DNA of 64,000 nucleotides from Nitrospira sp. (lineage in GTDB: Bacteria; Nitrospirota; Nitrospiria; Nitrospirales; Nitrospiraceae), in NCBI GenBank assembly GCA_018242725.1, contig JAFEBI010000011.1:372001-436000 (forward strand), written 5' to 3'. Under the pieces are notes generated by a model. That model ran no database searches and was not told the DNA's origin. It saw only the letters and a list, made by a program, of their open reading frames with translations. Below, piece after piece: positions 1 to 64,000 of the stretch (position 1 is its first letter; each line of letters begins with the position of its first letter). A program made the position numbers and the translations under genes.

Positions 1-2
1 GG

Positions 3-764
3 TACTCGATCTATCACAAGATGCTCACCATGGCACGGACGCGAGCGTTGATGCCTGCTTCCGTATCCACTTTGCTCAGTCGGCTAGGAGAGACTGTCGG
101 TGGAGGGGGGAAACTATCTCGGTATTGTCGCCTCTTCGGGAAATCACTTTCGCAGTCCTATCGTGGCGTCTCCGGGCATTTTCTCGAAGGCATGCGGCAC
201 ACGTTGATCAGACCAGAGTGGAGAATCTCTGAGGGGGGGGACAACTATCTCTCCCACACGTTCTCATCATGTTTCGCCCGCGTGCAGGGTTGCGATCCAC
301 TCAATCAAATGCTCTACATCGATTCAAAGACGTGGCTGCCGGATGATCTATTAATTAAGGCAGATAAGATGACGATGGCGGCATCCGTCGAATTGCGGGT
401 GCCGTTTCTTGATCACCGGCTCGTGGAATTTGCTGCAGGGCTTCCCACCGATTATAAGATCAAAGGCCGAATAACCAAGTACTTGCTGAAGCAAGTTGTC
501 GAGCCGTATCTCCCGCACGAGATTGTGCATCGTCCGAAGAAGGGGTTTCCTGTTCCTGTGGCTGATTGGTTTCGAGGGGAGTTATACGACGTGGCTCATG
601 ATGTATTGTTGGGACGGAATAGCCGCATTGTTGACTATCTTCACAGAGCCGAAATGGCCGCTCTTTTGCAGCGGCATAAGGCAGGTGGCGTTGATTTCTC
701 GAATGAACTCTGGGGGTTGTTGGTCTTGGAGTATTGGTTTCAACGATTTGGAGTACAGACATGA
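3..764 (+). CDS. Asparagine synthase-like amidotransferase, C-terminal part (5' truncated by window edge)
   Basis: The reading frame is open from base 3, so the gene begins outside the window. The visible part is the C-terminal asparagine-synthetase domain, which forms an amide from an acyl-adenylate using ammonia from an N-terminal glutaminase domain not seen here. Family landmarks are DSKTWLPDDLLIKADKMTMA, ELRVPFLDHRLVEFA and HRPKKGFPVPVADWF. A G8 run at 233-240 lies in the frame and does not break it. The stop overlaps the next gene's start as ATGA. Next to exosortase A, such proteins are usually the exosortase-A-associated amidotransferases of exopolysaccharide loci rather than housekeeping AsnB. 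That assignment is from context. Confidence 0.85.
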   Translation, partial: YSIYHKMLTMARTRALMPASVSTLLSRLGETVGGGGKLSRYCRLFGKSLSQSYRGVSGHFLEGMRHTLIRPEWRISEGGDNYLSHTFSSCFARVQGCDPLNQMLYIDSKTWLPDDLLIKADKMTMAASVELRVPFLDHRLVEFAAGLPTDYKIKGRITKYLLKQVVEPYLPHEIVHRPKKGFPVPVADWFRGELYDVAHDVLLGRNSRIVDYLHRAEMAALLQRHKAGGVDFSNELWGLLVLEYWFQRFGVQT

Positions 765-1933
765 TGCATGGGCAGAATATTATCTGTTTTGCGAATGATT
801 GGGATGCGGACCCGACCAGCAAACACCAAGTCATGAAGATTCTTGCGAGAAGCAATCGTGTTCTGTGGGTGAATTCTATTGGATTGCGGCGGCCAGGGGC
901 ATCTGCGGGAGATGCATCGAGAATGCTGCAAAAGCTCAAGAAATTCATGCAAGGGCCTGTGAATGTCATGCCCAATTTGCATGTCGTGACTCCTCTGGTG
1001 ATTCCCTTTCATGACATCAAGGGCGTTCCGACGTTTAATGCGTGGTTTCTCGCTCGGTATATACGATATCAGGCCACTCGCTTAGGGATGAGTGACTTTC
1101 AAGTCTGGACGTTTATGCCGACGATGGCGTCGGTGATTTCCCACTTACGGCCTCGAAAAGTTATTTATTATTGTGTGGACGAGTGGTCTGCCTTCAGCTT
1201 TCTCAATGCGAAGCTGATGGCAGACATGGAAGCTGAGGTGATTCGACAGAGCGATCTCGTTATCACATCGGCGGAAACGCTCTACGAGAGTAAGCGAGCC
1301 CTTCACCCCAAGACCTATCTGGTATCCCATGGGGTTGATAGCGAACATTTTGGGAAAGCCACTTCCTCTGATACCGCTGTTCCGGGAGAGGTTGCAAGGC
1401 TGCCGCATCCTGTGATCGGCTTTTGGGGACTGATTCATGAGTGGATCGATCTCGAACTGATTGCTGAGGTTGCGACGAAGCGACCGCAGTGGTCTTTTGT
1501 ACTGATAGGAAAGAGCGGCGTCGATTGCAGTGTGCTCGAGCGGTTACCCAATGTACATCTCTTGGGGGTTCGGTCGTATGACACATTACCGGCATTTGCA
1601 AAGGGGTTTACGGTCGGCATCATGCCGTTCAGGATTAATCGGCTAACCGACAATGTGAATCCGATCAAACTGCGTGAATACTTAGCCTCAGGGCTTCCGG
1701 TCGTCTCCACACCAATGCGGGAGGCGAAAGCGTACCAGCATGTGGTGCGGTTTGGCTCCACGGCGGTGGAGTTTACTGCTGCGTTGGACGAGGCGATTGA
1801 AATCCGCCAAGAGCTGGACGCCAAGGTCTTTCTGGATGCCGTCGCCGATGAAACATGGGTTTCTAAGGTTCAGTACATCTCACGTTTGATTGACGAGTTG
1901 AACGGTGCGATGCCCTCTCAAAGCCGGGGATAA
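761..1933 (+). CDS. Glycosyltransferase, GT4-like, exopolysaccharide locus
   Basis: A protein of about 390 residues with a two-domain glycosyltransferase pattern. The N-terminal half contains a YYCVDEWSAF stretch and SDLVITSAETLYESKR. The C-terminal half has HPVIGFWGLIHEWIDLELI and the donor-site region NPIKLREYLASGLPVVSTP, typical of GT4-type sugar transferases. It probably transfers a sugar from an activated donor during assembly of the exopolysaccharide that accompanies exosortase A systems. ATG 761 was chosen because it overlaps the previous stop as ATGA, implying translational coupling; starts further upstream lie inside the amidotransferase gene. The sugar specificity cannot be read from the sequence. 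Confidence 0.85.
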   Translation: MMHGQNIICFANDWDADPTSKHQVMKILARSNRVLWVNSIGLRRPGASAGDASRMLQKLKKFMQGPVNVMPNLHVVTPLVIPFHDIKGVPTFNAWFLARYIRYQATRLGMSDFQVWTFMPTMASVISHLRPRKVIYYCVDEWSAFSFLNAKLMADMEAEVIRQSDLVITSAETLYESKRALHPKTYLVSHGVDSEHFGKATSSDTAVPGEVARLPHPVIGFWGLIHEWIDLELIAEVATKRPQWSFVLIGKSGVDCSVLERLPNVHLLGVRSYDTLPAFAKGFTVGIMPFRINRLTDNVNPIKLREYLASGLPVVSTPMREAKAYQHVVRFGSTAVEFTAALDEAIEIRQELDAKVFLDAVADETWVSKVQYISRLIDELNGAMPSQSRG

Positions 1934-1963
1934 TTGAGTGCTTGATAGCAGAAGGATGACACT

Positions 1964-3616
1964 ATGAAGGAAGCGGATCATCTGACTCCACCGATGAGAG
2001 AGCACACCGGATCCAATGTCATGGGGGCCGGAAGTCTCCTGGCCGGCCTTGTGGGATTGCTGGCGGTGCTTTATTACCCCATTCTCTATCCTATGCTGGT
2101 TCAGTGGACCGATGATCCAGACTATTCTCATGGATTCTTGATCCCATTCATGGCGGCCTACTTTGTCTGGGAACGACGTCAGCATATTCTTGCAGAGCCT
2201 CCTCAGCCTGATCGCTTCGGCGTGCCTCTGCTTGGGATCGGACTGTGTATCTTGCTGATCGGCCTGGTTGGAGCCGAGTTGTACATGCAGCGTGTGTCGC
2301 TGCTAGTTGTCCTTGCAGGAGGAGTGCTGCTGATCCTCGGGCGTGAAGCGCTCAAAGTTCTCGCATTTCCGATCGGATTTTTGCTGTTCATGATTCCGCT
2401 TCCTGCCATCGTGATCAATGCAATCGCCTTCCCGCTGCAGTTGTTTGCGGCTAAGACGGCCACATACTGTCTCGATACGTTCGGTATTCCTGTGTTGCGG
2501 GAGGGAAATGTCATCGTGTTGGCGAGCACGCGGCTTGAAGTGGCCGAGGCCTGCAGCGGGATTCGTTCGCTGCAGGCGTTAGTCGCCTTAGGGACGGTGT
2601 TTGCATACTTTTCCCAAACTCTGTTGTGGAAACGATGGGTCTTGGTTGCGCTCTCTATTCCCATCGCGATTGTGGCGAATGCGGTGCGAGTGAGTGGTAC
2701 CGGGATCTTGGCCCACTACTGGGGAACTGAAGCTGCTCAAGGGTTTTACCATACGTTTGAGGGCTGGCTGATTTTTCTGGTGGCATTTGCGTTTCTCCTG
2801 CTCGCAGGTTTCATACTCTCAACGGTAGGCCGAGATCAGGCGAGGTCAGGTCAACACGATGCACCCACGGTTCTAGGCGCACAGCCGCGTTCGATTCAAA
2901 AGAAACCGATTGGGATCGCGATGGGCTTAGTAGGCTGTGCCCTCCTTGCGGTGTATTCTCTCTCCCAAGGAGAACTCATTCCGGCGAAGCAGTCCCTTCA
3001 GAAATTTCCACTCACCATTGCCGACCGTTGGGCTGGAACAGAATTGGGCTTGGAGGACGACGTCCTGAAGGTGCTCCGACTCTCTGAATACATCATGCGG
3101 GTGTATGTTCCGATTCCTCTCATGGCACCTGAAGCACGACCGGTTTCATCAACGGAGCGCATGCCAGGACCTGTCGTCCGGGCAATCGTTGATCGCTCAT
3201 TTTCGAACGGGCCGGTGTGGCTCTATGTGGGTTATTATGAGTCACAACGAACCGGTGCGACGTATCACTCACCGAAGAACTGTCTTCCTGGGGCCGGATG
3301 GCAATTTGTCGAGTCTACGGAGATGGTGGTTCCGGTGAATGATCGTTCCATCACGGTGAACGGGGTGACGATACAGAAAGGGCTTGATAAGCAGGTGATT
3401 GTCTATTGGTATCATGATCGTGGGCGGGTAATTGCCAGTGAGTATTGGGCAAAAGCGTATTTGATTTGGGATGCCGCAACCAAACATCGATCGGATGGCG
3501 CCCTGGTTCGGATTTCTGTGCCGGTGACGACGACGGTCGAAGCGGCACAAGCGAAGGCGCGCATGTTTCTCCAAGACTCATGGCCGCTGATCGTCGATTT
3601 CATGCCGGCTGCTTGA
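1964..3616 (+). CDS. xrtA: Exosortase A fused to EpsI domain (XrtA-EpsI)
   Basis: A 550-residue integral membrane transpeptidase that recognises PEP-CTERM signals and cuts or transfers the protein at the inner membrane. Residues about 20-285 are the multi-pass exosortase core. The catalytic Cys is C197 in EACSGIRSLQ, the Arg is R242 in NAVRVSGTG and the His is H263 in FYHTFEGW. Residues about 310-550 form an EpsI domain with YVGYYESQRTGATYHSPKNC and a TM anchor near 315-335. EpsI is often a separate gene, so this is a fused form. A good ribosome binding site (AGAAGGA) precedes ATG 1964. Its likely substrates are the two PEP-CTERM proteins downstream. Confidence 0.95.
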   Translation: MKEADHLTPPMREHTGSNVMGAGSLLAGLVGLLAVLYYPILYPMLVQWTDDPDYSHGFLIPFMAAYFVWERRQHILAEPPQPDRFGVPLLGIGLCILLIGLVGAELYMQRVSLLVVLAGGVLLILGREALKVLAFPIGFLLFMIPLPAIVINAIAFPLQLFAAKTATYCLDTFGIPVLREGNVIVLASTRLEVAEACSGIRSLQALVALGTVFAYFSQTLLWKRWVLVALSIPIAIVANAVRVSGTGILAHYWGTEAAQGFYHTFEGWLIFLVAFAFLLLAGFILSTVGRDQARSGQHDAPTVLGAQPRSIQKKPIGIAMGLVGCALLAVYSLSQGELIPAKQSLQKFPLTIADRWAGTELGLEDDVLKVLRLSEYIMRVYVPIPLMAPEARPVSSTERMPGPVVRAIVDRSFSNGPVWLYVGYYESQRTGATYHSPKNCLPGAGWQFVESTEMVVPVNDRSITVNGVTIQKGLDKQVIVYWYHDRGRVIASEYWAKAYLIWDAATKHRSDGALVRISVPVTTTVEAAQAKARMFLQDSWPLIVDFMPAA

Positions 3617-3755
3617 GGCACTCCCACCGTGTTCGACGATCGCGGATGCACACGAGACGGTCCGGTTTCCTCTGTTTGTGCCGTATCAATGCGGGTGCTC
3701 ATTTCAGGGGTGTTCCGCTATTGTTTTCCTGGTTGCAAAACATCTGGCTCTCACA

Positions 3756-5855
3756 ATGACTGACATTATTGCCATGCTCGCGGCTTCAACTTGCTTGGTG
3801 TTAGCGCTTACCGTTGTTGTGAAGGGGTGGGTAAGTCGCTTTCATCGAAGTGTTGCCGGCGTGTTGTTGGGTGCAGCGGGAGTCTGTGTCGGCGAATGGC
3901 TGGTGAGCGTTCCTCAGGCAGTGTCGGGCCTCGGATTCATACTATGTTTTCTCAGCGAACTGCTGTTGGTCGTGATGTTGTTTCAAGCGGTGACCGCGTT
4001 CAACCGAGAGCCGGAGGAAGCCGTCAATCGCACTCGCTGGATACAATACGTATCAACGACTGTGTCGGTCGGCTTGGGAATGTGGATTGTCCTGGCTCTG
4101 TTGGATGCCGATGCATCCAAAGACAGGATCGGGGACGGCGTGGGGCTGAGCGGAGATATCACCTACCTGTTCCTCGTGATCATGTATGTCATGAGCATTG
4201 CCTATATCGAAGGACTTCTCCGCACGTTGCGAGACCCCGTCCTCTATCAACTGAAGTTTGTGCTGATTGGGTTGGTCGCATTGGCGGGATTCAGGATTTT
4301 TGCATTGAGCCAAACTGTCTTTCCGCAGAGAGAACGGCTTGATGTCGTCACACATGGGCTTGCGATTCTTATGGTGGTAGCCCTCATGGCCTACGGATTC
4401 ATGCGAGCGCGGTTTCAGTCGTTCACGGAACGGATTTATATCTCCCCGAAAGTGCTGTCTGGGTCGCTGACATTTCTCGTGGTAGGTCTGTATGTGTTTG
4501 GAGTTGGTGCCGTCAGTCAGATGGCCCGTTCCGCAGGGGTATCGTTCGGAATCGCGTTGAGCGTGCTCTTTGTGTTGGTGGCCTTGGTAGCGTTGGCCAT
4601 ACTGATGCTCTCTCGCAGTACCAGGACGGCGTTGCGGAGCACGGTGGCGCGCAATTTTTATCGGTCGAAGTATGACTACCGGGCACAGTGGCTGGAAGTC
4701 ACGGAGGTATTTCGAGAGAGGGATTCCGTCGATGCCATTTGGGATGGGCTGCTGGGGCTGCTGAGTCGCACGTTTTCTGCCGGTCGAATTTCGGTTTGGT
4801 ACAAGATCGAGGCTGAAGGGCGGTTTCATCAGGTGCGGTCTACGAACACCGAGCCTCCCCCGGAACCGCTGGAAGCCTCTCATCGCTTGATTCTGGCGCT
4901 GGCGGAGACCGATCGGCCGTTGGCTGTGGACCTGGTCGGATTATTGCCACAGGATTCTTTCGTACGGGCGACTCGCACAGTCTTGTGTGTGCCGCTTCGT
5001 ATGGAATCTGAATTGATTGGGTTGATCGCCTTAAGCGGCGATGTAACCGGGGTGCCGTATGGACAGGACGATCATGATCTATTGAGAGCCATGGCACATC
5101 ATGTCGGGGTGTTGTTGGCCCATGCGCGATTGGCGGAGGATCGCCGTGGTTCAGCCGAGCTGGAAGCCTTGCATCGGTTTTCTGCGTTCTGTCTGCATGA
5201 CTTGAAGAATTTAGCGGCTCGTCTGTCTTTGGTGGCACAGAATGCCGATCTCCATGGTCAAGATCCTGCGTTTCAGGAGTCCGCCATGAAGACCGTGAGC
5301 GACACAGCAAAGAAAATGACGGCATTGATGTCGAAGCTCTCGCTCAAAGCCTTTCAGTCGCCCGATACCGTCAAACCTGAGGTGGTGGATCTGCGCTCGA
5401 TGATTGAAGACACCGTCGGTTCCCTGAGAGGGAGGGGACCGCGCTGGCGAATGACGATGGAATCTGTTCCACCGCTCATGGTTGTGCGAGAAGGGCTCCA
5501 CCAAGTACTGCTCAATATCCTGTTGAATGCCAAACAAGCCGTCGGTGAAGAGGGAGAAGTTCGGATCGCGCTGAGACAGCTCAATAGGGCAGTCGTACTG
5601 ACGGTCGAAGACACCGGATGCGGTATTCCACTAGAGAGGCTGCGGACACTATTCCGTCCGGTGCAATCGAGTCGGCCGGGTGGCCTTGGAATCGGGTTGT
5701 ATCACTGTCGGCGAATCGTTGAGGGCTATGGCGGCATGATCCAGATTCGGAGTGTCGTGGAACAGGGGACCACCGTGCGGATCGAACTTCCGTTCCCACC
5801 CCTGTCCGTGGTACAGCCTTCCGATGCCCGAGAGCAATCAGTTGTCTCGTCGTAA
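3756..5855 (+). CDS. prsK: PEP-CTERM system sensor histidine kinase PrsK
   Basis: A membrane histidine kinase of about 699 residues. The N-terminal 300 residues hold many hydrophobic segments and serve as the sensor. A GAF-like region follows (about 320-470), then the phosphoacceptor box FCLHDLKNLAARL with His 481, then an HATPase domain with NILLNAKQAVGEEG, VEDTGCGIP and GGLGIGLYHCRRIVEGYGG. The HDLKN box is characteristic of PrsK. It lies directly before prsR and is assumed to phosphorylate it. The start is uncertain: the frame opens at GTG 3678 but the hydrophobic sensor begins at ATG 3756, and neither has a clear ribosome binding site. The sensed signal is unknown. Confidence 0.92.
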   Translation: MTDIIAMLAASTCLVLALTVVVKGWVSRFHRSVAGVLLGAAGVCVGEWLVSVPQAVSGLGFILCFLSELLLVVMLFQAVTAFNREPEEAVNRTRWIQYVSTTVSVGLGMWIVLALLDADASKDRIGDGVGLSGDITYLFLVIMYVMSIAYIEGLLRTLRDPVLYQLKFVLIGLVALAGFRIFALSQTVFPQRERLDVVTHGLAILMVVALMAYGFMRARFQSFTERIYISPKVLSGSLTFLVVGLYVFGVGAVSQMARSAGVSFGIALSVLFVLVALVALAILMLSRSTRTALRSTVARNFYRSKYDYRAQWLEVTEVFRERDSVDAIWDGLLGLLSRTFSAGRISVWYKIEAEGRFHQVRSTNTEPPPEPLEASHRLILALAETDRPLAVDLVGLLPQDSFVRATRTVLCVPLRMESELIGLIALSGDVTGVPYGQDDHDLLRAMAHHVGVLLAHARLAEDRRGSAELEALHRFSAFCLHDLKNLAARLSLVAQNADLHGQDPAFQESAMKTVSDTAKKMTALMSKLSLKAFQSPDTVKPEVVDLRSMIEDTVGSLRGRGPRWRMTMESVPPLMVVREGLHQVLLNILLNAKQAVGEEGEVRIALRQLNRAVVLTVEDTGCGIPLERLRTLFRPVQSSRPGGLGIGLYHCRRIVEGYGGMIQIRSVVEQGTTVRIELPFPPLSVVQPSDAREQSVVSS

Positions 5856-5879
5856 GATTCAGATGGAGCCATCTACCCT

Positions 5880-7268
5880 ATGAGCACCCTCTCCACCGTT
5901 CTGCTTGTCGATGACGATCCTGACATTCGTGACCAGATGAAATGGGCGCTGATGTCCGACTACCAGGTGCTTCAGGCAGAGGACCGCGCATCCGCTGTGG
6001 CGCAGAACCGATCGGCGATGCCGCCGGTGGTCCTCTTGGATCTTGGTCTGCCTCCGGATGTGGACGGCGCCTCGGAGGGATTGGCCATCTTGCGGGAAGT
6101 CCTGAGCCTGAATCCATTGGCCAAAATCATTGTCGTGACCGGTAACAGTGATCGTGCGAATGCTGTGACGGCCATTGAAAGCGGCGCGTTTGATTTCATT
6201 GAGAAGCCGATTCAACTCGATGTTTTACGGGTCGTGCTGCAGCGGGCGTTGTATCGCTATGGAGTAGAGCAAGACCGCCGCGTGCAGTATACCTCAGTCG
6301 AGGGGGAAGAATTTGAAGGGATTGTGGGCGTCAGTGAGCCGATGCAGCAGGTCTATCGGTCGATTCGTCAGGTTGGTCCAACCGCCATGCCTGTGTTGAT
6401 CATGGGGGAAAGTGGCACCGGCAAAGAGCTGGTAGCACAGGCGATTCACCGTCGGAGTACGCGCCGCGAAGAGCCTTTTGTGGCGATCAACTGCGGCGCC
6501 ATCCCCGAAAACCTCCTGGAGAGCGAGCTGTTTGGTTATGAAAAAGGGGCCTTTACCGGAGCGGTTCAACAGAAAAAAGGGCGAATCGAGTACGCCAATG
6601 GTGGCACGCTCTTTTTGGACGAAATCGGTGATATTCCCCTTGTCTTACAGGTCAAGCTCTTGCGGTTTTTGCAGGATCATAAAGTCCAGCGACTTGGAGG
6701 AAGGGATACAATTTCCGTCGACGTCCGGGTGGTCGCGGCCACGAATGTCGATCTTCGCAAGGCCATCAGTGAAGGGCGGTTTCGTGAAGACCTCTTCTAT
6801 CGTCTCTGCGTGATTGAGATTGCCCTTCCGCTGTTGAATGAACGCGGGGCCGATATTGTCCTCCTTGCGCGCCGATTCATGATGCAATTTGCAACGGAAC
6901 AACACAAACAGCTGAAGGGGTTTTCCCCGGATGCGGTAACGGCATTACAGGCGTATGCGTGGCCCGGGAACGTCAGAGAACTGGAAAATCGACTGAACCG
7001 AGCTGTTCTCATGGCCGAAGACGCCTATATTACGCCGGAAAATCTTGGGTTGCGAAACCTGGCCGTAGGGGGCGAGGAGGGCCTGAGTTTGAAAACATCC
7101 CGCCAGCGTCGCGAGAAAGATCTGATTCAGCTGGCGCTGGAGAAGAACGAGGGGAATGTGTCGAAGGCCGCGACTGAGTTGGGGATCAGTCGTCCCACCC
7201 TCTATCAATTGTTGGATCGCTATGGATTGAAGAAAGCGAAGGCCGAAGGCCAAGCCGAAAACGCCTGA
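5880..7268 (+). CDS. prsR: PEP-CTERM system sigma-54 response regulator PrsR
   Basis: A 462-residue NtrC-type activator. A receiver domain (about 1-130) has the acidic pocket VDDDPD and phosphoacceptor D54. The AAA+ domain (about 150-390) has Walker A GESGTGKE (176-183), the sigma-54 contact loop in FGYEKGAFTGA and Walker B GTLFLDEIGD. A Fis-type helix-turn-helix at the C-terminus ends near KAATELGISRPTLYQLLDRY. It should use ATP to remodel sigma-54 RNA polymerase when phosphorylated by PrsK. It begins 24 bp after prsK. Both PEP-CTERM genes nearby have sigma-54-type promoters and a shared palindrome, so they are the likely targets. Confidence 0.95.
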   Translation: MSTLSTVLLVDDDPDIRDQMKWALMSDYQVLQAEDRASAVAQNRSAMPPVVLLDLGLPPDVDGASEGLAILREVLSLNPLAKIIVVTGNSDRANAVTAIESGAFDFIEKPIQLDVLRVVLQRALYRYGVEQDRRVQYTSVEGEEFEGIVGVSEPMQQVYRSIRQVGPTAMPVLIMGESGTGKELVAQAIHRRSTRREEPFVAINCGAIPENLLESELFGYEKGAFTGAVQQKKGRIEYANGGTLFLDEIGDIPLVLQVKLLRFLQDHKVQRLGGRDTISVDVRVVAATNVDLRKAISEGRFREDLFYRLCVIEIALPLLNERGADIVLLARRFMMQFATEQHKQLKGFSPDAVTALQAYAWPGNVRELENRLNRAVLMAEDAYITPENLGLRNLAVGGEEGLSLKTSRQRREKDLIQLALEKNEGNVSKAATELGISRPTLYQLLDRYGLKKAKAEGQAENA

Positions 7269-7336
7269 TCTCATCTGACCACAGCTCGAACATGGGGCCA
7301 AAAGGCCTGTCAAGATATTGTCTGCCTCATGTACGG

Positions 7337-7353
7337 TGTAAATAATTTTTACA
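7337..7353. promoter_or_regulatory. Candidate PrsR upstream activating site 1
   Basis: Perfect dyad TGTAAA-TAATT-TTTACA, centred about 172 bp before the GG of the sigma-54 promoter at 7515. The same dyad with a 5-base spacer lies upstream of the second PEP-CTERM gene at 12043. Position and symmetry fit an enhancer for a Fis-type sigma-54 activator. Binding by PrsR is inferred. Confidence 0.6.
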
Positions 7354-7425
7354 TCCCAATGAATGAGTGTAACGTATGGAATTTATTTGAAAGTGATTAA
7401 AAATTAACAACGAGATCATTTTTTG

Positions 7426-7442
7426 TGTAAAGAAAATTAACA
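7426..7442. promoter_or_regulatory. Candidate PrsR upstream activating site 2 (imperfect)
   Basis: TGTAAA-GAAAA-TTAACA differs from the perfect dyad at one base of the right arm. It lies 89 bp downstream of site 1, centre to centre, and about 83 bp before the promoter GG. Two sites in tandem are common for NtrC-type activators. Confidence 0.45.
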
Positions 7443-7514
7443 GGATACTTCGTTTGATATTACTGCGAGAGTAAATCAGTCTTGCATTTGCGATAGCTTA
7501 CAAATGTCAAAAAC

Positions 7515-7531
7515 TTGGTATTGAACTTGCT
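7515..7531 (+). promoter_or_regulatory. Sigma-54 (-24/-12) promoter of first PEP-CTERM gene
   Basis: TTGGTATTGAACTTGCT has the invariant GG (7517-7518) and GC (7529-7530) with ten bases between, and matches the TTGC of the -12 box. The -24 box departs from TTGGCAC after TTGG. Transcription would start near 7542, giving a leader of about 70 bases before ATG 7615. Confidence 0.65.
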
Positions 7532-7614
7532 GGATAAGCGATACGTCCGTGTTTGAAACACTGAAACGTATTTAGTACTCAATTTTTGATGTAAGCAGAA
7601 AAAAGGACAGGCAA

Positions 7615-8205
7615 ATGCAGACCAAAATGAAGGCAGTGCTAGTCACTGTGGGGTTGTGGCTGGGCATGGCCGTGACCTCAGCCCATGCGGTGCCGCTGTT
7701 GACGCTCGCGCCTGGAGATGCAAACTTTACCCAGACGGCGAACGGCAATTGCAATGCCGATTGTGTTGAGGGCCAGCTTAGTGCGAATGGCTTGGGAACG
7801 TACGACTTAACAGAAGTATACAAGCAGAACGCTGGTGGGAGCGAAGAAGGGACTCTTGCTACCTCCTATACCACGACGTTCAATCGTGATAACAGTGCTT
7901 TTACCATTAGCTATGATGGAGCTCCAAATCCAGCAATTTCCTGTCCATTTTGTGTTTTATTAGTGAAGGATGGAACTCCAAATCCCAGGTACTTTTTTGT
8001 TACCGCTATGAATAGCTGGAATGGTACGGACACTATTTCGGGTGGCATTTTTTATCCCGGGCAGGGAGAAATCTCGCACGTGTCAATTTTTCAGGGAGAC
8101 CCAGGAACTTCAACTGATCCTGTTCCGGAGCCGGCGTCGATGTTGTTGCTCGGTTCTGGGTTAGTCGCACTGGGTTTGTGGAGACGGAATTCTGGCAAGG
8201 CCTAA
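7615..8205 (+). CDS. PEP-CTERM sorting domain protein 1
   Basis: A 196-residue secreted protein with an N-terminal signal peptide (KAVLVTVGLWLGMAVTSAHA). The C-terminal sorting signal is VPEPASMLLLGSGLVALGLW followed by the basic tail RRNSGKA. The mature part is Asn/Thr/Gly-rich and has two cysteine pairs (CNADC and CPFC). It should be exported, anchored by its C-terminal helix and processed by the exosortase upstream. A ribosome binding site (AAAGGA) precedes ATG 7615. A sigma-54 promoter lies upstream and a strong hairpin terminator downstream, so it is probably transcribed alone. Its function beyond cell-surface or matrix association is unknown. Confidence 0.9.
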   Translation: MQTKMKAVLVTVGLWLGMAVTSAHAVPLLTLAPGDANFTQTANGNCNADCVEGQLSANGLGTYDLTEVYKQNAGGSEEGTLATSYTTTFNRDNSAFTISYDGAPNPAISCPFCVLLVKDGTPNPRYFFVTAMNSWNGTDTISGGIFYPGQGEISHVSIFQGDPGTSTDPVPEPASMLLLGSGLVALGLWRRNSGKA

Positions 8206-8240
8206 TCAGCAGCGTTCACCAGTAAGAGTGCCAATGACGT

Positions 8241-8272
8241 GGGGCCGGTCCTCAAACATGAGGGCTGGCCCC
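8241..8272 (+). terminator. Rho-independent terminator after PEP-CTERM gene 1
   Basis: A 12-bp stem of GGGGCCGGTCCT and AGGGCTGGCCCC (two G-U pairs) closes an 8-base loop and is followed by a T-rich run. It also makes starts before about 8275 unlikely for the next gene. Confidence 0.8.
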
Positions 8273-8314
8273 TTCTGTTTTCCTCGACTATGTTCTTGTA
8301 CGTCCCGACGATCA

Positions 8315-9370
8315 ATGGGTTGTTTCTCTCACACAGGTGTTCTCATCGTCTCATATGCGGCCGGACCGAGCCTCTCAGAGCATGATGCTTCTAAGAAACT
8401 AGCCATTGGGGTTCTGCTTCTCGCGCTCTGTGTCCTGAGCGCCTGTTCCAGTCTCCACGATGTTGGAAAAACCACACTCCCGAATGATCCGGAAGCATTG
8501 CAACGCCGTCTGCATGATGTTGGCTTGCCCTTGTTGGCCGCAGCCGTCGATTGGTGTCCGTTCGAGCAGGAGGCGACTTATGGGTTCTTCCTTCATGACC
8601 CTCCGAGAAAGAGCGATACGACAAGCCACGCAGCGACGATTCCGCTTGTCTCCTATGTGCATCCGCACATGCCTGCAGCCTTTGCCGGGCTTGCCCTGGG
8701 GGATCGCATCATTGAAGTCAATACGACGAATGTCGAAGCACACGATGCGCCCACGATTATGCGGTTGGTCTCTCGGCTGACGGCGGCCCGCATTCAACCG
8801 TTGCAGCTTGAAGTCCAGCGTGGGGCAGCACGTCGAACCGTGACAATGCGGGCGCTGCCGGCCTGCAAATTCTTGTTGAGAGTGATTGAGAGCAACTTCA
8901 TCAACGGGGTGTCTAATGGCCGGGTCATTGCGGTGACGACGGGAGCGATGCAGACTTTTTTGAGGGATGATGAATTGGCTTGGATTCTGGCGCATGAGGT
9001 TTCGCACAACATTCTCAATCATGCCCAGAATGCTCAGCTGAGAGTGATGCTGAATGCTTTTCTCCACGCGGCAGTCGGACCCGCGACACAAAATATGCCG
9101 CAACCAGAGGCTCGCATGCTCGAAGCGCAGGCCGATTATGTCGGGGCATACCTCATGGCCCGGGCCGGCTATGATCTGGATGCGGTTCGTCGGGTATGGG
9201 AACGGCTACGGCAACTTGAACGGGCACAATCCAAGTCCGGGTATGAGATAAGTCGCACTCACCCGACCACCGCGGAACGCCTGGCTGCATTTCAGGAAAC
9301 CTTCAAGGAAATCCAAAATAAACGTCAACGCGGTGAACCGTTGCAGCTTCAGTTTACCCCGCGCGACTGA
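8315..9370 (+). CDS. M48-family metalloprotease lipoprotein with PDZ domain
   Basis: A lipobox (LCVLSACSS) follows a hydrophobic stretch, so the product is probably a lipoprotein facing the periplasm. A PDZ-like region comes next (HMPAAFAGLALGDRIIEVN). The M48 peptidase domain has the zinc motif HEVSH (227-231) and the downstream EAQADYVGAYLMARAGYD helix that supplies the third ligand. This PDZ-before-M48 order occurs in periplasmic quality-control proteases. It sits between a PEP-CTERM gene and prsT, so it may act on envelope or matrix proteins; that is inference. The start is uncertain: the frame is open from GTG 8228, inside the terminator, and ATG 8315 lacks a clear ribosome binding site. 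Confidence 0.8.
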   Translation: MGCFSHTGVLIVSYAAGPSLSEHDASKKLAIGVLLLALCVLSACSSLHDVGKTTLPNDPEALQRRLHDVGLPLLAAAVDWCPFEQEATYGFFLHDPPRKSDTTSHAATIPLVSYVHPHMPAAFAGLALGDRIIEVNTTNVEAHDAPTIMRLVSRLTAARIQPLQLEVQRGAARRTVTMRALPACKFLLRVIESNFINGVSNGRVIAVTTGAMQTFLRDDELAWILAHEVSHNILNHAQNAQLRVMLNAFLHAAVGPATQNMPQPEARMLEAQADYVGAYLMARAGYDLDAVRRVWERLRQLERAQSKSGYEISRTHPTTAERLAAFQETFKEIQNKRQRGEPLQLQFTPRD

Positions 9371-9380
9371 TCACGTGCCG

Positions 9381-11672
9381 TTAGAGTCCTGCGAGTGTTT
9401 TCTTCGCGTCTTCAGCGCCGGTAAAGTGCTGGTTGAGCTTTAATGCGGTCTGCAGCGCCTGTTTGGCAGCAGCAGCCTCACCGTTCCTGGCTTGTGCCAT
9501 TCCAAGGTGGTAGTGCACGAGCGGCTCATTGGGTAATTTATCTGCAGCCTCCTTCAGCAGGCTCACCGCGAGGAGGGAGGCGTTTTTCTTATAGTAAATC
9601 CATCCAAGCGTATCGGCGATACTAGGGTCTTCCGGTCTCTGCTCTCGAGCGGTCTGGGCATGAGAGAGAGCCACGTCGAGATTACCCCCCTGCTCAGCGA
9701 TCAACCAGGCCAGGTTATTGGCGGCCGGTGCGAAGCGGGGATTGAGTTTGAGAATCTGGTCGTATCGTTCTTTCGCCTTGTCGTACTCTTTGCGGCCTTC
9801 ATGGATGATACCCAACATCATCAGCGCGGCGGGGGCGTTGGGGGTTTTGGCGAGGATGGTTTGATATTCTATGACCGATTGATCAACCTTCCCGGTTTGG
9901 TAGTAGAGTTGTGCCAAGTTCAAATATGGAGCCAGCGCTGAACCGTCGATTTCAATCGCGGTCTTGAATGATTGCTCTGCCTGTGCCGGATCCTTGGCAT
10001 TCAGCCAGAGTTGTCCGACCAGATTATGGAGCAAGGGACTGTTTGGTGCGGTCTCCAACTGCTTGATCACTCGCTCCCGTGCCTCTTGCGTCTTGCCCTG
10101 GGCGCTCTTGATGGAGACGATTTGCAGGATGGGTTCGAATGCAGTCGGGCGCTTCGCCAGCGCCTCTTCAAAATATGCCAGGGCCTTCGTCGTATTCTTT
10201 TCCGCACGGGCGACTAAGCCGAGGTTGTAGGGGCCGATCGGTTCTTTGGGAGCAGCTTGCGCGATGGCTTCAAAGACCTTCCGGCTTTTCGCCAGATCGC
10301 CTTTCCGGAGGTAGGCGGTACCAGCGACGACGGCGGCCTGCACATTACGAGGGTTGATCTGAATGGCGGCTTGTGCCTGTTCTAGCGCCAAGTCGGCTGA
10401 TCCTTCCGCCAGATAAATCTGTGCCAACGCCGTTCGGGCATCGCCCAGCTGAGGGTTGAACTTTACGGCGTCGGCAATCGCGGCTTTGGCTTGAGGGAGT
10501 TGCTGCTTTTGCAGGTAGGCTATTCCGAGGAAATGGTGAGCTCCGGCAAATTGGGGATTGTCTTTTAGAATAGCTTGGAGCAGCGTGAGAGCCTCATCGG
10601 ATTTTGCCTGGGCAAGCTTCAGCCTTGCCTCGAAGAACCGACCCATGAGGTCATGTTTGTCTTTATCCCGGAGCGCATTCACGAGTGGCTCGGCGTCTGC
10701 GATCTTGCCTGTATCCAAATAATGACCGATCAGCTTATCTCGCGCGTTGGACGATGACGGGACGATTTCTGTGGCACGTCGGTAATAAGCAAGGGCTTTT
10801 TCTGGTTGCCCCAGGGCGGTGAAATAGTCTCCGAGATGGATGAGAGGCGTGTCTGCTTGGGGCTTACGCGCCACCAGTTTCTGTAGGGTGGCTTCGGCAT
10901 CGGCGGGTTTGGCGTGACGTTGATAGTGACTTGCCAAGTGAAGGTAGACTGCCTCATTCTCTGGATCGGCTTCCATAGCCTGCTGGTAGTGCGTTTCAGC
11001 CCGCCCTGATTGCCCCACGACATCGTAATAGTCGGCCAATGCCAGGAGCGCCGGAAGCGCGTGAGGATCGACGGACAAGGCTTGGCGGAGTGCGGCTTCC
11101 GCGGCCGGCTTCTCGTTCAGGAGAAAATGGACTCGCGCCAGGTCAATGTAGATTTGGATATTCTTAGGGTCTTGCTCGAGTGCCTTCTTGAGCTCAGCGA
11201 TACCGTCCTTGTACTGTTTTTCATTGATCAAGCTCCGTCCATGGAGGATCAGCCCGTCAAGATGTTGAGGGGCCGATGCCAGTACGATCTCGGCACGTTC
11301 GCGCGCTTTGCCGGGATCTTGCGCCAGAAGGTAGAGTTCGCCGAGCTTGAGTTGGGCATCTTGATTCGTCTTGTCCAGGGCCACTGTTCTCGTGAGCTCA
11401 GAGAAGGCGGCCTGGAGGCTGGGAATGGTGCCGTGTTTCAAGTAGGCCAGAGCCAATCGGTAATGGATGCCAGGGCTATTAGGCTCTACCTGGATCACGT
11501 TCTGATATTCGATGATCGCTTCTGGATATTGGCCATTCTTCATATACGTTTCTGCTCGTTCGCGATGTTTGGCTGTCTTCTCCCCCGGTGTCTTCGAATC
11601 ACACCCGAGATGGCCAAGCATGATGAGAGCGAACAGAAGATTCCGGATGATCATTGTGGAACGAAAGGACAT
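9381..11672 (-). CDS. prsT: PEP-CTERM system TPR-repeat lipoprotein PrsT
   Basis: A 763-residue lipoprotein with the lipobox LGHLGC followed by about twenty tetratricopeptide repeats to the C-terminus, such as AIIEYQNVIQVEPNSPGIHY and GIAELKKALEQDPKNIQIY. PrsT accompanies PrsK and PrsR in exosortase A loci. It probably acts as a periplasmic scaffold for polysaccharide export. The start at 11672 is supported by AGAAAGG six bases upstream. The gene points away from PEP-CTERM gene 2, with which it shares a long intergenic region, and converges on the M48 gene with only 10 bp between stops. I found no sigma-54 promoter on its own strand. Confidence 0.92.
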   Translation of the reverse strand: MSFRSTMIIRNLLFALIMLGHLGCDSKTPGEKTAKHRERAETYMKNGQYPEAIIEYQNVIQVEPNSPGIHYRLALAYLKHGTIPSLQAAFSELTRTVALDKTNQDAQLKLGELYLLAQDPGKARERAEIVLASAPQHLDGLILHGRSLINEKQYKDGIAELKKALEQDPKNIQIYIDLARVHFLLNEKPAAEAALRQALSVDPHALPALLALADYYDVVGQSGRAETHYQQAMEADPENEAVYLHLASHYQRHAKPADAEATLQKLVARKPQADTPLIHLGDYFTALGQPEKALAYYRRATEIVPSSSNARDKLIGHYLDTGKIADAEPLVNALRDKDKHDLMGRFFEARLKLAQAKSDEALTLLQAILKDNPQFAGAHHFLGIAYLQKQQLPQAKAAIADAVKFNPQLGDARTALAQIYLAEGSADLALEQAQAAIQINPRNVQAAVVAGTAYLRKGDLAKSRKVFEAIAQAAPKEPIGPYNLGLVARAEKNTTKALAYFEEALAKRPTAFEPILQIVSIKSAQGKTQEARERVIKQLETAPNSPLLHNLVGQLWLNAKDPAQAEQSFKTAIEIDGSALAPYLNLAQLYYQTGKVDQSVIEYQTILAKTPNAPAALMMLGIIHEGRKEYDKAKERYDQILKLNPRFAPAANNLAWLIAEQGGNLDVALSHAQTAREQRPEDPSIADTLGWIYYKKNASLLAVSLLKEAADKLPNEPLVHYHLGMAQARNGEAAAAKQALQTALKLNQHFTGAEDAKKTLAGL

Positions 11673-12042
11673 GGATAACCTTTCTGGTCAGGAGGTTCGA
11701 GCCATCCAATCAGCCGGTATCTTACGACAGCCCTCGCGCAAATTCATAGCTTTCAAGTGTAGAGAAAGATCGGTCAAGGGGGGCGATGTGGAGTCGTTTG
11801 AGTCGACGTACGTTGGTGGGACCGATGATGCAGCTTTGCGACAGGACCCATGGAAAGGGTGACGATGACGCGTTCCCAGGATTAAAGCGATCTGTCATGC
11901 CGCCTAGTGCGTAGCTAGGTCTCAAACGGGGTAGTCTGATGAATGGTTCGGATGAACGGATCGAGTAGCGTTCCGAACCGGAGAGTTACCAGACGGCTCT
12001 ATATCTAGCCTGAAGACAGCGTTAAAACAGGATACATGCGAA

Positions 12043-12059
12043 TGTAAAAATATTTTACA
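12043..12059. promoter_or_regulatory. Candidate PrsR upstream activating site, PEP-CTERM gene 2
   Basis: Perfect dyad TGTAAA-AATAT-TTTACA, with the arms extendable to 7 bp. It is the same architecture and outer bases as the site at 7337 and is centred about 210 bp before the sigma-54 GG at 12261. A half site TGTAAA follows at 12178. It lies between prsT and the PEP-CTERM gene and could serve both. Confidence 0.6.
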
Positions 12060-12258
12060 GTGTAAGACTGAAGCGATTCCGTATTGTCAATAAACTATAA
12101 CTAATTGAAATGAAATGATTATTCATAACATTCTGAATGAAGAATACCGTCATATTCGAAGCTTCTCCTGGTAGGGGTGTAAAATTATCTGACGAAATGA
12201 GCGATGGATCTGTTAGCGATATTTATAACTATGTAGTGTTTTCAACATCTTAAATGAC

Positions 12259-12275
12259 ATGGCAAGTATATTGCT
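12259..12275 (+). promoter_or_regulatory. Sigma-54 (-24/-12) promoter of PEP-CTERM gene 2
   Basis: ATGGCAAGTATATTGCT has GG (12261-12262), ten bases, then GC (12273-12274), and closely matches TTGGCAC-N5-TTGCW. Transcription would begin near 12286, about 90 bases before ATG 12378. The rest of the 0.7-kb intergenic region is AT-rich and shows no other clear gene. Confidence 0.7.
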
Positions 12276-12377
12276 CACCTGATGTATCTGTATTGATGGC
12301 TTCATGGTTTTATCGAGGAGCGATCGTGAAGTTTATAAAGTTGTCTCCAAGTAACTGAATTAAGGAGGTGAGTGTAC

Positions 12378-13055
12378 ATGAAGCGAATGATGTGTGTAAC
12401 AATGTTTGCCCTCTTGGTGGGAAGCATGGCAGTTCCTCAACCGGCTTCAGCCTTGAGGCTCTCGTTGAACGCCGGAGGGGGGGCCGTTGAAGTTTCCCTC
12501 ACCGATAACGGAGTAGGAGATGTCAATGGGGCCTCTGATGTGATCACATTCCTTGGTGCGGTGAATAACTGGTCTGTTAATGTAACCACAGGCGTCAACC
12601 TGGGAACTGCAACTCAGCCGCACATGGATTTGAACAGCATCAACATCTCGAACGGTGGTGGTGGGACCATGCAGATCATGCTAACTGAGACGGGCTTTAC
12701 AACTCCACCCGCGTTTAGTTTTCTTGGGTTGATCGGTGGGACTGCGGCGAACCGGGTTCAATATCAGACCTATTGGGATGCCGCGAATAATGCATTTGCA
12801 ACAACCACGCCGTTGACGAACTCTGGTCTTCTTGGGCCTGGAGCATTTTCTGATACGAGAGGTGGTCTTGGTGGTGGAGTCGGCCCATTTTCTGTGACTC
12901 AGGTGGTGACGATTACTCACCTGGCTGGAAATAATGTGTCGACCTCCTTCGATGCAGCAGTTTCCACGGTGCCGGAGCCTGCGTCCATGCTTCTACTTGG
13001 TTCAGGGCTCTTGGGTCTTGGGCTGTGGGGTCGGAAGATGCGGAAGAGCGCGTAG
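12378..13055 (+). CDS. PEP-CTERM sorting domain protein 2
   Basis: A 225-residue secreted protein with a signal peptide ending near PQPASA. The Gly/Asn/Thr-rich mature region carries no cysteine outside the signal peptide. The C-terminal signal is VPEPASMLLLGSGLLGLGLW followed by GRKMRKSA. An excellent ribosome binding site (AAGGAGGTG at 12362-12370) fixes ATG 12378, even though the frame extends to a GTG six bases earlier. The sorting helix is nearly the same as in the first PEP-CTERM protein while the mature parts differ, as expected for substrates of one exosortase. It is likely PrsR/sigma-54 controlled and ends before a perfect terminator. Confidence 0.9.
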   Translation: MKRMMCVTMFALLVGSMAVPQPASALRLSLNAGGGAVEVSLTDNGVGDVNGASDVITFLGAVNNWSVNVTTGVNLGTATQPHMDLNSINISNGGGGTMQIMLTETGFTTPPAFSFLGLIGGTAANRVQYQTYWDAANNAFATTTPLTNSGLLGPGAFSDTRGGLGGGVGPFSVTQVVTITHLAGNNVSTSFDAAVSTVPEPASMLLLGSGLLGLGLWGRKMRKSA

Positions 13056-13092
13056 CTCGTCAGCATTCGCCGTATAGCTCAGTTCTTCGTTA

Positions 13093-13134
13093 AGACGGCC
13101 ATCCCGATCAATATCGGGATGGCCGTCTCGTTTT
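13093..13134 (+). terminator. Rho-independent terminator after PEP-CTERM gene 2
   Basis: A perfect 16-bp stem (AGACGGCCATCCCGAT and its complement) with a 4-base loop is followed by TTTT at 13131-13134. The 215 bp from here to the next gene show nothing else recognisable. Confidence 0.9.
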
Positions 13135-13348
13135 GTGAACTACTTCTTTCTTGGATTTCACTTACGGTGATTCTGTGTCCGTGGTCATGTCTCGCTGTAT
13201 CCGGATGATCTCTCTACCAGTCGTATGGACAGTCCTTGATTTCCCTCACCCATGCTGTACAAGGCCAAAATAGCTACTCAGGTGGGCATGTCTCAGGTAT
13301 GATTTCTCGTGGCGATTCCCAACCACGCAGACTAAGGCTTCAGCTTCA

Positions 13349-14416
13349 ATGCATGTCCATCGAGTAGGGAAAGACGCGGCAGTGAACAGATTTGCATCTG
13401 CCAAGCTATTGATCGCGATTACAGCTCTTCTTTCAGGACCTTGTAGCATGGTGACTTACGGATTCGCTCAAGAATCATCATCAACTTTCCAGAAGCGAGT
13501 GGAGCTGGCGCTTGGGACATGGATCAGTGTGGGCGATACTCGGTGGAGCCACAATGCCTCGTCGCAAGGGCTCTTTGGCAATCCAACTTCTCGGCTGAAC
13601 TATGCCGATCATTCCACGAATGTCGTTGAACTGACCGCCAAAGTCTACCTCAGGCCTCGTTTTTTTGGCCGAGTCCAGGTTGGAGGGGCTCATATCGGAG
13701 GAGGTCGTCTGACCGACGATGATTTTCTTGCTGCCGACGGCGGAAGTCCTTCCTTAAGAACCCATAGCGATATCAGTGGATCTGGACTGTGGTATGTCAA
13801 TGCCGATCTGGGGGGATCCTTGATGACCTTCGCTCATGCTCGTGGTCATCTGGATGGCTTTCTCGGCTTTCAATACTGGCGTCAGAAGCACAACGCTTAC
13901 GGAGTTCGGCAGATCCATTGTTCGGCGGCAGGGGCTTCGACCGATTTGGATGGGGGCACCCCTGGATTAGATCCGTTATGCCTTCCAGGTGACATCGGCA
14001 TGAGTCACAGTGTAGAGGTCATTTCCAACAGTAATTCGTGGTACGCGTTTCGAGTCGGTGCTTCAAGTGAGTATTACCTTCTCCGATGGCTCAGTCTCTA
14101 TGGTTCGATCGTGCTGAAACCCATCAATTTTTTTACCAATGAGGATACCCATTACTTGCGGGTGGCCGATGGAGAATTACAAGCCCCGAGTTTTACCATG
14201 CGTGGCATTGGGTTTGGGGCAGATGCTGAGATCGGGGCGACGATGCATCTCACGCGCTGGCTGGCGGCTCAAGTCGGCTATCGGGTCTGGTGGAATCGCT
14301 TGATCAATGGCACCTGGGAAAATCATCTTGCCGATGGCCGGTCGGCGTCCTTTCCGCTCACGGAGTTTCAATCCCTTCGTCATGGTCTGACGGCGGCCAT
14401 CACGGCTTCTTTTTAA
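13349..14416 (+). CDS. Putative outer-membrane beta-barrel protein
   Basis: A protein of up to 355 residues. A hydrophobic segment (AKLLIAITALLSGP) and a cleavage-like FAQE point to export. The mature region shows alternating amphipathic strands rich in aromatic residues and Gly, with no helical membrane segments. It ends in ITASF, and a terminal Phe is a typical outer-membrane insertion signal. This suggests a barrel, possibly a porin, but I do not recognise a named family. The start is uncertain: ATG 13349 has no obvious ribosome binding site. It converges on the helicase gene at 14439. Confidence 0.65.
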   Translation: MHVHRVGKDAAVNRFASAKLLIAITALLSGPCSMVTYGFAQESSSTFQKRVELALGTWISVGDTRWSHNASSQGLFGNPTSRLNYADHSTNVVELTAKVYLRPRFFGRVQVGGAHIGGGRLTDDDFLAADGGSPSLRTHSDISGSGLWYVNADLGGSLMTFAHARGHLDGFLGFQYWRQKHNAYGVRQIHCSAAGASTDLDGGTPGLDPLCLPGDIGMSHSVEVISNSNSWYAFRVGASSEYYLLRWLSLYGSIVLKPINFFTNEDTHYLRVADGELQAPSFTMRGIGFGADAEIGATMHLTRWLAAQVGYRVWWNRLINGTWENHLADGRSASFPLTEFQSLRHGLTAAITASF

Positions 14417-14438
14417 GAGATACGTGATTCTGGAAAGA

Positions 14439-15494
14439 CTACCGCCTCGGTCGTCCTGACGGCAAGGTCTCTTCTTCGTATTCCATGAAGAGGTGCTTCG
14501 CTTCTGGATGGAGATGGCCGGGATGTCCCTGTGGAATACCTAGCGTGCGAAACAGGGGAGTGAGTTTCCCATTGGGGTGCAGATAACCGGCTCTCAGAGG
14601 CACGGTGCGCTTGCTGTGCCGCACCAGTCGACAGGGGGTTGCCCGGATCGACGTCAGCCAATCGGCGATATCTTGTGGATTGCCGATGGAGGCCGAGAGC
14701 AATAAGAGTCGAGCTTGCGAGGGGCAGAAGATAATCGTTTCTTCCCACACGACGCCTCGTTCGGGATCAGCTAGGTATTGTGATTCGTCCAGGATGACCA
14801 AGCCGAGCGTGTCCAATCTGACATCGATCTCACCACTCGCCGCATCGTAGAGCAGATTGCGGAGAATCTCCGTCGTCATGACGAGTAACGGGGCTTGTCC
14901 GTTTTCCTGGCGGTCTCCGGTGAGGATCCCCACCTTGTCCGGTCCAAAAATCTTCGAAAACTCCGCATACTTGGTGTTCGACAGGGCTTTGAGCGGCGAC
15001 GTGTAAATGACGCTGCGATTGTCCTCCATGGCTCGGCGTGCCGCTTCAATCGCCACGTAGGTTTTCCCGCTTCCGGTCGGGACGCTGATGACGACATCGG
15101 TTTCGTTCACCGCGGCCAAGGCTTCGATCTGCCAGGGGTCTTGGACGAATGGTTGCGGCGCCGGCACACCGATTCCTTGTAGCCACTCGGTGAGCGAGAT
15201 GGGAGGCTCAGACGGCTCTGAGTCCGACGACCTGCTCGCGGCCTTCTTGTGGGCGATCGGTGGAGTCTCGTGGCGAGGTCGCGATCCGGATGTTGGTCCG
15301 GCCTGACGTTCTCCGATCAGCGTCAACAGATCGGACTCAAAGCCGGCGCGATTCTGGGCGGAATGTTGGAGCAGCAACTCAATCAGGCGTCGCTTCCCGG
15401 CGCGGAAGTGACGCTGGACCCGCCCGCGGGCCAGACGATGGAGTACTGCCACTGGTTGTTGAGCCAACAGTTGTTCGAGTTCGTCGGTCGTCAT
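14439..15494 (-). CDS. Ski2-like DExH helicase, N-terminal half (ATPase domain 1)
   Basis: A 351-residue protein with an N-terminal helical region (DELEQLLAQQPVAVLHRLAR), then RecA domain 1 of a superfamily 2 helicase. It has motif I PTGSGKTYVAIEAARRA, motif Ia YTSPLKALSNTKY, motif II LVILDESQYL and motif III LLLLSASIGN. It stops after the linker, before motifs IV-VI. Those motifs are in the separate gene at 15559-17418, which lies upstream in transcription, so the halves are in reverse order compared with a normal helicase. Together they should form one RNA or DNA unwinding enzyme. No clear ribosome binding site precedes ATG 15494. The 64-bp spacer contains a doubled GTGCTGAG repeat. Confidence 0.85.
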   Translation of the reverse strand: MTTDELEQLLAQQPVAVLHRLARGRVQRHFRAGKRRLIELLLQHSAQNRAGFESDLLTLIGERQAGPTSGSRPRHETPPIAHKKAASRSSDSEPSEPPISLTEWLQGIGVPAPQPFVQDPWQIEALAAVNETDVVISVPTGSGKTYVAIEAARRAMEDNRSVIYTSPLKALSNTKYAEFSKIFGPDKVGILTGDRQENGQAPLLVMTTEILRNLLYDAASGEIDVRLDTLGLVILDESQYLADPERGVVWEETIIFCPSQARLLLLSASIGNPQDIADWLTSIRATPCRLVRHSKRTVPLRAGYLHPNGKLTPLFRTLGIPQGHPGHLHPEAKHLFMEYEEETLPSGRPRR

Positions 15495-15558
15495 GGTTTG
15501 AAGTGCTGAGGATTGAGTGCTGAGGGTCGAGTCTCAGCTACACTCAGTTCCGCAGGGT

Positions 15559-17418
15559 TCACGGCAATTCCTCCAGCACGCCGCGCCGGATCGCCGCGAT
15601 TGCTTGGGACGCGGATTCGGCAAGGCCGGGGTGTGTTCCCTTGAGGGTTTGCACCTGCGAGAGATACTCCAAGGTTCTGGCCAGGAGTCGATAGATGTCG
15701 CCTTCAGCCATTGTGGTCAGTCGGCAGAGTCCGATCCAAGTGAGCGTCTGGTCGGCGACCCAGCGCTCCACGAGGGCCGCCACATCCGCGCGGAGGAGCG
15801 GAGGATCTTCGTCGGGTGATAGGCTCTCCGCCAGTTTGCGAACTTGCCCGAGCAAGGAACTCAGTCCTGGGCTGATGCGAGGAAATGCACCGGGGCGATC
15901 ATCATCGTGAGCCAGACTGGCCAGAATGCCGGCGAGGAGAGACGGGTCTGCGCCGGTGAAAGCTTCCGCGCGGATCAGTTCGGTGATGAGCAGCGAATGG
16001 TCGATGCGGATCAGTCGTGCCCATTCTCCCTCAGCCGTCAGTTGCGTCGTCAGGGTGAGATAGCCAAATTTCTGCAAGACCTCGACGCGCTCTTGGAATC
16101 GATGCCATAAACTGGTGCGCAGGGCCTGAATGGATTTGGTGTGCCGCTGCTGTTCCTGCCGGAGACGTGATGCCGTGAGGAAGTCCTTTTGACAGGCCGA
16201 TCGCGATGGACAGGTCGGACAAGAGAAGTCTTCCAACGATTGAACGATGGCGTCGGGAAGAGGTTCGCTATCGGTGGACGCCAGGATGGGAAGTAGGGGT
16301 AATCGGAGCGGTAGTTCTTCCAGCTGGTGACTGAGCCGATCGAATGTGTCGGTGGAACACCAGGGATAGGTTGATGTTTCCGGGCAGTCGTACGTGCGGT
16401 CGTAGACTTCTTTCACACTCGTGACCGGACATTCCGTGACGGCACTTTCCGGTCTCAACACGGTGAGCATCGAATTCTTCTGGCCTTTGCTCCGATATTG
16501 GCGAAGCACGACCCCTCGCCCTCTGCTGAACCCCACGACCCGTCCGGGCGTCAGGAACGGTAGTCGCGCTGAAATCTCCGGCGGCTCCGCGCGATAGGTC
16601 GGATGTCGCGTATGGCGGTGTCTTCGTGCATGGTCAAAGGTGTGCCATTGGGTGATCCAGTCCGTACAGACGCGAGGGCCGAACGGTTCCATCTTGATGT
16701 GGAGAGCGTCGAGCTTCTGCTCGAGGACCTCGGCTCGCTGATTGAGCTGAAACTGAGCAAAACTCTTGGCCAGGATCCCTTGGATATGCTCATGAGGGTG
16801 GGCCTTTAAGAGATTCAAGACCATTGGATAGCTGATTGTAAACTGGCTGTCGATGGCTTCTGGTTGTCCGGTCAGTCCCTTGGTCAGTACTGATAGATCG
16901 ATATACGGTGAAGGGGTAATCACGGCAAATCCGACATGATCCTTCCCTCTGCGGCCGGCTCGCCCCGCGATCTGTTGGACTTCACCGGCCGTCAAGTCGG
17001 TGAAGTCGCGGGACTTGCGGATGCTGGATTGGGTAATGACGACCGTGCGCGCCGGAAAGTCGACGCCGGCCGCTAAGGTCGTGGTGGCAAAGACCGCATC
17101 AAGGTGTCCTTGTCGCATCAATTCTTCGATCGCAATTTTCCAGGTCGGCAGATGCCCGGCATGATGGGCGGCCACGCCGATCCGTTGGACGATGGGAATC
17201 ATCGGGTGCTCAGCAATGCTGGGGTGGTGAGCCATCACCTGCTCGAGTGCCTTCGCGATTGCCTCTTGGCGTGTCGTCGGCAGGACGAAGTTCGCGTGGT
17301 CGAAGGCTTCCATGGCCTCATCGCAGGCTCGCCGTGAAGTGAGAAAGACGATCGCAGGAGTAAGATGTTTCTGACGGAGCGCGGAGATCAGATCAACCGG
17401 ATGGATCGACGGAGGCAT
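15559..17418 (-). CDS. Ski2-like helicase, C-terminal half (RecA domain 2 and accessory region)
   Basis: A 619-residue protein that begins at the start of RecA domain 2. It has motif IV-like TPAIVFLTSRRACDEAM, motif V ATTTLAAGVDFPARTVVI and motif VI EVQQIAGRAGRRGKD. A long helical region follows, with a possible metal-binding cluster CPTCPSRSAC. It lacks Walker A and the DExH box, so it cannot hydrolyse ATP alone and presumably pairs with the product of 14439-15494. Its ATG lies 26 bp inside the end of glgC. The abrupt start at the domain boundary suggests a split gene rather than a truncated one, since both halves keep intact motifs. Confidence 0.85.
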   Translation of the reverse strand: MPPSIHPVDLISALRQKHLTPAIVFLTSRRACDEAMEAFDHANFVLPTTRQEAIAKALEQVMAHHPSIAEHPMIPIVQRIGVAAHHAGHLPTWKIAIEELMRQGHLDAVFATTTLAAGVDFPARTVVITQSSIRKSRDFTDLTAGEVQQIAGRAGRRGKDHVGFAVITPSPYIDLSVLTKGLTGQPEAIDSQFTISYPMVLNLLKAHPHEHIQGILAKSFAQFQLNQRAEVLEQKLDALHIKMEPFGPRVCTDWITQWHTFDHARRHRHTRHPTYRAEPPEISARLPFLTPGRVVGFSRGRGVVLRQYRSKGQKNSMLTVLRPESAVTECPVTSVKEVYDRTYDCPETSTYPWCSTDTFDRLSHQLEELPLRLPLLPILASTDSEPLPDAIVQSLEDFSCPTCPSRSACQKDFLTASRLRQEQQRHTKSIQALRTSLWHRFQERVEVLQKFGYLTLTTQLTAEGEWARLIRIDHSLLITELIRAEAFTGADPSLLAGILASLAHDDDRPGAFPRISPGLSSLLGQVRKLAESLSPDEDPPLLRADVAALVERWVADQTLTWIGLCRLTTMAEGDIYRLLARTLEYLSQVQTLKGTHPGLAESASQAIAAIRRGVLEELP

Positions 17419-18631
17419 GCAGCTTCATTCCTTTTGAGATGACCACGAGACCCGATTCCGTGACGGTAAACCGCTGCGCATCGGCCTCTCGGTTATACCC
17501 GATCTCTGTCTGAGGAGGAATTCTCACATCTTTATCGATGATGGCGCGTCTGATGCGACTCTGTGCTCCGATGGTGACATTCTCCATCACGACGGAGTCA
17601 CGGATATCGGCATGGTCGTGCACGTGCACGTTCGGAGAGAGGACGGAATTCTGGACCCGTCCTCCAGAGATGATGCAGCCGCCGCACACGATCGAGTCCA
17701 GCGCGACACCCATGCGGCCTCCCTGAAAATCCTGGGCGAAGACGAACTTGGCCGGAGGAAACTGCCCCTGATAGGTTCGGATCGGCCACTCAGCGTCGTA
17801 GAAATTGAACTGCGGGTCTACGGAGACCAAATCCATATTGGCTTCCCAGTACGCGTCGAGCGTTCCGATATCGCGCCAGTACTTGACCGCTTTCTTGTTC
17901 GCATCCTGAAATTTGAAGGCGTATACCCGTTTCTCGGCAATCATTTTCGGGATGATATTTTTCCCGAAGTCGTGCGCGCCGCCTTCTTTCGCATCGGCGA
18001 GTAGGTACTCGCGGATCACCTTGGTGCGGAAGAGATAGATACCCATCGAAGCAAAGGCATGGTCCGGATCGTTGGGCAGCGGAATAGGATGCGTCGGTTT
18101 TTCATCGAATCGGATAATCCTGTAATCGTTGTTCACGGCAATGACGCCGAAACGAGAGGCCTCTTGTATGGGGATATCGATGGCTCCCACGACCGCATCC
18201 GCGCTTGTGGCGATGAGCCAGTGAAACATCTCCGCGTAGTTCATCTTGTAGATGTGGTCACCCGCGAGAATCAGCAGGAATTCCGGGTGTTCATCATCGA
18301 TCAAGAACATGTTCTGATAGACGGCGTCGGCCGTGCCGCGATACCAATCCTCGCTGATGCGTTGCTGCGGAGGAACCGAGGCGATGTATTCGTTGAGGTC
18401 GGCGCTGAGAATGTTCCATCCGGCTCGAATATGGCGATCGAGCGAATGGGATTTATATTGGATGAGGACGGCGACTTTACGGAGCCCTGAGTTCAAACAA
18501 TTACTGAGTGTAAAGTCGATGATGCGATATTTCCCGCCGAATGGAACCGCGGGTTTGGCCCGTTGCGCCGTGAGAGGATTGAGCCGCTCCCCTTTTCCGC
18601 CGGCTAAGACCATGGTGAAAATATTCTTCAT
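17393..18631 (-). CDS. glgC: Glucose-1-phosphate adenylyltransferase
   Basis: Makes ADP-glucose from ATP and glucose-1-phosphate for glycogen synthesis. The nucleotidyltransferase signature is at the N-terminus (MVLAGGKGERLNPLTAQRAK), followed by PFGGKYRIIDFTLSNC and YRGTADAVYQN. SGGRVQNSVLSP and the following hexapeptide-like repeats form the C-terminal left-handed helix. The 412-residue length is normal with ATG 18631; starts further upstream would add a non-family extension. The 3' end overlaps the helicase gene, so the two are probably co-transcribed. No other glycogen gene is in the window. Confidence 0.95.
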   Translation of the reverse strand: MKNIFTMVLAGGKGERLNPLTAQRAKPAVPFGGKYRIIDFTLSNCLNSGLRKVAVLIQYKSHSLDRHIRAGWNILSADLNEYIASVPPQQRISEDWYRGTADAVYQNMFLIDDEHPEFLLILAGDHIYKMNYAEMFHWLIATSADAVVGAIDIPIQEASRFGVIAVNNDYRIIRFDEKPTHPIPLPNDPDHAFASMGIYLFRTKVIREYLLADAKEGGAHDFGKNIIPKMIAEKRVYAFKFQDANKKAVKYWRDIGTLDAYWEANMDLVSVDPQFNFYDAEWPIRTYQGQFPPAKFVFAQDFQGGRMGVALDSIVCGGCIISGGRVQNSVLSPNVHVHDHADIRDSVVMENVTIGAQSRIRRAIIDKDVRIPPQTEIGYNREADAQRFTVTESGLVVISKGMKLHASVDPSG

Positions 18632-18769
18632 TGTGCGGATTCTAGCAGGACCGTCTTGAAATAGAAAGAAAAGGGAATCGTTGACTTCCCGTGCCATGCG
18701 GATAATACTAGCCACCAGAACGCTGGATTAAGCCATGCGGTTCGATCGGCTATGAATAAAGGAGTGAGC

Positions 18770-19054
18770 ATGAAGCGAGATGTCGTAGTCGCCGCTTTGC
18801 CGCGAGTCGATTCAAGGCGAGTCACGAAGCTGGAGGAGAGAACCTCCGACTCACTGGAGAACATGGCCTGGCGACTGGAGAAATTAGAGGAGCAGATCCA
18901 GAAGTTGTCGGAACTGGTGCGTGATCATGCGGAAGATATGGATCGACTGGTTCGGATTGTGGCTGAGAACCAGGATGTGGTTCGCCAGCAGTTGCTTCGA
19001 AAACATCATGAGAAAGTTCGGGTGCGGAAGCATCTTCGAGCACTCAGTTCATAA
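18770..19054 (+). CDS. Small coiled-coil protein of unknown function
   Basis: A 94-residue, highly charged protein. Its middle (TKLEERTSDSLENMAWRLEK onward) shows heptad-like leucines and should form a coiled coil. There is no signal peptide or membrane segment. AAAGGAG six bases upstream supports ATG 18770 rather than 18752. It lies divergent from glgC and about 100 bp before the metal-efflux operon. No family is recognised. Confidence 0.65.
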   Translation: MKRDVVVAALPRVDSRRVTKLEERTSDSLENMAWRLEKLEEQIQKLSELVRDHAEDMDRLVRIVAENQDVVRQQLLRKHHEKVRVRKHLRALSS

Positions 19055-19151
19055 GGTCGCCGCAGATCGCTGACCCAAATAAATCCGTCACGTTCTGGTC
19101 CGGATCTCACCACGACACGGTGCCTGTCATTCGTATCTCCTTGGCCTATCA

Positions 19152-20525
19152 ATGAACACATTGAGCCTGATGGGTGAACGATTCATCGGGGCGGTGTCTC
19201 TTCACCGAATGAATCAGATGAATTACCTCACGCACATGCTGTGCTGTCTGTGCTGCACCATCGGTGTCGTCAGCGGTCTTCCTGACAGTGAAGCGTCCAC
19301 CACAGATCCGGCGCCGAGCGTAGAGCATCAGACGGCCTTGACGGTACGATTGAGTCTGGAGGCGGCGATCAATCTTTTTTTGCGACAGAATCTTGACCTG
19401 TTGATCGCGAAATACGGGATTGAGTCCGGTAAGGGCGAGCAGATGACCGCTCGTTTGTTTCCCAATCCCGTGGCCTCGCTGGGAGCCGTCAGCTCACCGG
19501 TTCAGGGGCGCACGCTGGGGAACAGTGGACAACTCACGTCGCAGGTCCAACAGCTGTTTGAACTGGCCGGTAAACGAGGGTACCGGATCGAGAGTGCCGA
19601 ATCCGGACTTCAGTCGGCGGAAGCCGGTTTTGAAGATGCCGTTCGCCAGCTGCGGTTTGCCGTAAAGGATGCCTACTACCGTACGCAACTGGCCCGTAGA
19701 CGTCTGGTACTGGCGGAAGACAACCGAGATCGTTTTTCTCGTATTCTCGAGGTCAATACCATTCGGTTCAAGAAAGGCTACATCGCCGAAGTCGACTTGA
19801 TCCGGATCCGACTGCAGTTGATCGATTTTCAAACACAGGTCATTCAAGCGATTCAAGAGTCGGAATCGGCCCGCTCCGATCTTCGCCAGCTTTTGCAGCT
19901 TTCACCGGTCACTCCGGTGGAGTTGACGACGGAGTTGGAATACCAACGAGTGGATCCGGACATCATGAAGTTGCGCGCGCTTGCGTCGGACGCCCGCCCT
20001 GATGTTCGGGCAAAACGATGGACGTTGTCACAACGTGAGTCCGAATTGAGTTTGGCCAAGGCGTACCGGATTCCGGATATTACCGTCGGGGCAGGGTACG
20101 CCGTCCAGGGCCCCCATGGGCCGGACAATCCGAATCAAATGGTGTTCAGTCTCGGCGTGCCACTGCCGTTGTTCAATCGCAATCAGGGGAAAATCATGCA
20201 GGCTGAGGCTTCGATGCGGACGGCGGGAGCTGATCTCAGTAAGACGCTCAACCAGGTGGAGAATCAAGTGGAGGTCGCGTACCGCAACTTGCTCGAAAGC
20301 CGTCGGCTGGTCGAAGCCTTCCTCGGAGGAGTGCTCGACGACGCACGATCGACTTTTACCATCGCTGAGCGAGCCTATGATCGGGGTGGGGCCACGCTGA
20401 TCGATCTGCTTGACGCGGCCAGGACCTCGAGGACGATCCAGCAGAATTATATTGAGGCCTTGTTCAATTATCAGCGGAACGTTATTCAACTGGAAAGCGC
20501 CGTCGGGACGGACATCACGTCATGA
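19152..20525 (+). CDS. TolC-like outer-membrane efflux channel (CusC/CzcC type)
   Basis: A protein of about 457 residues with a signal-like N-terminus and two OEP repeats rich in long helices (LAKAYRIPDITVGAGYAVQG and YDRGGATLIDLLDAARTSRT). It should form the outer-membrane duct of the tripartite metal pump encoded by the next two genes. Its stop overlaps the adaptor start as ATGA. The annotated start is the first ATG; a later ATG at 19209 or 19218 would give a more conventional signal peptide, so the start is uncertain. Confidence 0.88.
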   Translation: MNTLSLMGERFIGAVSLHRMNQMNYLTHMLCCLCCTIGVVSGLPDSEASTTDPAPSVEHQTALTVRLSLEAAINLFLRQNLDLLIAKYGIESGKGEQMTARLFPNPVASLGAVSSPVQGRTLGNSGQLTSQVQQLFELAGKRGYRIESAESGLQSAEAGFEDAVRQLRFAVKDAYYRTQLARRRLVLAEDNRDRFSRILEVNTIRFKKGYIAEVDLIRIRLQLIDFQTQVIQAIQESESARSDLRQLLQLSPVTPVELTTELEYQRVDPDIMKLRALASDARPDVRAKRWTLSQRESELSLAKAYRIPDITVGAGYAVQGPHGPDNPNQMVFSLGVPLPLFNRNQGKIMQAEASMRTAGADLSKTLNQVENQVEVAYRNLLESRRLVEAFLGGVLDDARSTFTIAERAYDRGGATLIDLLDAARTSRTIQQNYIEALFNYQRNVIQLESAVGTDITS

Positions 20526-21742
20526 TGTCGAAAGTGTGTTTCAATATTTTAAGGATAAAGGACTATCTATTGTCTTCCGGCATCGGCTCTGCCCGGTGTG
20601 TCTTGACAATGGCTATCAGTGTGATCGTGCTCTCGGTCTCGGCCTGCTGGCAGCAGGATCAGCCTCCCCATGTACAGACTACCGCACAAGGGTCAGGCAC
20701 GAACGGGGGGACGCGTTCCATCGAGTCGGCGCCACGTGTCGAAACGGCCATCGTGGAGTTTAATACCTCCCGCCAGGGGCTGACTCTTTCGGGCAAGATC
20801 GCCTATGGGGAGGACAGGTATTCACTGGTGTCTTCGCCGTTACAAGGACGAGTCGTTGAGGTCAGGGCTCATCTGGGAGATCGGGTGAAGGCGGGGGATG
20901 TGTTGTTGGTTGTTGATAGTCCGGACATTGCGCAGGCCTATTCGGAATACGTCAAGGAAGACTCAGACTTGCAATATGCGACGAGGGCCCATGAGTTGGC
21001 GAAGGATCTGTACGAGGACAAGGCGTTGGCGCTGAAAGATTTAAAGCAAGCCGAGAACGAATTGGTCAAGGCGCGCGCTGAATTTCGTCGAGTGAAGGAG
21101 CGATTGTTGTCGCTCCGGATCGCTCCCCAGGAATTGAACAAGCCGTTGGACAAGCAACAAATCACGTCGCGCTTCGAGATGAAGAGTCCGCTGAGCGGGA
21201 TCGTGGTCGAGCGGACCGTGACTCCTGGCCAGTCCGTTACCGGAGACTCCGACCACGTATTGTTCACTGTGGCAGACCTGGATGTTTTGCAGGTGGTAGC
21301 CGATGTGTATGAGCATGATTTGGCATTAGTGCGAGAAGGGCAGTCTGCGGTGGTGCGGGTTGATGCCTATCTCGGCGTGGAGTTTCCTGCCAACGTGACG
21401 TCGGTGGGCGATATCGTCGATCCGACCGCGAGAACCATCAAGGTTCGAGCACGCGTCGACAACCAGGCGCATAAACTCAAGCCGGAAATGTTCGCACGGT
21501 TGCAACTTGATGTCGGAGAGGCCAGGCAATTCTTGACCGTACCCCGTGAAGCGGTACTGGAAGTCGACGGCAAACAGGTTGTGTATGTCGTTGAGAATGA
21601 GCACCGCTACAGCAAACGAGAAGTCAAGGTCGCCGCGATCTCGCCCGATCACACGCGGGTCATCGAAGGGCTCAAGCAGGGGGAGCGCATCGTAACGAAG
21701 GGAGCGGTGCTGATCAAGGGCCAAGAGGTGCAAGGACAATGA
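20522..21742 (+). CDS. RND efflux periplasmic adaptor (CusB/CzcB type)
   Basis: A 406-residue membrane-fusion protein, probably a lipoprotein (VSACWQ). A barrel-sandwich lipoyl region (SPLQGRVVEVRAHLGDRVKA) brackets a helical hairpin rich in Lys, Glu and Leu. A beta-barrel region follows (LKPEMFARLQLDVGE) with a membrane-proximal end (VPREAVLEVDGKQVVYVVE). It links the inner-membrane pump to the outer-membrane channel. ATG 20522 overlaps the upstream stop. No histidine-rich metal-binding N-terminus is present, so the exact metal cannot be inferred. Confidence 0.9.
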   Translation: MMSKVCFNILRIKDYLLSSGIGSARCVLTMAISVIVLSVSACWQQDQPPHVQTTAQGSGTNGGTRSIESAPRVETAIVEFNTSRQGLTLSGKIAYGEDRYSLVSSPLQGRVVEVRAHLGDRVKAGDVLLVVDSPDIAQAYSEYVKEDSDLQYATRAHELAKDLYEDKALALKDLKQAENELVKARAEFRRVKERLLSLRIAPQELNKPLDKQQITSRFEMKSPLSGIVVERTVTPGQSVTGDSDHVLFTVADLDVLQVVADVYEHDLALVREGQSAVVRVDAYLGVEFPANVTSVGDIVDPTARTIKVRARVDNQAHKLKPEMFARLQLDVGEARQFLTVPREAVLEVDGKQVVYVVENEHRYSKREVKVAAISPDHTRVIEGLKQGERIVTKGAVLIKGQEVQGQ

Positions 21743-21797
21743 TCGCTCCCAGCGGTTGCCGCCACTGCCGGACGAGCCGCGCTCGTCATGAGGACCG

Positions 21798-24700
21798 ATG
21801 ATCACGAAAATCGTTGAGTTGTCGCTCGTTCAACGATTTCTGGTCTGTGCGCTTGGGCTTCTGTTCCTCTTCGGCGGGCTCTATGCCTTTCATCTGCTCG
21901 ACATCGTCGCCTATCCAGATCCAGCTCCTCCGATGGTGGAGTTGATTACCCAGCTTCCCGGCTATTCGGCCGAAGAAATCGAGCGGCAGATTACGATCCC
22001 GATCGAGGTGGCGTTGAGCGGCACGCCCCGTCTCACGGATATCCGGTCGCTCTCGATCTTCGGTCTTAGCGACATCAAGGTGTATTTCGACTTCGACAGC
22101 GACCTCTTTCGGGATCGCCAAGAAGTCTTGAATCGTCTCAGCACAGTTCAATTGCCGCAAGGTGTGCAGCCCGCGCTGTCCCCCTGGTGGGCTATTGCTG
22201 AAATCTATCGGTATGAATTGAGCGGTCCGAATGTGAGTTTGACGGATGTGAAGACGATACAAGACTGGCAGGTCCGTCGAGCATTCAAGCGGGTGCCGGG
22301 AGTCGTCGACGTGACGACCTTGGGCGGAACCACGAAGGAATACCATGTCGATATTGATCCGGGAAAACTGGTCGGTTACGGCGTCAACCTCTCGCAGGTG
22401 ATGACGGCCCTGTCGAATAGCAACGCGAACGTTGGAGGTAACTACTTAACAGTCGGGGCGCAGAGTTACAACATTCGCGGGCTGGGGCTGATCAACGATC
22501 TGGACGATATCGAAAACGTCATGGTCACGGAGAAAGAAGGGACGCCGATCTTCGTGAAGACATTGGGGAAGGTCACCGTAGGTCATCGTGTGCGTCTTGG
22601 CAAGGTTGGGATTGATGACCGAGACGATGTCGTCGAAGGGGTCGTATTACTCCAGCGCGGTGCTCTGGCTTTGCCGGTTCTTGAACGGGTGCGAGAGAAG
22701 GTGAAAGAACTCAACGAAGGGAAACTGCCCTCTGGAATCACCGTCAATACGTTCTATGACCGGACGGCACTCATTCATACGACGGTGGAGACGGTCACGG
22801 ATATTTTACTCAGCGGCATGGCGTTGGTGTTCGTCATTCTGTTCGTGTTTCTTGGGCATTTCCGAGCGGCATTTATTGTCGCCTTAACCATCCCGCTTTC
22901 GTTGCTCTTCACCTTCGCCATGATGGTATCTGTCGGTCAGTCTGCCAATTTGATCTCCTTGGGTGCGATCGATTTCGGGATCATCGTGGATGCGACGTTA
23001 GTCATGGTTGAGAGCATCTTCTTTCAGCTGGCGCACAGTAAGACACCCCAGGTTACGCTTCATCAGCACATCGTTCGGGCCGCCCGACGAGTCGGGCGGC
23101 CGATCTTCTTTTCAACGGCCATCATTGTCGTGGCCTTTGTGCCGTTGTTTACGATGACGGGAGTGCCCGGCAAGGTCTTCGCTCCCATGTCCATCACCTA
23201 TGGGTTCGCTCTGGTGGGGGCCCTGTTGATGGCGTGTACCCTCGCACCCGTGCTCTGTTCGTTTCTCCTGCAGGGACCCATCCGGGAAACTGATACGGCG
23301 ATCATCCGCTTTGTCCGGAGTACCTACATGGGTCTTGTGGAATGGGCGCTCGATCGTCGAATCCTGGTGGTCGGGTTTTCGACGGGGCTGGTGGTGCTTG
23401 CCGCTCTGGCACTGCAATCGCTGGGTGGTGAATTCATGCCCGCGTTGGAGGAGGGGAATTTATGGGTACGAGCCACGATGCCGGTCGATATTTCGTTTGA
23501 TCAAGCGGATCGCTTGGCGAACGACATCCGTCGGATGTTCAAAGAGTCTCCGGAAGTCGAGACGGTGGTGTCACAACTGGGACGGCCGGACGATGGGACG
23601 GATCCGACCAGTTTTTTTAATGCTGAATTCTTGGCCAATCTCAAACCGGCGTCGGCATGGCGTCGAGGATTGACGAAAGAGGGGTTGATCGAAGAAATCG
23701 AACATCGCCTAAAAACGATCCCCGGCGTGATTTTTAACTTTTCTCAAGTCATCGAAGACAATGTTGAGGAAGCGATGTCGGGCGTGAAGGGAGAGAATTC
23801 GATCAAGCTGTTCGGTGCCGATCTCAAACTCATGGAGTCAAAGGCCACTGAGATTGAATCGGTCATGCATACGGTTCCCGGTGTGAAGGACTTGGGGATT
23901 TTCCGACTCATTGGGCAGCCAAATCTTGTGATCAAGGTCGACCGCGAGGCCAGCGCTCGGTATGGCTTACGGGTTTCCGACGTGAATGCCGTGGTGCAAG
24001 CCGCCATCGGAGGCCAGGCAGTGACGCAGGTTTATGAAGGTGAAAAACAATTCGATTTGGTCGTCCGGTTTCTACCGGAGTATCGGCAGGATGTGGAATC
24101 TATCGGCAATATCTTGGTGAACACTCCGGATGGAGCCCGTATTCCGCTCAAGCAGCTCTCGAACATTACCATGCAGACGGGCGCCTTCATTATCTATCGT
24201 GAGAACAACGAGCGGTATATTCCGATCAAATTCAGTGTGCGCGATCGCGACCTGCAGAGTACGGTCGAGGAAGGGCAGGGGAAGTTATCGCAGCAGGTGA
24301 CGTTACCGAAAGGGTATCGCATGGAGTGGGCCGGACAATATGATCAGCTTAAGGAGGAACAGAAACGGCTGGCGAAGATCGTGCCTGTGAGTCTGGCCAT
24401 GATTCTCCTGTTACTGTACACCACATTTGACTCCTTGAAGAACGCGCTGCTCGTCCTCGCTGCGGTTCCCTTTGCACTGGTCGGTGGGGTCTTGTCACTG
24501 GTCGTTACACAGACCCATTTCAGCATCTCGGCCGCGGTGGGGATGATTTCGACATTGGGGGTGGCCATCTTGGGGGGCGTGTTGCTGATCTCGCGCATCG
24601 AGGAGTTCCGCATGACCGGACTCGATCTGCGACAGGCTGTGATGCGCGGCGCCGATGTTCAGATGCGGCCTATCTTAATGGCGACCTTGGGAGCCGCGAT

Positions 24701-24869
24701 CGGGCTCTTACCGGCTTCGCTTGCGACAGGCATCGGCTCTCAGGCACAGAAACCGCTGGCGCGTGTCGTTGTTGGAGGAATGCTGACGGCGGCCTTCTTG
24801 ATTCTTGTGGTCCTGCCCGTCCTCTACGAAATCGTTCACCATCGTGATAACCTGAAAGAACGGAAATAA
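21798..24869 (+). CDS. Heavy-metal efflux RND pump (CusA/CzcA type)
   Basis: A 1023-residue proton-driven exporter with twelve expected membrane helices and two large periplasmic loops. HME-RND signs are the N-terminal AYPDPAPPMVELITQLPGYS, the TM4 segment SLGAIDFGIIVDATLVMVES carrying the proton-relay Asp residues, and the C-terminal VLPVLYEIVHH. The usual CzcA-type TM4 reads DFGIIVDGAVVM; here the two residues after VD are AT, so the metal group is unclear. It is the last gene of the channel-adaptor-pump operon, 55 bp after the adaptor. No metal regulator is adjacent. Confidence 0.93.
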   Translation: MITKIVELSLVQRFLVCALGLLFLFGGLYAFHLLDIVAYPDPAPPMVELITQLPGYSAEEIERQITIPIEVALSGTPRLTDIRSLSIFGLSDIKVYFDFDSDLFRDRQEVLNRLSTVQLPQGVQPALSPWWAIAEIYRYELSGPNVSLTDVKTIQDWQVRRAFKRVPGVVDVTTLGGTTKEYHVDIDPGKLVGYGVNLSQVMTALSNSNANVGGNYLTVGAQSYNIRGLGLINDLDDIENVMVTEKEGTPIFVKTLGKVTVGHRVRLGKVGIDDRDDVVEGVVLLQRGALALPVLERVREKVKELNEGKLPSGITVNTFYDRTALIHTTVETVTDILLSGMALVFVILFVFLGHFRAAFIVALTIPLSLLFTFAMMVSVGQSANLISLGAIDFGIIVDATLVMVESIFFQLAHSKTPQVTLHQHIVRAARRVGRPIFFSTAIIVVAFVPLFTMTGVPGKVFAPMSITYGFALVGALLMACTLAPVLCSFLLQGPIRETDTAIIRFVRSTYMGLVEWALDRRILVVGFSTGLVVLAALALQSLGGEFMPALEEGNLWVRATMPVDISFDQADRLANDIRRMFKESPEVETVVSQLGRPDDGTDPTSFFNAEFLANLKPASAWRRGLTKEGLIEEIEHRLKTIPGVIFNFSQVIEDNVEEAMSGVKGENSIKLFGADLKLMESKATEIESVMHTVPGVKDLGIFRLIGQPNLVIKVDREASARYGLRVSDVNAVVQAAIGGQAVTQVYEGEKQFDLVVRFLPEYRQDVESIGNILVNTPDGARIPLKQLSNITMQTGAFIIYRENNERYIPIKFSVRDRDLQSTVEEGQGKLSQQVTLPKGYRMEWAGQYDQLKEEQKRLAKIVPVSLAMILLLLYTTFDSLKNALLVLAAVPFALVGGVLSLVVTQTHFSISAAVGMISTLGVAILGGVLLISRIEEFRMTGLDLRQAVMRGADVQMRPILMATLGAAIGLLPASLATGIGSQAQKPLARVVVGGMLTAAFLILVVLPVLYEIVHHRDNLKERK

Positions 24870-24901
24870 CTGAGGGCCTCGAAAATCGAGAGAGGAGTAG
24901 C

Positions 24902-25702
24902 ATGATTGTGTGTCAATCGTATGTGGTCAGGCTGGGAGTAATCGGGTTGATTGCCGTGCTGAGTGGGGCGGCTCCGTCGGGTGCCTGGGCGGATCAGATT
25001 TGGGTCTGGAAAGTTCAAGTGCCTTATGAAGCCCCACCTATCAACCCCGATGTGCCGGATAACTCGATTCCTCCCAATACGACCCCGCTCGGCCCCGAAG
25101 AGCTCAAGCGAGCCGAGGCGTTGCTGCCCCTGCTTGAAGGGAAACAAGAGTTTTGGGCCATGGGGGAATTCGTGCATCTGGGTGACTCATCGGTTCCGGT
25201 GCTGGTCAAGGCTTTGACCATGTCCAGCCCAAGAATCCGTTATAATGCGATAGAAACCCTGTTGATGATGAAAGGGGTGACAGGCGTGCCCGCTCTCATC
25301 GAGACCGCGAAGGAACCGAGCGAGCTGTCACGTGTGAGGGAACATGCCTTGCGCGTCGCCGTTCGGTTGGATGCGACGAAAGCCCCCGAGGCTGTTGAGG
25401 TCATGGCCAAAGATCCCAATCCCTCAGTGAGAAAGGCAGCCGCGTTCGAGGCTCGATATATTCGTCAGAAGGCCGTCATCTCGATCCTGATTCCCATGGT
25501 CAGCGATGATGAACGGTTTGTGGCGCTGTCAGCGCTGCAATCACTCTGGATTTTGACCCGCCACGAAACTGAATTTCACGATTGGGATACCTCGACCAAA
25601 CAGGATCGTGCGGCTTGGTCGAGCGAATGGATTGAGTGGTGGGACAACAACAAGGAGACCTTTGAGATTCCGGAACCTCGGCGTCCCAAGCGAAATCGAT
25701 AA
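24902..25702 (+). CDS. Secreted HEAT-repeat protein
   Basis: A 266-residue protein with a signal peptide (LIAVLSGAAPSGAWA). A Pro-rich segment follows, then several HEAT-like helical repeats, such as VPVLVKALTMSSPRIRYNAI and AVEVMAKDPNPSVRKAAAFE. The C-terminus is charged (EPRRPKRNR). HEAT repeats serve protein-protein contacts, and no catalytic motif is visible. It follows the RND pump by 32 bp and may belong to the same transcript. Its partner is unknown. Confidence 0.8.
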   Translation: MIVCQSYVVRLGVIGLIAVLSGAAPSGAWADQIWVWKVQVPYEAPPINPDVPDNSIPPNTTPLGPEELKRAEALLPLLEGKQEFWAMGEFVHLGDSSVPVLVKALTMSSPRIRYNAIETLLMMKGVTGVPALIETAKEPSELSRVREHALRVAVRLDATKAPEAVEVMAKDPNPSVRKAAAFEARYIRQKAVISILIPMVSDDERFVALSALQSLWILTRHETEFHDWDTSTKQDRAAWSSEWIEWWDNNKETFEIPEPRRPKRNR

Positions 25703-25761
25703 TATGGGGGAGAAGAAGTTGCGGGCCAGAAGAGGGCTGTGTTACGAATAGCAGAGAGATT

Positions 25762-26307
25762 ATGAAACTGAAGACGGGAACCATGTTAAAGGTTGCTAAA
25801 CTCGGAAATCCGATCCTTCGGAAGATTGCCGCACCGATCGATCCACGAGAGATCAAGTCGTCCGAGATCCAGCAATTGATCGACGACATGTTCGAGGCGA
25901 TGTATGACGAACCCGGTATCGGGTTGGCGGCACCTCAAGTATCACGCTCGATTCAATTGGTCGTCATGGGCTGCAAAGGGGACGGCGGTTTTCCTGAAAC
26001 GGTCCTCATCAACCCGTCGATCGTCTATTATGGACCGGAACAGGTGGAGAATTGGGAAGGGTGCCTGAGTGTCGATGGCTTGAGAGGGAAAGTTACGAGG
26101 CCCTCACTGGTGCGAGTGAAGGGGCTGGACCGGAAGGGCAAACTATTGGATTTTGAAGCCACAGGTTTGTATGCGGTCTGTATCCAGCATGAGCTCGACC
26201 ACTTGATCGGCAAAGTCTTTCTCGATCGCATGACGGATATGTCCACCTTGACTCAACTCGACGAATTTTCACAGTATTGGCAGAAAGAGTCCTCCAACGT
26301 AATCTAG
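25762..26307 (+). CDS. def: Peptide deformylase
   Basis: Removes the formyl group from nascent proteins. All three family motifs are present: GIGLAAPQVS, EGCLSVDG and the metal site HELDH (143-147). The 181-residue length is normal. The start could be ATG 25762 or an ATG seven codons in; family alignments usually begin near LKVAKLGNPILRK. The TAG stop is shared with the first bases of the intergenic repeat that follows. Confidence 0.95.
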   Translation: MKLKTGTMLKVAKLGNPILRKIAAPIDPREIKSSEIQQLIDDMFEAMYDEPGIGLAAPQVSRSIQLVVMGCKGDGGFPETVLINPSIVYYGPEQVENWEGCLSVDGLRGKVTRPSLVRVKGLDRKGKLLDFEATGLYAVCIQHELDHLIGKVFLDRMTDMSTLTQLDEFSQYWQKESSNVI

Positions 26308-26430
26308 CAGGATGCTGAAAAAGACCGTCAGCGTTGTTCTCACCTCGCTCCGAGGCTCAACGTACGTGATAAAGTATGACTCGCCCCGTCGCTGGCTGCG
26401 GCCTCGCCGAACAGTCTTTTTGAACATCCT
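26305..26430 (+). repeat. Intergenic repeat element, copy 1 (stop-codon-associated)
   Basis: About 125 bp bounded by an imperfect inverted repeat: AGGATGCTGAAAAAGAC at the left and GTCTTTTTGAACATCCT at the right. Inner CG-rich blocks could fold (TCGCTCCGAGGCTCAACGTA and GTCGCTGGCTGCGGCCTCGC). A diverged copy sits at 38830-38955 in the opposite orientation. In both cases the preceding gene's TAG stop is the first part of the element (CTAGCAGGATGC or CTAGCAAAATGC). It may act as a terminator or 3' stabiliser, or be a REP/MITE-like sequence. Confidence 0.75.
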
Positions 26431-26466
26431 AACCGACTCTTCAACCGACTTCTTTGCTGATCACCT

Positions 26467-28191
26467 GTGAAAGCCCTTTTTCGCGTCCTGCAGTATCTGC
26501 GTCCCCATCGAACCCTGGCCGTTCTGACATTGCTCTGTGCCGCTTCTGCAACGGCGATGGAGCTGGTGCCGCCTTGGGTCATCAAAGTCATCATTGACGA
26601 TGTGATCCAGGCGAAGCAGACCGCGTTGTTGCCGGAAGCGATAGGATTGCTGGTCGGTGCCTACCTGCTCAAGAATCTGTTTGCCTCGTTGCGGATCCGG
26701 CTCAATAACCAGCTCGAGCAGACGGTGGTGCACGATCTGCGCCGTCATATCTTTGCTGCGCTGCAACGTCTGTCGATCACCTACTTTGAAAATCGCTCGA
26801 CGGGCGAGATCATGTCCCGAGTGACCAACGACACTGAACATGTCGAACGGATCTTTATCGATGGGCTTGAGGGGATGATGACGGCGTCGTTGACCTTAGT
26901 CGGCATCACGGGACTCTTGTTCATGCTGAATTGGAAACTGGCGGCACTCGCGCTGCTCCCAATCCCGCTGCTTGCCTTATCGGCCAGCTGGTTCACATCC
27001 AAAGTACATGGCTACTATCGGGAGACGCGACAGAGTGCCGCAGAACTGAACGGATACTTGCAAGATGCCCTATCCGGTATCAGAGAAACGATGGGGTTCG
27101 GCCGTCAGGGGCATGAACAGGCCAGGTTTGATCGGCTGAGTCAGGCCTATAGTGAGAAAAACCTGAAGGCCATGGTGCTGTGGTCGATGTATTCACCGGG
27201 GATGATCCTCGTCGGGGCTTTCGGGACCGTCCTCATTCTGTGGTATGGCGCCGGTGAAGTGATGGACGGACGCTTGACGCTCGGCGAGTTGGTGCTGTTT
27301 CTGTCGTATTTGGCGATGTTCTACGTGCCCATCAACCAGATCCACTCCGTCAATCATATGCTGCAGCATGCCTTGGCCGCGAGCGAGCGAGTCTTCGATG
27401 TATTGGATACGGTTCCCGACGTGGCCGATCGTCCAGGCGTGCCTACTCCCAGTCATCGTGCGCAGGGCGACGTGCGATTCGAGCATGTTCGGTTCCACTA
27501 TCGTTCCGATGTGCCAGTCCTTAGAGGATTTTCAACGAAGGTTTCAGCGGGAGAGCGTGTGGCCTTGGTTGGAATGAGCGGAGCAGGGAAGAGCACGCTT
27601 TTGAAGTTGTTGATGCGGTTCTATGACGTCACAGAGGGGGCGGTCTGTATCGACGGGACGGATGTCCGCGATCTCCCGATTGCGTATCTGCGGCGGCAGA
27701 TTGGGTTTGTCCAACAGGAACCATTCCTGTTCAATGGCACAGTTCGGGACAACCTGCTCTATGGCGATCTACAAGCAGATCAGGATCGACTGGAGACGGC
27801 GGCGCGAGCCGCACGGGCGCACGAGTTTATCGCCGCGTTGCCGGAGGGCTACGAGACCTGGATCGGGGAACGGGGTGTGAAACTCTCTGTTGGGCAAAAA
27901 CAGCGAGTCTCGATTGCCCGAGTGTTGTTGAAGGACCCACCCATCGTCATTTTCGATGAGGCGACATCCAATATTGATACAGAGACCGAGGTCAAAATCC
28001 GTGAGGCCTTGAACGAACTCACCGCCGGACGCACCACCTTCATCATTGCCCATCGCTTATCGACGTTACACGATGTCGACAGGATTCTCGTGCTCGACAA
28101 CGGTCGGCTCGTCGAAGATGGCCGGCATGAGGAATTGCTGGCACGGGGAGGAGTGTACGCAAATCTTTATGAAGCGCAGTTCCAGGTATAG
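26467..28191 (+). CDS. MsbA-like ABC exporter (fused membrane and ATPase domains)
   Basis: A 574-residue half-transporter. Residues about 1-310 form a six-helix exporter membrane domain. The ATPase domain has Walker A GMSGAGKST, Q-loop GFVQQEPFLFNG, signature LSVGQKQR, Walker B PIVIFDEATSNID and an H-loop in FIIAHRLSTL. Such homodimers export lipids, peptides or drugs; the substrate is not evident. The start is a GTG at 26467; no ATG gives a full-length N-terminus. Confidence 0.92.
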   Translation: MKALFRVLQYLRPHRTLAVLTLLCAASATAMELVPPWVIKVIIDDVIQAKQTALLPEAIGLLVGAYLLKNLFASLRIRLNNQLEQTVVHDLRRHIFAALQRLSITYFENRSTGEIMSRVTNDTEHVERIFIDGLEGMMTASLTLVGITGLLFMLNWKLAALALLPIPLLALSASWFTSKVHGYYRETRQSAAELNGYLQDALSGIRETMGFGRQGHEQARFDRLSQAYSEKNLKAMVLWSMYSPGMILVGAFGTVLILWYGAGEVMDGRLTLGELVLFLSYLAMFYVPINQIHSVNHMLQHALAASERVFDVLDTVPDVADRPGVPTPSHRAQGDVRFEHVRFHYRSDVPVLRGFSTKVSAGERVALVGMSGAGKSTLLKLLMRFYDVTEGAVCIDGTDVRDLPIAYLRRQIGFVQQEPFLFNGTVRDNLLYGDLQADQDRLETAARAARAHEFIAALPEGYETWIGERGVKLSVGQKQRVSIARVLLKDPPIVIFDEATSNIDTETEVKIREALNELTAGRTTFIIAHRLSTLHDVDRILVLDNGRLVEDGRHEELLARGGVYANLYEAQFQV

Positions 28192-28302
28192 CTATACATG
28201 AGATTATGGTTCAGGCGACATGTTTTACCTGAAGCGGTACGATGTTGCCGATGCGATAGGGAGCTGGGTATACTTCCGAAAAGGGGCTAGAAGGAACGAA
28301 TC

Positions 28303-28497
28303 ATGGTGCTGCTATATGAGAGTGACCCATTGGACGACGAACATGCACGTGGGCGGTTTTACCATGTCTGCCGAGGACGTATCGATCGGACGCCGTTAGA
28401 AGTGCCTCCCGAAGATCGCCCGCATGAATGTCAGCATTGCGGCATCGACCTCGAAGCCGAAGATTTCTTTATGGCGCTTCAGAAAGGATCGGTATAG
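28303..28497 (+). CDS. Small cysteine-containing protein
   Basis: A 64-residue acidic protein with one CQHCG knuckle and an earlier lone Cys (VCRGR), possibly a half zinc site. AGAAGGAA precedes ATG 28303. It lies six bases before another small Cys-rich gene, so the two are probably co-transcribed. No family is recognised. Confidence 0.6.
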   Translation: MVLLYESDPLDDEHARGRFYHVCRGRIDRTPLEVPPEDRPHECQHCGIDLEAEDFFMALQKGSV

Positions 28498-28502
28498 ACC
28501 TC

Positions 28503-28712
28503 ATGGCTACAAGTACAGGACGAAAAACTGTCGGAGTGTCGCGCGGGTTGATGATGCTCTGCGACATCTGCTATGCCCAGGTCATTGCGGATAAACTCAC
28601 GGACGAAAAGAATTTTGTCGCAGATGCAGACACCCTCTTCGATACGATCTGTTGCGGATGTACAGATATCAACCGTCCCCTCATTGATGATATGGCAGGA
28701 AGCGGCGAATAA
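28503..28712 (+). CDS. Small cysteine-rich protein
   Basis: A 69-residue protein with CDIC and ICCGC motifs that could bind a metal ion, separated by an acidic stretch. ATG 28503 was chosen over in-frame starts inside the upstream gene because it follows that gene's stop directly. Its function is unknown. Confidence 0.55.
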   Translation: MATSTGRKTVGVSRGLMMLCDICYAQVIADKLTDEKNFVADADTLFDTICCGCTDINRPLIDDMAGSGE

Positions 28713-29157
28713 GACCAGGTTCTGCCGGAGGACCCTCCTCTTTCCCGACCAATACGCTAAAGAATATTGGCTCGGCTCAGTGATTCACAGCTATTCTGAT
28801 AGTCCGCTTGATGCTTTTTGGCAATAGGCAGACCATGTACGGGCTGTGCACTGGGATCGTTGTAGACCAAGAAGCGAGCGCTTACCTGAGCTCAACTCTT
28901 TTCAGAGCAGGAGGATTTTGATTCTGCTTTTTCTCCCGCGAGGAAACACGAATGCACGTGCATGTATGCTCTGAACGCGGTGAGGCGAAATTCTGGCTCA
29001 AGCCCACGATAGATAGGTTGGTTTTACCATCGTAGACTACCGGTAATATGAGCCTGTCCATGTGAAGAGGGACTGAGTGTTCCGATGAACCACGTGTCAC
29101 CTCCTTTGGGGATTGTTATTCACAAAATTGTCTGGGTTGGTTTCCTGGCATAGTTCT
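28713..29157. other. Intergenic region without supported gene
   Basis: No convincing coding region. On the minus strand an AAAGGAGGTGACACGTG sequence near 29100 looks like a strong ribosome binding site with a GTG start. It leads only to an 18-codon peptide in one frame or a 72-codon frame without family features, so no gene is called. Confidence 0.4.
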
Positions 29158-29907
29158 CTATGGACAGTCGCTTGCACAGTCTCTGTTATGCAATGCCATC
29201 GCTGTCGTCATGTTCATACGATGAGATTCGCCGTTCGGCAGTCGCTGAAGATCTTGGAATTGATTCAAGGGACTCAAGAGATGATCTCCGAATAGGGCGA
29301 AAGACTTGTCCATGGGGGGTATCGATGGGATGGTCTGGGCCATGCTTCGCCCATCCGTCGGAGGAGAATCCTGGAATTCTTGAGCTGGTCCGATGAAGGT
29401 GGCGATGGACTTATAGGTTTTTGAGCGTTTGAACTCCGGAAGAGTCTTTCGTATGTTAATCAGATGCCAGGTGCTGTCGTAAGATGGTGCAGAAGTACGC
29501 AAGATCTGCATCCTCGGGTTAATCTTGCCTGTAGAACCGAATGTGGCCTGATTGAGGAGGGCTGTCTTCCAAGTATTGAGACTGAGGCCAGCTGTGAGAG
29601 TAGTCATCCCATGATTGGCTGACTTACTTAAGATGAATCTATTGCCAGTCAAGTAAGGAGTATCTTCACAGATACTAACTCCTGTCTCCAGAGTATGCGG
29701 TATCGAGATAGGTGAACTGATCGCCCTCCAACGTGCTGTATCGGGGACTGTCACGATATTTTCGTTAACACGATAATCTGCTGCAAATGCGAGACCTCCG
29801 AATTGCAGAGTCTCCAGGATGACGGTTGCGACGACAAGAGAGCCGACCAGAGATGCTAACCACAGTTTCTCCATCTGCTGTGAAGTCTGAGTACAGTGCA
29901 TCATCAT
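29158..29907 (-). CDS. Exported or membrane-anchored protein of unknown function
   Basis: A 249-residue protein. AAGGAGG five bases upstream fixes the start in the ATGATGATG run at 29907. A hydrophobic segment (LASLVGSLVVATVILETLQF) ending in AFAAD is a probable signal peptide or anchor. The remainder is polar, rich in Ser/Thr/Pro, with few charged patches and no motif I recognise. The 3' third is less convincing as coding sequence, so a later frameshift is possible. Confidence 0.55.
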   Translation of the reverse strand: MMMHCTQTSQQMEKLWLASLVGSLVVATVILETLQFGGLAFAADYRVNENIVTVPDTARWRAISSPISIPHTLETGVSICEDTPYLTGNRFILSKSANHGMTTLTAGLSLNTWKTALLNQATFGSTGKINPRMQILRTSAPSYDSTWHLINIRKTLPEFKRSKTYKSIATFIGPAQEFQDSPPTDGRSMAQTIPSIPPMDKSFALFGDHLLSPLNQFQDLQRLPNGESHRMNMTTAMALHNRDCASDCP

Positions 29908-30197
29908 AGGATCCTCCTTGTGGTTCTGATCGAACGATGACATTACACTGCATATCTGGACCGCACAGGATCAGACGGTTTCCAATCCCATTGTGAGATA
30001 TTCATCAAGCGTGGTGTAAGCAAGAGACTACAGGGCTAGAAAGACTCAAGATGGGAAGCCTGAGAAGCTTGCAAGACCGGAGAAGTGACCAGGCTCTCTT
30101 CCCCTTCGACGATATCTGTTAAGTTAGGTGTGGGTACCGGCTTGTAAGATGGATGATAAGCTGTGAAAGAGATCTCATGAGCGATTCCGCATACGGC

Positions 30198-31589
30198 TTA
30201 GTGATTTTCGCGCATATGAAGCAAGTCAGCGCGTCGATGCATCGATGGTCGGTGGATCAATAGTTTTTCTGATCGTTCCAAGTGTTCTAATTCCTTGCTC
30301 GACGGTGGCTGTGTATGGGAACGAGTTGTTCTGAAGTGGACCAAGTCTTTTGAAAAGAGCACGTCCAGGGTCCAGTCCAAGGCCACGAGAACTTTCTTTT
30401 CAAAACGCGGTAGTTTCAGCAGGTAGATCGTCCGCCACAGCCACCAGGCGATGAATCCCGAAAAGTTTACGCCAAGGATATTGGCGACGCCGGTTCGTTT
30501 CCCGATGGGGGCCAGGAGTCCGAGCGTCGTGTAGACGAACGGCTTTTTCTGATCGCCTCGAATCGTAGCCAGAATATTTCGAGCCGCCACTCTCCCTTCA
30601 CGCAGCGCATGTTGCGCGGTCGGAGGGTGGTAGTCCCCGGTTTTGCTATTCGGCACGAGTGCACAGTCACCAAATGCCCACACCCCAGGCCACTCAGGAA
30701 CCTCTAAATACTCGTTGACGAGAACACGACCTTTCACTTTGGGACAGGGCAGGGTGTCCAAGAGGGGGTGTGGCTTGATACCTGCTGTCCAGACGACCGT
30801 ATTGGTCATTACGGTCGTGCCATCGCTGAGTGTCACCTGGTGGTCCGTCACTGCAGTGACCTTGCAGTTCGCATGGATTTCCACCTTCTGCTCTCGGAGT
30901 TTTTGCTGTGCGTAGGTCCCGAGCTTCACTCCGAGTTCCGGTAAAATGACCTCACCTGAACTGACTAGGATGGTCCGAAGCATGTCTTCGCGCAGATGCG
31001 GAAAGAACCGGATTGCCTCTCGCAAAAAATCGTTCATGGCCGCGATCGTTTCAACTCCGGCGAATCCGCCTCCCGCGACGACAAAATTTAAGAGAGGGGC
31101 GTGGAGTGACGCCCCACACTCAAAGTCCGCCTCTTCCAAGTTTGCAATAAGATGGTTACGGAGTATGATTGCGTCGCTCAGTGATTTCATGGTGAACGCA
31201 TGATCGTCGAGACCGGGAATTCCGAAAAAGTTCGTGGTGGATCCGAGGGCCAGCACCAGGTGGTCATAGGGCAGTGAGTGACAATGTTGCTCGTACCCAT
31301 GGGACAAACCGACCCGCTTATGGGTTAGATCTACATTTTCGATATCGCCGTGAAAGAACGAGACGTGACGTAACAGCTTGCGGATCGGGCTGACGATGTT
31401 GGTGATATCAAGGTCGCTCGCCGCGACTTCGTGCAGCATCGGAGTGAAGAGAAAAAAGTTGTCGCGGTTGACCAGTGTCACGTCTAAGTCGGCTCCCTGT
31501 GCCAGCGCTCGTTCAAATTCCAAGGCAGCGTACATGCCGCCGAATCCTCCGCCAAGAATCAATATGCGTGGTTTGCTGTTAGGCATATG
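30198..31589 (-). CDS. Type II NADH dehydrogenase (NDH-2)
   Basis: A flavoprotein of 463 residues that transfers electrons from NADH to quinone without pumping protons. It has FAD-binding ILILGGGFGGMYAALEFE, a second nucleotide-binding site NFVVAGGGFAGVETIAAMND, TNTVVWTAGIKPHPL and the FAD contact VWAFGDCALVPN. PTAQHALREG resembles the quinone-site segment. The C-terminus has a short membrane-binding region. Start 31589 follows GGGGGA; the frame extends five codons further. Such enzymes give Nitrospira-type organisms an alternative NADH outlet. Confidence 0.93.
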   Translation of the reverse strand, partial: HMPNSKPRILILGGGFGGMYAALEFERALAQGADLDVTLVNRDNFFLFTPMLHEVAASDLDITNIVSPIRKLLRHVSFFHGDIENVDLTHKRVGLSHGYEQHCHSLPYDHLVLALGSTTNFFGIPGLDDHAFTMKSLSDAIILRNHLIANLEEADFECGASLHAPLLNFVVAGGGFAGVETIAAMNDFLREAIRFFPHLREDMLRTILVSSGEVILPELGVKLGTYAQQKLREQKVEIHANCKVTAVTDHQVTLSDGTTVMTNTVVWTAGIKPHPLLDTLPCPKVKGRVLVNEYLEVPEWPGVWAFGDCALVPNSKTGDYHPPTAQHALREGRVAARNILATIRGDQKKPFVYTTLGLLAPIGKRTGVANILGVNFSGFIAWWLWRTIYLLKLPRFEKKVLVALDWTLDVLFSKDLVHFRTTRSHTQPPSSKELEHLERSEKLLIHRPSMHRRADLLHMRENH

Positions 31590-31704
31590 TTTTCCCCCAG
31601 GCACAGGCCGAGCTGGTCATCGACTCAATGCCGTCGATACAGATGAGGTGTTCGCTGCTACCACAAAGTGACGGACAGGCGATCAATTCTTTCATCTGTC
31701 TCGG

Positions 31705-31956
31705 TCACATAGTATGAGTGTGAAAACCTGCGCCGTTGTGTTGTGGGCCTTCAATGGCCGTCGCAGTCTCACCTTGGTTTCCGCGAGTCGCTGATCCAGT
31801 TAGGCCTTCTTCAAGACAGAAGGTTCGCTCTTCAGGCAGATAGGCCTCATCCCCACCGGCCTCGGAGATCCAGTATTTATTTTGGGCTCCCTCGGTATTC
31901 CAAATATGAAGACACTGGGCTTTTAGATGCGGCACTATCCGTACCCCTTCCTTCAT
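31705..31956 (-). CDS. Possible small protein (weak)
   Basis: An 83-residue frame with plausible composition (NKYWISEAGGDEAYLPEE, FCLEEGLTG) and TGAAGGC four bases before ATG 31956. There is no recognised family and no second line of evidence. The surrounding 31.6-32.4 kb otherwise holds only a repeat. Confidence 0.3.
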   Translation of the reverse strand: MKEGVRIVPHLKAQCLHIWNTEGAQNKYWISEAGGDEAYLPEERTFCLEEGLTGSATRGNQGETATAIEGPQHNGAGFHTHTM

Positions 31957-32033
31957 TTGCCTTCAGCATCGGTGAAGGCTTCCCGCCTTTCATTTCTCAG
32001 TCTGTAAGAGATAAGAGAGTCATCCTTGCTGAG

Positions 32034-32117
32034 AGTAGAGTAAACCTCGTCCCTCATTCAGGAGGATAGGACTGAGCCGTCCGTATCTGTGGGAGTTGCT
32101 TGGCGCGGTCTGTAGGA
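32034..32117. repeat. Intergenic direct repeat, copy 1
   Basis: About 85 bp that recur, diverged, at 34633-34719. Shared blocks are AGTAAACCTC, GGATAGGA, TGTGGGAGTTG, TCTGTAGGAA and TGTCTGATA in the same order and spacing. Both copies lie upstream of minus-strand genes (NDH-2 here, a small zinc-ribbon gene at the other), so a regulatory role is possible. Confidence 0.65.
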
Positions 32118-32401
32118 AGTGTCTGATACAGAACGTCCGAGCATGGTAGGGATTCATTTCCACCCAGGAGCAACTGGATCCCATCACCGACTCCTCTAAA
32201 TGTTTTTGTCGATCACAATGGACCGCTTATTCCGTGCATTGTGCTAGGAATTGAAGACAGTGCGACACCATTCCACAGCTCGGGATAAGGGAGGAGGAGG
32301 GCCATAATATGCGGTCGTGCCAGACAAAATCACCGACCCCTTTGCTGACCCAATGACTTATGAGGAGGTCCATGTTTACCGTCGCTCACACTGATGAGCC
32401 T

Positions 32402-32656
32402 CTAGTCCATAGAGATCTTGGAAATAGGTTGCCCACAGAGCATGTCGGTCAATTCTTCTTGCGACAGTCTTAGATAAATCCGTTCCTGCTGAAGCCGCTG
32501 GATCTGCGCCTCGATATCCGCCAGCATGCAATCGATTCCTCGCATCCTGATCGATAGACCGACCGGCATCTTCCGAATAGACTGCCGATTGTTCAGAACT
32601 ACCACACTTGACGATGTTTGGGATAAACCTCATGCGTCATGCTTCCAGGGTTCCAT
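32402..32656 (-). pseudogene. Small coiled-coil gene interrupted by an in-frame TGA
   Basis: An 85-codon frame with a strong ribosome binding site (AAAGGAGG, eight bases before ATG 32656) is broken by TGA at codon 9 (32630-32632). The rest reads on in frame with a sensible helical sequence, including IDCMLADIEAQIQRLQQERI. A GTG at 32605 could restart translation but has no ribosome binding site. The matched frame on both sides of one stop suggests a recent nonsense change, or a sequencing error. Confidence 0.5.
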
Positions 32657-32709
32657 CTTTGATACCTCCTTTATACTCAACGCATAGTAAGTTTCTGCCG
32701 AATGCATGG

Positions 32710-33264
32710 TCAGGGCGCTCCATCCATGCCCACATTAAACATTCCGTGAGCAGATCCCAGTTGGACTGATCCCAGGAATGTGCCGTTGCCTCTTTCTTGA
32801 GGCAGCCTCATCACTTGCCCCTGGGGCTCACTCTGCTTTTGTCGAAGGCCGATCTCCTCCAGGGTGATCACAATACGCGAGTCTTCGTGGACATCCCGAT
32901 CTATGAGCCCAAGGCCTCTCATCAGAATCTTTCGTTTTGGCTCAAAGAAGACACGTTTCAATTCGAAAGGCTCCCAGATACCGGCGGTTCTGCGGTGGTC
33001 CAGAGCTGCTTGAATGGAATTCCGAAATTCGCACACCGGGGCCATGTGGTTCTCGCAGTTGCGCCCGCACTCAGGTTGATCGGGATGGCCTATCAGTTCA
33101 AGAACTTGCCGATCCACATGCAGCAAGTTCTGTCGGCGAGAGAAAATCAGAATGCCGGATCGGTCTTGCACCGAGTTATTCGATGGATTCACCTCGGAGG
33201 TTTGATTCTGTCCGTATTGCCTCTGTAACGCATGGTGATCTTGCCTCATGGCTTCACGCATCAT
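32710..33264 (-). CDS. PAS-like single-domain protein
   Basis: A 184-residue protein. The middle region GILIFSRRQNLLHVDRQVLE resembles the opening of a PAS domain and is followed by KRKILMRGLGLIDR and SRIVITLEEIGLRQ. The flanks are Gln-rich. It has no DNA-binding or kinase domain. GGAGGA seven bases upstream supports ATG 33264 rather than TTG 33282. It may be a stand-alone sensory partner for the two-component genes nearby; this is inference. Confidence 0.55.
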   Translation of the reverse strand: MMREAMRQDHHALQRQYGQNQTSEVNPSNNSVQDRSGILIFSRRQNLLHVDRQVLELIGHPDQPECGRNCENHMAPVCEFRNSIQAALDHRRTAGIWEPFELKRVFFEPKRKILMRGLGLIDRDVHEDSRIVITLEEIGLRQKQSEPQGQVMRLPQERGNGTFLGSVQLGSAHGMFNVGMDGAP

Positions 33265-33383
33265 TGCGAATTCCTCCGGCAATCAGAACGAGGGGTCGGT
33301 ATAGGATACCTCCAAACGCCTCTGCCTCAATTACTTGTGAGCGGAGGCTGTACGACAGCACAGTGTGCTCATCGGATTAGTGC

Positions 33384-33547
33384 CTATTCGTTCGAGTGAA
33401 ATTTGATGTGCGTAATATCGTCCTTTCTGACCATCCCGCCAGGAGTCGGCTGTATGCGCACTGCAGCACGGACACGATTGGCATGAACGACGGTATCTTC
33501 GATGTGCCCACAATTAATACACCACGGGTCTTCCCTTTATGCCTCAT
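33384..33547 (-). pseudogene. Frameshifted small zinc-ribbon-like gene
   Basis: From 33386 upward one frame reads a compact product with DPWCINCGHIEDTVVHANR and KFHSNE, which looks genuine, but it has no start codon. The only nearby ATG (33547, MRHKG) is in another frame. A single missing G in the GGG run after CATAAA would join them. Either a one-base deletion inactivated the gene or the run is miscalled. Confidence 0.4.
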
Positions 33548-33583
33548 GCCGAACTTATGAATCACTACAAACGGCGGTGACAG

Positions 33584-34165
33584 TCAGTCCTTTAAGAGCC
33601 TGACCAGATTCACGGCATAGGCTTCTTTCTGCACCAGGATCTGCTTCAATACCTGCCTGGTTGTCGGATCATCGGTGCCGACAGAAGCGATGAGTTTGTG
33701 TGAGTTGCGGATCGCATTCAGTTCTGCGAGTAGATTGGTCATAATCGTCTCTGCCGCTGAATCCTCTTTGAGCTGTTCCTCATGGTTTCGGTTCAGTGGT
33801 CGTTCAAATGGTAAAAGCGCCTCGCCTCCGAGCTGGACGATGCGCTCAGCCAATTGATCGGCATGACCCTGGGCGTCAGTCACCTGTTGACGTAACAGGG
33901 CTTTCACGCGACGAGACCTGATCTGTGTGGTCATACGCTGACACCGTTTGTAGTGAAGAATACTGGTAACGGTGGTGTTCAGCGCCTCGTTTAGCAATTT
34001 AACAACAGACTCGGTGTTAGGCTTAGATCTTCCAATCGTCACAGCGTGGTGAACTTCACATTGTGCCGGATGCGCCTTTCCGAGAGGATTTGTTAATCCA
34101 AGGTACGCTTGAGACGCTGTGCCTTTGTGTAGTCTGCGTGTTATGGTCGCAGGGGCTTCAGTCAT
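33584..34165 (-). CDS. Ferritin-like (bacterioferritin/Dps-type) protein
   Basis: A protein of 193 residues. Its core is a four-helix ferritin-like domain: LLNEALNTTVTSILHYKR, then QQVTDAQGHADQLAERIVQL, HEEQLKEDSAAETIMTNLLA and a final helix ending NLVRLLKD. Candidate iron ligands are the Glu and His residues in NEALNTTVTSILHY and DAQGHADQ. Such proteins store iron or protect DNA from peroxide. Start 34165 follows GAAAGGA; the frame opens six codons earlier. The basic 60-residue N-terminal extension is unusual for the family. Confidence 0.75.
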   Translation of the reverse strand: MTEAPATITRRLHKGTASQAYLGLTNPLGKAHPAQCEVHHAVTIGRSKPNTESVVKLLNEALNTTVTSILHYKRCQRMTTQIRSRRVKALLRQQVTDAQGHADQLAERIVQLGGEALLPFERPLNRNHEEQLKEDSAAETIMTNLLAELNAIRNSHKLIASVGTDDPTTRQVLKQILVQKEAYAVNLVRLLKD

Positions 34166-34337
34166 TGCCGTGGTTCCTTTCATGAGGTACTGTTCATCCA
34201 GCAGTTCTCGGTATGGAGTACGGAAGGATCATAGGTCTGCACAACGTCACGTGTCGTCTGCTCGAGATGTGCGGTGTGAGGTGAGCGGGTTGGCTCCAGG
34301 TCATGCAGAAGGAGAAATAGATATTTCCCATCGCCGA

Positions 34338-34547
34338 TCATGGTCTCTTCCTTTCCGGTGTTCTGCCGTTATCCGGCGACTCCATAGCAGTGGCCTTTTC
34401 CTCTGGCAGCAACCATGCCCACAGTGAACCGTCAACGTCTTCGCAATGGCAGTAGGAATTTTCAAACACCGTCTTCTTACAGATCAATGTGCCCATTACT
34501 GCTGAAAGCTCGATCGCTGACATTCCTCCGCAACGTGGACAACTCAT
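34338..34547 (-). CDS. Small zinc-ribbon protein
   Basis: A 69-residue protein beginning MSCPRCGG, with a second pair YCHCED, which together could bind one zinc. GAGGGA lies just upstream of ATG 34547. It is one of several tiny Cys-pair proteins in this window. Its function is unknown. Confidence 0.55.
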   Translation of the reverse strand: MSCPRCGGMSAIELSAVMGTLICKKTVFENSYCHCEDVDGSLWAWLLPEEKATAMESPDNGRTPERKRP

Positions 34548-34632
34548 CCTGCTTCCCTCTTCTTTCAGCCACAGCCTCTGTACAGGCCGGTCTGATGTGG
34601 TCAACCATGTGGTTTCATCACGAGGTTCTATA

Positions 34633-34719
34633 GGCTGAAGTAAACCTCATTCTTTCATGTAGAAGGATAGGATTGAGGCGGTCGTACGTGTGGGAGTTGT
34701 CCAGTGTATTCTGTAGGAA
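34633..34719. repeat. Intergenic direct repeat, copy 2
   Basis: Diverged copy of 32034-32117, sharing TAAACCTC, GGATAGGA, TGTGGGAGTTG, TCTGTAGGAA and TGTCTGATA. It lies about 85 bp upstream of the zinc-ribbon gene at 34547 and about 100 bp after the response regulator. Confidence 0.65.
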
Positions 34720-34823
34720 TTGTCTGATAAGGATGGGCTTTCGTAGAGCCGAGAGAGCGATAGGCGCTCGGCCGCGACTGTGAAACGAGGCCGGGAAGAC
34801 AGGAGAGGGGGAAGCGATTCCGA

Positions 34824-35462
34824 TTATTCCACGAGGTGATGCTGGATCGCATAGCGGGCCAGATCAGCATTTGTCTTCAGATTCAGCTTCTCCAGAATGC
34901 GAGTACGATAGGTGCTGACGGTTTTGATGCTGAGAGACAATTGGTCTGCAATATCCGTGATTGTCCTGCCAGCAGCAATTAAGCGAAACACCTGGTCCTC
35001 TCGATCGGACAAAGAGCTGTGGAGCGGCTGGTCATGATCACCGTGTTGATGAAGGTGCAATGCCAGGAGTTCAGCGGCTTTGGATGTAATGTATTTTCCT
35101 CCTCTCAAGATCACCTTGATGGCCTGCACGAGTTCCTGCGGTGCACTTTCCTTCGTGAGATAGCCTGCTCCACCGGCGCGCAATACACGCACGGCAAACT
35201 GGTCCTCCGGATGCACGCTCAAGACCAAGACGGGAAGGTGTGGGAGAAGCCGCTTCAGTTCATGCAGCCCCTCCAACCCGCCTCGTCCCGGCATCGTGAG
35301 ATCCAACACCACTACATCCCACCGGTGTTTCTGCGCTTGTTCCAATAACTCAGGAACATTTGAAGCCTCGCCAATCACCGCCCCCGGAAACTCATCCGCG
35401 AGAATCTGGCTCAATCCCCGACGGAGGTACGGATGGTCGTCTGCAAGCAAAATGTTAATCAT
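34824..35462 (-). CDS. NarL/FixJ-type response regulator
   Basis: A 213-residue regulator with a receiver domain (ILLADDHPYLRRGL, phosphoacceptor Asp in VVVLDLTMPG, Lys in GAGYLTKESA). A LuxR-type helix-turn-helix follows (LSDREDQVFRLIAAGRTI, ADQLSLSIKTVSTYRTRILE). ATG 35462 overlaps the end of the kinase gene by 8 bp, so the two are translationally coupled. It should bind DNA when phosphorylated by that kinase. Frames extending to 35555 lie wholly inside the kinase gene and were not used. Confidence 0.92.
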   Translation of the reverse strand: MINILLADDHPYLRRGLSQILADEFPGAVIGEASNVPELLEQAQKHRWDVVVLDLTMPGRGGLEGLHELKRLLPHLPVLVLSVHPEDQFAVRVLRAGGAGYLTKESAPQELVQAIKVILRGGKYITSKAAELLALHLHQHGDHDQPLHSSLSDREDQVFRLIAAGRTITDIADQLSLSIKTVSTYRTRILEKLNLKTNADLARYAIQHHLVE

Positions 35463-37566
35463 TGTTTGTAAGAGAGAGGGGGATTTTAACGGTAACCGTT
35501 GTTCCTCTTCCTGAGGTGCCGTGAATGTCGAACGTTCCACCCTGCTGTTGGGCACGGAGGCGCATTCCCAGCAGGCCGAAAGCCTGTGCCCCGGATTGTT
35601 CGACAGCGGTAATGCCTGTGCCGTTATCTCTGACTTGCATCATCACATGCTCACGAGTTTCTTCCAGCCGGATGTCCACTGCGGTAGCATGGGCGTGGCG
35701 CACGACGTTCGTCAAGACCTCTTGGAGAATGCGGAATAGCGCCGTCGATTGCTGTGTGTCCACATGAATGTGATCCGGCGAAATACTGGTTGTACAGGCA
35801 ATCCCAGTTCGATGATGAAACTCTTGTGCTTGCCATTCGATTGCCGCTTCCAGGCCAAGTTGATCTAATACGCTTGGTCGTAAGGTCGTCGCGATCTCCC
35901 GCACCGATTGAATGGTGGCGTCAACGAGTTTCAGAGACGTTGCTAATCTTGCCAAGACAGCGGTTGGTTCGAACGATTCGTGAGATTCGACCAGCTGTTT
36001 GTAGACCCACGATATATCCAGTTTGAGTCCGGTCAGGGCTTGCCCTAAAACATCGTGTACCTCCAACGCGATTTGTCCTCGTTCTTCTTCTCGGATCGTC
36101 TCCAAGCGAACGGCGAGGGCGGCCAGTTGGTTGCGAGATTTGAGTAAGGCCTCTTCCCCACGTTTCCGATCGGTGATGTCCATAGAATAGCCGACGATAC
36201 CGATCGGGCCATCGTTGTCATCCCGGATCAACGTCAGTGACAGTTGAGCGAACCGAATTGCTCCGGACTTGGTGCGTCTACGGATTTCAACCTGGTGATT
36301 CCCTTTGGCTTTTACAGGAGCGAGTATACGCTGTTCCAGGAACTCGTGGTCCTCCTCCGGGTAGACGAAGGAGACGTGTTTGCCGAGCGCCTCTGTTGCC
36401 GTATACCCAAGCAACTGCTCTGCTCCGTGATTCCAGCTCGTGACATAACCATTCATATCAACCGTGATCACCGATTCTTGGATTTGATTGATAATGTCAG
36501 CCTGCTTACGAATCAGTTCATTGGCTTGCCGTTCTCTCGTGACGTCCGTCCAGAGACCGATAAGTTCCTGTGGGGCTCCGCCTGACTGTCGGATCAGCAT
36601 CGCTTGGTCATGAAACCAGCGGTACTCGCCGTCATGCCTCAGCCAACGGTATTCCATCGCCAGTGCATCGGTTTCGGACAGGGTGTTGAACTTCATGAGA
36701 GTCTTGTCTCGATCGTCAGGATGAATCCGCGATGCCCAGAGCGATGAGTCCATGAGAAAACTTTGTGCAGGAAACCCCGCCACCCTTTGGATGTTCTCAC
36801 TCACCCATAAGGCCCCAAAGTCCCCCGACGTTTTTGCGGAGTACATCACGATCGGCAGACTTCCTAAAATCAAGGCTTGCCGGGCTTGGCCTATCATCGC
36901 AATCTGTTCGGCGTGGCGTCGCTTCAACAGGTCGTAATAGATCAACGCTCCTCCACCGATGGCCAGTCCAATGGTCAGGAAAGTTCCGACGATGATGAAC
37001 CTCAGCGTGAATGCCGCCGCCTGATCGGCTTGCTTCGACCAGGTGATCAGCTGAGTCTGCTCTTCCTCCCGCATCGTACTGAGTATCATGAGGATTTCGC
37101 CCTTGGTCTCTTTCCCGGCATGCTGATGCACGCGCTGTTCATCCGGTCCCAGCCGTCCGGCATTTCTTAAAGCGATGGTTGCTTCGAGTTGCGCCAACCT
37201 CAGGTCGATCAGACGACGCAAGGCAAGCAGGTGCGTTTGCTGAGCCTGATCATCAGTGGTGAGGTTCGTAAGGTCTTGTATCTTTGCGTCGATGTTCTGG
37301 CGTGCGTCATGATATGAGCGTTGGTACTCGTTTTCACCGGTCAGAAGATCGAGATGCTGTCTGTCTTCCGCATCTTCCATCAGATACAGTAGGTGCTCGA
37401 TCGCTTCCCGTATCTGATGCGTGTGCGCCACCCGGACTTCACGACCGATGAGGTCGGTTGTATTCCAGTACGAGACGAGCCCGATTCCGAAGAGGAGGAC
37501 GAGTACGGCCCCAAAACCGACTGCCACCTTTTGCTCGAGTGAAACCTGGGTCAGGCGTTCAAGCAT
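35455..37566 (-). CDS. CHASE3-PAS sensor histidine kinase (NarX/DegS class)
   Basis: A 703-residue membrane kinase. One N-terminal helix (about 15-35), a periplasmic CHASE3-like domain (about 40-185) and a second helix (about 190-215) are followed by two PAS domains. The second PAS core is SVITVDMNGYVTSWNHGAEQ. The HisKA_3 box REEERGQIALEVHDVLGQAL and an HATPase domain with ILQEVLTNVVRHAHAT and VRDNGTGI complete it. It pairs with the overlapping regulator gene. The signal is unknown. Confidence 0.92.
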   Translation of the reverse strand: MLERLTQVSLEQKVAVGFGAVLVLLFGIGLVSYWNTTDLIGREVRVAHTHQIREAIEHLLYLMEDAEDRQHLDLLTGENEYQRSYHDARQNIDAKIQDLTNLTTDDQAQQTHLLALRRLIDLRLAQLEATIALRNAGRLGPDEQRVHQHAGKETKGEILMILSTMREEEQTQLITWSKQADQAAAFTLRFIIVGTFLTIGLAIGGGALIYYDLLKRRHAEQIAMIGQARQALILGSLPIVMYSAKTSGDFGALWVSENIQRVAGFPAQSFLMDSSLWASRIHPDDRDKTLMKFNTLSETDALAMEYRWLRHDGEYRWFHDQAMLIRQSGGAPQELIGLWTDVTRERQANELIRKQADIINQIQESVITVDMNGYVTSWNHGAEQLLGYTATEALGKHVSFVYPEEDHEFLEQRILAPVKAKGNHQVEIRRRTKSGAIRFAQLSLTLIRDDNDGPIGIVGYSMDITDRKRGEEALLKSRNQLAALAVRLETIREEERGQIALEVHDVLGQALTGLKLDISWVYKQLVESHESFEPTAVLARLATSLKLVDATIQSVREIATTLRPSVLDQLGLEAAIEWQAQEFHHRTGIACTTSISPDHIHVDTQQSTALFRILQEVLTNVVRHAHATAVDIRLEETREHVMMQVRDNGTGITAVEQSGAQAFGLLGMRLRAQQQGGTFDIHGTSGRGTTVTVKIPLSLTNND

Positions 37567-37858
37567 TGTGATCGTTCCTTGCCACGGAGAGCAGGGAGAG
37601 AATGTGCTTCTCTCGCCTCATGGAGTCTCATCGCAACATCGTTGTTATGTTAGCACGCTCATGGACCAGATGTTTTCTGTGCGGTTGTGCCTGGTCGTCC
37701 GGGTCGTGTCGCTGGGCGCAGATAAGTTTTTCCTGCCAGTTTCTAAACGTACTGGCTCTTGGGCAGGGTACAGATCGACGAGAAAGAAGTGGCGTAAGGG
37801 CTATTTATTCAGTCATGACCGCTGGCGCAGAGTCGAGGTTGGAGAGGTCGTACTTTAT
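37567..37858. other. Intergenic region, no supported gene
   Basis: Upstream region of the kinase gene. A plus-strand open frame crosses it but has no family features and overlaps the kinase antisense. No repeat or obvious promoter element was recognised. Confidence 0.4.
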
Positions 37859-38188
37859 CTACTGACACTCTTTTCCATTGAAGTACATACAGGTCGATTC
37901 CCCTGATTTCACCTTCCAGGTTTTGATCAACGGCAATTTGTCCTGGCCGCGTATCTCAACGACGAAATCCACGAGACCTGAGATCGGCAGCTTATCCATG
38001 TGCGGTTTCGCGGCCTCGGGGACTTCGATATAGAAGACCGTGGCACTGGTTGAGATGAGGATCTGACTCTTTTCCTTGTCGATGTAGATGACGGGACTGT
38101 AAAAGCTGCGGTCTTCCGCAAAGGCCAGCATAGCCGATAAGGTAAACACCAATAAGAACAACGAGAGAGTGTGTTTCAATAGCTTCAT
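37859..38188 (-). CDS. Secreted small protein of unknown function
   Basis: A 109-residue protein with a clear signal peptide (LSLFLLVFTLSAMLAFA). The rest is a small soluble domain with strands such as SPVIYIDKEKSQILISTSAT and two Cys near the C-terminus (STCMYFNGKEC) that may form a disulfide. It lies 75 bp after the JAMM peptidase gene on the same strand. No family is recognised. Confidence 0.7.
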   Translation of the reverse strand: MKLLKHTLSLFLLVFTLSAMLAFAEDRSFYSPVIYIDKEKSQILISTSATVFYIEVPEAAKPHMDKLPISGLVDFVVEIRGQDKLPLIKTWKVKSGESTCMYFNGKECQ

Positions 38189-38262
38189 GGGCGATGCTCC
38201 TCGTCTAAGCGCTAGAGGAACATTAGTACATTCCGAGAGGGATGTGAAACGGAAAATTATGC

Positions 38263-38772
38263 TCAGTTGATGACGATGTCGGCAGGTGTGACGTGGCCGG
38301 ACTTAATCCAATAGGTCCGTATGTCTGGTTCTGCGTTCATGAGCGAGACGATGAGATAAGCGGGGAGGGGGAGATTGATCTTGGGCCAAATCTCTTCATA
38401 GTCGGTGGCGATTTTGATGTCGGTGATCGAGGGACGGGCCGGATCGTGTGGATGGGAGTGATAGACCACTTGGAGATCGAGTCCGTTGTTCCGCATATCT
38501 TTTTTTGCGGATGAGAAGTCCTGCATGTCCATGACGAAAGCAATCTCTGCTCGTTCTTCAGGAGAGAGCCGTTCGAGGTGCGCTGCTTTGGCCGAATCGA
38601 ACGACGAGAGGTTCTGTGCACCTTCCATCGCAACGATGTTCTTGATGCGATAGAGCTTGCTCACCACGCCATGGTTACCAGCGAGCAGCCCGCAGCATTC
38701 GTACGGAGTCAATTCCTTCGCATGAGCGATGATATCGTCGAGGATCACTTTGGGAATGACGAGGTCTGCCAC
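38263..38772 (-). CDS. JAMM/MPN metallopeptidase (Mec/HcyD/QbsD-like)
   Basis: A 169-residue zinc isopeptidase of the Mov34/MPN family. It has the upstream Glu in TPYECCGLLAG and the full JAMM motif HSHPHDPARPSITD (HxH, seven residues, S, two residues, D). Family members either release cysteine from a sulfur-carrier adduct (mycobacterial Mec) or trim extra residues from the carrier's C-terminus (QbsD, HcyD). It is the last gene of a minus-strand cluster with two ubiquitin-like carriers and two E1-like enzymes, so one of those jobs is likely. Carrier 43374-43586 ends GGGR and would need trimming. Confidence 0.9.
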   Translation of the reverse strand: MADLVIPKVILDDIIAHAKELTPYECCGLLAGNHGVVSKLYRIKNIVAMEGAQNLSSFDSAKAAHLERLSPEERAEIAFVMDMQDFSSAKKDMRNNGLDLQVVYHSHPHDPARPSITDIKIATDYEEIWPKINLPLPAYLIVSLMNAEPDIRTYWIKSGHVTPADIVIN

Positions 38773-38829
38773 GGTTAATTCAACCTGAAGGAGCCAAACT
38801 GCCCGAGGGGTAGCACGTTGGGAATCTGC

Positions 38830-38955
38830 AAGATAGTCAAAACGGTTGTCCAGCGAGGCAGCAGTGAGCGAACAGACGAGGCATACATTCGGAGGTACGT
38901 TGAGGGTCCGAGCGACGAGAGAACAAAGCTGGCAGACGTGTTCAGCATTTTGCTA
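38830..38955 (-). repeat. Intergenic repeat element, copy 2 (diverged, inverted)
   Basis: Read on the minus strand it begins CTAGCAAAATGCTGAA and continues with GTTCTC, CTCAACGTAC, GCCTCG and GTTTTGACTATCTT, parallel to copy 1 at 26305-26430. The first TAG is the stop codon of the upstream E1-like gene, exactly as the TAG of def opens copy 1. It has the same orientation relative to the gene it follows. Confidence 0.65.
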
Positions 38956-39762
38956 GATAGTGCAGCTGACGGTGTAGTCCAAGCTCAGATCCTTAATCTT
39001 TGGATTGGGGCCGCACAGTGGACAGGCCGGATCTTTGGGGCGGCTGACTTTGCGGAACTTCATCTCGAGCGCGTCGTAGATCACGAGTTTGTCGGCGATG
39101 GTTTCGCCGATCCCAAGGATCTCCTTGATCGCTTCAGACGCCTGTAAAATTCCCATCGTGCCGGCCAAGACACCAAGTACGCCGGCCTCCTGACAATTGG
39201 GCACGAGTCCGGCTGGCGGAGGCTCTGGATAGAGGCAGCGGTAGCAGGGATAGCCTTGGTGTGGCTTGATTGCCGTGAGCTGACCCTCGAACCGGAACAT
39301 GCTGGCGGAAATCAACGTCTTCTTGGCAAAAAAACAGGCGTCGTTCACTAAGAATCGTGTCGTGAAGTTATCCGAGCCATCGAGCACGATATCGTATTGC
39401 GAGATGAGCGGGATAATATTGTCGGCATCAACCAGTTGGTGATACGCGTTGACCGTAATTTCTGGATTGATGGCCGAGAGCGTCTGCTTGCCTGACTCAA
39501 CTTTCGGTTTTCCGAGCGTGGCGGTTGAGTGCATGATTTGCCGTTGAAGATTCGAAAGATCGACGACATCTCCATCGACGAGACCGATTGTACCGATACC
39601 AGCCGCAGCGAGATAAAGACCAGCCGGAGACCCCAGGCCACCCGCACCAATCAACAGGACCTTTGCCCGCTTGAGCTTGAGTTGGCCCTTGCCGCCCACA
39701 TCTTGAAGAATGATGTGTCGGCTGTAGCGTTGAATTTCTGATTCAGAGAGTTCCATGGTCAT
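38953..39762 (-). CDS. E1-like ThiF/MoeB family adenylyltransferase (second copy)
   Basis: Activates the C-terminal Gly-Gly of a ubiquitin-like sulfur carrier by adenylation. It has nucleotide-binding VLLIGAGGLGSPAGLYLAAA, the DGSDNFTTR segment, a zinc site from CYRC and CPLC, and the Cys in PNCQEAGVLG. Its 269 residues lack a rhodanese domain. It resembles the E1-like protein at 41615, and each lies near one carrier gene, suggesting two parallel pathways. The start at 39762 has an alternative ATG two codons in. Confidence 0.9.
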   Translation of the reverse strand: MTMELSESEIQRYSRHIILQDVGGKGQLKLKRAKVLLIGAGGLGSPAGLYLAAAGIGTIGLVDGDVVDLSNLQRQIMHSTATLGKPKVESGKQTLSAINPEITVNAYHQLVDADNIIPLISQYDIVLDGSDNFTTRFLVNDACFFAKKTLISASMFRFEGQLTAIKPHQGYPCYRCLYPEPPPAGLVPNCQEAGVLGVLAGTMGILQASEAIKEILGIGETIADKLVIYDALEMKFRKVSRPKDPACPLCGPNPKIKDLSLDYTVSCTI

Positions 39763-39824
39763 TTTGTGAAAGATTCTATCGACGTCTGAATGTTACCTTC
39801 TTAGTTCTCATGTTTTGCCATCTG

Positions 39825-40064
39825 TTATTCGACGACATTCAATTCAATTGGATCGACGCTGCAGCCCTTTTTCCGCAGGCCTTCGAGCGCGCGCTCGATT
39901 TCCGCTGTGTCACCTGAAAATTCGACATCCGCCCAACCCGTTGTGTCGCGCACATCGGCTCGTCTGACGTCGGTGACGACGTTGTACTCACGGCCAATCT
40001 GATAGATGATCGGCTGTCGAATCCCCTCTTCGGGAAAGCGAATATGGAATCGCAAATGCGCCAT
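39825..40064 (-). CDS. NIL-domain protein
   Basis: A 79-residue ACT-like NIL domain (RFPEEGIRQPIIYQIGREYN, DVEFSGDTAEIERALEGLRK). NIL domains occur at the end of methionine ABC ATPases and in proteins of homocysteine and methionine synthesis. It follows the MoaD-like carrier by two bases and is presumably an accessory or amino-acid-binding subunit of that pathway. Confidence 0.85.
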   Translation of the reverse strand: MAHLRFHIRFPEEGIRQPIIYQIGREYNVVTDVRRADVRDTTGWADVEFSGDTAEIERALEGLRKKGCSVDPIELNVVE

Positions 40065-40066
40065 GA

Positions 40067-40339
40067 TTATCCTCCCGCGATTGCCGGTACGATCGAGACT
40101 TCGTCGCCGGTTTTCAAGGCGGTATCTTTGCCCTTGAGAAAACGGATGTCTTCCTCGTTGACATAGATGTTGACGAACCGGCGCAGTTCACCGCTCTCGT
40201 CGCAGAGGCGGGACTTAATGCCGGGATAGGAGGATTCCAGCGTATTGACCAGATCGGTGATCGAACCGGCTGCGACGTCGACTTCTCCTTGGTTCTTGGT
40301 CAACGGTCTCAGCGGAGTTGGAATGCGGACTTTAATCAT
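40067..40339 (-). CDS. MoaD/ThiS-family ubiquitin-like sulfur carrier (CysO-like)
   Basis: A 90-residue beta-grasp protein with [33 protein letters not shown] and the C-terminus [10 protein letters not shown]. Its end is a free Gly-Gly, ready for adenylation and thiocarboxylate formation by an E1-like enzyme. The start overlaps the stop of threonine synthase by 4 bp. The length and NEEDIR segment fit CysO-type carriers better than molybdopterin MoaD. No molybdopterin genes are near. Confidence 0.88.
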
Positions 40340-41586
40340 GACTCACCACCACCATTTTTTCCGAGTTTGAAGTTTTTCTCGAAGGCAACGAGACTGGGTT
40401 GAATACGGGTCGGCCGACCAACGGCATCGATCACCGCTTCCTGCGTTTTGAGCCCATTTCCCGTAATATAGGCGACCGTCACCTCGTTTTTCTTGATGAT
40501 CCCTTGCTTGACCAGCTTCTTCAGGACACCAATCGTGACCCCACCGGCTGTTTCTGCAAAGATGCCCTCGGTCTGGGCCAATAGCTGGATACCTTCCACC
40601 ACTTCTTCATCCGTCACCATGTCCATGGCCCCTTTACTCTCGGCCGTGGTCTTGAGTGCGTAATAGCCATCCGCCGGATTACCGATCGCAAGCGATTTGG
40701 CGATCGTCTTAGGTTTGACCGGCTTGAAGAAGTCACGACCGGCCTTAAAGGCCGTCGAGATCGGCGAGCAGCCTTCTGCCTGGGCGCCGTTGATCTTGGT
40801 GCGCACTTCGTCGATCAACCCGACATACTTCATTTCATGCAGGCCCTTCCAGATTTTCGTCAGCAGTGAACCTGAAGCCATGGGGATGACGACTTGATCA
40901 GGTGTCTTCCATCCCAATTGTTCGACCGTCTCAAAGGCCAGGGTCTTGGAGCCTTCGGCGTAGTAGGGACGGATGTTGATATTCACAAAGGCCCAGCCAT
41001 GTTCGCCTGCGATCTCACTGCACAGCCGGTTGACGTCGTCATAGTTCCCTTCCACCTCAACGACGTGCGGCTTATAGATGAGGTTGCCGAGCACTTTGGC
41101 TGCTTCCAGGTCGCCTGGGATGAACACATAGCAATGCAGATTCGCGGAGGCTGCGTGGGCCGACACCGAGTTGGCTAAGTTGCCGGTCGAGGCACAGGCC
41201 ACGGTTTCAAAGCCGAGCTCTCGCGCCCTGGTGAGCGCCACGGCGACGACCCGATCTTTGAACGAGAGCGTCGGATGATTGACCGTGTCATTCTTAATGT
41301 ACAGCTCGTCAAGGCCTAGATACGCACCGAGGTTCTTCGCCCGGACCAATGGGGTAAAGCCTGCATGAGGTCCCACAAAGTTGGTGCCTTCGACCGGCAA
41401 CAGATCGAGGTAGCGCCACATACTGTCCGGTCCATCTTCGATCTTCTTGCGCGAAATCGCCTGCTTGATCTCGTCATAGTTGTACTTCACTTCCAGCGGG
41501 CCGAAGCACATTTCACAGACGTGGATCGCCTTGGTCGGATATTCTTTTCCGCATTCGCGGCATACTAGCGCTTTCATCTTGCTCAT
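40336..41586 (-). CDS. thrC: Threonine synthase
   Basis: A PLP enzyme that converts O-phosphohomoserine to threonine, of 416 residues. The N-terminus holds a zinc-ribbon-like CRECGKEYP and CEMCFGP. The PLP lysine is in [15 protein letters not shown] and the phosphate-binding region is in [17 protein letters not shown]. Its tight coupling to a MoaD-like carrier gene and placement among sulfur genes raises the chance that it, or a close relative, uses the same activated homoserine for sulfur insertion. The ordinary threonine role is the default. Confidence 0.9.
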
Positions 41587-41614
41587 CGTGGTACCACCTT
41601 CTCAAATCCTATTC

Positions 41615-42433
41615 CTATGCAGAGGGACGCACGGCACATCCTGCATAGGGATCCCCATCGTCAAACAGCTCGGTAATCGTCGGATGCTCCCCGCAGAGTG
41701 CGCAATTCGGGTTTCGGCGGACTTTGATTTCGCGGAACTGCGTTTTCCTGGCATCGAAGTCCAGCATGCGGTCGGTCAACGGTCGTCCAATGCCGAGGAC
41801 CAGTTTCAAGGCTTCCGTAGCTTGGATCGTCCCGATAATGCCAGCCAAGACGCCGATCACGCCGGCTTCCTGGCAGGAGGCGACGAGGCCAGGCGGCGGA
41901 GGCGCCTTGAACACGCAACGGTAGCAGGCCGACTTCTTCGGGATGATGGTTGTGACACGTCCGTCGAATCGGAGAATGCCACCATGGACGAGCGGTTTGT
42001 TCGCGAAAAAGCAGGCATCGTTGATCAGAAACTTGGCCGGAAAATTATCCACGCCGTCGATGACGACATCGTAGTCGTTGAATATTTTGAGCGCGTTGCC
42101 GGCGGTGAGGCGCTCTTCGTACATCGAGACAGACACATCGGGATTTAACGCCTGAATCTTTTCCTTACCTGAGAGTACCTTGGAGCGCCCCACGTCGGGC
42201 GTATGGTGCAGTACCTGGCGCTGCAGGTTGGTGAGGTCCACCACATCGCTGTCGATCAGTCCGATCGTCCCGACGCCTGCGGCAGCCAAATACAGCGCAG
42301 CCGGTGATCCCAGACCTCCGGCACCGACAAGAAGAATGCGGGACTTGGCGATCTTCTTCTGCCCCTTGCCGCCGACCTCGGGCAGGAGAATGTGCCGGCT
42401 GTAACGATTTATTTGCTCGTCGGTGAATTCCAT
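41615..42433 (-). CDS. E1-like ThiF/MoeB family adenylyltransferase
   Basis: A 272-residue enzyme with LLVGAGGLGSPAALYLAAAG, GVDNFPAKFLINDACF, a zinc site from CYRC and CALC, and the Cys in ASCQEAGVIG. It activates the C-terminus of a sulfur carrier. It lies 14 bp after cysteine synthase and its likely carrier is the ThiS-like protein two genes upstream. It has no rhodanese domain, so the sulfur donor must come from elsewhere. Confidence 0.9.
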   Translation of the reverse strand: MEFTDEQINRYSRHILLPEVGGKGQKKIAKSRILLVGAGGLGSPAALYLAAAGVGTIGLIDSDVVDLTNLQRQVLHHTPDVGRSKVLSGKEKIQALNPDVSVSMYEERLTAGNALKIFNDYDVVIDGVDNFPAKFLINDACFFANKPLVHGGILRFDGRVTTIIPKKSACYRCVFKAPPPPGLVASCQEAGVIGVLAGIIGTIQATEALKLVLGIGRPLTDRMLDFDARKTQFREIKVRRNPNCALCGEHPTITELFDDGDPYAGCAVRPSA

Positions 42434-42447
42434 CTTAATCAGCGTTC

Positions 42448-43377
42448 TTATATATTGAAATACTTTTCGATACTGATATAGCGTTCGCCGGTGTCACAGA
42501 GGATGGTCACGACGTTCTTGCCCGGTCCCAGTTCATCGGCTATCTTCTGCGCTGCGAATACATTGGCCCCGGCAGAGATGCCCACCAACAGACCTTCCTT
42601 CTTCGAGAGCTGTTTGGCGGTCTGATAGGCCTCGTCATCCGTGACGGTGACTACGCGGTCGAGTATTTTCCGATTGAGGACCCTAGGAATGAAGCCAGCT
42701 CCGATCCCTTGGATCTTGTGCGGTCCTGGATCACCGCCGGACAGTACCGGTGATGTCGCTGGTTCCACCGCGATCACTTTCACACTCGAATTCCGCTCTT
42801 TAAAGAGCTCACCACATCCCGTAATGGTCCCGCCGGTTCCGACTGCGGCTACGAAGGCGTCGATCTTTCCTCCGAGCGCGTCCCAGATCTCCACCGCCGT
42901 CGTCATCTTATGCATCGACGGGTTGGCTGGGTTCGAGAATTGATCCGGCATGAAGTACGACGGATTTTGAGCCAAGATGCTTTCCGCTTCCTTGATAGAT
43001 CCCTTCATCCCTTCCCAGGCAGGTGTCAGGACAAGCTGTGCGCCATACGACGACAATAAGCTGGCCCGCTCCATGCTCATGCTCTCCGGCATGACGAGGA
43101 TCAACTTGTATCCGCGAACCGCTGCGACGAGGGCCAGTCCGATTCCTGTGTTGCCGCTGGTCGGCTCCACGATGGTGCCACCCGGCTTGAGCTTCCCTTG
43201 CCGCTCCGCCTCATTGATCATGTTGAGGCAGATTCGGTCCTTGACGCTCCCCCCGGGATTGAAAAATTCGACTTTCCCGTAGATCGTGGCGGAACCTTCT
43301 TTCGAGAGACGGTTCAATCGCACGAGAGGAGTTTTGCCGATCAGTTCCGTGATATCGTGGTGCAAGGTCGTGCTCAC
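42448..43377 (-). CDS. cysK: Cysteine synthase (O-acetyl/phosphoserine sulfhydrylase)
   Basis: A PLP enzyme of 309 residues that replaces the acetyl or phosphate group of activated serine with sulfur. The PLP Lys is in NPGGSVKDRICLNM, the substrate loop is PTSGNTGIGLALVAA and the phosphate clamp is VGTGGTITGCGE. It starts at a GTG that overlaps the carrier's TGA stop, giving very tight coupling. That coupling and the JAMM gene suggest sulfur may be delivered by a carrier thiocarboxylate, as for mycobacterial CysM. The symbol could equally be cysM. Confidence 0.9.
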   Translation of the reverse strand: MSTTLHHDITELIGKTPLVRLNRLSKEGSATIYGKVEFFNPGGSVKDRICLNMINEAERQGKLKPGGTIVEPTSGNTGIGLALVAAVRGYKLILVMPESMSMERASLLSSYGAQLVLTPAWEGMKGSIKEAESILAQNPSYFMPDQFSNPANPSMHKMTTAVEIWDALGGKIDAFVAAVGTGGTITGCGELFKERNSSVKVIAVEPATSPVLSGGDPGPHKIQGIGAGFIPRVLNRKILDRVVTVTDDEAYQTAKQLSKKEGLLVGISAGANVFAAQKIADELGPGKNVVTILCDTGERYISIEKYFNI

Positions 43378-43586
43378 CGACCGCCTCCCATGTAGAAGAG
43401 GAACTCGACATGGTCCCCTTCATTGAGGTGGGTCGTGGCCAGATGGTCACGATCCAAGACTTTATCGTTCACTTCGACGGCGACCATCTGCGGTTCGATG
43501 TTCTTGGTCTTAAGTAAATCGAGGACGGTTCCGCCCGTGACCTCTTCAGGCTTTCCATTGATTTTGACCTGCACGGATTCTCCCAA
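43374..43586 (-). CDS. ThiS-like sulfur carrier with a GGGR C-terminus
   Basis: A 70-residue beta-grasp protein: VQVKINGKPEEVTGGTVLDL, VAVEVNDKVLDRDHLATTHL and VEFLFYMGGGR. Active ThiS-type carriers end in free Gly-Gly. Here one Arg follows, so it would need trimming before an E1 could activate it, as JAMM proteases do for QbsE and HcyS. The JAMM gene lies at the other end of the cluster. The symbol thiS is withheld because no thiamine genes are near. Confidence 0.85.
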   Translation of the reverse strand: MGESVQVKINGKPEEVTGGTVLDLLKTKNIEPQMVAVEVNDKVLDRDHLATTHLNEGDHVEFLFYMGGGR

Positions 43587-43810
43587 GTTGGCTTAGAGAT
43601 TAAAGAATTTCGAACGTAACAAAGGCAGGCGCTGCTTGTCAAGGCTGCGTCATGCATGATGAGAGACCGGAAGCCGCAAAAGGATTCACACGTCTACGCC
43701 GGAAGCCGGCGTCTCCCCTTGGCTGGTGACAAACAACCGATTATCCTGAGCGGACTGCTTGACTTTAGATCCGCCTCATCGCCACTATGCCGAGGATTAG
43801 GAATGCTGGA

Positions 43811-44188
43811 ATGTGGAAAAAGAATTTTCTGTTTCGCGCCGCAGAGTCAACGCCACTTGCCGAGTCTGAGAACGAGCTGTTCCACGATACGGAACCAGCC
43901 TTAGACAGCGCCGGTCTGGTTCTGGACAAGTTCCTCTCTGTGTGGGTTCAGGGGGATGGGACCGAAGAGCAGCCGTCAGCCTACACGAGCCTCTATGTGC
44001 GAACCGCGATGCTGGATGTGAAAAAACACATCAGTCTTTTGCAGCCGCTTCAAGGACGTTCTCATCAGATCAAACAGTTACTCACGCCGGACCAAAAACA
44101 GTTTCTTCGCCAATGGCTTCAGGTTCAAGCCCCACAGGCCTGGGAGTCCTCAGACGATCACTTTCACGATCTCTTTGAGCTGGAATGA
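43811..44188 (+). CDS. Conserved-looking hypothetical protein
   Basis: A 125-residue soluble protein with helices such as ALDSAGLVLDKFLSVWVQGD and LTPDQKQFLRQWLQVQ, and an acidic C-terminus (HDLFELE). It has no signal peptide or known motif. ATG 43811 is preferred over 43787, though both lack a strong ribosome binding site. Its stop overlaps the next start as ATGA, so it is coupled to the PLD-like gene. Confidence 0.6.
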   Translation: MWKKNFLFRAAESTPLAESENELFHDTEPALDSAGLVLDKFLSVWVQGDGTEEQPSAYTSLYVRTAMLDVKKHISLLQPLQGRSHQIKQLLTPDQKQFLRQWLQVQAPQAWESSDDHFHDLFELE

Positions 44189-44748
44189 TCCGGCCGTCAC
44201 TGTTCCCTTTATTCATGCGATGCTTCCGGTTGGTTTCCGTCGTGCTGCTGGTCGCTGTTCTGTGTGGGCCCGGCAGAACGGTTTCGGCCGCAACGGTAGA
44301 GGTCTGGTATGGCCCAGAGGATAGGCCACTTGAACATCTTGTTCGAGTGTATGATCGTGCCAAACGCTACATCTATGTCGCGAGCTATGGGTTCACGTCG
44401 CCACTCTCGGTGAGGGCATTGGTCGAAGCCTCACGTCGGGGTGTCGAAGTTCGGATCCTGACGGATCGAGAACGTCTCAACGATCCGAAGCAACGAGCGG
44501 CTCTCTCAGCGTTGCGTGAGGCCGGGATCTCAATCAGGATCAATCAACACGACAGCCTCATGCATCTGAAGCAAGTCGTGGTCGATGATGAGATCAATAC
44601 GAGCGGTTCGATGAATCAGACGACCAGTGGAAATCAGTACAACGACGAACGGCTGGATGTCATCAGAGACCATGCCATCACCGTGAAAGCCCGGGAAAAG
44701 TTTCTGGCACTGTGGAAAGACCAAGAACGATTCCGGGAGTGGAAATAG
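44185..44748 (+). CDS. Secreted phospholipase D-like protein
   Basis: A 187-residue protein with a signal peptide (SVVLLVAVLCGPGRTVSA). A single PLD-family core follows: a phosphate-contacting YVASYGFTSPLSVRALVEA region, and the HKD-type motif HLKQVVVD with GSMNQTTSGNQ after it. Small single-HKD members act as dimers and include the nuclease Nuc. The Lys and Asp of HxKx4D are present. It may act on nucleic acid or phospholipid in the periplasm; the substrate is unknown. Confidence 0.8.
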   Translation: MIRPSLFPLFMRCFRLVSVVLLVAVLCGPGRTVSAATVEVWYGPEDRPLEHLVRVYDRAKRYIYVASYGFTSPLSVRALVEASRRGVEVRILTDRERLNDPKQRAALSALREAGISIRINQHDSLMHLKQVVVDDEINTSGSMNQTTSGNQYNDERLDVIRDHAITVKAREKFLALWKDQERFREWK

Positions 44749-44797
44749 CGGGAAAGTTGGAGGTAAGGTGGCGCTGTGTCTGCGTGGTTGAGGAACG

Positions 44798-46069
44798 ATG
44801 GTTGAAGAAACCGACATTGCCGTCGTGGGAGCCGGTGGCGGCGGAGCCGTGCTGGCTCTTGCGTTGGCGCAGAAGGGGATCAAGACGATTGTCTTGGAGC
44901 AGGCACCGGGCCCGCCACAGGGATTGCGAGGAGAAATTCTCCAGCCGAACGGACAACACGTCCTCGATCGTTTGGGTCTGTTGAATAAGCTGCCGGGATC
45001 GTCCACGCGGACGGTGCACAAGTTTCATTTTTGCCGAGTCGGTGGTCAACGGCTCTGCACCATCGACTATCGCGACTTGCCGCCTCCGTATAATCAGGCG
45101 GTGGTGACGCTGCCGAATGTCGCCCATCATGCCATTGTGGACGCAGTCGAACGAGAACCCTCCGTCTCCTTGCGGTATCGAGCAACCTTTACCGGGTTGC
45201 TTCGCGAATATGGACGAGTGGTTGGCTTGACCGCCAAGCAGGGAGACCAGGAGCGGACGATCAAGGCGAAGGTGGTGGTGGGGGCTGATGGTGCTTTTTC
45301 GAAAGTTCGCGAAGCCTTGCAGATCTCGGCTGATCTCTATCTCTACCCACAGGGGTATTTGATTGCGCTGTTGGATGCGGCGATTCCCATGGGTGAAGCG
45401 AAGTATTTTGTGGGAAAGCGAACGATTCTTGGGTTGTTCCCCGCTGCTGGGGATAAGGTCTATGCCTTCTATATGATTAAGACCGGTTCGTATGATCAGG
45501 TGAAAGAGAAAGGCATTCCCACGCTGCAGAACGCCTGGAGCGCAATCGATCCGGCCAGTGAGCCGATATTTCGGACATTGACTGATTGGAAACAGACGGC
45601 CTTTTTACCGACTGGGCGGGTTCGGACTCCCACCTGGGTGGCCGATGGGGCGGTCTTGATCGGGGATGCCGCACATGCGATGAACCCGCACGCGTCTCAA
45701 GGACGCATGCAGGCGATGGTGGATGCCATGACGCTGGCCGATCTGTTGCCGGAATGTCTCGCGACGAACGACTATTCCGCCGCCACACTCAAGCGCTATG
45801 AAGAGTCACGACGACCTCACGTTGCGATGCTGCAAAAACTGGCCGATGAACAGGTGCTCTTTTGGAACACGGCCAACCCCATCATTGGTTTTCTTCGGGA
45901 CCGGGTGTTCAGCACATTGGACCGCAATGCGCGCCTCCGCTATCGAGTCTTATCGACGACAGCGGGGCTTCGTAAGGACCCTCCGTTCGGCATGTTGGAT
46001 CGCCTGATGGCGGCAGGATTCCTTCCAGACCCTTCCGGTCGCGACATGGCGGTGGGAGGCATCCGGTAA
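44798..46069 (+). CDS. FAD-dependent aromatic-type monooxygenase
   Basis: A 423-residue flavoprotein of the PHBH/UbiH fold. It has the dinucleotide-binding site IAVVGAGGGGAVLALALAQ (with an extra Gly-rich stretch), the middle motif VVVGADGAFSKVREAL (DG) and the flavin contact VLIGDAAHAMNPHASQGRMQ (GD). It hydroxylates a small molecule using NAD(P)H and oxygen. Quinone-type substrates are possible, but no pathway partner is adjacent. Confidence 0.85.
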   Translation: MVEETDIAVVGAGGGGAVLALALAQKGIKTIVLEQAPGPPQGLRGEILQPNGQHVLDRLGLLNKLPGSSTRTVHKFHFCRVGGQRLCTIDYRDLPPPYNQAVVTLPNVAHHAIVDAVEREPSVSLRYRATFTGLLREYGRVVGLTAKQGDQERTIKAKVVVGADGAFSKVREALQISADLYLYPQGYLIALLDAAIPMGEAKYFVGKRTILGLFPAAGDKVYAFYMIKTGSYDQVKEKGIPTLQNAWSAIDPASEPIFRTLTDWKQTAFLPTGRVRTPTWVADGAVLIGDAAHAMNPHASQGRMQAMVDAMTLADLLPECLATNDYSAATLKRYEESRRPHVAMLQKLADEQVLFWNTANPIIGFLRDRVFSTLDRNARLRYRVLSTTAGLRKDPPFGMLDRLMAAGFLPDPSGRDMAVGGIR

Positions 46070-46073
46070 GGAT

Positions 46074-46826
46074 ATGCATTCGGTTGATTGGACCATAGAT
46101 GGATTGCCGGAAGAGACGCACAAGCTCTTGCGAACCTATGTGAAGGATGTCACCAAGGTCTATGAATCTGAGCTGGAAGGCATCATCCTCTACGGCAGCG
46201 CGGTGAGAGGGGAGTTTTTACCTGGCCGCTCCAATCTCAATCTCATCTTGATCATGTCGTCCTACGACCTTGCCGCGTTAAAAAAGTATGACAGTCTGCA
46301 CAAGCGGTGGAGTAAGGACCATGTGGTCGTACCCTTGTTCTTGACGGTCGATGACATCCAATCCGCCTCCATGGCTTTTCCGCTGGAGTACCACGACATC
46401 CATGATTGCCGGCGGTTGCTGTGGGGGCAAGATCCCTTTGTGGGGCTCAAAATCGATGCTCGTTACTTGGGTGCTGAAGTGCTCCAGGCCTTGCGTGGAA
46501 ATCTGCTCCGGCTCAGGCAGCGACTGGTGGAAGGTCGAAGCACCGAAGAGGCCATCACCATTCTCTTGGCCCTTTCGATCACCGCACTCCTTCCGGCTCT
46601 TCGAGGCTTGCAGCGGCTGCTCGGGCGACCGGTCCTTTCCCACGGAGAGCCGTTGCTGAAGGATATTGAAACGACTCTCGCTATTGATCTGACCGGTCTT
46701 CACGATGCGCTGCTGCTCAAGCGAGGGCAGATCTCGCCGGGGCAGAAAGAGACTCCTCGGCTCATGGATCGTTATCTTGAAGGCCTCACTAGACTTGTCT
46801 CAGCTGCAGAGGCCCGCACTAGGTGA
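46074..46826 (+). CDS. Nucleotidyltransferase-fold protein with degenerate active site
   Basis: A 250-residue protein. The N-terminal minimal nucleotidyltransferase fold is recognisable from IILYGSAVRGEFLPGRSNLN. The usual GS...SDIDL metal-binding pair is replaced by SNLNL, so both catalytic Asp residues are missing. The C-terminal half is helical (ALRGNLLRLRQRLVEGRSTE), like substrate-binding or HEPN-type partners. It is probably a catalytically dead binding protein. It overlaps the next gene as GTGA. Confidence 0.75.
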   Translation: MHSVDWTIDGLPEETHKLLRTYVKDVTKVYESELEGIILYGSAVRGEFLPGRSNLNLILIMSSYDLAALKKYDSLHKRWSKDHVVVPLFLTVDDIQSASMAFPLEYHDIHDCRRLLWGQDPFVGLKIDARYLGAEVLQALRGNLLRLRQRLVEGRSTEEAITILLALSITALLPALRGLQRLLGRPVLSHGEPLLKDIETTLAIDLTGLHDALLLKRGQISPGQKETPRLMDRYLEGLTRLVSAAEARTR

Positions 46827-47578
46827 TGGTGACAGCATTTATGAAGCACCTGATGGCAGCTGTGTTGATCAGCTTACTCTTTCTGTCGTCGGCAACCGTT
46901 TCGCAGGCTTCATTGTATGATCGACCGAAAGAACGGGTTCCGCTTCCGAGCCCAATCGGTTATGTCAGCGATCATGGGCAGGTCGTCGAGCGGGAGTGGA
47001 AAGACCGCATCCGATCCGTCTGCACCGATCTCGAAAAGAAGAGTGGTGTGGAGATGGTGATCGTCACGGTGCCGAGCATCAAACCCTATCCCTCCGCCAA
47101 GGAATATGCAGATGCCCTGTACGCAAAATGGCAGATCGGCTCGACGCAGCAGGAACATGGATTGATGGTATTGGTGGCGGTGCAGGAGCGTCAGGCGGCG
47201 ATGACCTTGGGGCGCCAAATGCTGCCTGCTATTACACCCGACATCAGAAACGAAATCAGTCGTCAGTATCTTCAGCCTGCGATTGAACGGGGACATTTCG
47301 GTGAGGGGCTGTACCGTACTGCGGTGGCGCTGGCGACACCGGCCCAGGAGGTGAGGCTCGAAACTCCGTCACGCCGTCGCATCAAGGGACTTGGGGTTTG
47401 GATTACGCTCGGTACCACCATTGCGGTCGTCGGGTTTTTCTGGTGGCTCAGTCGTCCTGACTTGCGGCATCCCTATCGACGGATTCAGCAGGGCGAGTAT
47501 TGGGGGACCGGCCAAGGTGGCTTCGGCGGCAACTGGGGCGGTTTCGGCGGTGGGACGAGCGGGGAGGGCTATCGATAG
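46823..47578 (+). CDS. TPM-domain (YgcG-like) membrane protein
   Basis: A 251-residue exported protein with a signal peptide (LMAAVLISLLFLSSATVSQA), a TPM domain (PIGYVSDHGQVVEREWKDRI, GVEMVIVTVPSIKPY), one C-terminal helix (GVWITLGTTIAVVGFFWWLS) and a Gly/Trp-rich tail. TPM proteins are linked to envelope maintenance and photosystem repair in other organisms, and some have phosphatase activity. The start may be GTG 46823, ATG 46826 or ATG 46841; the last gives the most typical signal peptide. Confidence 0.82.
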   Translation: MMVTAFMKHLMAAVLISLLFLSSATVSQASLYDRPKERVPLPSPIGYVSDHGQVVEREWKDRIRSVCTDLEKKSGVEMVIVTVPSIKPYPSAKEYADALYAKWQIGSTQQEHGLMVLVAVQERQAAMTLGRQMLPAITPDIRNEISRQYLQPAIERGHFGEGLYRTAVALATPAQEVRLETPSRRRIKGLGVWITLGTTIAVVGFFWWLSRPDLRHPYRRIQQGEYWGTGQGGFGGNWGGFGGGTSGEGYR

Positions 47579-47653
47579 CTCAGTCCTTGTTACCATGAAC
47601 GTGCCTGCCTTAGATTGCTTTCATCAACTATCTCCTTCAGCTATACTCATGGC

Positions 47654-47926
47654 ATGAAAAAAGGGAGCGTGATCACTAGGGTCAATAGCGTCGAGGCCAA
47701 GAAGCAATTGGGAGAGATTCTTGCGCGCACCGCGCGCACGAAACGTCGAATCATGGTGACAAGTCGCGGCAAGGATGTGGCGGCTGTGGTGCCCATTGAA
47801 GATGTGCAGTTGCTTGAAGAGATCGAAGATCGATTGGACCTGGATGATGCCCGTGCAGCGCTGGCAAGTGTGAAGCGAGAAGGTACGGTCGCCTGGAAAA
47901 AAATCAAGCGAGACCTCAGATTATGA
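47654..47926 (+). CDS. Antitoxin, Phd/YefM family
   Basis: A 90-residue protein with the Phd-like N-terminal DNA-binding fold (VNSVEAKKQLGEILARTART, IMVTSRGKDVAAVVPIED) and an acidic then basic C-terminal toxin-binding tail. It lies 8 bp before a RelE/ParE toxin gene. ATG 47654 is favoured because MKKGSVITRVNS matches the usual family start; the frame opens at 47615. Such antitoxins also repress their own operon. Confidence 0.88.
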   Translation: MKKGSVITRVNSVEAKKQLGEILARTARTKRRIMVTSRGKDVAAVVPIEDVQLLEEIEDRLDLDDARAALASVKREGTVAWKKIKRDLRL

Positions 47927-47934
47927 GTTGACCT

Positions 47935-48192
47935 GTGCTCTATCAGATCGAGTTCTCTCGCCAGGCCGACCGTCAGTTCCGCAACCTGCCATCACAAATT
48001 CAACAACGGCTCAGGTCAAGAATCGATTCCCTTGCAATTACGCCGCGCCCTCAAGGATCTGAAAAACTCAGCGGTGTCGATCAGCTCTACCGGATTCGAG
48101 TCGGCGACTATCGCATCATCTATGCAGTGGAAGACAATCGCTTGCTTGTCCTTGTGGTCAAAGTCGGCCATCGCCGTGAAATCTATCGTTAG
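47935..48192 (+). CDS. Toxin, RelE/ParE superfamily
   Basis: An 85-residue toxin with the RelE core YQIEFSRQADRQFRNLP, LSGVDQLYRIRVGDYRIIYA and the C-terminal VKVGHRREIYR. The basic and aromatic residues needed for mRNA cleavage in RelE-type members (RIRVGDYRI and HRREIYR) are present, so it is probably an active ribosome-dependent mRNase. The start is GTG 47935. Confidence 0.9.
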   Translation: MLYQIEFSRQADRQFRNLPSQIQQRLRSRIDSLAITPRPQGSEKLSGVDQLYRIRVGDYRIIYAVEDNRLLVLVVKVGHRREIYR

Positions 48193-48218
48193 TCGTACCT
48201 CATAGAGGAGATTGCACA

Positions 48219-48992
48219 ATGAATGACAGTCATCTTGGGAGCCGCTCCCCATTGTCGCTGACTATCCTTGGCGGTCTAGCCCTGTTTATCGCTGGTTGCT
48301 CTGCAACGGCTAAGGATACCAAGGGTGTACCAACTCCTTCTCCGGATGTCGCTGATGCTGCGATTGAGCGCTATATCCGCGCCCATCCGGAAGTGATCGA
48401 GCAATCGCTGCAGGCGATGGAAGCCAAACGAGAAGCGGAACAGAAGGACCGTCAAAAAATAGCCCTCAAAACGAAGCAGGATGAGTTGCTGCACGATCCC
48501 ATGTCACCGGTCAGCGGCAATCCAAAAGGCGAGATCACCTTGGTGGAGTTCTATGATTATCGGTGTGGGTTCTGTAAGAAGGCGGCATCCGCCGTCACGG
48601 AACTGCAGAAAATCGATCCGCGAGTGCGGGTGGTCTATAAGGACTTCCCTATTTTAGGCGAGCCATCTGAACTCGCGGCCAGGGCTGCGCTCGCGTCACA
48701 GGTCCAAGGCAAGCACCAAGCCTTCCACGAGGCATTGCTGGCGTCACACGCTGACATGACGAAAGAGTCGATCTTAAAGGTCGCAGCGAAGGTCGGTCTC
48801 GATACGAAACGTCTAGATGCTGACATGGCCAATCCCAAGTGGCAGACTGCCATTGCGAAGAATCGCGCCCTCGCCCGTGAACTTGGGATCTCAGGAACGC
48901 CAGGCTTCATCGTGGGCAACGAACTGGTGCCTGGGTGGTTGGATTTGAATGGGCTGAAGGAATTGATTGCTCGGGCGGGATACGGGAAATGA
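48219..48992 (+). CDS. DsbA-family thiol-disulfide oxidoreductase lipoprotein
   Basis: A 257-residue lipoprotein (lipobox FIAGCS). An N-terminal helical region (AIERYIRAHPEVIEQSLQAM) is followed by a thioredoxin/DsbA domain with active site CGFC (C116, C119) in YDYRCGFCKK and the cis-Pro loop GISGTPGFIVG. This arrangement matches Com1-type periplasmic oxidases. It forms or shuffles disulfides in exported proteins. A weak ribosome binding site (AGAGGAG) precedes ATG 48219. Confidence 0.9.
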   Translation: MNDSHLGSRSPLSLTILGGLALFIAGCSATAKDTKGVPTPSPDVADAAIERYIRAHPEVIEQSLQAMEAKREAEQKDRQKIALKTKQDELLHDPMSPVSGNPKGEITLVEFYDYRCGFCKKAASAVTELQKIDPRVRVVYKDFPILGEPSELAARAALASQVQGKHQAFHEALLASHADMTKESILKVAAKVGLDTKRLDADMANPKWQTAIAKNRALARELGISGTPGFIVGNELVPGWLDLNGLKELIARAGYGK

Positions 48993-49113
48993 AGGCTTGC
49001 AGGAAAGCCATTGACCTAGTCTGGCAGGCATATGTTATGTGATCAGGATTTGAAGATCTGGAGCTTACCGGAGTCAATCTAAACGCTAAACATTCTTGTC
49101 CGAATCGAAGGCC

Positions 49114-49944
49114 ATGACTTCTGAAAATTTAGGCAATCAACTAAATCGTATTGTGAGCGCAACGCAAGGTGCTCTCTTCAATCACGGTGAGCTGGCGCAG
49201 TTAACCTATGGCGCCTTTGATATTGCGGCGCGGTCCATGCAAGCCTCGGAACAAGAAGAGATTGAAGTCACTTTTCCAATCGGGTATCGCCCAGACAAGA
49301 CAACAATTGAAAGCACGCGAAAATACAAAAAGGATGAGCTGCTAACAAGGTATCAGTTTCTCGCAGATCGCCAGCTGGCGGTTAACGGTCTGGTGCAAAT
49401 GGTGACCCTAGTCGAGGCCATGCTTGGCGATGTTGTCAGAGCGGTTGTTATGCACTACCCGAAAAAGCTGGGTGCGAAGCGGAACGTTCCACTCCAAGTA
49501 GTGCTTGAAGCCGCTTCGATTGAAGAGATTCATTTGCGTGCAGCAGACATTTTGTTAAACGAGTTGTTCTATAAGTCACCGGTGGAGTTTGCGGAGTTGG
49601 CAAAGAGCATTATAACTGTGAATCTTTTGGAGTGTCCTGCATTTCACAAATACGTGGAGATTAAGGCTTCTCGAGATATCTATATCCACAATCGCTGGAT
49701 GGCAAATGAGATATATGTTCGGAAAGCTGGCACGCACGCTCGTGTTCAAGCGGGATCAGTGCTTCCTGCGAACATTCAATATTTCTTGGAGTCCTATGAA
49801 GCCTGTCTTCAGATGGTGGAGTGGATAGAAAAGGAGTTGCACCAGCATTGGCATAGCTCCGAGTTCGAGGAACAACAAAATAAGAGGAAGGAAAAGGTAA
49901 CACTAGAACCCGTTTCACAATTAAACAGTATCGCCTCGCAGTAA
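49114..49944 (+). CDS. HEPN-like protein (possible RNase of defence type)
   Basis: A 276-residue all-helical protein. It has KASRDIYIHNRWMANEIYVR, an R-x4-H motif (R187, H192) followed by Asn and Trp, as in the catalytic helix of HEPN RNases. No other domain or signal peptide is visible. The gene is more AT-rich than its neighbours and stands alone, which suggests horizontal transfer. ATG 49114 was chosen over TTG 49096. The HEPN assignment rests on one motif and overall helicity. Confidence 0.6.
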   Translation: MTSENLGNQLNRIVSATQGALFNHGELAQLTYGAFDIAARSMQASEQEEIEVTFPIGYRPDKTTIESTRKYKKDELLTRYQFLADRQLAVNGLVQMVTLVEAMLGDVVRAVVMHYPKKLGAKRNVPLQVVLEAASIEEIHLRAADILLNELFYKSPVEFAELAKSIITVNLLECPAFHKYVEIKASRDIYIHNRWMANEIYVRKAGTHARVQAGSVLPANIQYFLESYEACLQMVEWIEKELHQHWHSSEFEEQQNKRKEKVTLEPVSQLNSIASQ

Positions 49945-50135
49945 CATCGACGTCGTACAGAGATAAAATGGCCGGGAATTGTTTCGTGAATAAAATGGGA
50001 ATGAACGGCCTGGCTTTACAATTCAACAGCGTGTTGCATGAGACGCAATGTTAGTACTGGCCCCCTTGCCTATCAATTTGCACTGGCAAAAGGTAGTGAC
50101 GCACTGGTTGTTCTAAACGGTACAGCAGGAGGCTG

Positions 50136-51734
50136 ATGCGACAGCTGACTAGTTTCATTGCTGCGTGCCTTTTCGGATTAACTGGGGTGCAGACCACACT
50201 TGGGGATTCCGGCTCTCCGAGCCAGGTAGCCGAGGCGGCTCAGGTGTCGCTCTATGACAACCTGGGTACGCTGCATTATCCGATCACTACGGCGGTACCG
50301 CTCGCGCAGAGATACTTCGATCAGGGGTTGCGGCTGTACTACGCATTCAACCACCAGGAAGCTATTCGGTCCTTTCAAGAAGGTGCGCGGCTCGATCCGG
50401 ACAGCGCCATGTGCTACTGGGGCATCGCGCTCGCCTACGGGCCTAACATCAATGCGCCGATGGATGTGGCGAGTGGTCGTCTTGCCTACGCCGCCATTGA
50501 GCAGGCCGGGCAGTATGCATCAACGGTGAGCGATCGCGAACAAGCCCTGATCCGAGCGCTTGCGACTCGGTACGCTGCTGATCCGACAGCCAATCGTGCA
50601 GAACTAGATGCAGCCTATTCGCGTGCGATGGCCGAAGTGGTACAGCGTTTCAAGGATGACTTCGAGGCCAAGACACTATATGCAGAATCGCTGATGGACT
50701 TGAGCCCATGGAACTACTGGACTGCGGATGGAAAACCCAAATCTAATACGGCTACGCTACTATCCCATCTCGAACAGGTCTTGGCTGCCAAGCCTGATCA
50801 TCCTGGTGCCAACCACTTTTACATCCATGCGGTTGAGGCGGTTCAACCGGAACGTGCAGTCGCAGCTGCAGAGCGCCTCGCAGACTTGATGCCTGGGGCT
50901 GGCCACCTGGTGCATATGCCGGGCCATATCTACATCCGGGTTGGCCGGTACGAAGATGCCATCAAGGCCAACGAGCATGCCGTGCACGCGGATGAAACCT
51001 ACATTCGTGACCACATTCCAGCCGTCGGCATCTACGTGCTTGGCTATTACCCCCACAACTACGATTTTCTTGCGTTTGCCGCGAGCATGATCGGTCGTGA
51101 AGCGCAGGCCATCTCCGCGGCTGACAAGATTGCGGCGTTGGTACCACAGGAACTCTTGCACAACCCAGACATGACTTTTCTTCAGCATCACCAGACGCGC
51201 AATCTCCAGATGCGTGTGCGGTTTGGTCGATGGGATGAGCTCTTGAATGCGGAGGGGCCCGCTGAGGACCTGCCATATGCCCGTGCCATGTGGCTATACG
51301 CACACGGTCGAGCATTGGCCGCACGTGGCCATCTTAAGGCGGCAGATGCCACGTTGGCGGAGTTGCGCGCCATTGCTCAGGATCGTCAGGTGAGGCCGCT
51401 GCGGCTTGAATTCAACAGCGCCGGCACCGTGCTGGATATTGCCGTTGAGGTGCTTGTCGCCCACATCGCTGCGGCGAAAGGAGATCTTCCAGATGCGATC
51501 ACTCATCTCCGGGAGGCCGTGCGGCGAGAGGACGCGCTCGTCTACGGGGAGCCGCCCGAGTGGACGGTGCCTGTGAGAGAGGAGCTTGGCCTGGTATTGC
51601 TCAAGGCAGGGCGCTCAGAGGAGGCCGAACAGGTATTTCGTGAAGATCTGCGGTGTTTTCCTGACAATCTCTGGTCGCGGCAAGGCCTTACCGATGCTCT
51701 CCGTTTACTGAATGGCGAGATGAAAACCGAATGA
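50136..51734 (+). CDS. Secreted TPR-repeat protein
   Basis: A 532-residue protein with a signal peptide (SFIAACLFGLTGVQTTLG). TPR units follow: QRYFDQGLRLYYAFNHQEAI, SFQEGARLDPDSAMCYWGIA, and further repeats through VREELGLVLLKAGRSEEAEQ. HMPGHIYIRVGRYEDAIKAN marks a family of secreted TPR proteins seen in many environmental bacteria. AGGAGG lies just before ATG 50136. The role is probably protein binding in the periplasm. Confidence 0.82.
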   Translation: MRQLTSFIAACLFGLTGVQTTLGDSGSPSQVAEAAQVSLYDNLGTLHYPITTAVPLAQRYFDQGLRLYYAFNHQEAIRSFQEGARLDPDSAMCYWGIALAYGPNINAPMDVASGRLAYAAIEQAGQYASTVSDREQALIRALATRYAADPTANRAELDAAYSRAMAEVVQRFKDDFEAKTLYAESLMDLSPWNYWTADGKPKSNTATLLSHLEQVLAAKPDHPGANHFYIHAVEAVQPERAVAAAERLADLMPGAGHLVHMPGHIYIRVGRYEDAIKANEHAVHADETYIRDHIPAVGIYVLGYYPHNYDFLAFAASMIGREAQAISAADKIAALVPQELLHNPDMTFLQHHQTRNLQMRVRFGRWDELLNAEGPAEDLPYARAMWLYAHGRALAARGHLKAADATLAELRAIAQDRQVRPLRLEFNSAGTVLDIAVEVLVAHIAAAKGDLPDAITHLREAVRREDALVYGEPPEWTVPVREELGLVLLKAGRSEEAEQVFREDLRCFPDNLWSRQGLTDALRLLNGEMKTE

Positions 51735-51905
51735 TGAAATGGCGTGGGATACTTTTACGTGCGTGGCCCATTTCGCAAGTGGCTTTGGCATGATCGCCGT
51801 CAGTTGCAATCATCCTCAGTACATCACCAGAGTCCTTCTGTCGTCGTCTTGCACCTCTGGCTCGCCCTACCTATGATCGGATCCCCAAATCTTTGAGGAG
51901 ATTTC

Positions 51906-52640
51906 ATGGCCAAGATCACCGAGATCGCTCCGGACCTCTTTCGTCTCACCACGTTTGTTGAGCCGTTCAACATTCAGTTCAGTCAGTTTTTGGTACGTGA
52001 CGATCAGCCGCTGCTGTTCCATACCGGCCCGCGCGCCTTGTTTGCTGACGTCAAAGCTGCTGTGACATCGTTGATTGATCCGCAGACGTTGCGCTGGATC
52101 GGGTTCAGCCATTTCGAGTCTGACGAGTGCGCGACGGTGCCGGAGTGGCAGCAGCTGGCCCCGCAGTCGGAAGTGTTGTGCAGTATGGTCGGCAAGATGG
52201 TGAGCGTCGACGATTGTCTGGCGCTGCGTCCTGCCAAAGGGATGGTCGACGGTGAAGTGCTTGAAACAGGACAATACCGCTTTCGCTTTCTTGCCACGCC
52301 GCATGTGCCCCATTGCTGGGAAGCAGGGCTGCTATTTGAGGAAACCCAACGGACGCTTCTTTGCTCAGATCTCTTTCACCAAGATGGGGATGTCGAGGCG
52401 ATGACGGAATCGGATGTCATCGGCCGATGTCGAGAGACTCTGACGGGCTATCAACAAGGACCGCTGGCGAATTACGTGCCCTATTGTTCCTTGACGGAGG
52501 CGACGCTGAACCGGTTGGCATCTCTGCAGCCGAATCGGCTTGCGACCATGCACGGCTCTGTCTATGTCGGTGATGGAAGCCAGGCACTCCACGATCTTGC
52601 CGCCATGTGGCGGGAGGTGCTCACGCCACACCCAGTGTAG
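51906..52640 (+). CDS. ODP-type metallo-beta-lactamase-fold protein (di-iron, oxygen-binding)
   Basis: A 244-residue protein of the flavodiiron-like ODP family. Metal ligands are visible in [31 protein letters not shown] and ATMHGSVY. It has no flavodoxin domain, so it resembles stand-alone oxygen or redox sensors such as ODP rather than a complete flavodiiron NO reductase. It may sense oxygen or scavenge small oxidants. The adjacent gene gives no clue. Confidence 0.82.
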
Positions 52641-52744
52641 ATCCAGCCAGTCCTCTCAGGAATCACATTTTTCTTGGGAATAATCCTCTCCACAGAGATA
52701 CTGCGAAAGCAGGACACCCGTCCACTAGGAAGCACGGAGGGCTT

Positions 52745-53152
52745 ATGACCGGTCCGGCCAAGATCGTTGTACGGTATCAGAATGGATCGATGTTAAAGGG
52801 CTATGCCCAAGACTTCTCTCCCGGTGCTCAATATTTTCATGTGAAGGCAGAGGGAGCCAAGACGTCGGTACCGCCCACACGCGTGGTGATGCAGGAGCTG
52901 AAGGCGGTGTTCTTTGTGCGAGACTTTGTGGGAAACGGGAGCTACAAGGAGGGCAAGTCATTCGTTTCGGGTAAGCCTTTGTCCGGGAGAAAAGTCGAGG
53001 TCACATTCCAGGACGGCGAACACTTAGTCGGAACGACCACTGGCTATGACCAGACTCGGCCTGGTTTCTTTTTATTTCCGGCTGACGATGGCAGCAACAA
53101 TGTTCGTATGTACATCGTTGCCAAAGCGGTCAAAGCCGTACGGTTCCTCTAG
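52745..53152 (+). CDS. Two-repeat beta-rich hypothetical protein
   Basis: A 135-residue protein whose halves look alike: IVVRYQNGSMLKGYAQDFSP then ELKAVFFVRDF, and VEVTFQDGEHLVGTTTGYDQ then AVKAVRFL. This suggests an internal duplication of an about 55-residue beta unit, each opening with V-x-(Y/F)-Q-(N/D)-G and closing with (L/V)KAV. GGAGGG lies upstream of ATG 52745. Such proteins can resemble Sm-like or PilZ-adjacent domains, but I do not assign a family. Confidence 0.7.
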   Translation: MTGPAKIVVRYQNGSMLKGYAQDFSPGAQYFHVKAEGAKTSVPPTRVVMQELKAVFFVRDFVGNGSYKEGKSFVSGKPLSGRKVEVTFQDGEHLVGTTTGYDQTRPGFFLFPADDGSNNVRMYIVAKAVKAVRFL

Positions 53153-53173
53153 CCTAGAATGGATGATCTGACG

Positions 53174-54154
53174 TTATGAGGCAGCGCAGCGGCGCAGACG
53201 GTCCATGATCGCCACTCCCAACCCTTCTTCCTGACAAGATTCCACATAGATCCGATCCAGACCTTGGGTGTCCAGCCGTCGGAGCGCTGCAAAGAGGTGG
53301 CGTGCGGCTTCCCGAAGGTCGCCGGTCGTCGAGAGCACTTCAATCGATGCGAAGCGCCCGTCCATCGCACTGGACGGGGAAAAGATTAACAATCCCGCCC
53401 GTTCGTTTTTCGTCAGTATTGGTCTTGCCTTGACGGTGGTCATGATGGTGACGGGGGTTTGTGTTGCGTAATGGCGAGCCAATTGCCCTGGGGCGGTCGG
53501 CTGATCGACTATGGAAGATGATCGGCGAAGTGGACCGATCACGGCGCTGAGCTGCTCGATGGTGATACTCCCAGGCCGCAACAATTCAGCCTGAGGGCCT
53601 ACCAGTGAGACGATGGTCGATTCGACGCCGACGGAGCAGGGGCCTCCATCGAGGATGAGATCGATCGTACGGCCAAGCCCATCTGACACATGTTGCGCCG
53701 TTGTCGGACTGACGTAACCAAAGGGATTGGCGCTGGGTGCGGCAATCGGAGTTCCTGCCTCTCGAATGAGGGCTTGCGCCACCGGATGGCTCGGCATTCT
53801 GACGGCGACGGTGTTCAGGCCGGCAGTGACGAGATCTGGAATGGCCGGCTGTTTCGGCAAGACCAGCGTGAGTGGGCCTGGCCAAAACTGATCGATGAGT
53901 AGCCTGGCTGTTGCAGTGAGGACGCTCACTACGTTGTTCAGCTGGATTCGGTCGGTAATATGGACGATGAGCGGATCGAATTGCGGCCGTTGTTTGGCTT
54001 CAAACACCTTCGCCGCTGCGTCGGAGTTCAACGCGTCACAGCCGAGTCCATAGACCGTTTCTGTTGGAAAGGCCACGAGCCCGCCCAGCCTAATGGTTTC
54101 GCCGGCCAGGCGAATGGATTCTGGATCTGAGGCTGGGAGGATTTGAGCGTTCAC
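53174..54154 (-). CDS. tsaC: L-threonylcarbamoyladenylate synthase (Sua5 type)
   Basis: Makes the threonylcarbamoyl-AMP used to modify A37 of ANN-decoding tRNAs. The YrdC domain has GLVAFPTETVYGLGCDALNS, PLIVHI, PGPLTLVLPK and PIAAPSANPFGYVSPT. The 326-residue length includes the C-terminal Sua5 domain (SIVDQPTAPGQLARHYATQT is the linker), so it is the long form; the symbol could be written sua5. It lies convergent to the gene at 52745. Confidence 0.93.
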   Translation of the reverse strand: MNAQILPASDPESIRLAGETIRLGGLVAFPTETVYGLGCDALNSDAAAKVFEAKQRPQFDPLIVHITDRIQLNNVVSVLTATARLLIDQFWPGPLTLVLPKQPAIPDLVTAGLNTVAVRMPSHPVAQALIREAGTPIAAPSANPFGYVSPTTAQHVSDGLGRTIDLILDGGPCSVGVESTIVSLVGPQAELLRPGSITIEQLSAVIGPLRRSSSIVDQPTAPGQLARHYATQTPVTIMTTVKARPILTKNERAGLLIFSPSSAMDGRFASIEVLSTTGDLREAARHLFAALRRLDTQGLDRIYVESCQEEGLGVAIMDRLRRCAAS

Positions 54155-54199
54155 CGGATTGATGATGGTGTTGAACGAGGGTTTGTTCTTGCCGACCGG

Positions 54200-54721
54200 C
54201 TATTCTTTGACGGTCATGGTCATTTTGATTGGATCGAGAGGGTTGTCATGTTCGTCGCGCGGCGCGGCGACGATCTTGTCGACCACGTCGATCCCACGGA
54301 AGACCTCTCCAAACACGGTATAGCGACGGTCCAATCCGCTGTTGTCTCCCACACAGATGAAAAATTGTGAGCCGTTGTCATTGAAGTCGCGTGTGCTGTT
54401 GCTCTCGCGCGGCATCTTGGCCATGGAGAGTGCACCCCGCTTGTGGGGATAATCGTTGGGTTCAGGGGAAAGAAAGTATCCGGGTCCACCGGTTCCGTGG
54501 AGCATACGATCCGGATGCTTGCTCAAGGGATCACCGCCTTGGATCAGAAAGCCTGGCACCACTCGGTGGAATGACGTGCCGTCGTAGAATCCCATCTTGA
54601 CCAGGTTGATGAGGTTCTCCACGTGTCGCGGCGCGGCATCAGGGTACAGACGGACCTTGATCTCGCCCAGCTTGGTGGTAATAGTGATCCGAGGATCCTT
54701 TTTCTGAAACTGCAACGTCAT
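54200..54721 (-). CDS. ppiB: Cyclophilin-type peptidyl-prolyl isomerase
   Basis: A 173-residue cyclophilin. Active-site segments are FYDGTSFHRVVPGFLIQGGD, with the catalytic Arg in FHRV, and NGSQFFICVGDNSGLDRRYT. With no signal peptide it is probably cytoplasmic, like PpiB. It catalyses proline isomerisation during folding. It lies 45 bp upstream of tsaC on the same strand. Confidence 0.93.
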   Translation of the reverse strand: MTLQFQKKDPRITITTKLGEIKVRLYPDAAPRHVENLINLVKMGFYDGTSFHRVVPGFLIQGGDPLSKHPDRMLHGTGGPGYFLSPEPNDYPHKRGALSMAKMPRESNSTRDFNDNGSQFFICVGDNSGLDRRYTVFGEVFRGIDVVDKIVAAPRDEHDNPLDPIKMTMTVKE

Positions 54722-54808
54722 GGTGCTGACTCTAACAAGGCCATCCTCTTGATGACAAGGACTACCGATAGTGGTCGGTCCTGTGTGTCCTTTCTCAACG
54801 CTCGGCTC

Positions 54809-56125
54809 TTAGCACTCAGCACTATTTCCTTTGAGCCGTTCTTCCGGATTGATGCGGAGCCACATGAATCCGCCGAGCAGTGCCATGAACGCTGCCAAGC
54901 CGAGCGACGCGGGCCATCCCCACTGTTGCGCGATCCATGGCGTGAGGGTCGGGGAGATTGCCCCACCGAGATTAGCCCCCATGTTCATCAACCCGGACAG
55001 ACTCCCGGCATGGGCTGGAGACAAGTCGCTGATGGAGGACCAATAAGCGCCGATCGTGAAATAGAGCCATCCGGCTCCTAATGAGAGACAGGTAATGGCG
55101 AGATAGGGTGATTCAACCAAGGCGCCAATGGCGATGGACAGAGCGGCCAGACCCATACCAGCCATGCCGACGATCCGGCGCCCTCGTGTGACGCCATGTC
55201 GGGCCGCCAGTCGATCCGTGATCCATCCGCCGAGGGGGCAGGAGAGGAGGATGGCGAGAAATGGGGCAGCAGCGAAGAGTCCACCACGTAAGACGCTGAA
55301 GCCTCGTTCATTAACGAGGTATAGATAGAACCAGGACATATAGACATAGGCGACGTAGCCAAGGCATCCGTAACTCAGCACGAGCCACCAGACTGTGGAG
55401 GTTCGCCGGAGATGACTCCAGGGCATCGAAGTCTTGGGCGTCGGCGTGGGTGCCGTGGCAGTCGGGTCTACGGAAGGAGTGGGCCTGGGGGGACTCGTGG
55501 GGCGGTCAGCGGCAAGCAGCCACCAGATGACGGCCAGACCGAGGCCAAGACCGCTTGAAAGATAAAAGGCTGTCTGCCATCCAAAGTTGACCATGATCCA
55601 GGTGGTGATTGGAGGGGTGATGGCCGCACCGACTCCGATTCCTCCAATAGCAATGCCGATACCAAGTCCCCGTTCGTGGGGAGGGAGCCAGTCCGTGACC
55701 GCTCGGTTAAAGGTCGGCAGCGCTGCTGCTTCTCCAACCCCAAGGAAGAAGCGGATCAAGGCAAGTGCGCCCACGATTCCCAACGGCCCGGCGAGGAACG
55801 ATGTGGCCGCCACAGCCGTCCAGGCAGTAAAGCAAGACCACCAGATGAGGGCGATGGTGAGGACGATGCGCACGCCCCAACGATCGCTCAACCAACCGCC
55901 AGGAATTTGGAAGAAAGCGTACCCCACGACAAACGCGGAGAAAATCCAGCCCATCTCCTGGTCGGTCAGTCCCAGCGCCGGCATCATTTGACGTGCGGTG
56001 ACGGAAATGTTGACCCGATCGATGTACGTGACGACACTGATGGAGAAGAGTAAGCCGAGGATGAGCCAACGCACTGGTGAGGGTGACGATGATTCGGTGC
56101 GAGGAAGAGGGGCCGTGTCGCTCAC
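54809..56125 (-). CDS. Major facilitator superfamily transporter
   Basis: A 438-residue permease with twelve predicted helices. The loop 2-3 signature is GWLSDRWGVRIVLT and its half-repeat is GGWITDRLAARHGVTRGRR. It resembles the anion:cation symporter group (hexuronate/phthalate-like), with FFLGVGEAAALPTFNRAVTD and a Pro-rich cytoplasmic loop (PRPTPSVDPTATAPTPTPKT). It probably imports an organic acid. The start is a GTG. Confidence 0.88.
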   Translation of the reverse strand: MSDTAPLPRTESSSPSPVRWLILGLLFSISVVTYIDRVNISVTARQMMPALGLTDQEMGWIFSAFVVGYAFFQIPGGWLSDRWGVRIVLTIALIWWSCFTAWTAVAATSFLAGPLGIVGALALIRFFLGVGEAAALPTFNRAVTDWLPPHERGLGIGIAIGGIGVGAAITPPITTWIMVNFGWQTAFYLSSGLGLGLAVIWWLLAADRPTSPPRPTPSVDPTATAPTPTPKTSMPWSHLRRTSTVWWLVLSYGCLGYVAYVYMSWFYLYLVNERGFSVLRGGLFAAAPFLAILLSCPLGGWITDRLAARHGVTRGRRIVGMAGMGLAALSIAIGALVESPYLAITCLSLGAGWLYFTIGAYWSSISDLSPAHAGSLSGLMNMGANLGGAISPTLTPWIAQQWGWPASLGLAAFMALLGGFMWLRINPEERLKGNSAEC

Positions 56126-56196
56126 AGCAGTCTTAAGAGCAGGTGTTCAGGGGGGATGGTTCGCACGATTGGTCAGGGGTAGCGGGCTGAATGGAG

Positions 56197-56221
56197 TGCC
56201 GCCTCCTGTGCAGAGGCGGCA
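56197..56221. terminator. Hairpin terminator between MFS and FKBP genes
   Basis: TGCCGCCTC and GAGGCGGCA form a perfect 9-bp stem around a 7-base loop, extendable to 12 bp with one G-U pair. It lies 10 bp after the FKBP stop on the minus strand. The T-rich side (TTCTCGCTGTTATTTT) is on the plus strand, so its direction is ambiguous. Confidence 0.55.
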
Positions 56222-56230
56222 TTCTCGCTG

Positions 56231-56911
56231 TTATTTTGCAGCCACGATCTCGAGTAATTCCACTTCAAATATTAACGTGGACCCTGGCTTGATGGGTGAG
56301 CCAGGCGGGCTTGCATCACCATATGCCAGATTAGACGGACAGATCAGCCGACTCTTGCCACCGACTTTAATCTGTTGAACCCCTTCCGTCCAACACTTGA
56401 TGACTTTGTCGAGCGGAAAAGTAGCCGGCTCTCCACGCTTGATAGAACTGTCGAATACGGTCCCATCGGTGAGGGTGCCGTGATAATGGACCTTGACGGT
56501 ATCGGTTGCCTTCGGAGTTGCGCCGGTTCCAGGCTTAATCGGCGTGATCACAATGCCGGACTCAGTCTTGATGGAGCCCTTTTCCGTCGCTGCTTTGGCG
56601 GTGAATGCGGCTCCAGCTTTTTTTTCACCCTCGGCGACGAGGGCCAAGCGAGCTTGCTGAAGTTGCTGGATTTTTGGTCCGAAGGTTTGGAGGTCGACTT
56701 TTGGCGAGCGCTTGAGCACGCCATCGGTCATCCCATTCTTGACCATGTCCAGTTCAGCTTCGGTCAGAGAGAATGTCCCGATCGATTGGCTGAGAGCCAA
56801 GCCCAAGGCATACAAGGTTTTTTGGTCATCGTTGGCTGGGTCCGATGCTGCCCACAAGGGGGCCGCAAGAAGAAAAAGCCCTGCCGCAATAGTCAGTATA
56901 CGGGTTCGCAT
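56231..56911 (-). CDS. FKBP-type peptidyl-prolyl isomerase, FkpA/Mip-like
   Basis: A 226-residue periplasmic isomerase. It has a signal peptide (LTIAAGLFLLAAPLWA), then an N-terminal dimerisation domain (ALGLALSQSIGTFSLTEAEL) with a long helix, and a C-terminal FKBP domain (VKVHYHGTLTDGTVFDSSIK, NLAYGDASPPGSPIKPGSTL). This layout matches FkpA and Mip, which help fold envelope proteins. Its own weak terminator follows at 56197. Confidence 0.93.
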   Translation of the reverse strand: MRTRILTIAAGLFLLAAPLWAASDPANDDQKTLYALGLALSQSIGTFSLTEAELDMVKNGMTDGVLKRSPKVDLQTFGPKIQQLQQARLALVAEGEKKAGAAFTAKAATEKGSIKTESGIVITPIKPGTGATPKATDTVKVHYHGTLTDGTVFDSSIKRGEPATFPLDKVIKCWTEGVQQIKVGGKSRLICPSNLAYGDASPPGSPIKPGSTLIFEVELLEIVAAK

Positions 56912-57062
56912 AGATTGTCGGGTCCTTTCTTAATAAGAGGCCAAAGAAGCTGGTAAGCATACGACACGCATCGTGGTCCTACAACACATATTTCACAGGG
57001 TAGAGATCGGAGGGTTTGGCTAAAAGTGATGGATTACCCGAGAAAATTCATGATGGCAACAG

Positions 57063-57155
57063 TGGCGGAGAGGGAGGGATTTGAACCCTCGGTAGAGATT
57101 TTGTCCCTACGGCGGTTTAGCAAACCGCTGCCTTCGGCCACTCGGCCACCTCTCC
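57063..57155 (-). tRNA. tRNA-Ser (anticodon GCT)
   Basis: Read on the minus strand: acceptor arm GGAGAGG paired with CCTCTCC, D arm, anticodon arm GCGGT-TTGCTAA-ACCGC with anticodon GCT, a long class II variable arm, T arm GAGGG-TTCAAAT-CCCTC, discriminator G and an encoded CCA at 57063-57065. A degenerate copy of its 5' half lies at 62503-62542 and may mark the far end of an inserted island. Confidence 0.97.
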
Positions 57156-57231
57156 ACGTCTGGCGCTAGGTGTTAGCTAGGAGCCTGTTGCAGTGTCGGA
57201 ATGATCGTAGGCAGAGAACGTAGCACACTCG

Positions 57232-57523
57232 ATGGTATCGACACAACGTCAACAAGAGGACATCTACCAAAATGAAAGGAGCGCATCGTGTAAACATCCA
57301 TCACCTTTCGTATCTTCTCAGCCGCTTCAAGCGGAACGGTCTTCAGCGACAGCGATACTCGTCGCCGCAATCCTTGGAGCACTTCTCTTGGGTGCTTCCG
57401 CCATAGCCTCAACGGACGACTCTCCGTTTTACTTTGATGAATCTGGCCAGGTTCAGCAGCATGGATACTGGACACCGAATAGTCGAATCAAGCCTGGCTT
57501 TGAAACAAGCCGACGATTAACAG
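57232..57523 (+). pseudogene. Secreted-protein gene fragment cut by IS3 remnant
   Basis: The frame has a membrane or signal segment (ATAILVAAILGALLLGASAI) and a short polar part (DDSPFYFDESGQVQQHGYW). It runs directly into the terminal repeat of the IS3 remnant at 57524, so the original C-terminus is lost. The start is unclear, and no homologous family is recognised. Confidence 0.4.
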
Positions 57524-57961
57524 TGATCTTCCCCCGATTGGGTGGACACCGGGTTAGGCGACAGCCGCCCACGCTTCGTACACGGCCGGGGAGTCCTAGC
57601 CGAGGGTCGAGAGGCGGCGTTGCCGATTAGAGAATACCTCAATGTATTCGAAGATGTCCTGGATCGACTCCCTCCGCGTCCTGTACTGCCGCTGGTAGAC
57701 GAGCTCCCGCTTCAGTGTCCCGGAGAAGTTCTCCACACAAGCGTTATCCCAACAGTTCCCTGTACGGCTCATGCTGGGAATGAGGCCGTACTCATCAAGC
57801 AGACGTTGGTAGCTTGTGGCGGCATACTGACTGCCGCGATCTGAATGGTGCAGCAGCCCTGCTGTGGGAGTCCAATTTGCCACGGCCATCGCGTGGGATT
57901 GCTCGGCCAGTTCGATCGTTAACCGCCTTATGCCGGTGTCTGTGAATTCGGGGGAAGATCA
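57524..57961. mobile_element. Internally deleted IS3-family insertion sequence
   Basis: A 438-bp element bounded by inverted repeats TGATCTTCCCCCGA at both ends, with further matching bases (GACACCGG) inside. It keeps only the 3' third of an IS3-type transposase. No target-site duplication is visible, so flanking rearrangement is likely. Confidence 0.75.
57596..57960 (-). pseudogene. IS3-family transposase, C-terminal fragment
   Basis: An rve integrase core without its N-terminal part: HHSDRGSQYAATSYQRLLDE, SMSRTGNCWDNACVENFSGT and RTRRESIQDIFEYIEVF. The DDE residues Asp (in HSDRG) and Glu (in VENF) are present, but the first Asp and the helix-turn-helix are missing. The frame upstream of ATG 57889 stays open to the IS end, so the 5' part was deleted and the protein is inactive. 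Confidence 0.85.
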
Positions 57962-58126
57962 GGCATTTAGTTGAAACACTCTGGAGTAAGAGTCCAACCC
58001 AACAGGACCGACTACGCAACTACGTGCGAGCCTATCAACGCTCAATGAAGTAAGGGTACACGCAGTACTCGCTCTCGGTCCTGTGTCCAATCCTGAGCCG
58101 AGTGATCAGCGGAAATAGCTCACTGG

Positions 58127-58228
58127 TTAGTCCCCCGCTGTCATGAATGCGAACACAATCAGAGCCGCCACAGACAGACCCGCCGCAATTAGGAGCAGAG
58201 GAGGGTCGTTACCGAACATACCAGGCAT
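58127..58228 (-). CDS. Single-helix membrane microprotein (intact copy)
   Basis: A 33-residue product starting MPGMFGNDPP, with one hydrophobic helix (LLLIAAGLSVAALIVFAF) and the tail MTAGD. GAGGTGATC, a nine-base match to the 16S 3' end, sits directly before ATG 58228. Two damaged copies follow at 58676 and 59322, and conservation of the reading sense among copies supports it being a real gene. It resembles small subunits that stabilise membrane complexes, but no partner is known. Confidence 0.7.
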   Translation of the reverse strand: MPGMFGNDPPLLLIAAGLSVAALIVFAFMTAGD

Positions 58229-58276
58229 GGATCACCTCACGATTAGGGATGGTGGAGGAGTCTAGGTTGTGTTGCG

Positions 58277-58558
58277 CTATTCGTTACACTCTGGCACCCG
58301 TCGTATAATCGTCGCATTCTGGTTCTGACGTTCAGTGTCGGTAGGCGAAAAATACGACTCAGGTGGTGGAGCAAAACCAAAAGCTCTGAGATAGCTGTAG
58401 AGATCCGTATAGGTTTTACAGAACTGATCCACAGGCGTTAATCTGTTTGAGATATCAGCATAGCCTTGCTCTCCGGGCTTATCCTTCGACACCAAGAATG
58501 TATGTTTTCCATTTGACGTACTGAGAATTACAGTGACCCAAACGACTTCGGTAAGCAT
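58277..58558 (-). CDS. Small hypothetical protein
   Basis: A 93-residue soluble protein (TVILSTSNGKHTFLVSKDKP, YTDLYSYLRAFGF, TIIRRVPECNE) with plausible composition but no ribosome binding site stronger than AAAGATG. No family is recognised. It sits between microprotein copies 1 and 2 on the same strand. Confidence 0.45.
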   Translation of the reverse strand: MLTEVVWVTVILSTSNGKHTFLVSKDKPGEQGYADISNRLTPVDQFCKTYTDLYSYLRAFGFAPPPESYFSPTDTERQNQNATIIRRVPECNE

Positions 58559-58675
58559 AATACATCTTTTAGTTTCTGAAGTTATCTTTTGAGCATATCG
58601 CTCAACTTAATAGAAATCCTATACGGTATTTCCTCCTTTCCATATTTCAGTGATCCGTGCAACTGTCCAGACCGA

Positions 58676-58738
58676 CTAATTTCTAAGGCCAGCCGCGATC
58701 AAGAGCAGAGGCGGATAATTACCGAACATGCCAGGTAT
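58676..58738 (-). pseudogene. Membrane microprotein, damaged copy 2
   Basis: Aligns with the intact copy from its start (here ATA at 58736-58738 instead of ATG) through MFGNYPPLLLIAAGL, then diverges to RN and a stop. The start codon and the second half of the helix are lost. Confidence 0.65.
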
Positions 58739-58883
58739 GGGAGTGCCTAGTGCTGAGGGTAACGCGTTAATCTACTTTGAGTGATGAGGGAGGTCCACTA
58801 GGAGAATTCCTAGTTCTTGTATGCGGTCATCCCCTAATAGTCGTGAATGGGACAGTCTAGAGTTGTTTTAGAAAGTGCGGTAT
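58676..58883. repeat. Duplicated microprotein-plus-leader unit, copy A
   Basis: Carries microprotein copy 2 and its upstream leader. The leader matches 59425-59561 in blocks, such as TGAGGGTAA, TGAGTGATGAGGGA and AAAGTGC. The paired unit is at 59322-59561. This is a segmental duplication within the island. Confidence 0.6.
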
Positions 58884-58935
58884 TCACGGGCTTTCTCTTC
58901 AGCGACTTCCCAGAGGCAATCTCTCAAGCTCAAAT

Positions 58936-58951
58936 GTGACACGCGTGTCAC
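58936..58951. promoter_or_regulatory. 16-bp perfect palindrome
   Basis: GTGACACGCGTGTCAC is a perfect dyad, the form bound by dimeric regulators. No gene start is close enough to assign it. It lies in a 750-bp stretch (58884-59321) with no supported gene, though 59150-59310 contains what may be a decayed reading frame. Confidence 0.35.
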
Positions 58952-59321
58952 TTCTAAACTGGCTGCCGCCATGTACCGGACTACATTCGGTAGTCGAATT
59001 CACACCATTTCAGTCATTTCCACCCTATCATCTCTCCGAGGAGAGTCTACTCTGTCTCGATCCAACTACCTTGCTCGATGTCCCCGATAATCCCATCCCC
59101 CAAACCCAACTTTAACCAGCTGCTCATGCCGTTGGTGGTCTATATGCAGCCCCAACCACCCTCCATATTCCTGATGCGAGAGAAGAGAATGGTTTTCGTC
59201 AGTTAGCCGACGGTCTTGCTGTCTTGAATCCAGCCATCACTCGTGCTGCAGGGCAGATGATGTCAGAGAAAGAGAATAGCAGAAGCCTTCACCGCTGTCC
59301 AAGCTCACCCTGGGCGTCTAC

Positions 59322-59424
59322 CTAGTTCCCCGCTGTCATGAAGGCAAACACGATCAGACCCGCCACAGCAAGGTCGATAGCGATCAGGAGCAGAGGCAGA
59401 TCATTGCCCGAACATACCTGGCAT
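59322..59424 (-). pseudogene. Membrane microprotein, frameshifted copy 3
   Basis: Starts with ATG 59424 and MPGMF, then one extra base (GGGCAATGATC) shifts the frame to a stop. If corrected it reads DLPLLLIAIDLAVAGLIVF and FMTAGN, close to the intact copy. The 103-base length shows the single-base insertion. Confidence 0.7.
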
Positions 59425-59561
59425 GGAAATACCGAGTGTTGAGGGTAATACGTTAAACTACTCTGAGTGATGAGGGATGTCTACTTGTATGATTGCCAGT
59501 CCTTGGTTCTGCCACCTTATGGCATAAAATGGAACATTCTAGAATTTTTAAAAAAGTGCTC
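59322..59561. repeat. Duplicated microprotein-plus-leader unit, copy B
   Basis: Paired with 58676-58883; see that unit. It includes the frameshifted microprotein copy and the leader ending AAAAAAGTGC. Confidence 0.6.
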
Positions 59562-59637
59562 TGAGATAAACTGGTAGATAGTCAACAAGGAGGCTACTGT
59601 TCCGAGAGTGAGGCAGATAGCAGAAAGATCAAGCATG

Positions 59638-60195
59638 TCAGCTCCTAGGTTTATTGAGCTCTAGTCGAATCCGTTTGAAGTCAAATTCTAGCCAATCAAG
59701 CATGGTCAGAAGTTGAGTTGGAGTTGTGAAACCATAGACCCCAGGCCATTGCTTACCTGGTTTGTCAAACGGATATCGATACAGGATGCTGGGATCAGGA
59801 GTTGAGGTAATGAAAGTTTTAATGTGTGCTTCATCAATATCAGGCCACTGCTGTTTCATCTGAGCAATCAGTTCTGTTTCAGAGCACGGATTGGCAAAGG
59901 GTATCTCCCATGTGAGCACCAGATTTTGAAACGTTTCTCTATATTTCTCAGCTAGCTGTTGAATGTCGTGAGTTGCTGAGAGCTTGCCCGTACTCTTGAG
60001 CAAAGCTCCCTTTAGAAACAGCTCTACTGCATGCGCAGCTAGCATCAGAATCACTGTGGCGTGAGGCCATGTGTAACGCGTGCTATCATTCTTCATCTGA
60101 CGACACAGTACAGCTGATGCAGATAAGTAGGCGTCCGCATAGCTGAAGAATTGGTCGTGAGCTTCTAAATTAATAATATCTGAGAGGGTGAGCAT
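59638..60195 (-). CDS. HEPN-like helical protein
   Basis: A 185-residue soluble protein. The core HATVILMLAAHAVELFLKGA followed by ATHDIQQLAEKYRETF matches the pattern of HEPN-type domains (a hydrophobic ELFLKxxL helix, then H-D-I). No catalytic R-x4-H motif is obvious, so it may be a non-enzymatic member. No paired nucleotidyltransferase is adjacent. It lies in the island at tRNA-Ser, which fits an accessory or defence origin. Confidence 0.6.
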   Translation of the reverse strand: MLTLSDIINLEAHDQFFSYADAYLSASAVLCRQMKNDSTRYTWPHATVILMLAAHAVELFLKGALLKSTGKLSATHDIQQLAEKYRETFQNLVLTWEIPFANPCSETELIAQMKQQWPDIDEAHIKTFITSTPDPSILYRYPFDKPGKQWPGVYGFTTPTQLLTMLDWLEFDFKRIRLELNKPRS

Positions 60196-60639
60196 GGTGT
60201 CTTCAAGGATTTACATGAGGCATTGACCAACGTCAACGTGATTAAATGCCCCTTGGATCAGATTCGAAAAATTAGGTCCATATGATCTTGGTTGGAATGT
60301 CTCTGAACTCTAGCCTTTAAATAGTAGTCTCCTGGAATTCGGAATAGTCTGGAGATTGATAGGAGTCAAGCTTCTGTAGCTCGGAGTACTTCTATTTGGT
60401 GTGACGACTCGATGAAGGGTTGGAGATTCGAGCAGCTGAGTTCAAGAGTCACGTTAGGAGCCTAGGCGAGATCTGGCCGGAAGAGACTACATAGCACCTG
60501 ACAAAATCCATTAGCGGTCTGCCTGCTCTCTTTACCTCACAGAAACAGCTTCAGTAGTTCACGCTTCGTCCCCCCCCCCCCCCACAACAGATCCGATCCA
60601 TTCGCTGTCATCCTATCGCGTGTTGGTTTGAGCTGGATA
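60196..60639. other. Gene-free stretch with C14 homopolymer
   Basis: No supported gene. A run of fourteen C bases spans 60570-60583. The region lies between the HEPN-like gene and the truncated integrase. Confidence 0.5.
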
Positions 60640-60796
60640 CTAGGCAGCCTCCTCCCTGTGTCCGTGATGTAACACCTGAAAGACCTCTGGATAGCGCAGC
60701 TGCTCTAAGCTGTCCTGTAGTAGTTTCATCGATACCCGTTCCCGATGATCATATATCTTCCCATGTATTCTTTGCGCAGCATGGCCAGCTAGGCTT
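60640..60796 (-). pseudogene. Tyrosine recombinase (integrase), C-terminal fragment
   Basis: The minus-strand frame running from the IS5 end reads SLAGHAAQRIHGKIYDHRER, then LLQDSLEQLRYPEVFQVL and a stop. The LAGH...Y pattern is the end of a phage-type integrase catalytic domain, with the nucleophilic Tyr in GKIYDH. Everything upstream is replaced by the IS5 element at 60797, and I did not find the missing part on the other side. It supports an integrative-element origin for the region. Confidence 0.6.
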
Positions 60797-60801
60797 AGGA
60801 C

Positions 60802-61176
60802 TCATTCTTTCAGATAGAAGCTGACGGTTGCAGCCAGGCAGATCGCCGAGAAGAAGGTGTGGGCACACCGATCATACCGCAGGGGAATCCGACGCCAATC
60901 CTTGATCCGGCCAAACACGATCTCAATTTTGTGGCGGTGTTTATAAAGGGTTTTGCTGTAGCGGCACTGTGTCGTTCGGTTCTTGCGGGGCGGAATGCAT
61001 GGTGTGACACCCTGCTTCTTGAGGGCGGCGATGAACCAATCCGTATCATAGCTGCGGTCGGCGATCAGGTGTTTGGCGTTGGAAAGACTGAGGAACAAGC
61101 ATCTCGCACCAGTGTCATCGCTGGGGTGCCCTGCTGTCAGCAACAGATGCACCGGCTTGCCCGTGTCGTCGCACAT
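60802..61176 (-). CDS. IS5-family transposase, second frame (OrfB)
   Basis: The DDE half of the transposase: HLIADRSYDTDWFIAALKKQ, PPRKNRTTQCRYSKTLYKHR, and HKIEIVFGRIKDWRRIPLRY with the catalytic Glu. Upstream of the listed start the frame continues with IGRTKGGLNSKLHA, which overlaps OrfA. It is therefore normally made as a fusion by ribosomal frameshifting at A5G4 (61233-61241). Confidence 0.85.
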   Translation of the reverse strand: MCDDTGKPVHLLLTAGHPSDDTGARCLFLSLSNAKHLIADRSYDTDWFIAALKKQGVTPCIPPRKNRTTQCRYSKTLYKHRHKIEIVFGRIKDWRRIPLRYDRCAHTFFSAICLAATVSFYLKE

Positions 61177-61193
61177 TGCATGGAGTTTCGAAT

Positions 61194-61553
61194 TCAGGCC
61201 GCCTTTCGTGCGGCCAATACAGCGGGGTCCTGCCCCTTTTTCAGCAGACTCGCCGCCGTTCGGTGCGTCTTCAGATGTGTGGCGTCGTGCATCAGACAGT
61301 CTCTGGTCCCGGACTGTCGCGACAACTCGCGGAAGATCTTGTGAAAGATCCCCGCTCGGCTCCAGCGTACAAACCGGTTGTAGAGGGTCTTATGCGGACC
61401 ATAGGCCGTCGGCGCATCCTTCCATTGCAGGCCATACCAGATCACAGAGATAATCCCGCTGACCACCCGCAGGACACCGTGCGACAGGGGGAAATAGGGT
61501 TTGATCCGGTTCCACTGCTGCTGGGTCAACAGAAACACGTCACTCCTGGCCAC
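61194..61553 (-). CDS. IS5-family transposase, first frame (OrfA)
   Basis: A 119-residue N-terminal part: FLLTQQQWNRIKPYFPLSHG, the VIWYGLQWKDAPTAYGPHKT region and MHDATHLKTHRTAASLLKKG. The slippery AAAAAGGGG at 61233-61241 encodes LLKKG, after which a shift joins the OrfB frame. Without the shift it ends ARKAA and a stop. Confidence 0.85.
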   Translation of the reverse strand: MARSDVFLLTQQQWNRIKPYFPLSHGVLRVVSGIISVIWYGLQWKDAPTAYGPHKTLYNRFVRWSRAGIFHKIFRELSRQSGTRDCLMHDATHLKTHRTAASLLKKGQDPAVLAARKAA

Positions 61554-61767
61554 CTCCAGTCAGAGTGAAGCACAGATCACTGACTGAGGGCACTCTCAAA
61601 CTTAATGAGTCCTGAACCTAAGCTAGTAAAATTTCCTGCGTTTCTCTGCAGAATACCGAGCTAGCGACGCCGAGGCCTTCATGGTTGAATGGCGAAGACG
61701 ACACGCCTGGTGGTGCATGAGGCGATGACGATCCTCGACAGATTTCGAGACAGAAGGGAGGCCCAGC

Positions 61768-62178
61768 ATGCAACGCAGCAAGACCAGAAAAGTACAACGC
61801 CCGTGCGGTCGGTGCTATGAACTCTCGGCCAAACTCGTGCTCGACGAGGGGGAAGGCGAGGTCGTGCATGGGCAGGTATGGAGTGCGTTCTTTCGGCGGA
61901 TGATCAATCACGCCTGGGTCGAGCTGCCGGTCGGCACCACCGTCCATGATACATATGGCGACAGGGAGACGCTGACCATCGAAGCGGTCGTGGATCTCAC
62001 CATCAAGAAGAAGCTCCGGCTGCTGCCGAAGCATCTCTACTATGCCTTCACGAAGGCGGCGCCGCTCGCCCGGTACGCGGAGCCGGAACTTCGCACGGCC
62101 ATCCTGCGAGAAAAAACCTGGGGGCCATGGCCGGTCCACCAGCCCAACGTTCCCGAACCGCGTCCCTCTTCCGTCTAG
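61768..62178 (+). CDS. Hypothetical protein
   Basis: A 136-residue basic protein with CGRCYELSAKLVLDEGEGEV, HGQVWSAFFRRMINHAWVEL, TVHDTYGDRETLTIEAV and a Pro-rich tail. GGGAGG precedes ATG 61768. Its codon use is like the rest of the window. It may bind a metal through CGRC, but no family is recognised. It is the last gene before the tRNA-like remnant. Confidence 0.65.
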   Translation: MQRSKTRKVQRPCGRCYELSAKLVLDEGEGEVVHGQVWSAFFRRMINHAWVELPVGTTVHDTYGDRETLTIEAVVDLTIKKKLRLLPKHLYYAFTKAAPLARYAEPELRTAILREKTWGPWPVHQPNVPEPRPSSV

Positions 62179-62502
62179 GTAAGAGCCCTGCCTCAAGCCC
62201 CCCGCTCAGGGGCGTCTTAACCGTACTATTGATTACTTACAGTGCTGCGTTCAACGGATGAACTCATAAGGAATGATAATCCGAACAGCATTGTTTGGTA
62301 GTGATTTTGTATACGTGAGTGATAGGATTTAACGCTAGTCATAATGCTCAGTAATCACACGCAATAGGAACCCATAAAGCGAGATATTAATTGGCATTCA
62401 TTAATATAAATATGTTTGTATAGTAGCGCATGACGGACGCTGCATATATGGTGCGGAAATCTTCATGTGGGTACCAGGGGAACTGCGGTGGTATTGCGCT
62501 GC

Positions 62503-62542
62503 ACGTTTAACAAACCGTTGCCTTCGGCAACCTCCCCACGTC
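62503..62542 (-). pseudogene. Degenerate tRNA-Ser 5'-half (possible island end)
   Basis: GTTTAACAAACCGTTGCCTT and AACCTCCCCACGTC repeat the anticodon arm, acceptor 5' strand and next six bases of the tRNA-Ser at 57063, with about four mismatches in the first block and the D-arm bases deleted. A loose match may continue leftward. It may be a displaced attachment sequence or a tRNA pseudogene. The 62179-62626 stretch otherwise shows nothing. Confidence 0.55.
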
Positions 62543-62626
62543 ACACCTGTAAGGATCGGGCCGCATCCACAGAGGAAATTGTCGCCAGGGCAGGACATCA
62601 CCGACGCGGAGGAATCTTGCCTCAGC

Positions 62627-62992
62627 TCAAGAGAGAGGCACAAGGGATGATTTGCATTCGGGCTTAGTTAAAGTGCGTAAACACATTCTCGGGGTTGTCG
62701 CACGGCGAGGCTTGAGCAGGCTATGCTTCCAGTGCGTTGGCTCTAGCGGGATCAGCTGTGTGATTCGGCTCTGTAGTGACCTGATAAGTTGATAGAGCCG
62801 GGTTGATGCGTGAGCAGGAGACAGCGTGCTATCTGGGGAACCATTGCTCTCCTCTTCTGCCTGTGAAAGAAGCGTCGTATATCGTAGTTCGGTGTGGCTG
62901 GACCGCACCACTCCGCTGAGTATCAGCATATGAAGCGCTTTGCGTTTCCGCTCGGTTCGGTCAAGGTACATTTTGAGTCTGGAAACTGGCAT
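62627..62992 (-). CDS. Small basic hypothetical protein
   Basis: A 121-residue protein starting MPVSRLKMYLDRTERKRKAL with AGGAGG seven bases upstream. The first 60 residues look like a compact helical domain; the second half is low-complexity and Thr/Pro/Lys-rich, so a frameshift may hide there. No family is recognised. Confidence 0.45.
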   Translation of the reverse strand: MPVSRLKMYLDRTERKRKALHMLILSGVVRSSHTELRYTTLLSQAEEESNGSPDSTLSPAHASTRLYQLIRSLQSRITQLIPLEPTHWKHSLLKPRRATTPRMCLRTLTKPECKSSLVPLS

Positions 62993-63044
62993 CGTGCATC
63001 CTCCTCGGTGATCGACCATGCTTCCGGCGACTGGTTACATGCGC

Positions 63045-63245
63045 TCAGATCCACAAGATGTGCTTGAAGTCCGCCTCGAGACTTCTTGGATGACCACAGT
63101 GACGGCATCGCGCAGAGAGGACCGACTTATCGGCAATACCTGTTGTGCGGAGGACCAGTTGATATCTCGTTCCTCCACAGAAAGGACAGGCCTTTCCATG
63201 TAGCTCCCGTCGGATGGCTCCTCGAAAATCCGGTTGTTTTTCCAT
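63045..63245 (-). CDS. Zinc-ribbon protein
   Basis: A 66-residue protein with ACPFCGGTRYQL and ARCRHCGHPRSL, a classical four-Cys zinc ribbon. AGGAGA lies seven bases before ATG 63245. Similar small ribbons often serve as nucleic-acid or protein adaptors. Its partners are unknown. Confidence 0.7.
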   Translation of the reverse strand: MEKQPDFRGAIRRELHGKACPFCGGTRYQLVLRTTGIADKSVLSARCRHCGHPRSLEADFKHILWI

Positions 63246-63373
63246 GGGTGGTTCTCCTGCTCACGCTGAGGTGCCGCATGGAACATTTCCAGAAATATGA
63301 GTGAAGGGAGGTTTCTTCTGGAGGGAGAAGAAACCCGCGTTGCCTGCGGGTGGGCATCCACAAGCAACGCCCT

Positions 63374-63736
63374 TCATGCGCGAATCACGATCTGTTCCCA
63401 CATTCGGTGTGGAACTGGCTGCGCCTGGTTTGCCGGTGCTATGAACTGCCTGAGTCGAGCTTGATCTTTTGACGATGTGAGGAGCAGATCGAGCTTAACC
63501 CACTGGTGTTTGACCCATTGAACCTCGGCGAGGTCTATCTGGATCGCTGAACCCTCATCGTTGGGTAACCACAGGCGTAACTTGACATAGTCACCAGGGT
63601 GTAGTTGCTCAGGGCCTGTGATCGAAGGCGGGGAGGAAAGTGCATAAATACACCCGTCGCCCTGTAGCCCTTCGCTTCCTTTCGACAGGATGCAATCGAT
63701 AGCGATCTTTGCGGCCATTGCCTGGGGCATCATCAT
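63374..63736 (-). CDS. PilZ-like small protein
   Basis: A 120-residue protein. LHPGDYVKLRLWLPNDEGSA, IDLAEVQWVKHQWVKLDLLL and DQARLRQFI follow the strand pattern of PilZ domains, but the RxxxR and D/NxSxxG cyclic-di-GMP motifs are not evident, so it may not bind the nucleotide. AAGGAGG precedes a triple ATG; 63736 or 63733 is the likely start. From 63818 to the window end no gene is supported. Confidence 0.5.
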   Translation of the reverse strand: MMMPQAMAAKIAIDCILSKGSEGLQGDGCIYALSSPPSITGPEQLHPGDYVKLRLWLPNDEGSAIQIDLAEVQWVKHQWVKLDLLLTSSKDQARLRQFIAPANQAQPVPHRMWEQIVIRA

Positions 63737-64000
63737 TACGCCTCCTTGAGAAGTCTCGAGTGTCATCGGAGGGTAATACGAGAGTGGGAATGCGACTACT
63801 ACCCTCGTAGGTGGCAAGACCCATCAAATGGGGTGTCGGCTGTGACCTGGTGAGTGTCTAGTGGGGTGGCCCTATTGGTCTGAAGACATAGACCTGCAGA
63901 AACTTCTTCTGCCCTGAGATGTGTCCAAGAAGAGATGACAGCGGATTCTTCAGTACTTGACGCCAAGGGAATCGGCAAGAAACCCTACACAAGGGATCGT

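Follow-up and report, generated by a model that had tools for sequence, protein, structure and literature searches.

Paired N5 dyads upstream of PEP-CTERM genes in Nitrospira as candidate PrsR enhancer sites at helically quantised distances from the sigma-54 box

Two perfect dyads of the form TGTAAA-N5-TTTACA stand before two PEP-CTERM genes in the genome of a Nitrospira sp., which raises the question of which regulator they serve and how they relate to the sigma-54 promoters downstream of them. The window analysed here, a stretch of 64,000 nucleotides, encodes PrsR, PrsK, PrsT and an exosortase, all above the respective curated cut-offs. An exosortase gene with a C-terminal EpsI domain (1964..3616, +; TIGR02602, 230 bits; TIGR02914) is followed by prsK, encoding the PEP-CTERM system histidine kinase (3678..5855, +; TIGR02916, 346 bits, cut-off 300), and by prsR (5880..7268, +), whose product comprises a receiver, a sigma-54 activation domain and a Fis-type HTH (PF00072, PF00158, PF02954) and scores 616.3 bits against the TIGR02915 cut-off of 502.6. 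prsR directly precedes the first pair of sites (A), beyond which lies PEP-CTERM gene 1 (7615..8205, +; 196 aa; TIGR02595, PF07589). The second pair (B) is situated between the divergent prsT, the gene for the TPR protein of the system (9381..11672, −; TIGR02917, 392 bits, cut-off 312.2), and PEP-CTERM gene 2 (12372..13055, +; 227 aa from the listed GTG; PF07589), the segment from prsT to the end of the pair spanning 9381-12194. For gene 2 there is an alternative ATG at 12378, preceded by the Shine-Dalgarno-like stretch AAGGAGGTGAG. A PDZ and M48 peptidase gene occupies 8228-9370, between PEP-CTERM gene 1 and prsT.

All four putative PrsR sites are given on the forward strand. The distal sites A1 (7337..7353, TGTAAATAATTTTTACA) and B1 (12043..12059, TGTAAAAATATTTTACA) match the dyad with 0 mismatches, as an earlier sequence-only reading of this DNA had reported, and the copy with one mismatch that it had placed at 7426-7442 was likewise recovered as the proximal site A2 (7426..7442, TGTAAAGAAAATTAACA), 89 bp past A1 and 73 nt ahead of the predicted sigma-54 -24/-12 promoter of PEP-CTERM gene 1 (7516..7531, +, TGGTATTGAACTTGCT). 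That reading had also listed a half site at 12178; the location holds, but what is found there is a full asymmetric 17-nt site, B2 (12178..12194, TGTAAAATTATCTGACG), lying 135 bp past B1 and 65 nt ahead of the predicted -24/-12 promoter of PEP-CTERM gene 2 (12260..12275, +, TGGCAAGTATATTGCT). B2 has the form TGTAAA-N5-CTGACG; read in reverse it is CGTCAG-N5-TTTACA, a TGTCRG-type partner with a Haft-type half. The closely similar type TGTAAA-N5-CTGACA is found repeatedly in relatives, and the layout of an asymmetric proximal site with a distal dyad recurs in two of them (G097 and G267). The perfect dyads do lie upstream of the sigma-54 boxes, though at 162 nt (A1) and 200 nt (B1) edge to edge rather than at the 170-210 bp first proposed; the sites at canonical distance are the imperfect A2 and B2, with A1 and B1 as the distal members of each pair. 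From site B toward prsT, no sigma-54 box was detected at the threshold used. With up to two mismatches the dyad occurs five times in the window, against a mean of 0.72 in shuffles, none of which reached five.

The genome to which the window belongs is syntenic over ~7 kb, at 70-75% identity, with a contig of Nitrospira sp. Ga0074138, and is thus a Nitrospira in the broad sense. As a whole (4,016,728 bases in 34 contigs) it was scanned for the dyad, with the reversed pattern as control. Only two perfect copies exist, both in the window, with 0 for the control. Permitting one mismatch gives six distinct sites, three in the window, two on contig C14 and one on C31, all of them upstream of four PEP-CTERM genes that are also the genome's four best TIGR02595 matches; all four genes have a promoter with paired sites and a GG-N10-GC box. 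At two mismatches there are 45 sites genome-wide versus 77 for the control, and thus only near-perfect sites are informative.

Extension of the scan to relatives, which the sequence-only reading had suggested, shows that the sites occur in company with PEP-CTERM genes and with PrsR. Across 54 genomes of the same genus there are 32 perfect dyads and one copy of the reversed control. Genomes with a protein above the TIGR02915 curated cut-off were taken as PrsR-positive, namely 15 of these 54 and three other family members, 18 in all. Within these 18 genomes, 28 of the 30 perfect sites are upstream of PEP-CTERM genes, and sites with at most one mismatch precede 39 of 103 PEP-CTERM genes, compared with none of the 19 in the six PrsR-negative genomes (Fisher p=0.0004, kinship ignored), while the reversed control has no match in the 103 upstream regions. 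By genome, perfect sites are present in 8 of 15 PrsR-positive members of the genus and in 4 of 39 others (p=0.0017, treating genomes as independent despite shared descent). In many Nitrospira genomes a site is also found directly 3' of prsR. These distributions support the earlier proposal of a candidate PrsR operator that would define a PEP-CTERM regulon.

The boundary of this putative regulon is not entirely sharp. In the PrsR-positive genomes, no site with one mismatch or fewer precedes 64 of the 103 PEP-CTERM genes; some have weaker pairs, and some of the site-less genes may belong to different exosortase systems. Perfect dyads that adjoin no PEP-CTERM gene occur in the PrsR-positive genomes G097 (C13:136519; L076:3720) and G323 (C4:519; L084), and as a single copy in the PrsR-negative G102 (C53:394; L086); these are either chance occurrences or mark non-PEP-CTERM targets. 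As regards the other site-bearing PrsR-negative genomes, the site pair of G210 is near a contig end, and in G191 sites and sigma-54 boxes accompany two PEP-CTERM genes although no PrsR exceeds the cut-off, this genome being either truly exceptional or incompletely assembled. In G273, prsK and prsT are intact and the adjoining prsR is broken. This prsR (L185:3361-4638 on C11) is interrupted by a frame break, and its match contains a gap; either the gene has decayed or the assembly is in error. G273 has the same divergent layout of prsT and site as the window, in which the PEP-CTERM gene would fall off the contig.

The sequence-only reading held that no consensus had been published for this group, which is incorrect, since both the element and the PrsR prediction were put forward, for Proteobacteria only, in Haft et al. 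(2006; PMC1569441). According to the text of that paper, a 17-nt motif ('motif 1') ending in TTTACA, sometimes repeated, precedes a sigma-54 motif at a gap of 62.8 +/- 10.6 nt (range 32-92); of 167 proteobacterial PEP-CTERM genes 99 have it upstream, and it is absent in the other phyla examined; the same text names PrsK, PrsR and PrsT and predicts PrsR as the motif binder. Subsequently, DAP-chip with the Desulfovibrio vulgaris PrsR DVUA0057, which is likewise of the PrsR type with PEP-CTERM promoters but from a different phylum, enriched all five predicted PEP-CTERM promoters, in a study that validated no binding motif (Rajeev et al., 2011; PMC3333781). DVUA0057 is the only PrsR for which such enrichment in vitro is known. 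We re-derived the proteobacterial form de novo from PEP-CTERM upstream regions of named genomes with PrsR-like proteins, drawn from Proteobacteria and other phyla, and obtained TGTCRG-N5-TTTACA. The perfect TGTAAA dyad was tried as a universal PrsR site and rejected, being missing in nearly all of these genomes.

Because the re-derived proteobacterial form is TGTCRG-N5-TTTACA and the TGTAAA dyad is nearly absent there, the Nitrospira site is, on a sequence comparison made through this re-derivation and the text of Haft et al., a symmetric and nearly always paired variant of the Haft element. The two share the 17-nt length, the TTTACA end, the -24/-12 box, mostly monocistronic PEP-CTERM genes and co-occurrence with PrsR, PrsK and PrsT, as well as the location upstream of PEP-CTERM genes and outside coding regions, with which the 28 of 30 perfect Nitrospira sites agree. 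The gaps are also comparable, the published 62.8 +/- 10.6 nt standing beside 50-76 nt for most promoters here, and the 73 and 65 nt of the window fit the published range of 32-92. They differ in the 5' half, which is TGTCRG in the re-derived proteobacterial form and TGTAAA in the perfect Nitrospira sites, where TGTCRG-type halves are found only in partners. They differ also in that the Haft box was described from Proteobacteria only and as repeated only 'sometimes', whereas Nitrospira, a different phylum, has paired sites at 39 of 41 promoters, with full symmetry in the distal sites and helical quantisation of the gap.

This architecture was defined on the 41 Nitrospira promoters with sites. 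Where half-sites are perfect, they are separated by N5 in 30 of 31 instances and never by N6. The second site, present at 39 of the 41, is most often 85-92 bp away, and many partners have the asymmetric form TGTCAG-N5-TTTACA, in one orientation or the other. A sigma-54 box follows 43-110 nt past the proximal site in 30 of the promoters. De-duplication by promoter similarity (39 promoter clusters) left 30 gaps in the range 30-100 nt, which group at 50-53, 60-65 and 70-76 nt, with 28 of the 30 within 50-76; they are phased at ~10.7 bp with R=0.71, a value that 0 of 4000 jittered sets attained. The distances between paired sites were examined for the same property and fall at 85-93, 101-104 and 112-114, but with R of only 0.2 at 10.5 bp, and we therefore claim no phasing between sites. 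NtrC-type enhancers are dyads of 17 bp whose hexamer half-sites stand N5 apart; they share with the present sites the dyad geometry, a Fis-type HTH in the presumed regulator, the sigma-54 target, the pairing and an intervening IHF-like site, but here the half-site sequence and the regulon are different and the loop of ~52-73 nt varies in strict one-turn steps.

The spacing was replicated in the family of Massilia, where a composite pattern that permitted any gap of 47-77 was applied to 145 genomes. It matched 71 promoters, with 0 for the control, and the gaps were solely 49-53 (14), 60-64 (49) and 72-75 nt (8), a picture unchanged when the 71 promoters were clustered into 63 groups. By a loose tail pattern, 17 of 20 sampled promoters have a PEP-CTERM-like gene downstream; about three of these tails are doubtful (L380, L385, L392), leaving ~14 that are convincing. 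The corresponding composite-pattern search of 175 genomes of the Nitrospira family returned almost no further promoters. In both phyla, the gap from proximal site to box is near 52, 62 or 73 nt, one helical turn apart.

Within the gap, an IHF-like sequence is found at fixed positions in both groups. In the Massilia family the IHF consensus lies 18-20 nt upstream of the box, perfect in 22 of 71 promoters versus 0.3 expected and with one mismatch in 48 of 71 versus 5.4 expected. In Nitrospira an IHF-like sequence with one mismatch allowed is present in 13 of 27 gaps, against 1.7 expected, in the orientation opposite to that of the Massilia family. All 13 begin 33-35 or 44-47 nt past the PrsR site and end 4-7 or 13-16 nt ahead of the box; these position classes were set post hoc, the enrichment itself being independent of them. 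One of the 13 at phased positions is in the window, between B2 and the promoter (12240..12252, +), where TTTCAACATCTTA matches WATCAANNNNTTR with one mismatch. No HU/IHF protein signature was detected in the window and the other loci examined, a search covering these loci and not the whole genome. On balance we favour the view that PEP-CTERM promoters follow a cross-phylum helical grammar of PrsR site, IHF-like site and sigma-54 box, in which the Nitrospira steps of 33-35 or 44-47 and 4-7 or 13-16 nt would be two independent one-turn choices and would thus give total gaps of ~52, 62 and 73, and in which the Massilia family would have the same three gap classes with the IHF-like site flipped and 18-20 nt from the box. 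The quantised gap with a fixed-position IHF-like site is apparently new: in the open-access literature searched, no previous account of the spacing rule came to light, which does not prove that none exists.

We consider it very probable, from sequence evidence, that the dyads act as enhancers, or upstream activating sites, through which PrsR would switch on the PEP-CTERM genes via sigma-54. From the sites, their pairing, the N5 spacing, the PEP-CTERM specificity, the co-occurrence with PrsR and the helical spacing, all of which are observed here, we infer PrsR binding, phosphorylation control, hexamer assembly, IHF occupancy and transcription. Each promoter would offer two PrsR dimer sites, a distal perfect one and a weaker proximal one. 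PrsR phosphorylated by PrsK would be recruited to the pair and oligomerise into an AAA+ hexamer. The DNA from the proximal site to the -24/-12 box would form a short, phased loop, probably with IHF or a similar protein bending it where the IHF-like sequence lies, and this loop would bring PrsR to the sigma-54 RNA polymerase and so turn the PEP-CTERM genes on.

The most serious alternative is that a different NtrC/Fis-type sigma-54 activator, a PrsR paralogue, binds the dyads and that their adjacency to prsR is coincidental. Paralogues do exist, 18 TIGR02915-like matches reaching E<=1e-100 in this genome, and G191 retains its two site-bearing promoters without a detected PrsR. Since such paralogues are present in all 57 genomes searched, however, they would not account for sites whose occurrence goes with PrsR above the cut-off, whether counted by genome or by gene; the broken prsR beside prsK and prsT in a site-bearing PrsR-negative genome, the sites directly past prsR in many Nitrospira genomes and the match between a PrsR and PEP-CTERM promoters in the DAP-chip work (PMC3333781) point the same way, and we regard a paralogue as improbable. 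It is more doubtful still that bound PrsR has a chiefly repressive or architectural role, with activation coming from elsewhere: the distal sites, 160-200 nt from the promoter, could be so read, but the proximal ones stand in constant helical register with a sigma-54 box, which itself needs an AAA+ activator, and pepA of Aquincola is RpoN-dependent with a predicted enhancer upstream (PMC9850573).

Resemblance to another box has also to be weighed. The TyrR/PhhR box of an aromatic amino acid regulator is TGTAAA-N6-TTTACA, with half-sites identical to those described here but N6 instead of N5 and different genes; TyrR, too, is related to NtrC and has a Fis-type HTH. The half-site spacing being strictly N5 in PEP-CTERM upstream regions, a TyrR box is excluded by that spacing; the targets are moreover PEP-CTERM genes with sigma-54 boxes and PrsR scores 268 bits against a TyrR cut-off of 576, making this identification scarcely credible. 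An origin as AT-rich chance palindromes, or as a hairpin or other element without regulatory function, could draw on the composition of the promoter regions (68-71% AT versus 46% for the window), but is refuted by the shuffled and reversed controls in window and genus and is at odds with the N5 strictness, the pairing and the helical phasing; we give it practically no weight.

While the core of this system was published in 2006, the present analysis adds a new phylum, a symmetric paired form of the operator and a quantised spacing rule. The range of the PEP-CTERM enhancer thereby grows beyond Proteobacteria to include a nitrifier lineage of Nitrospira type, and the published mean gap becomes, through its quantisation in two phyla, a proposed mechanistic rule. 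Paired N5 dyads with a quantised gap provide a sharp, searchable definition, so that PrsR regulons become predictable genome by genome. As PEP-CTERM proteins influence the flocculation of activated sludge bacteria (PMC9850573), the putative switch in Nitrospira is of practical interest.

Further arrangements of these genes were observed. The genome of the window has a second locus with exosortase, FemAB-like and PEP-CTERM genes (G000:C32:126312-128996; L021), with no prsR between the genes and no PrsR sites in the locus examined. Six Nitrospira genomes (G381, G257, G206, G050, G199 and G333; L065-L070) have PrsR above its cut-off and no PrsK above its own, with PrsR adjoining a single PEP-CTERM gene that has a site pair. 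In PrsR the phospho-acceptor Asp54 is replaced by Gly in G206 and by Asn in G333. These sequences suggest that the PrsK-less genomes carry an orphan, kinase-independent PrsR. In G050 the order (L092:416-1564) is exosortase, FemAB-like gene (TIGR03019, below cut-off), prsR, paired sites and PEP-CTERM gene.
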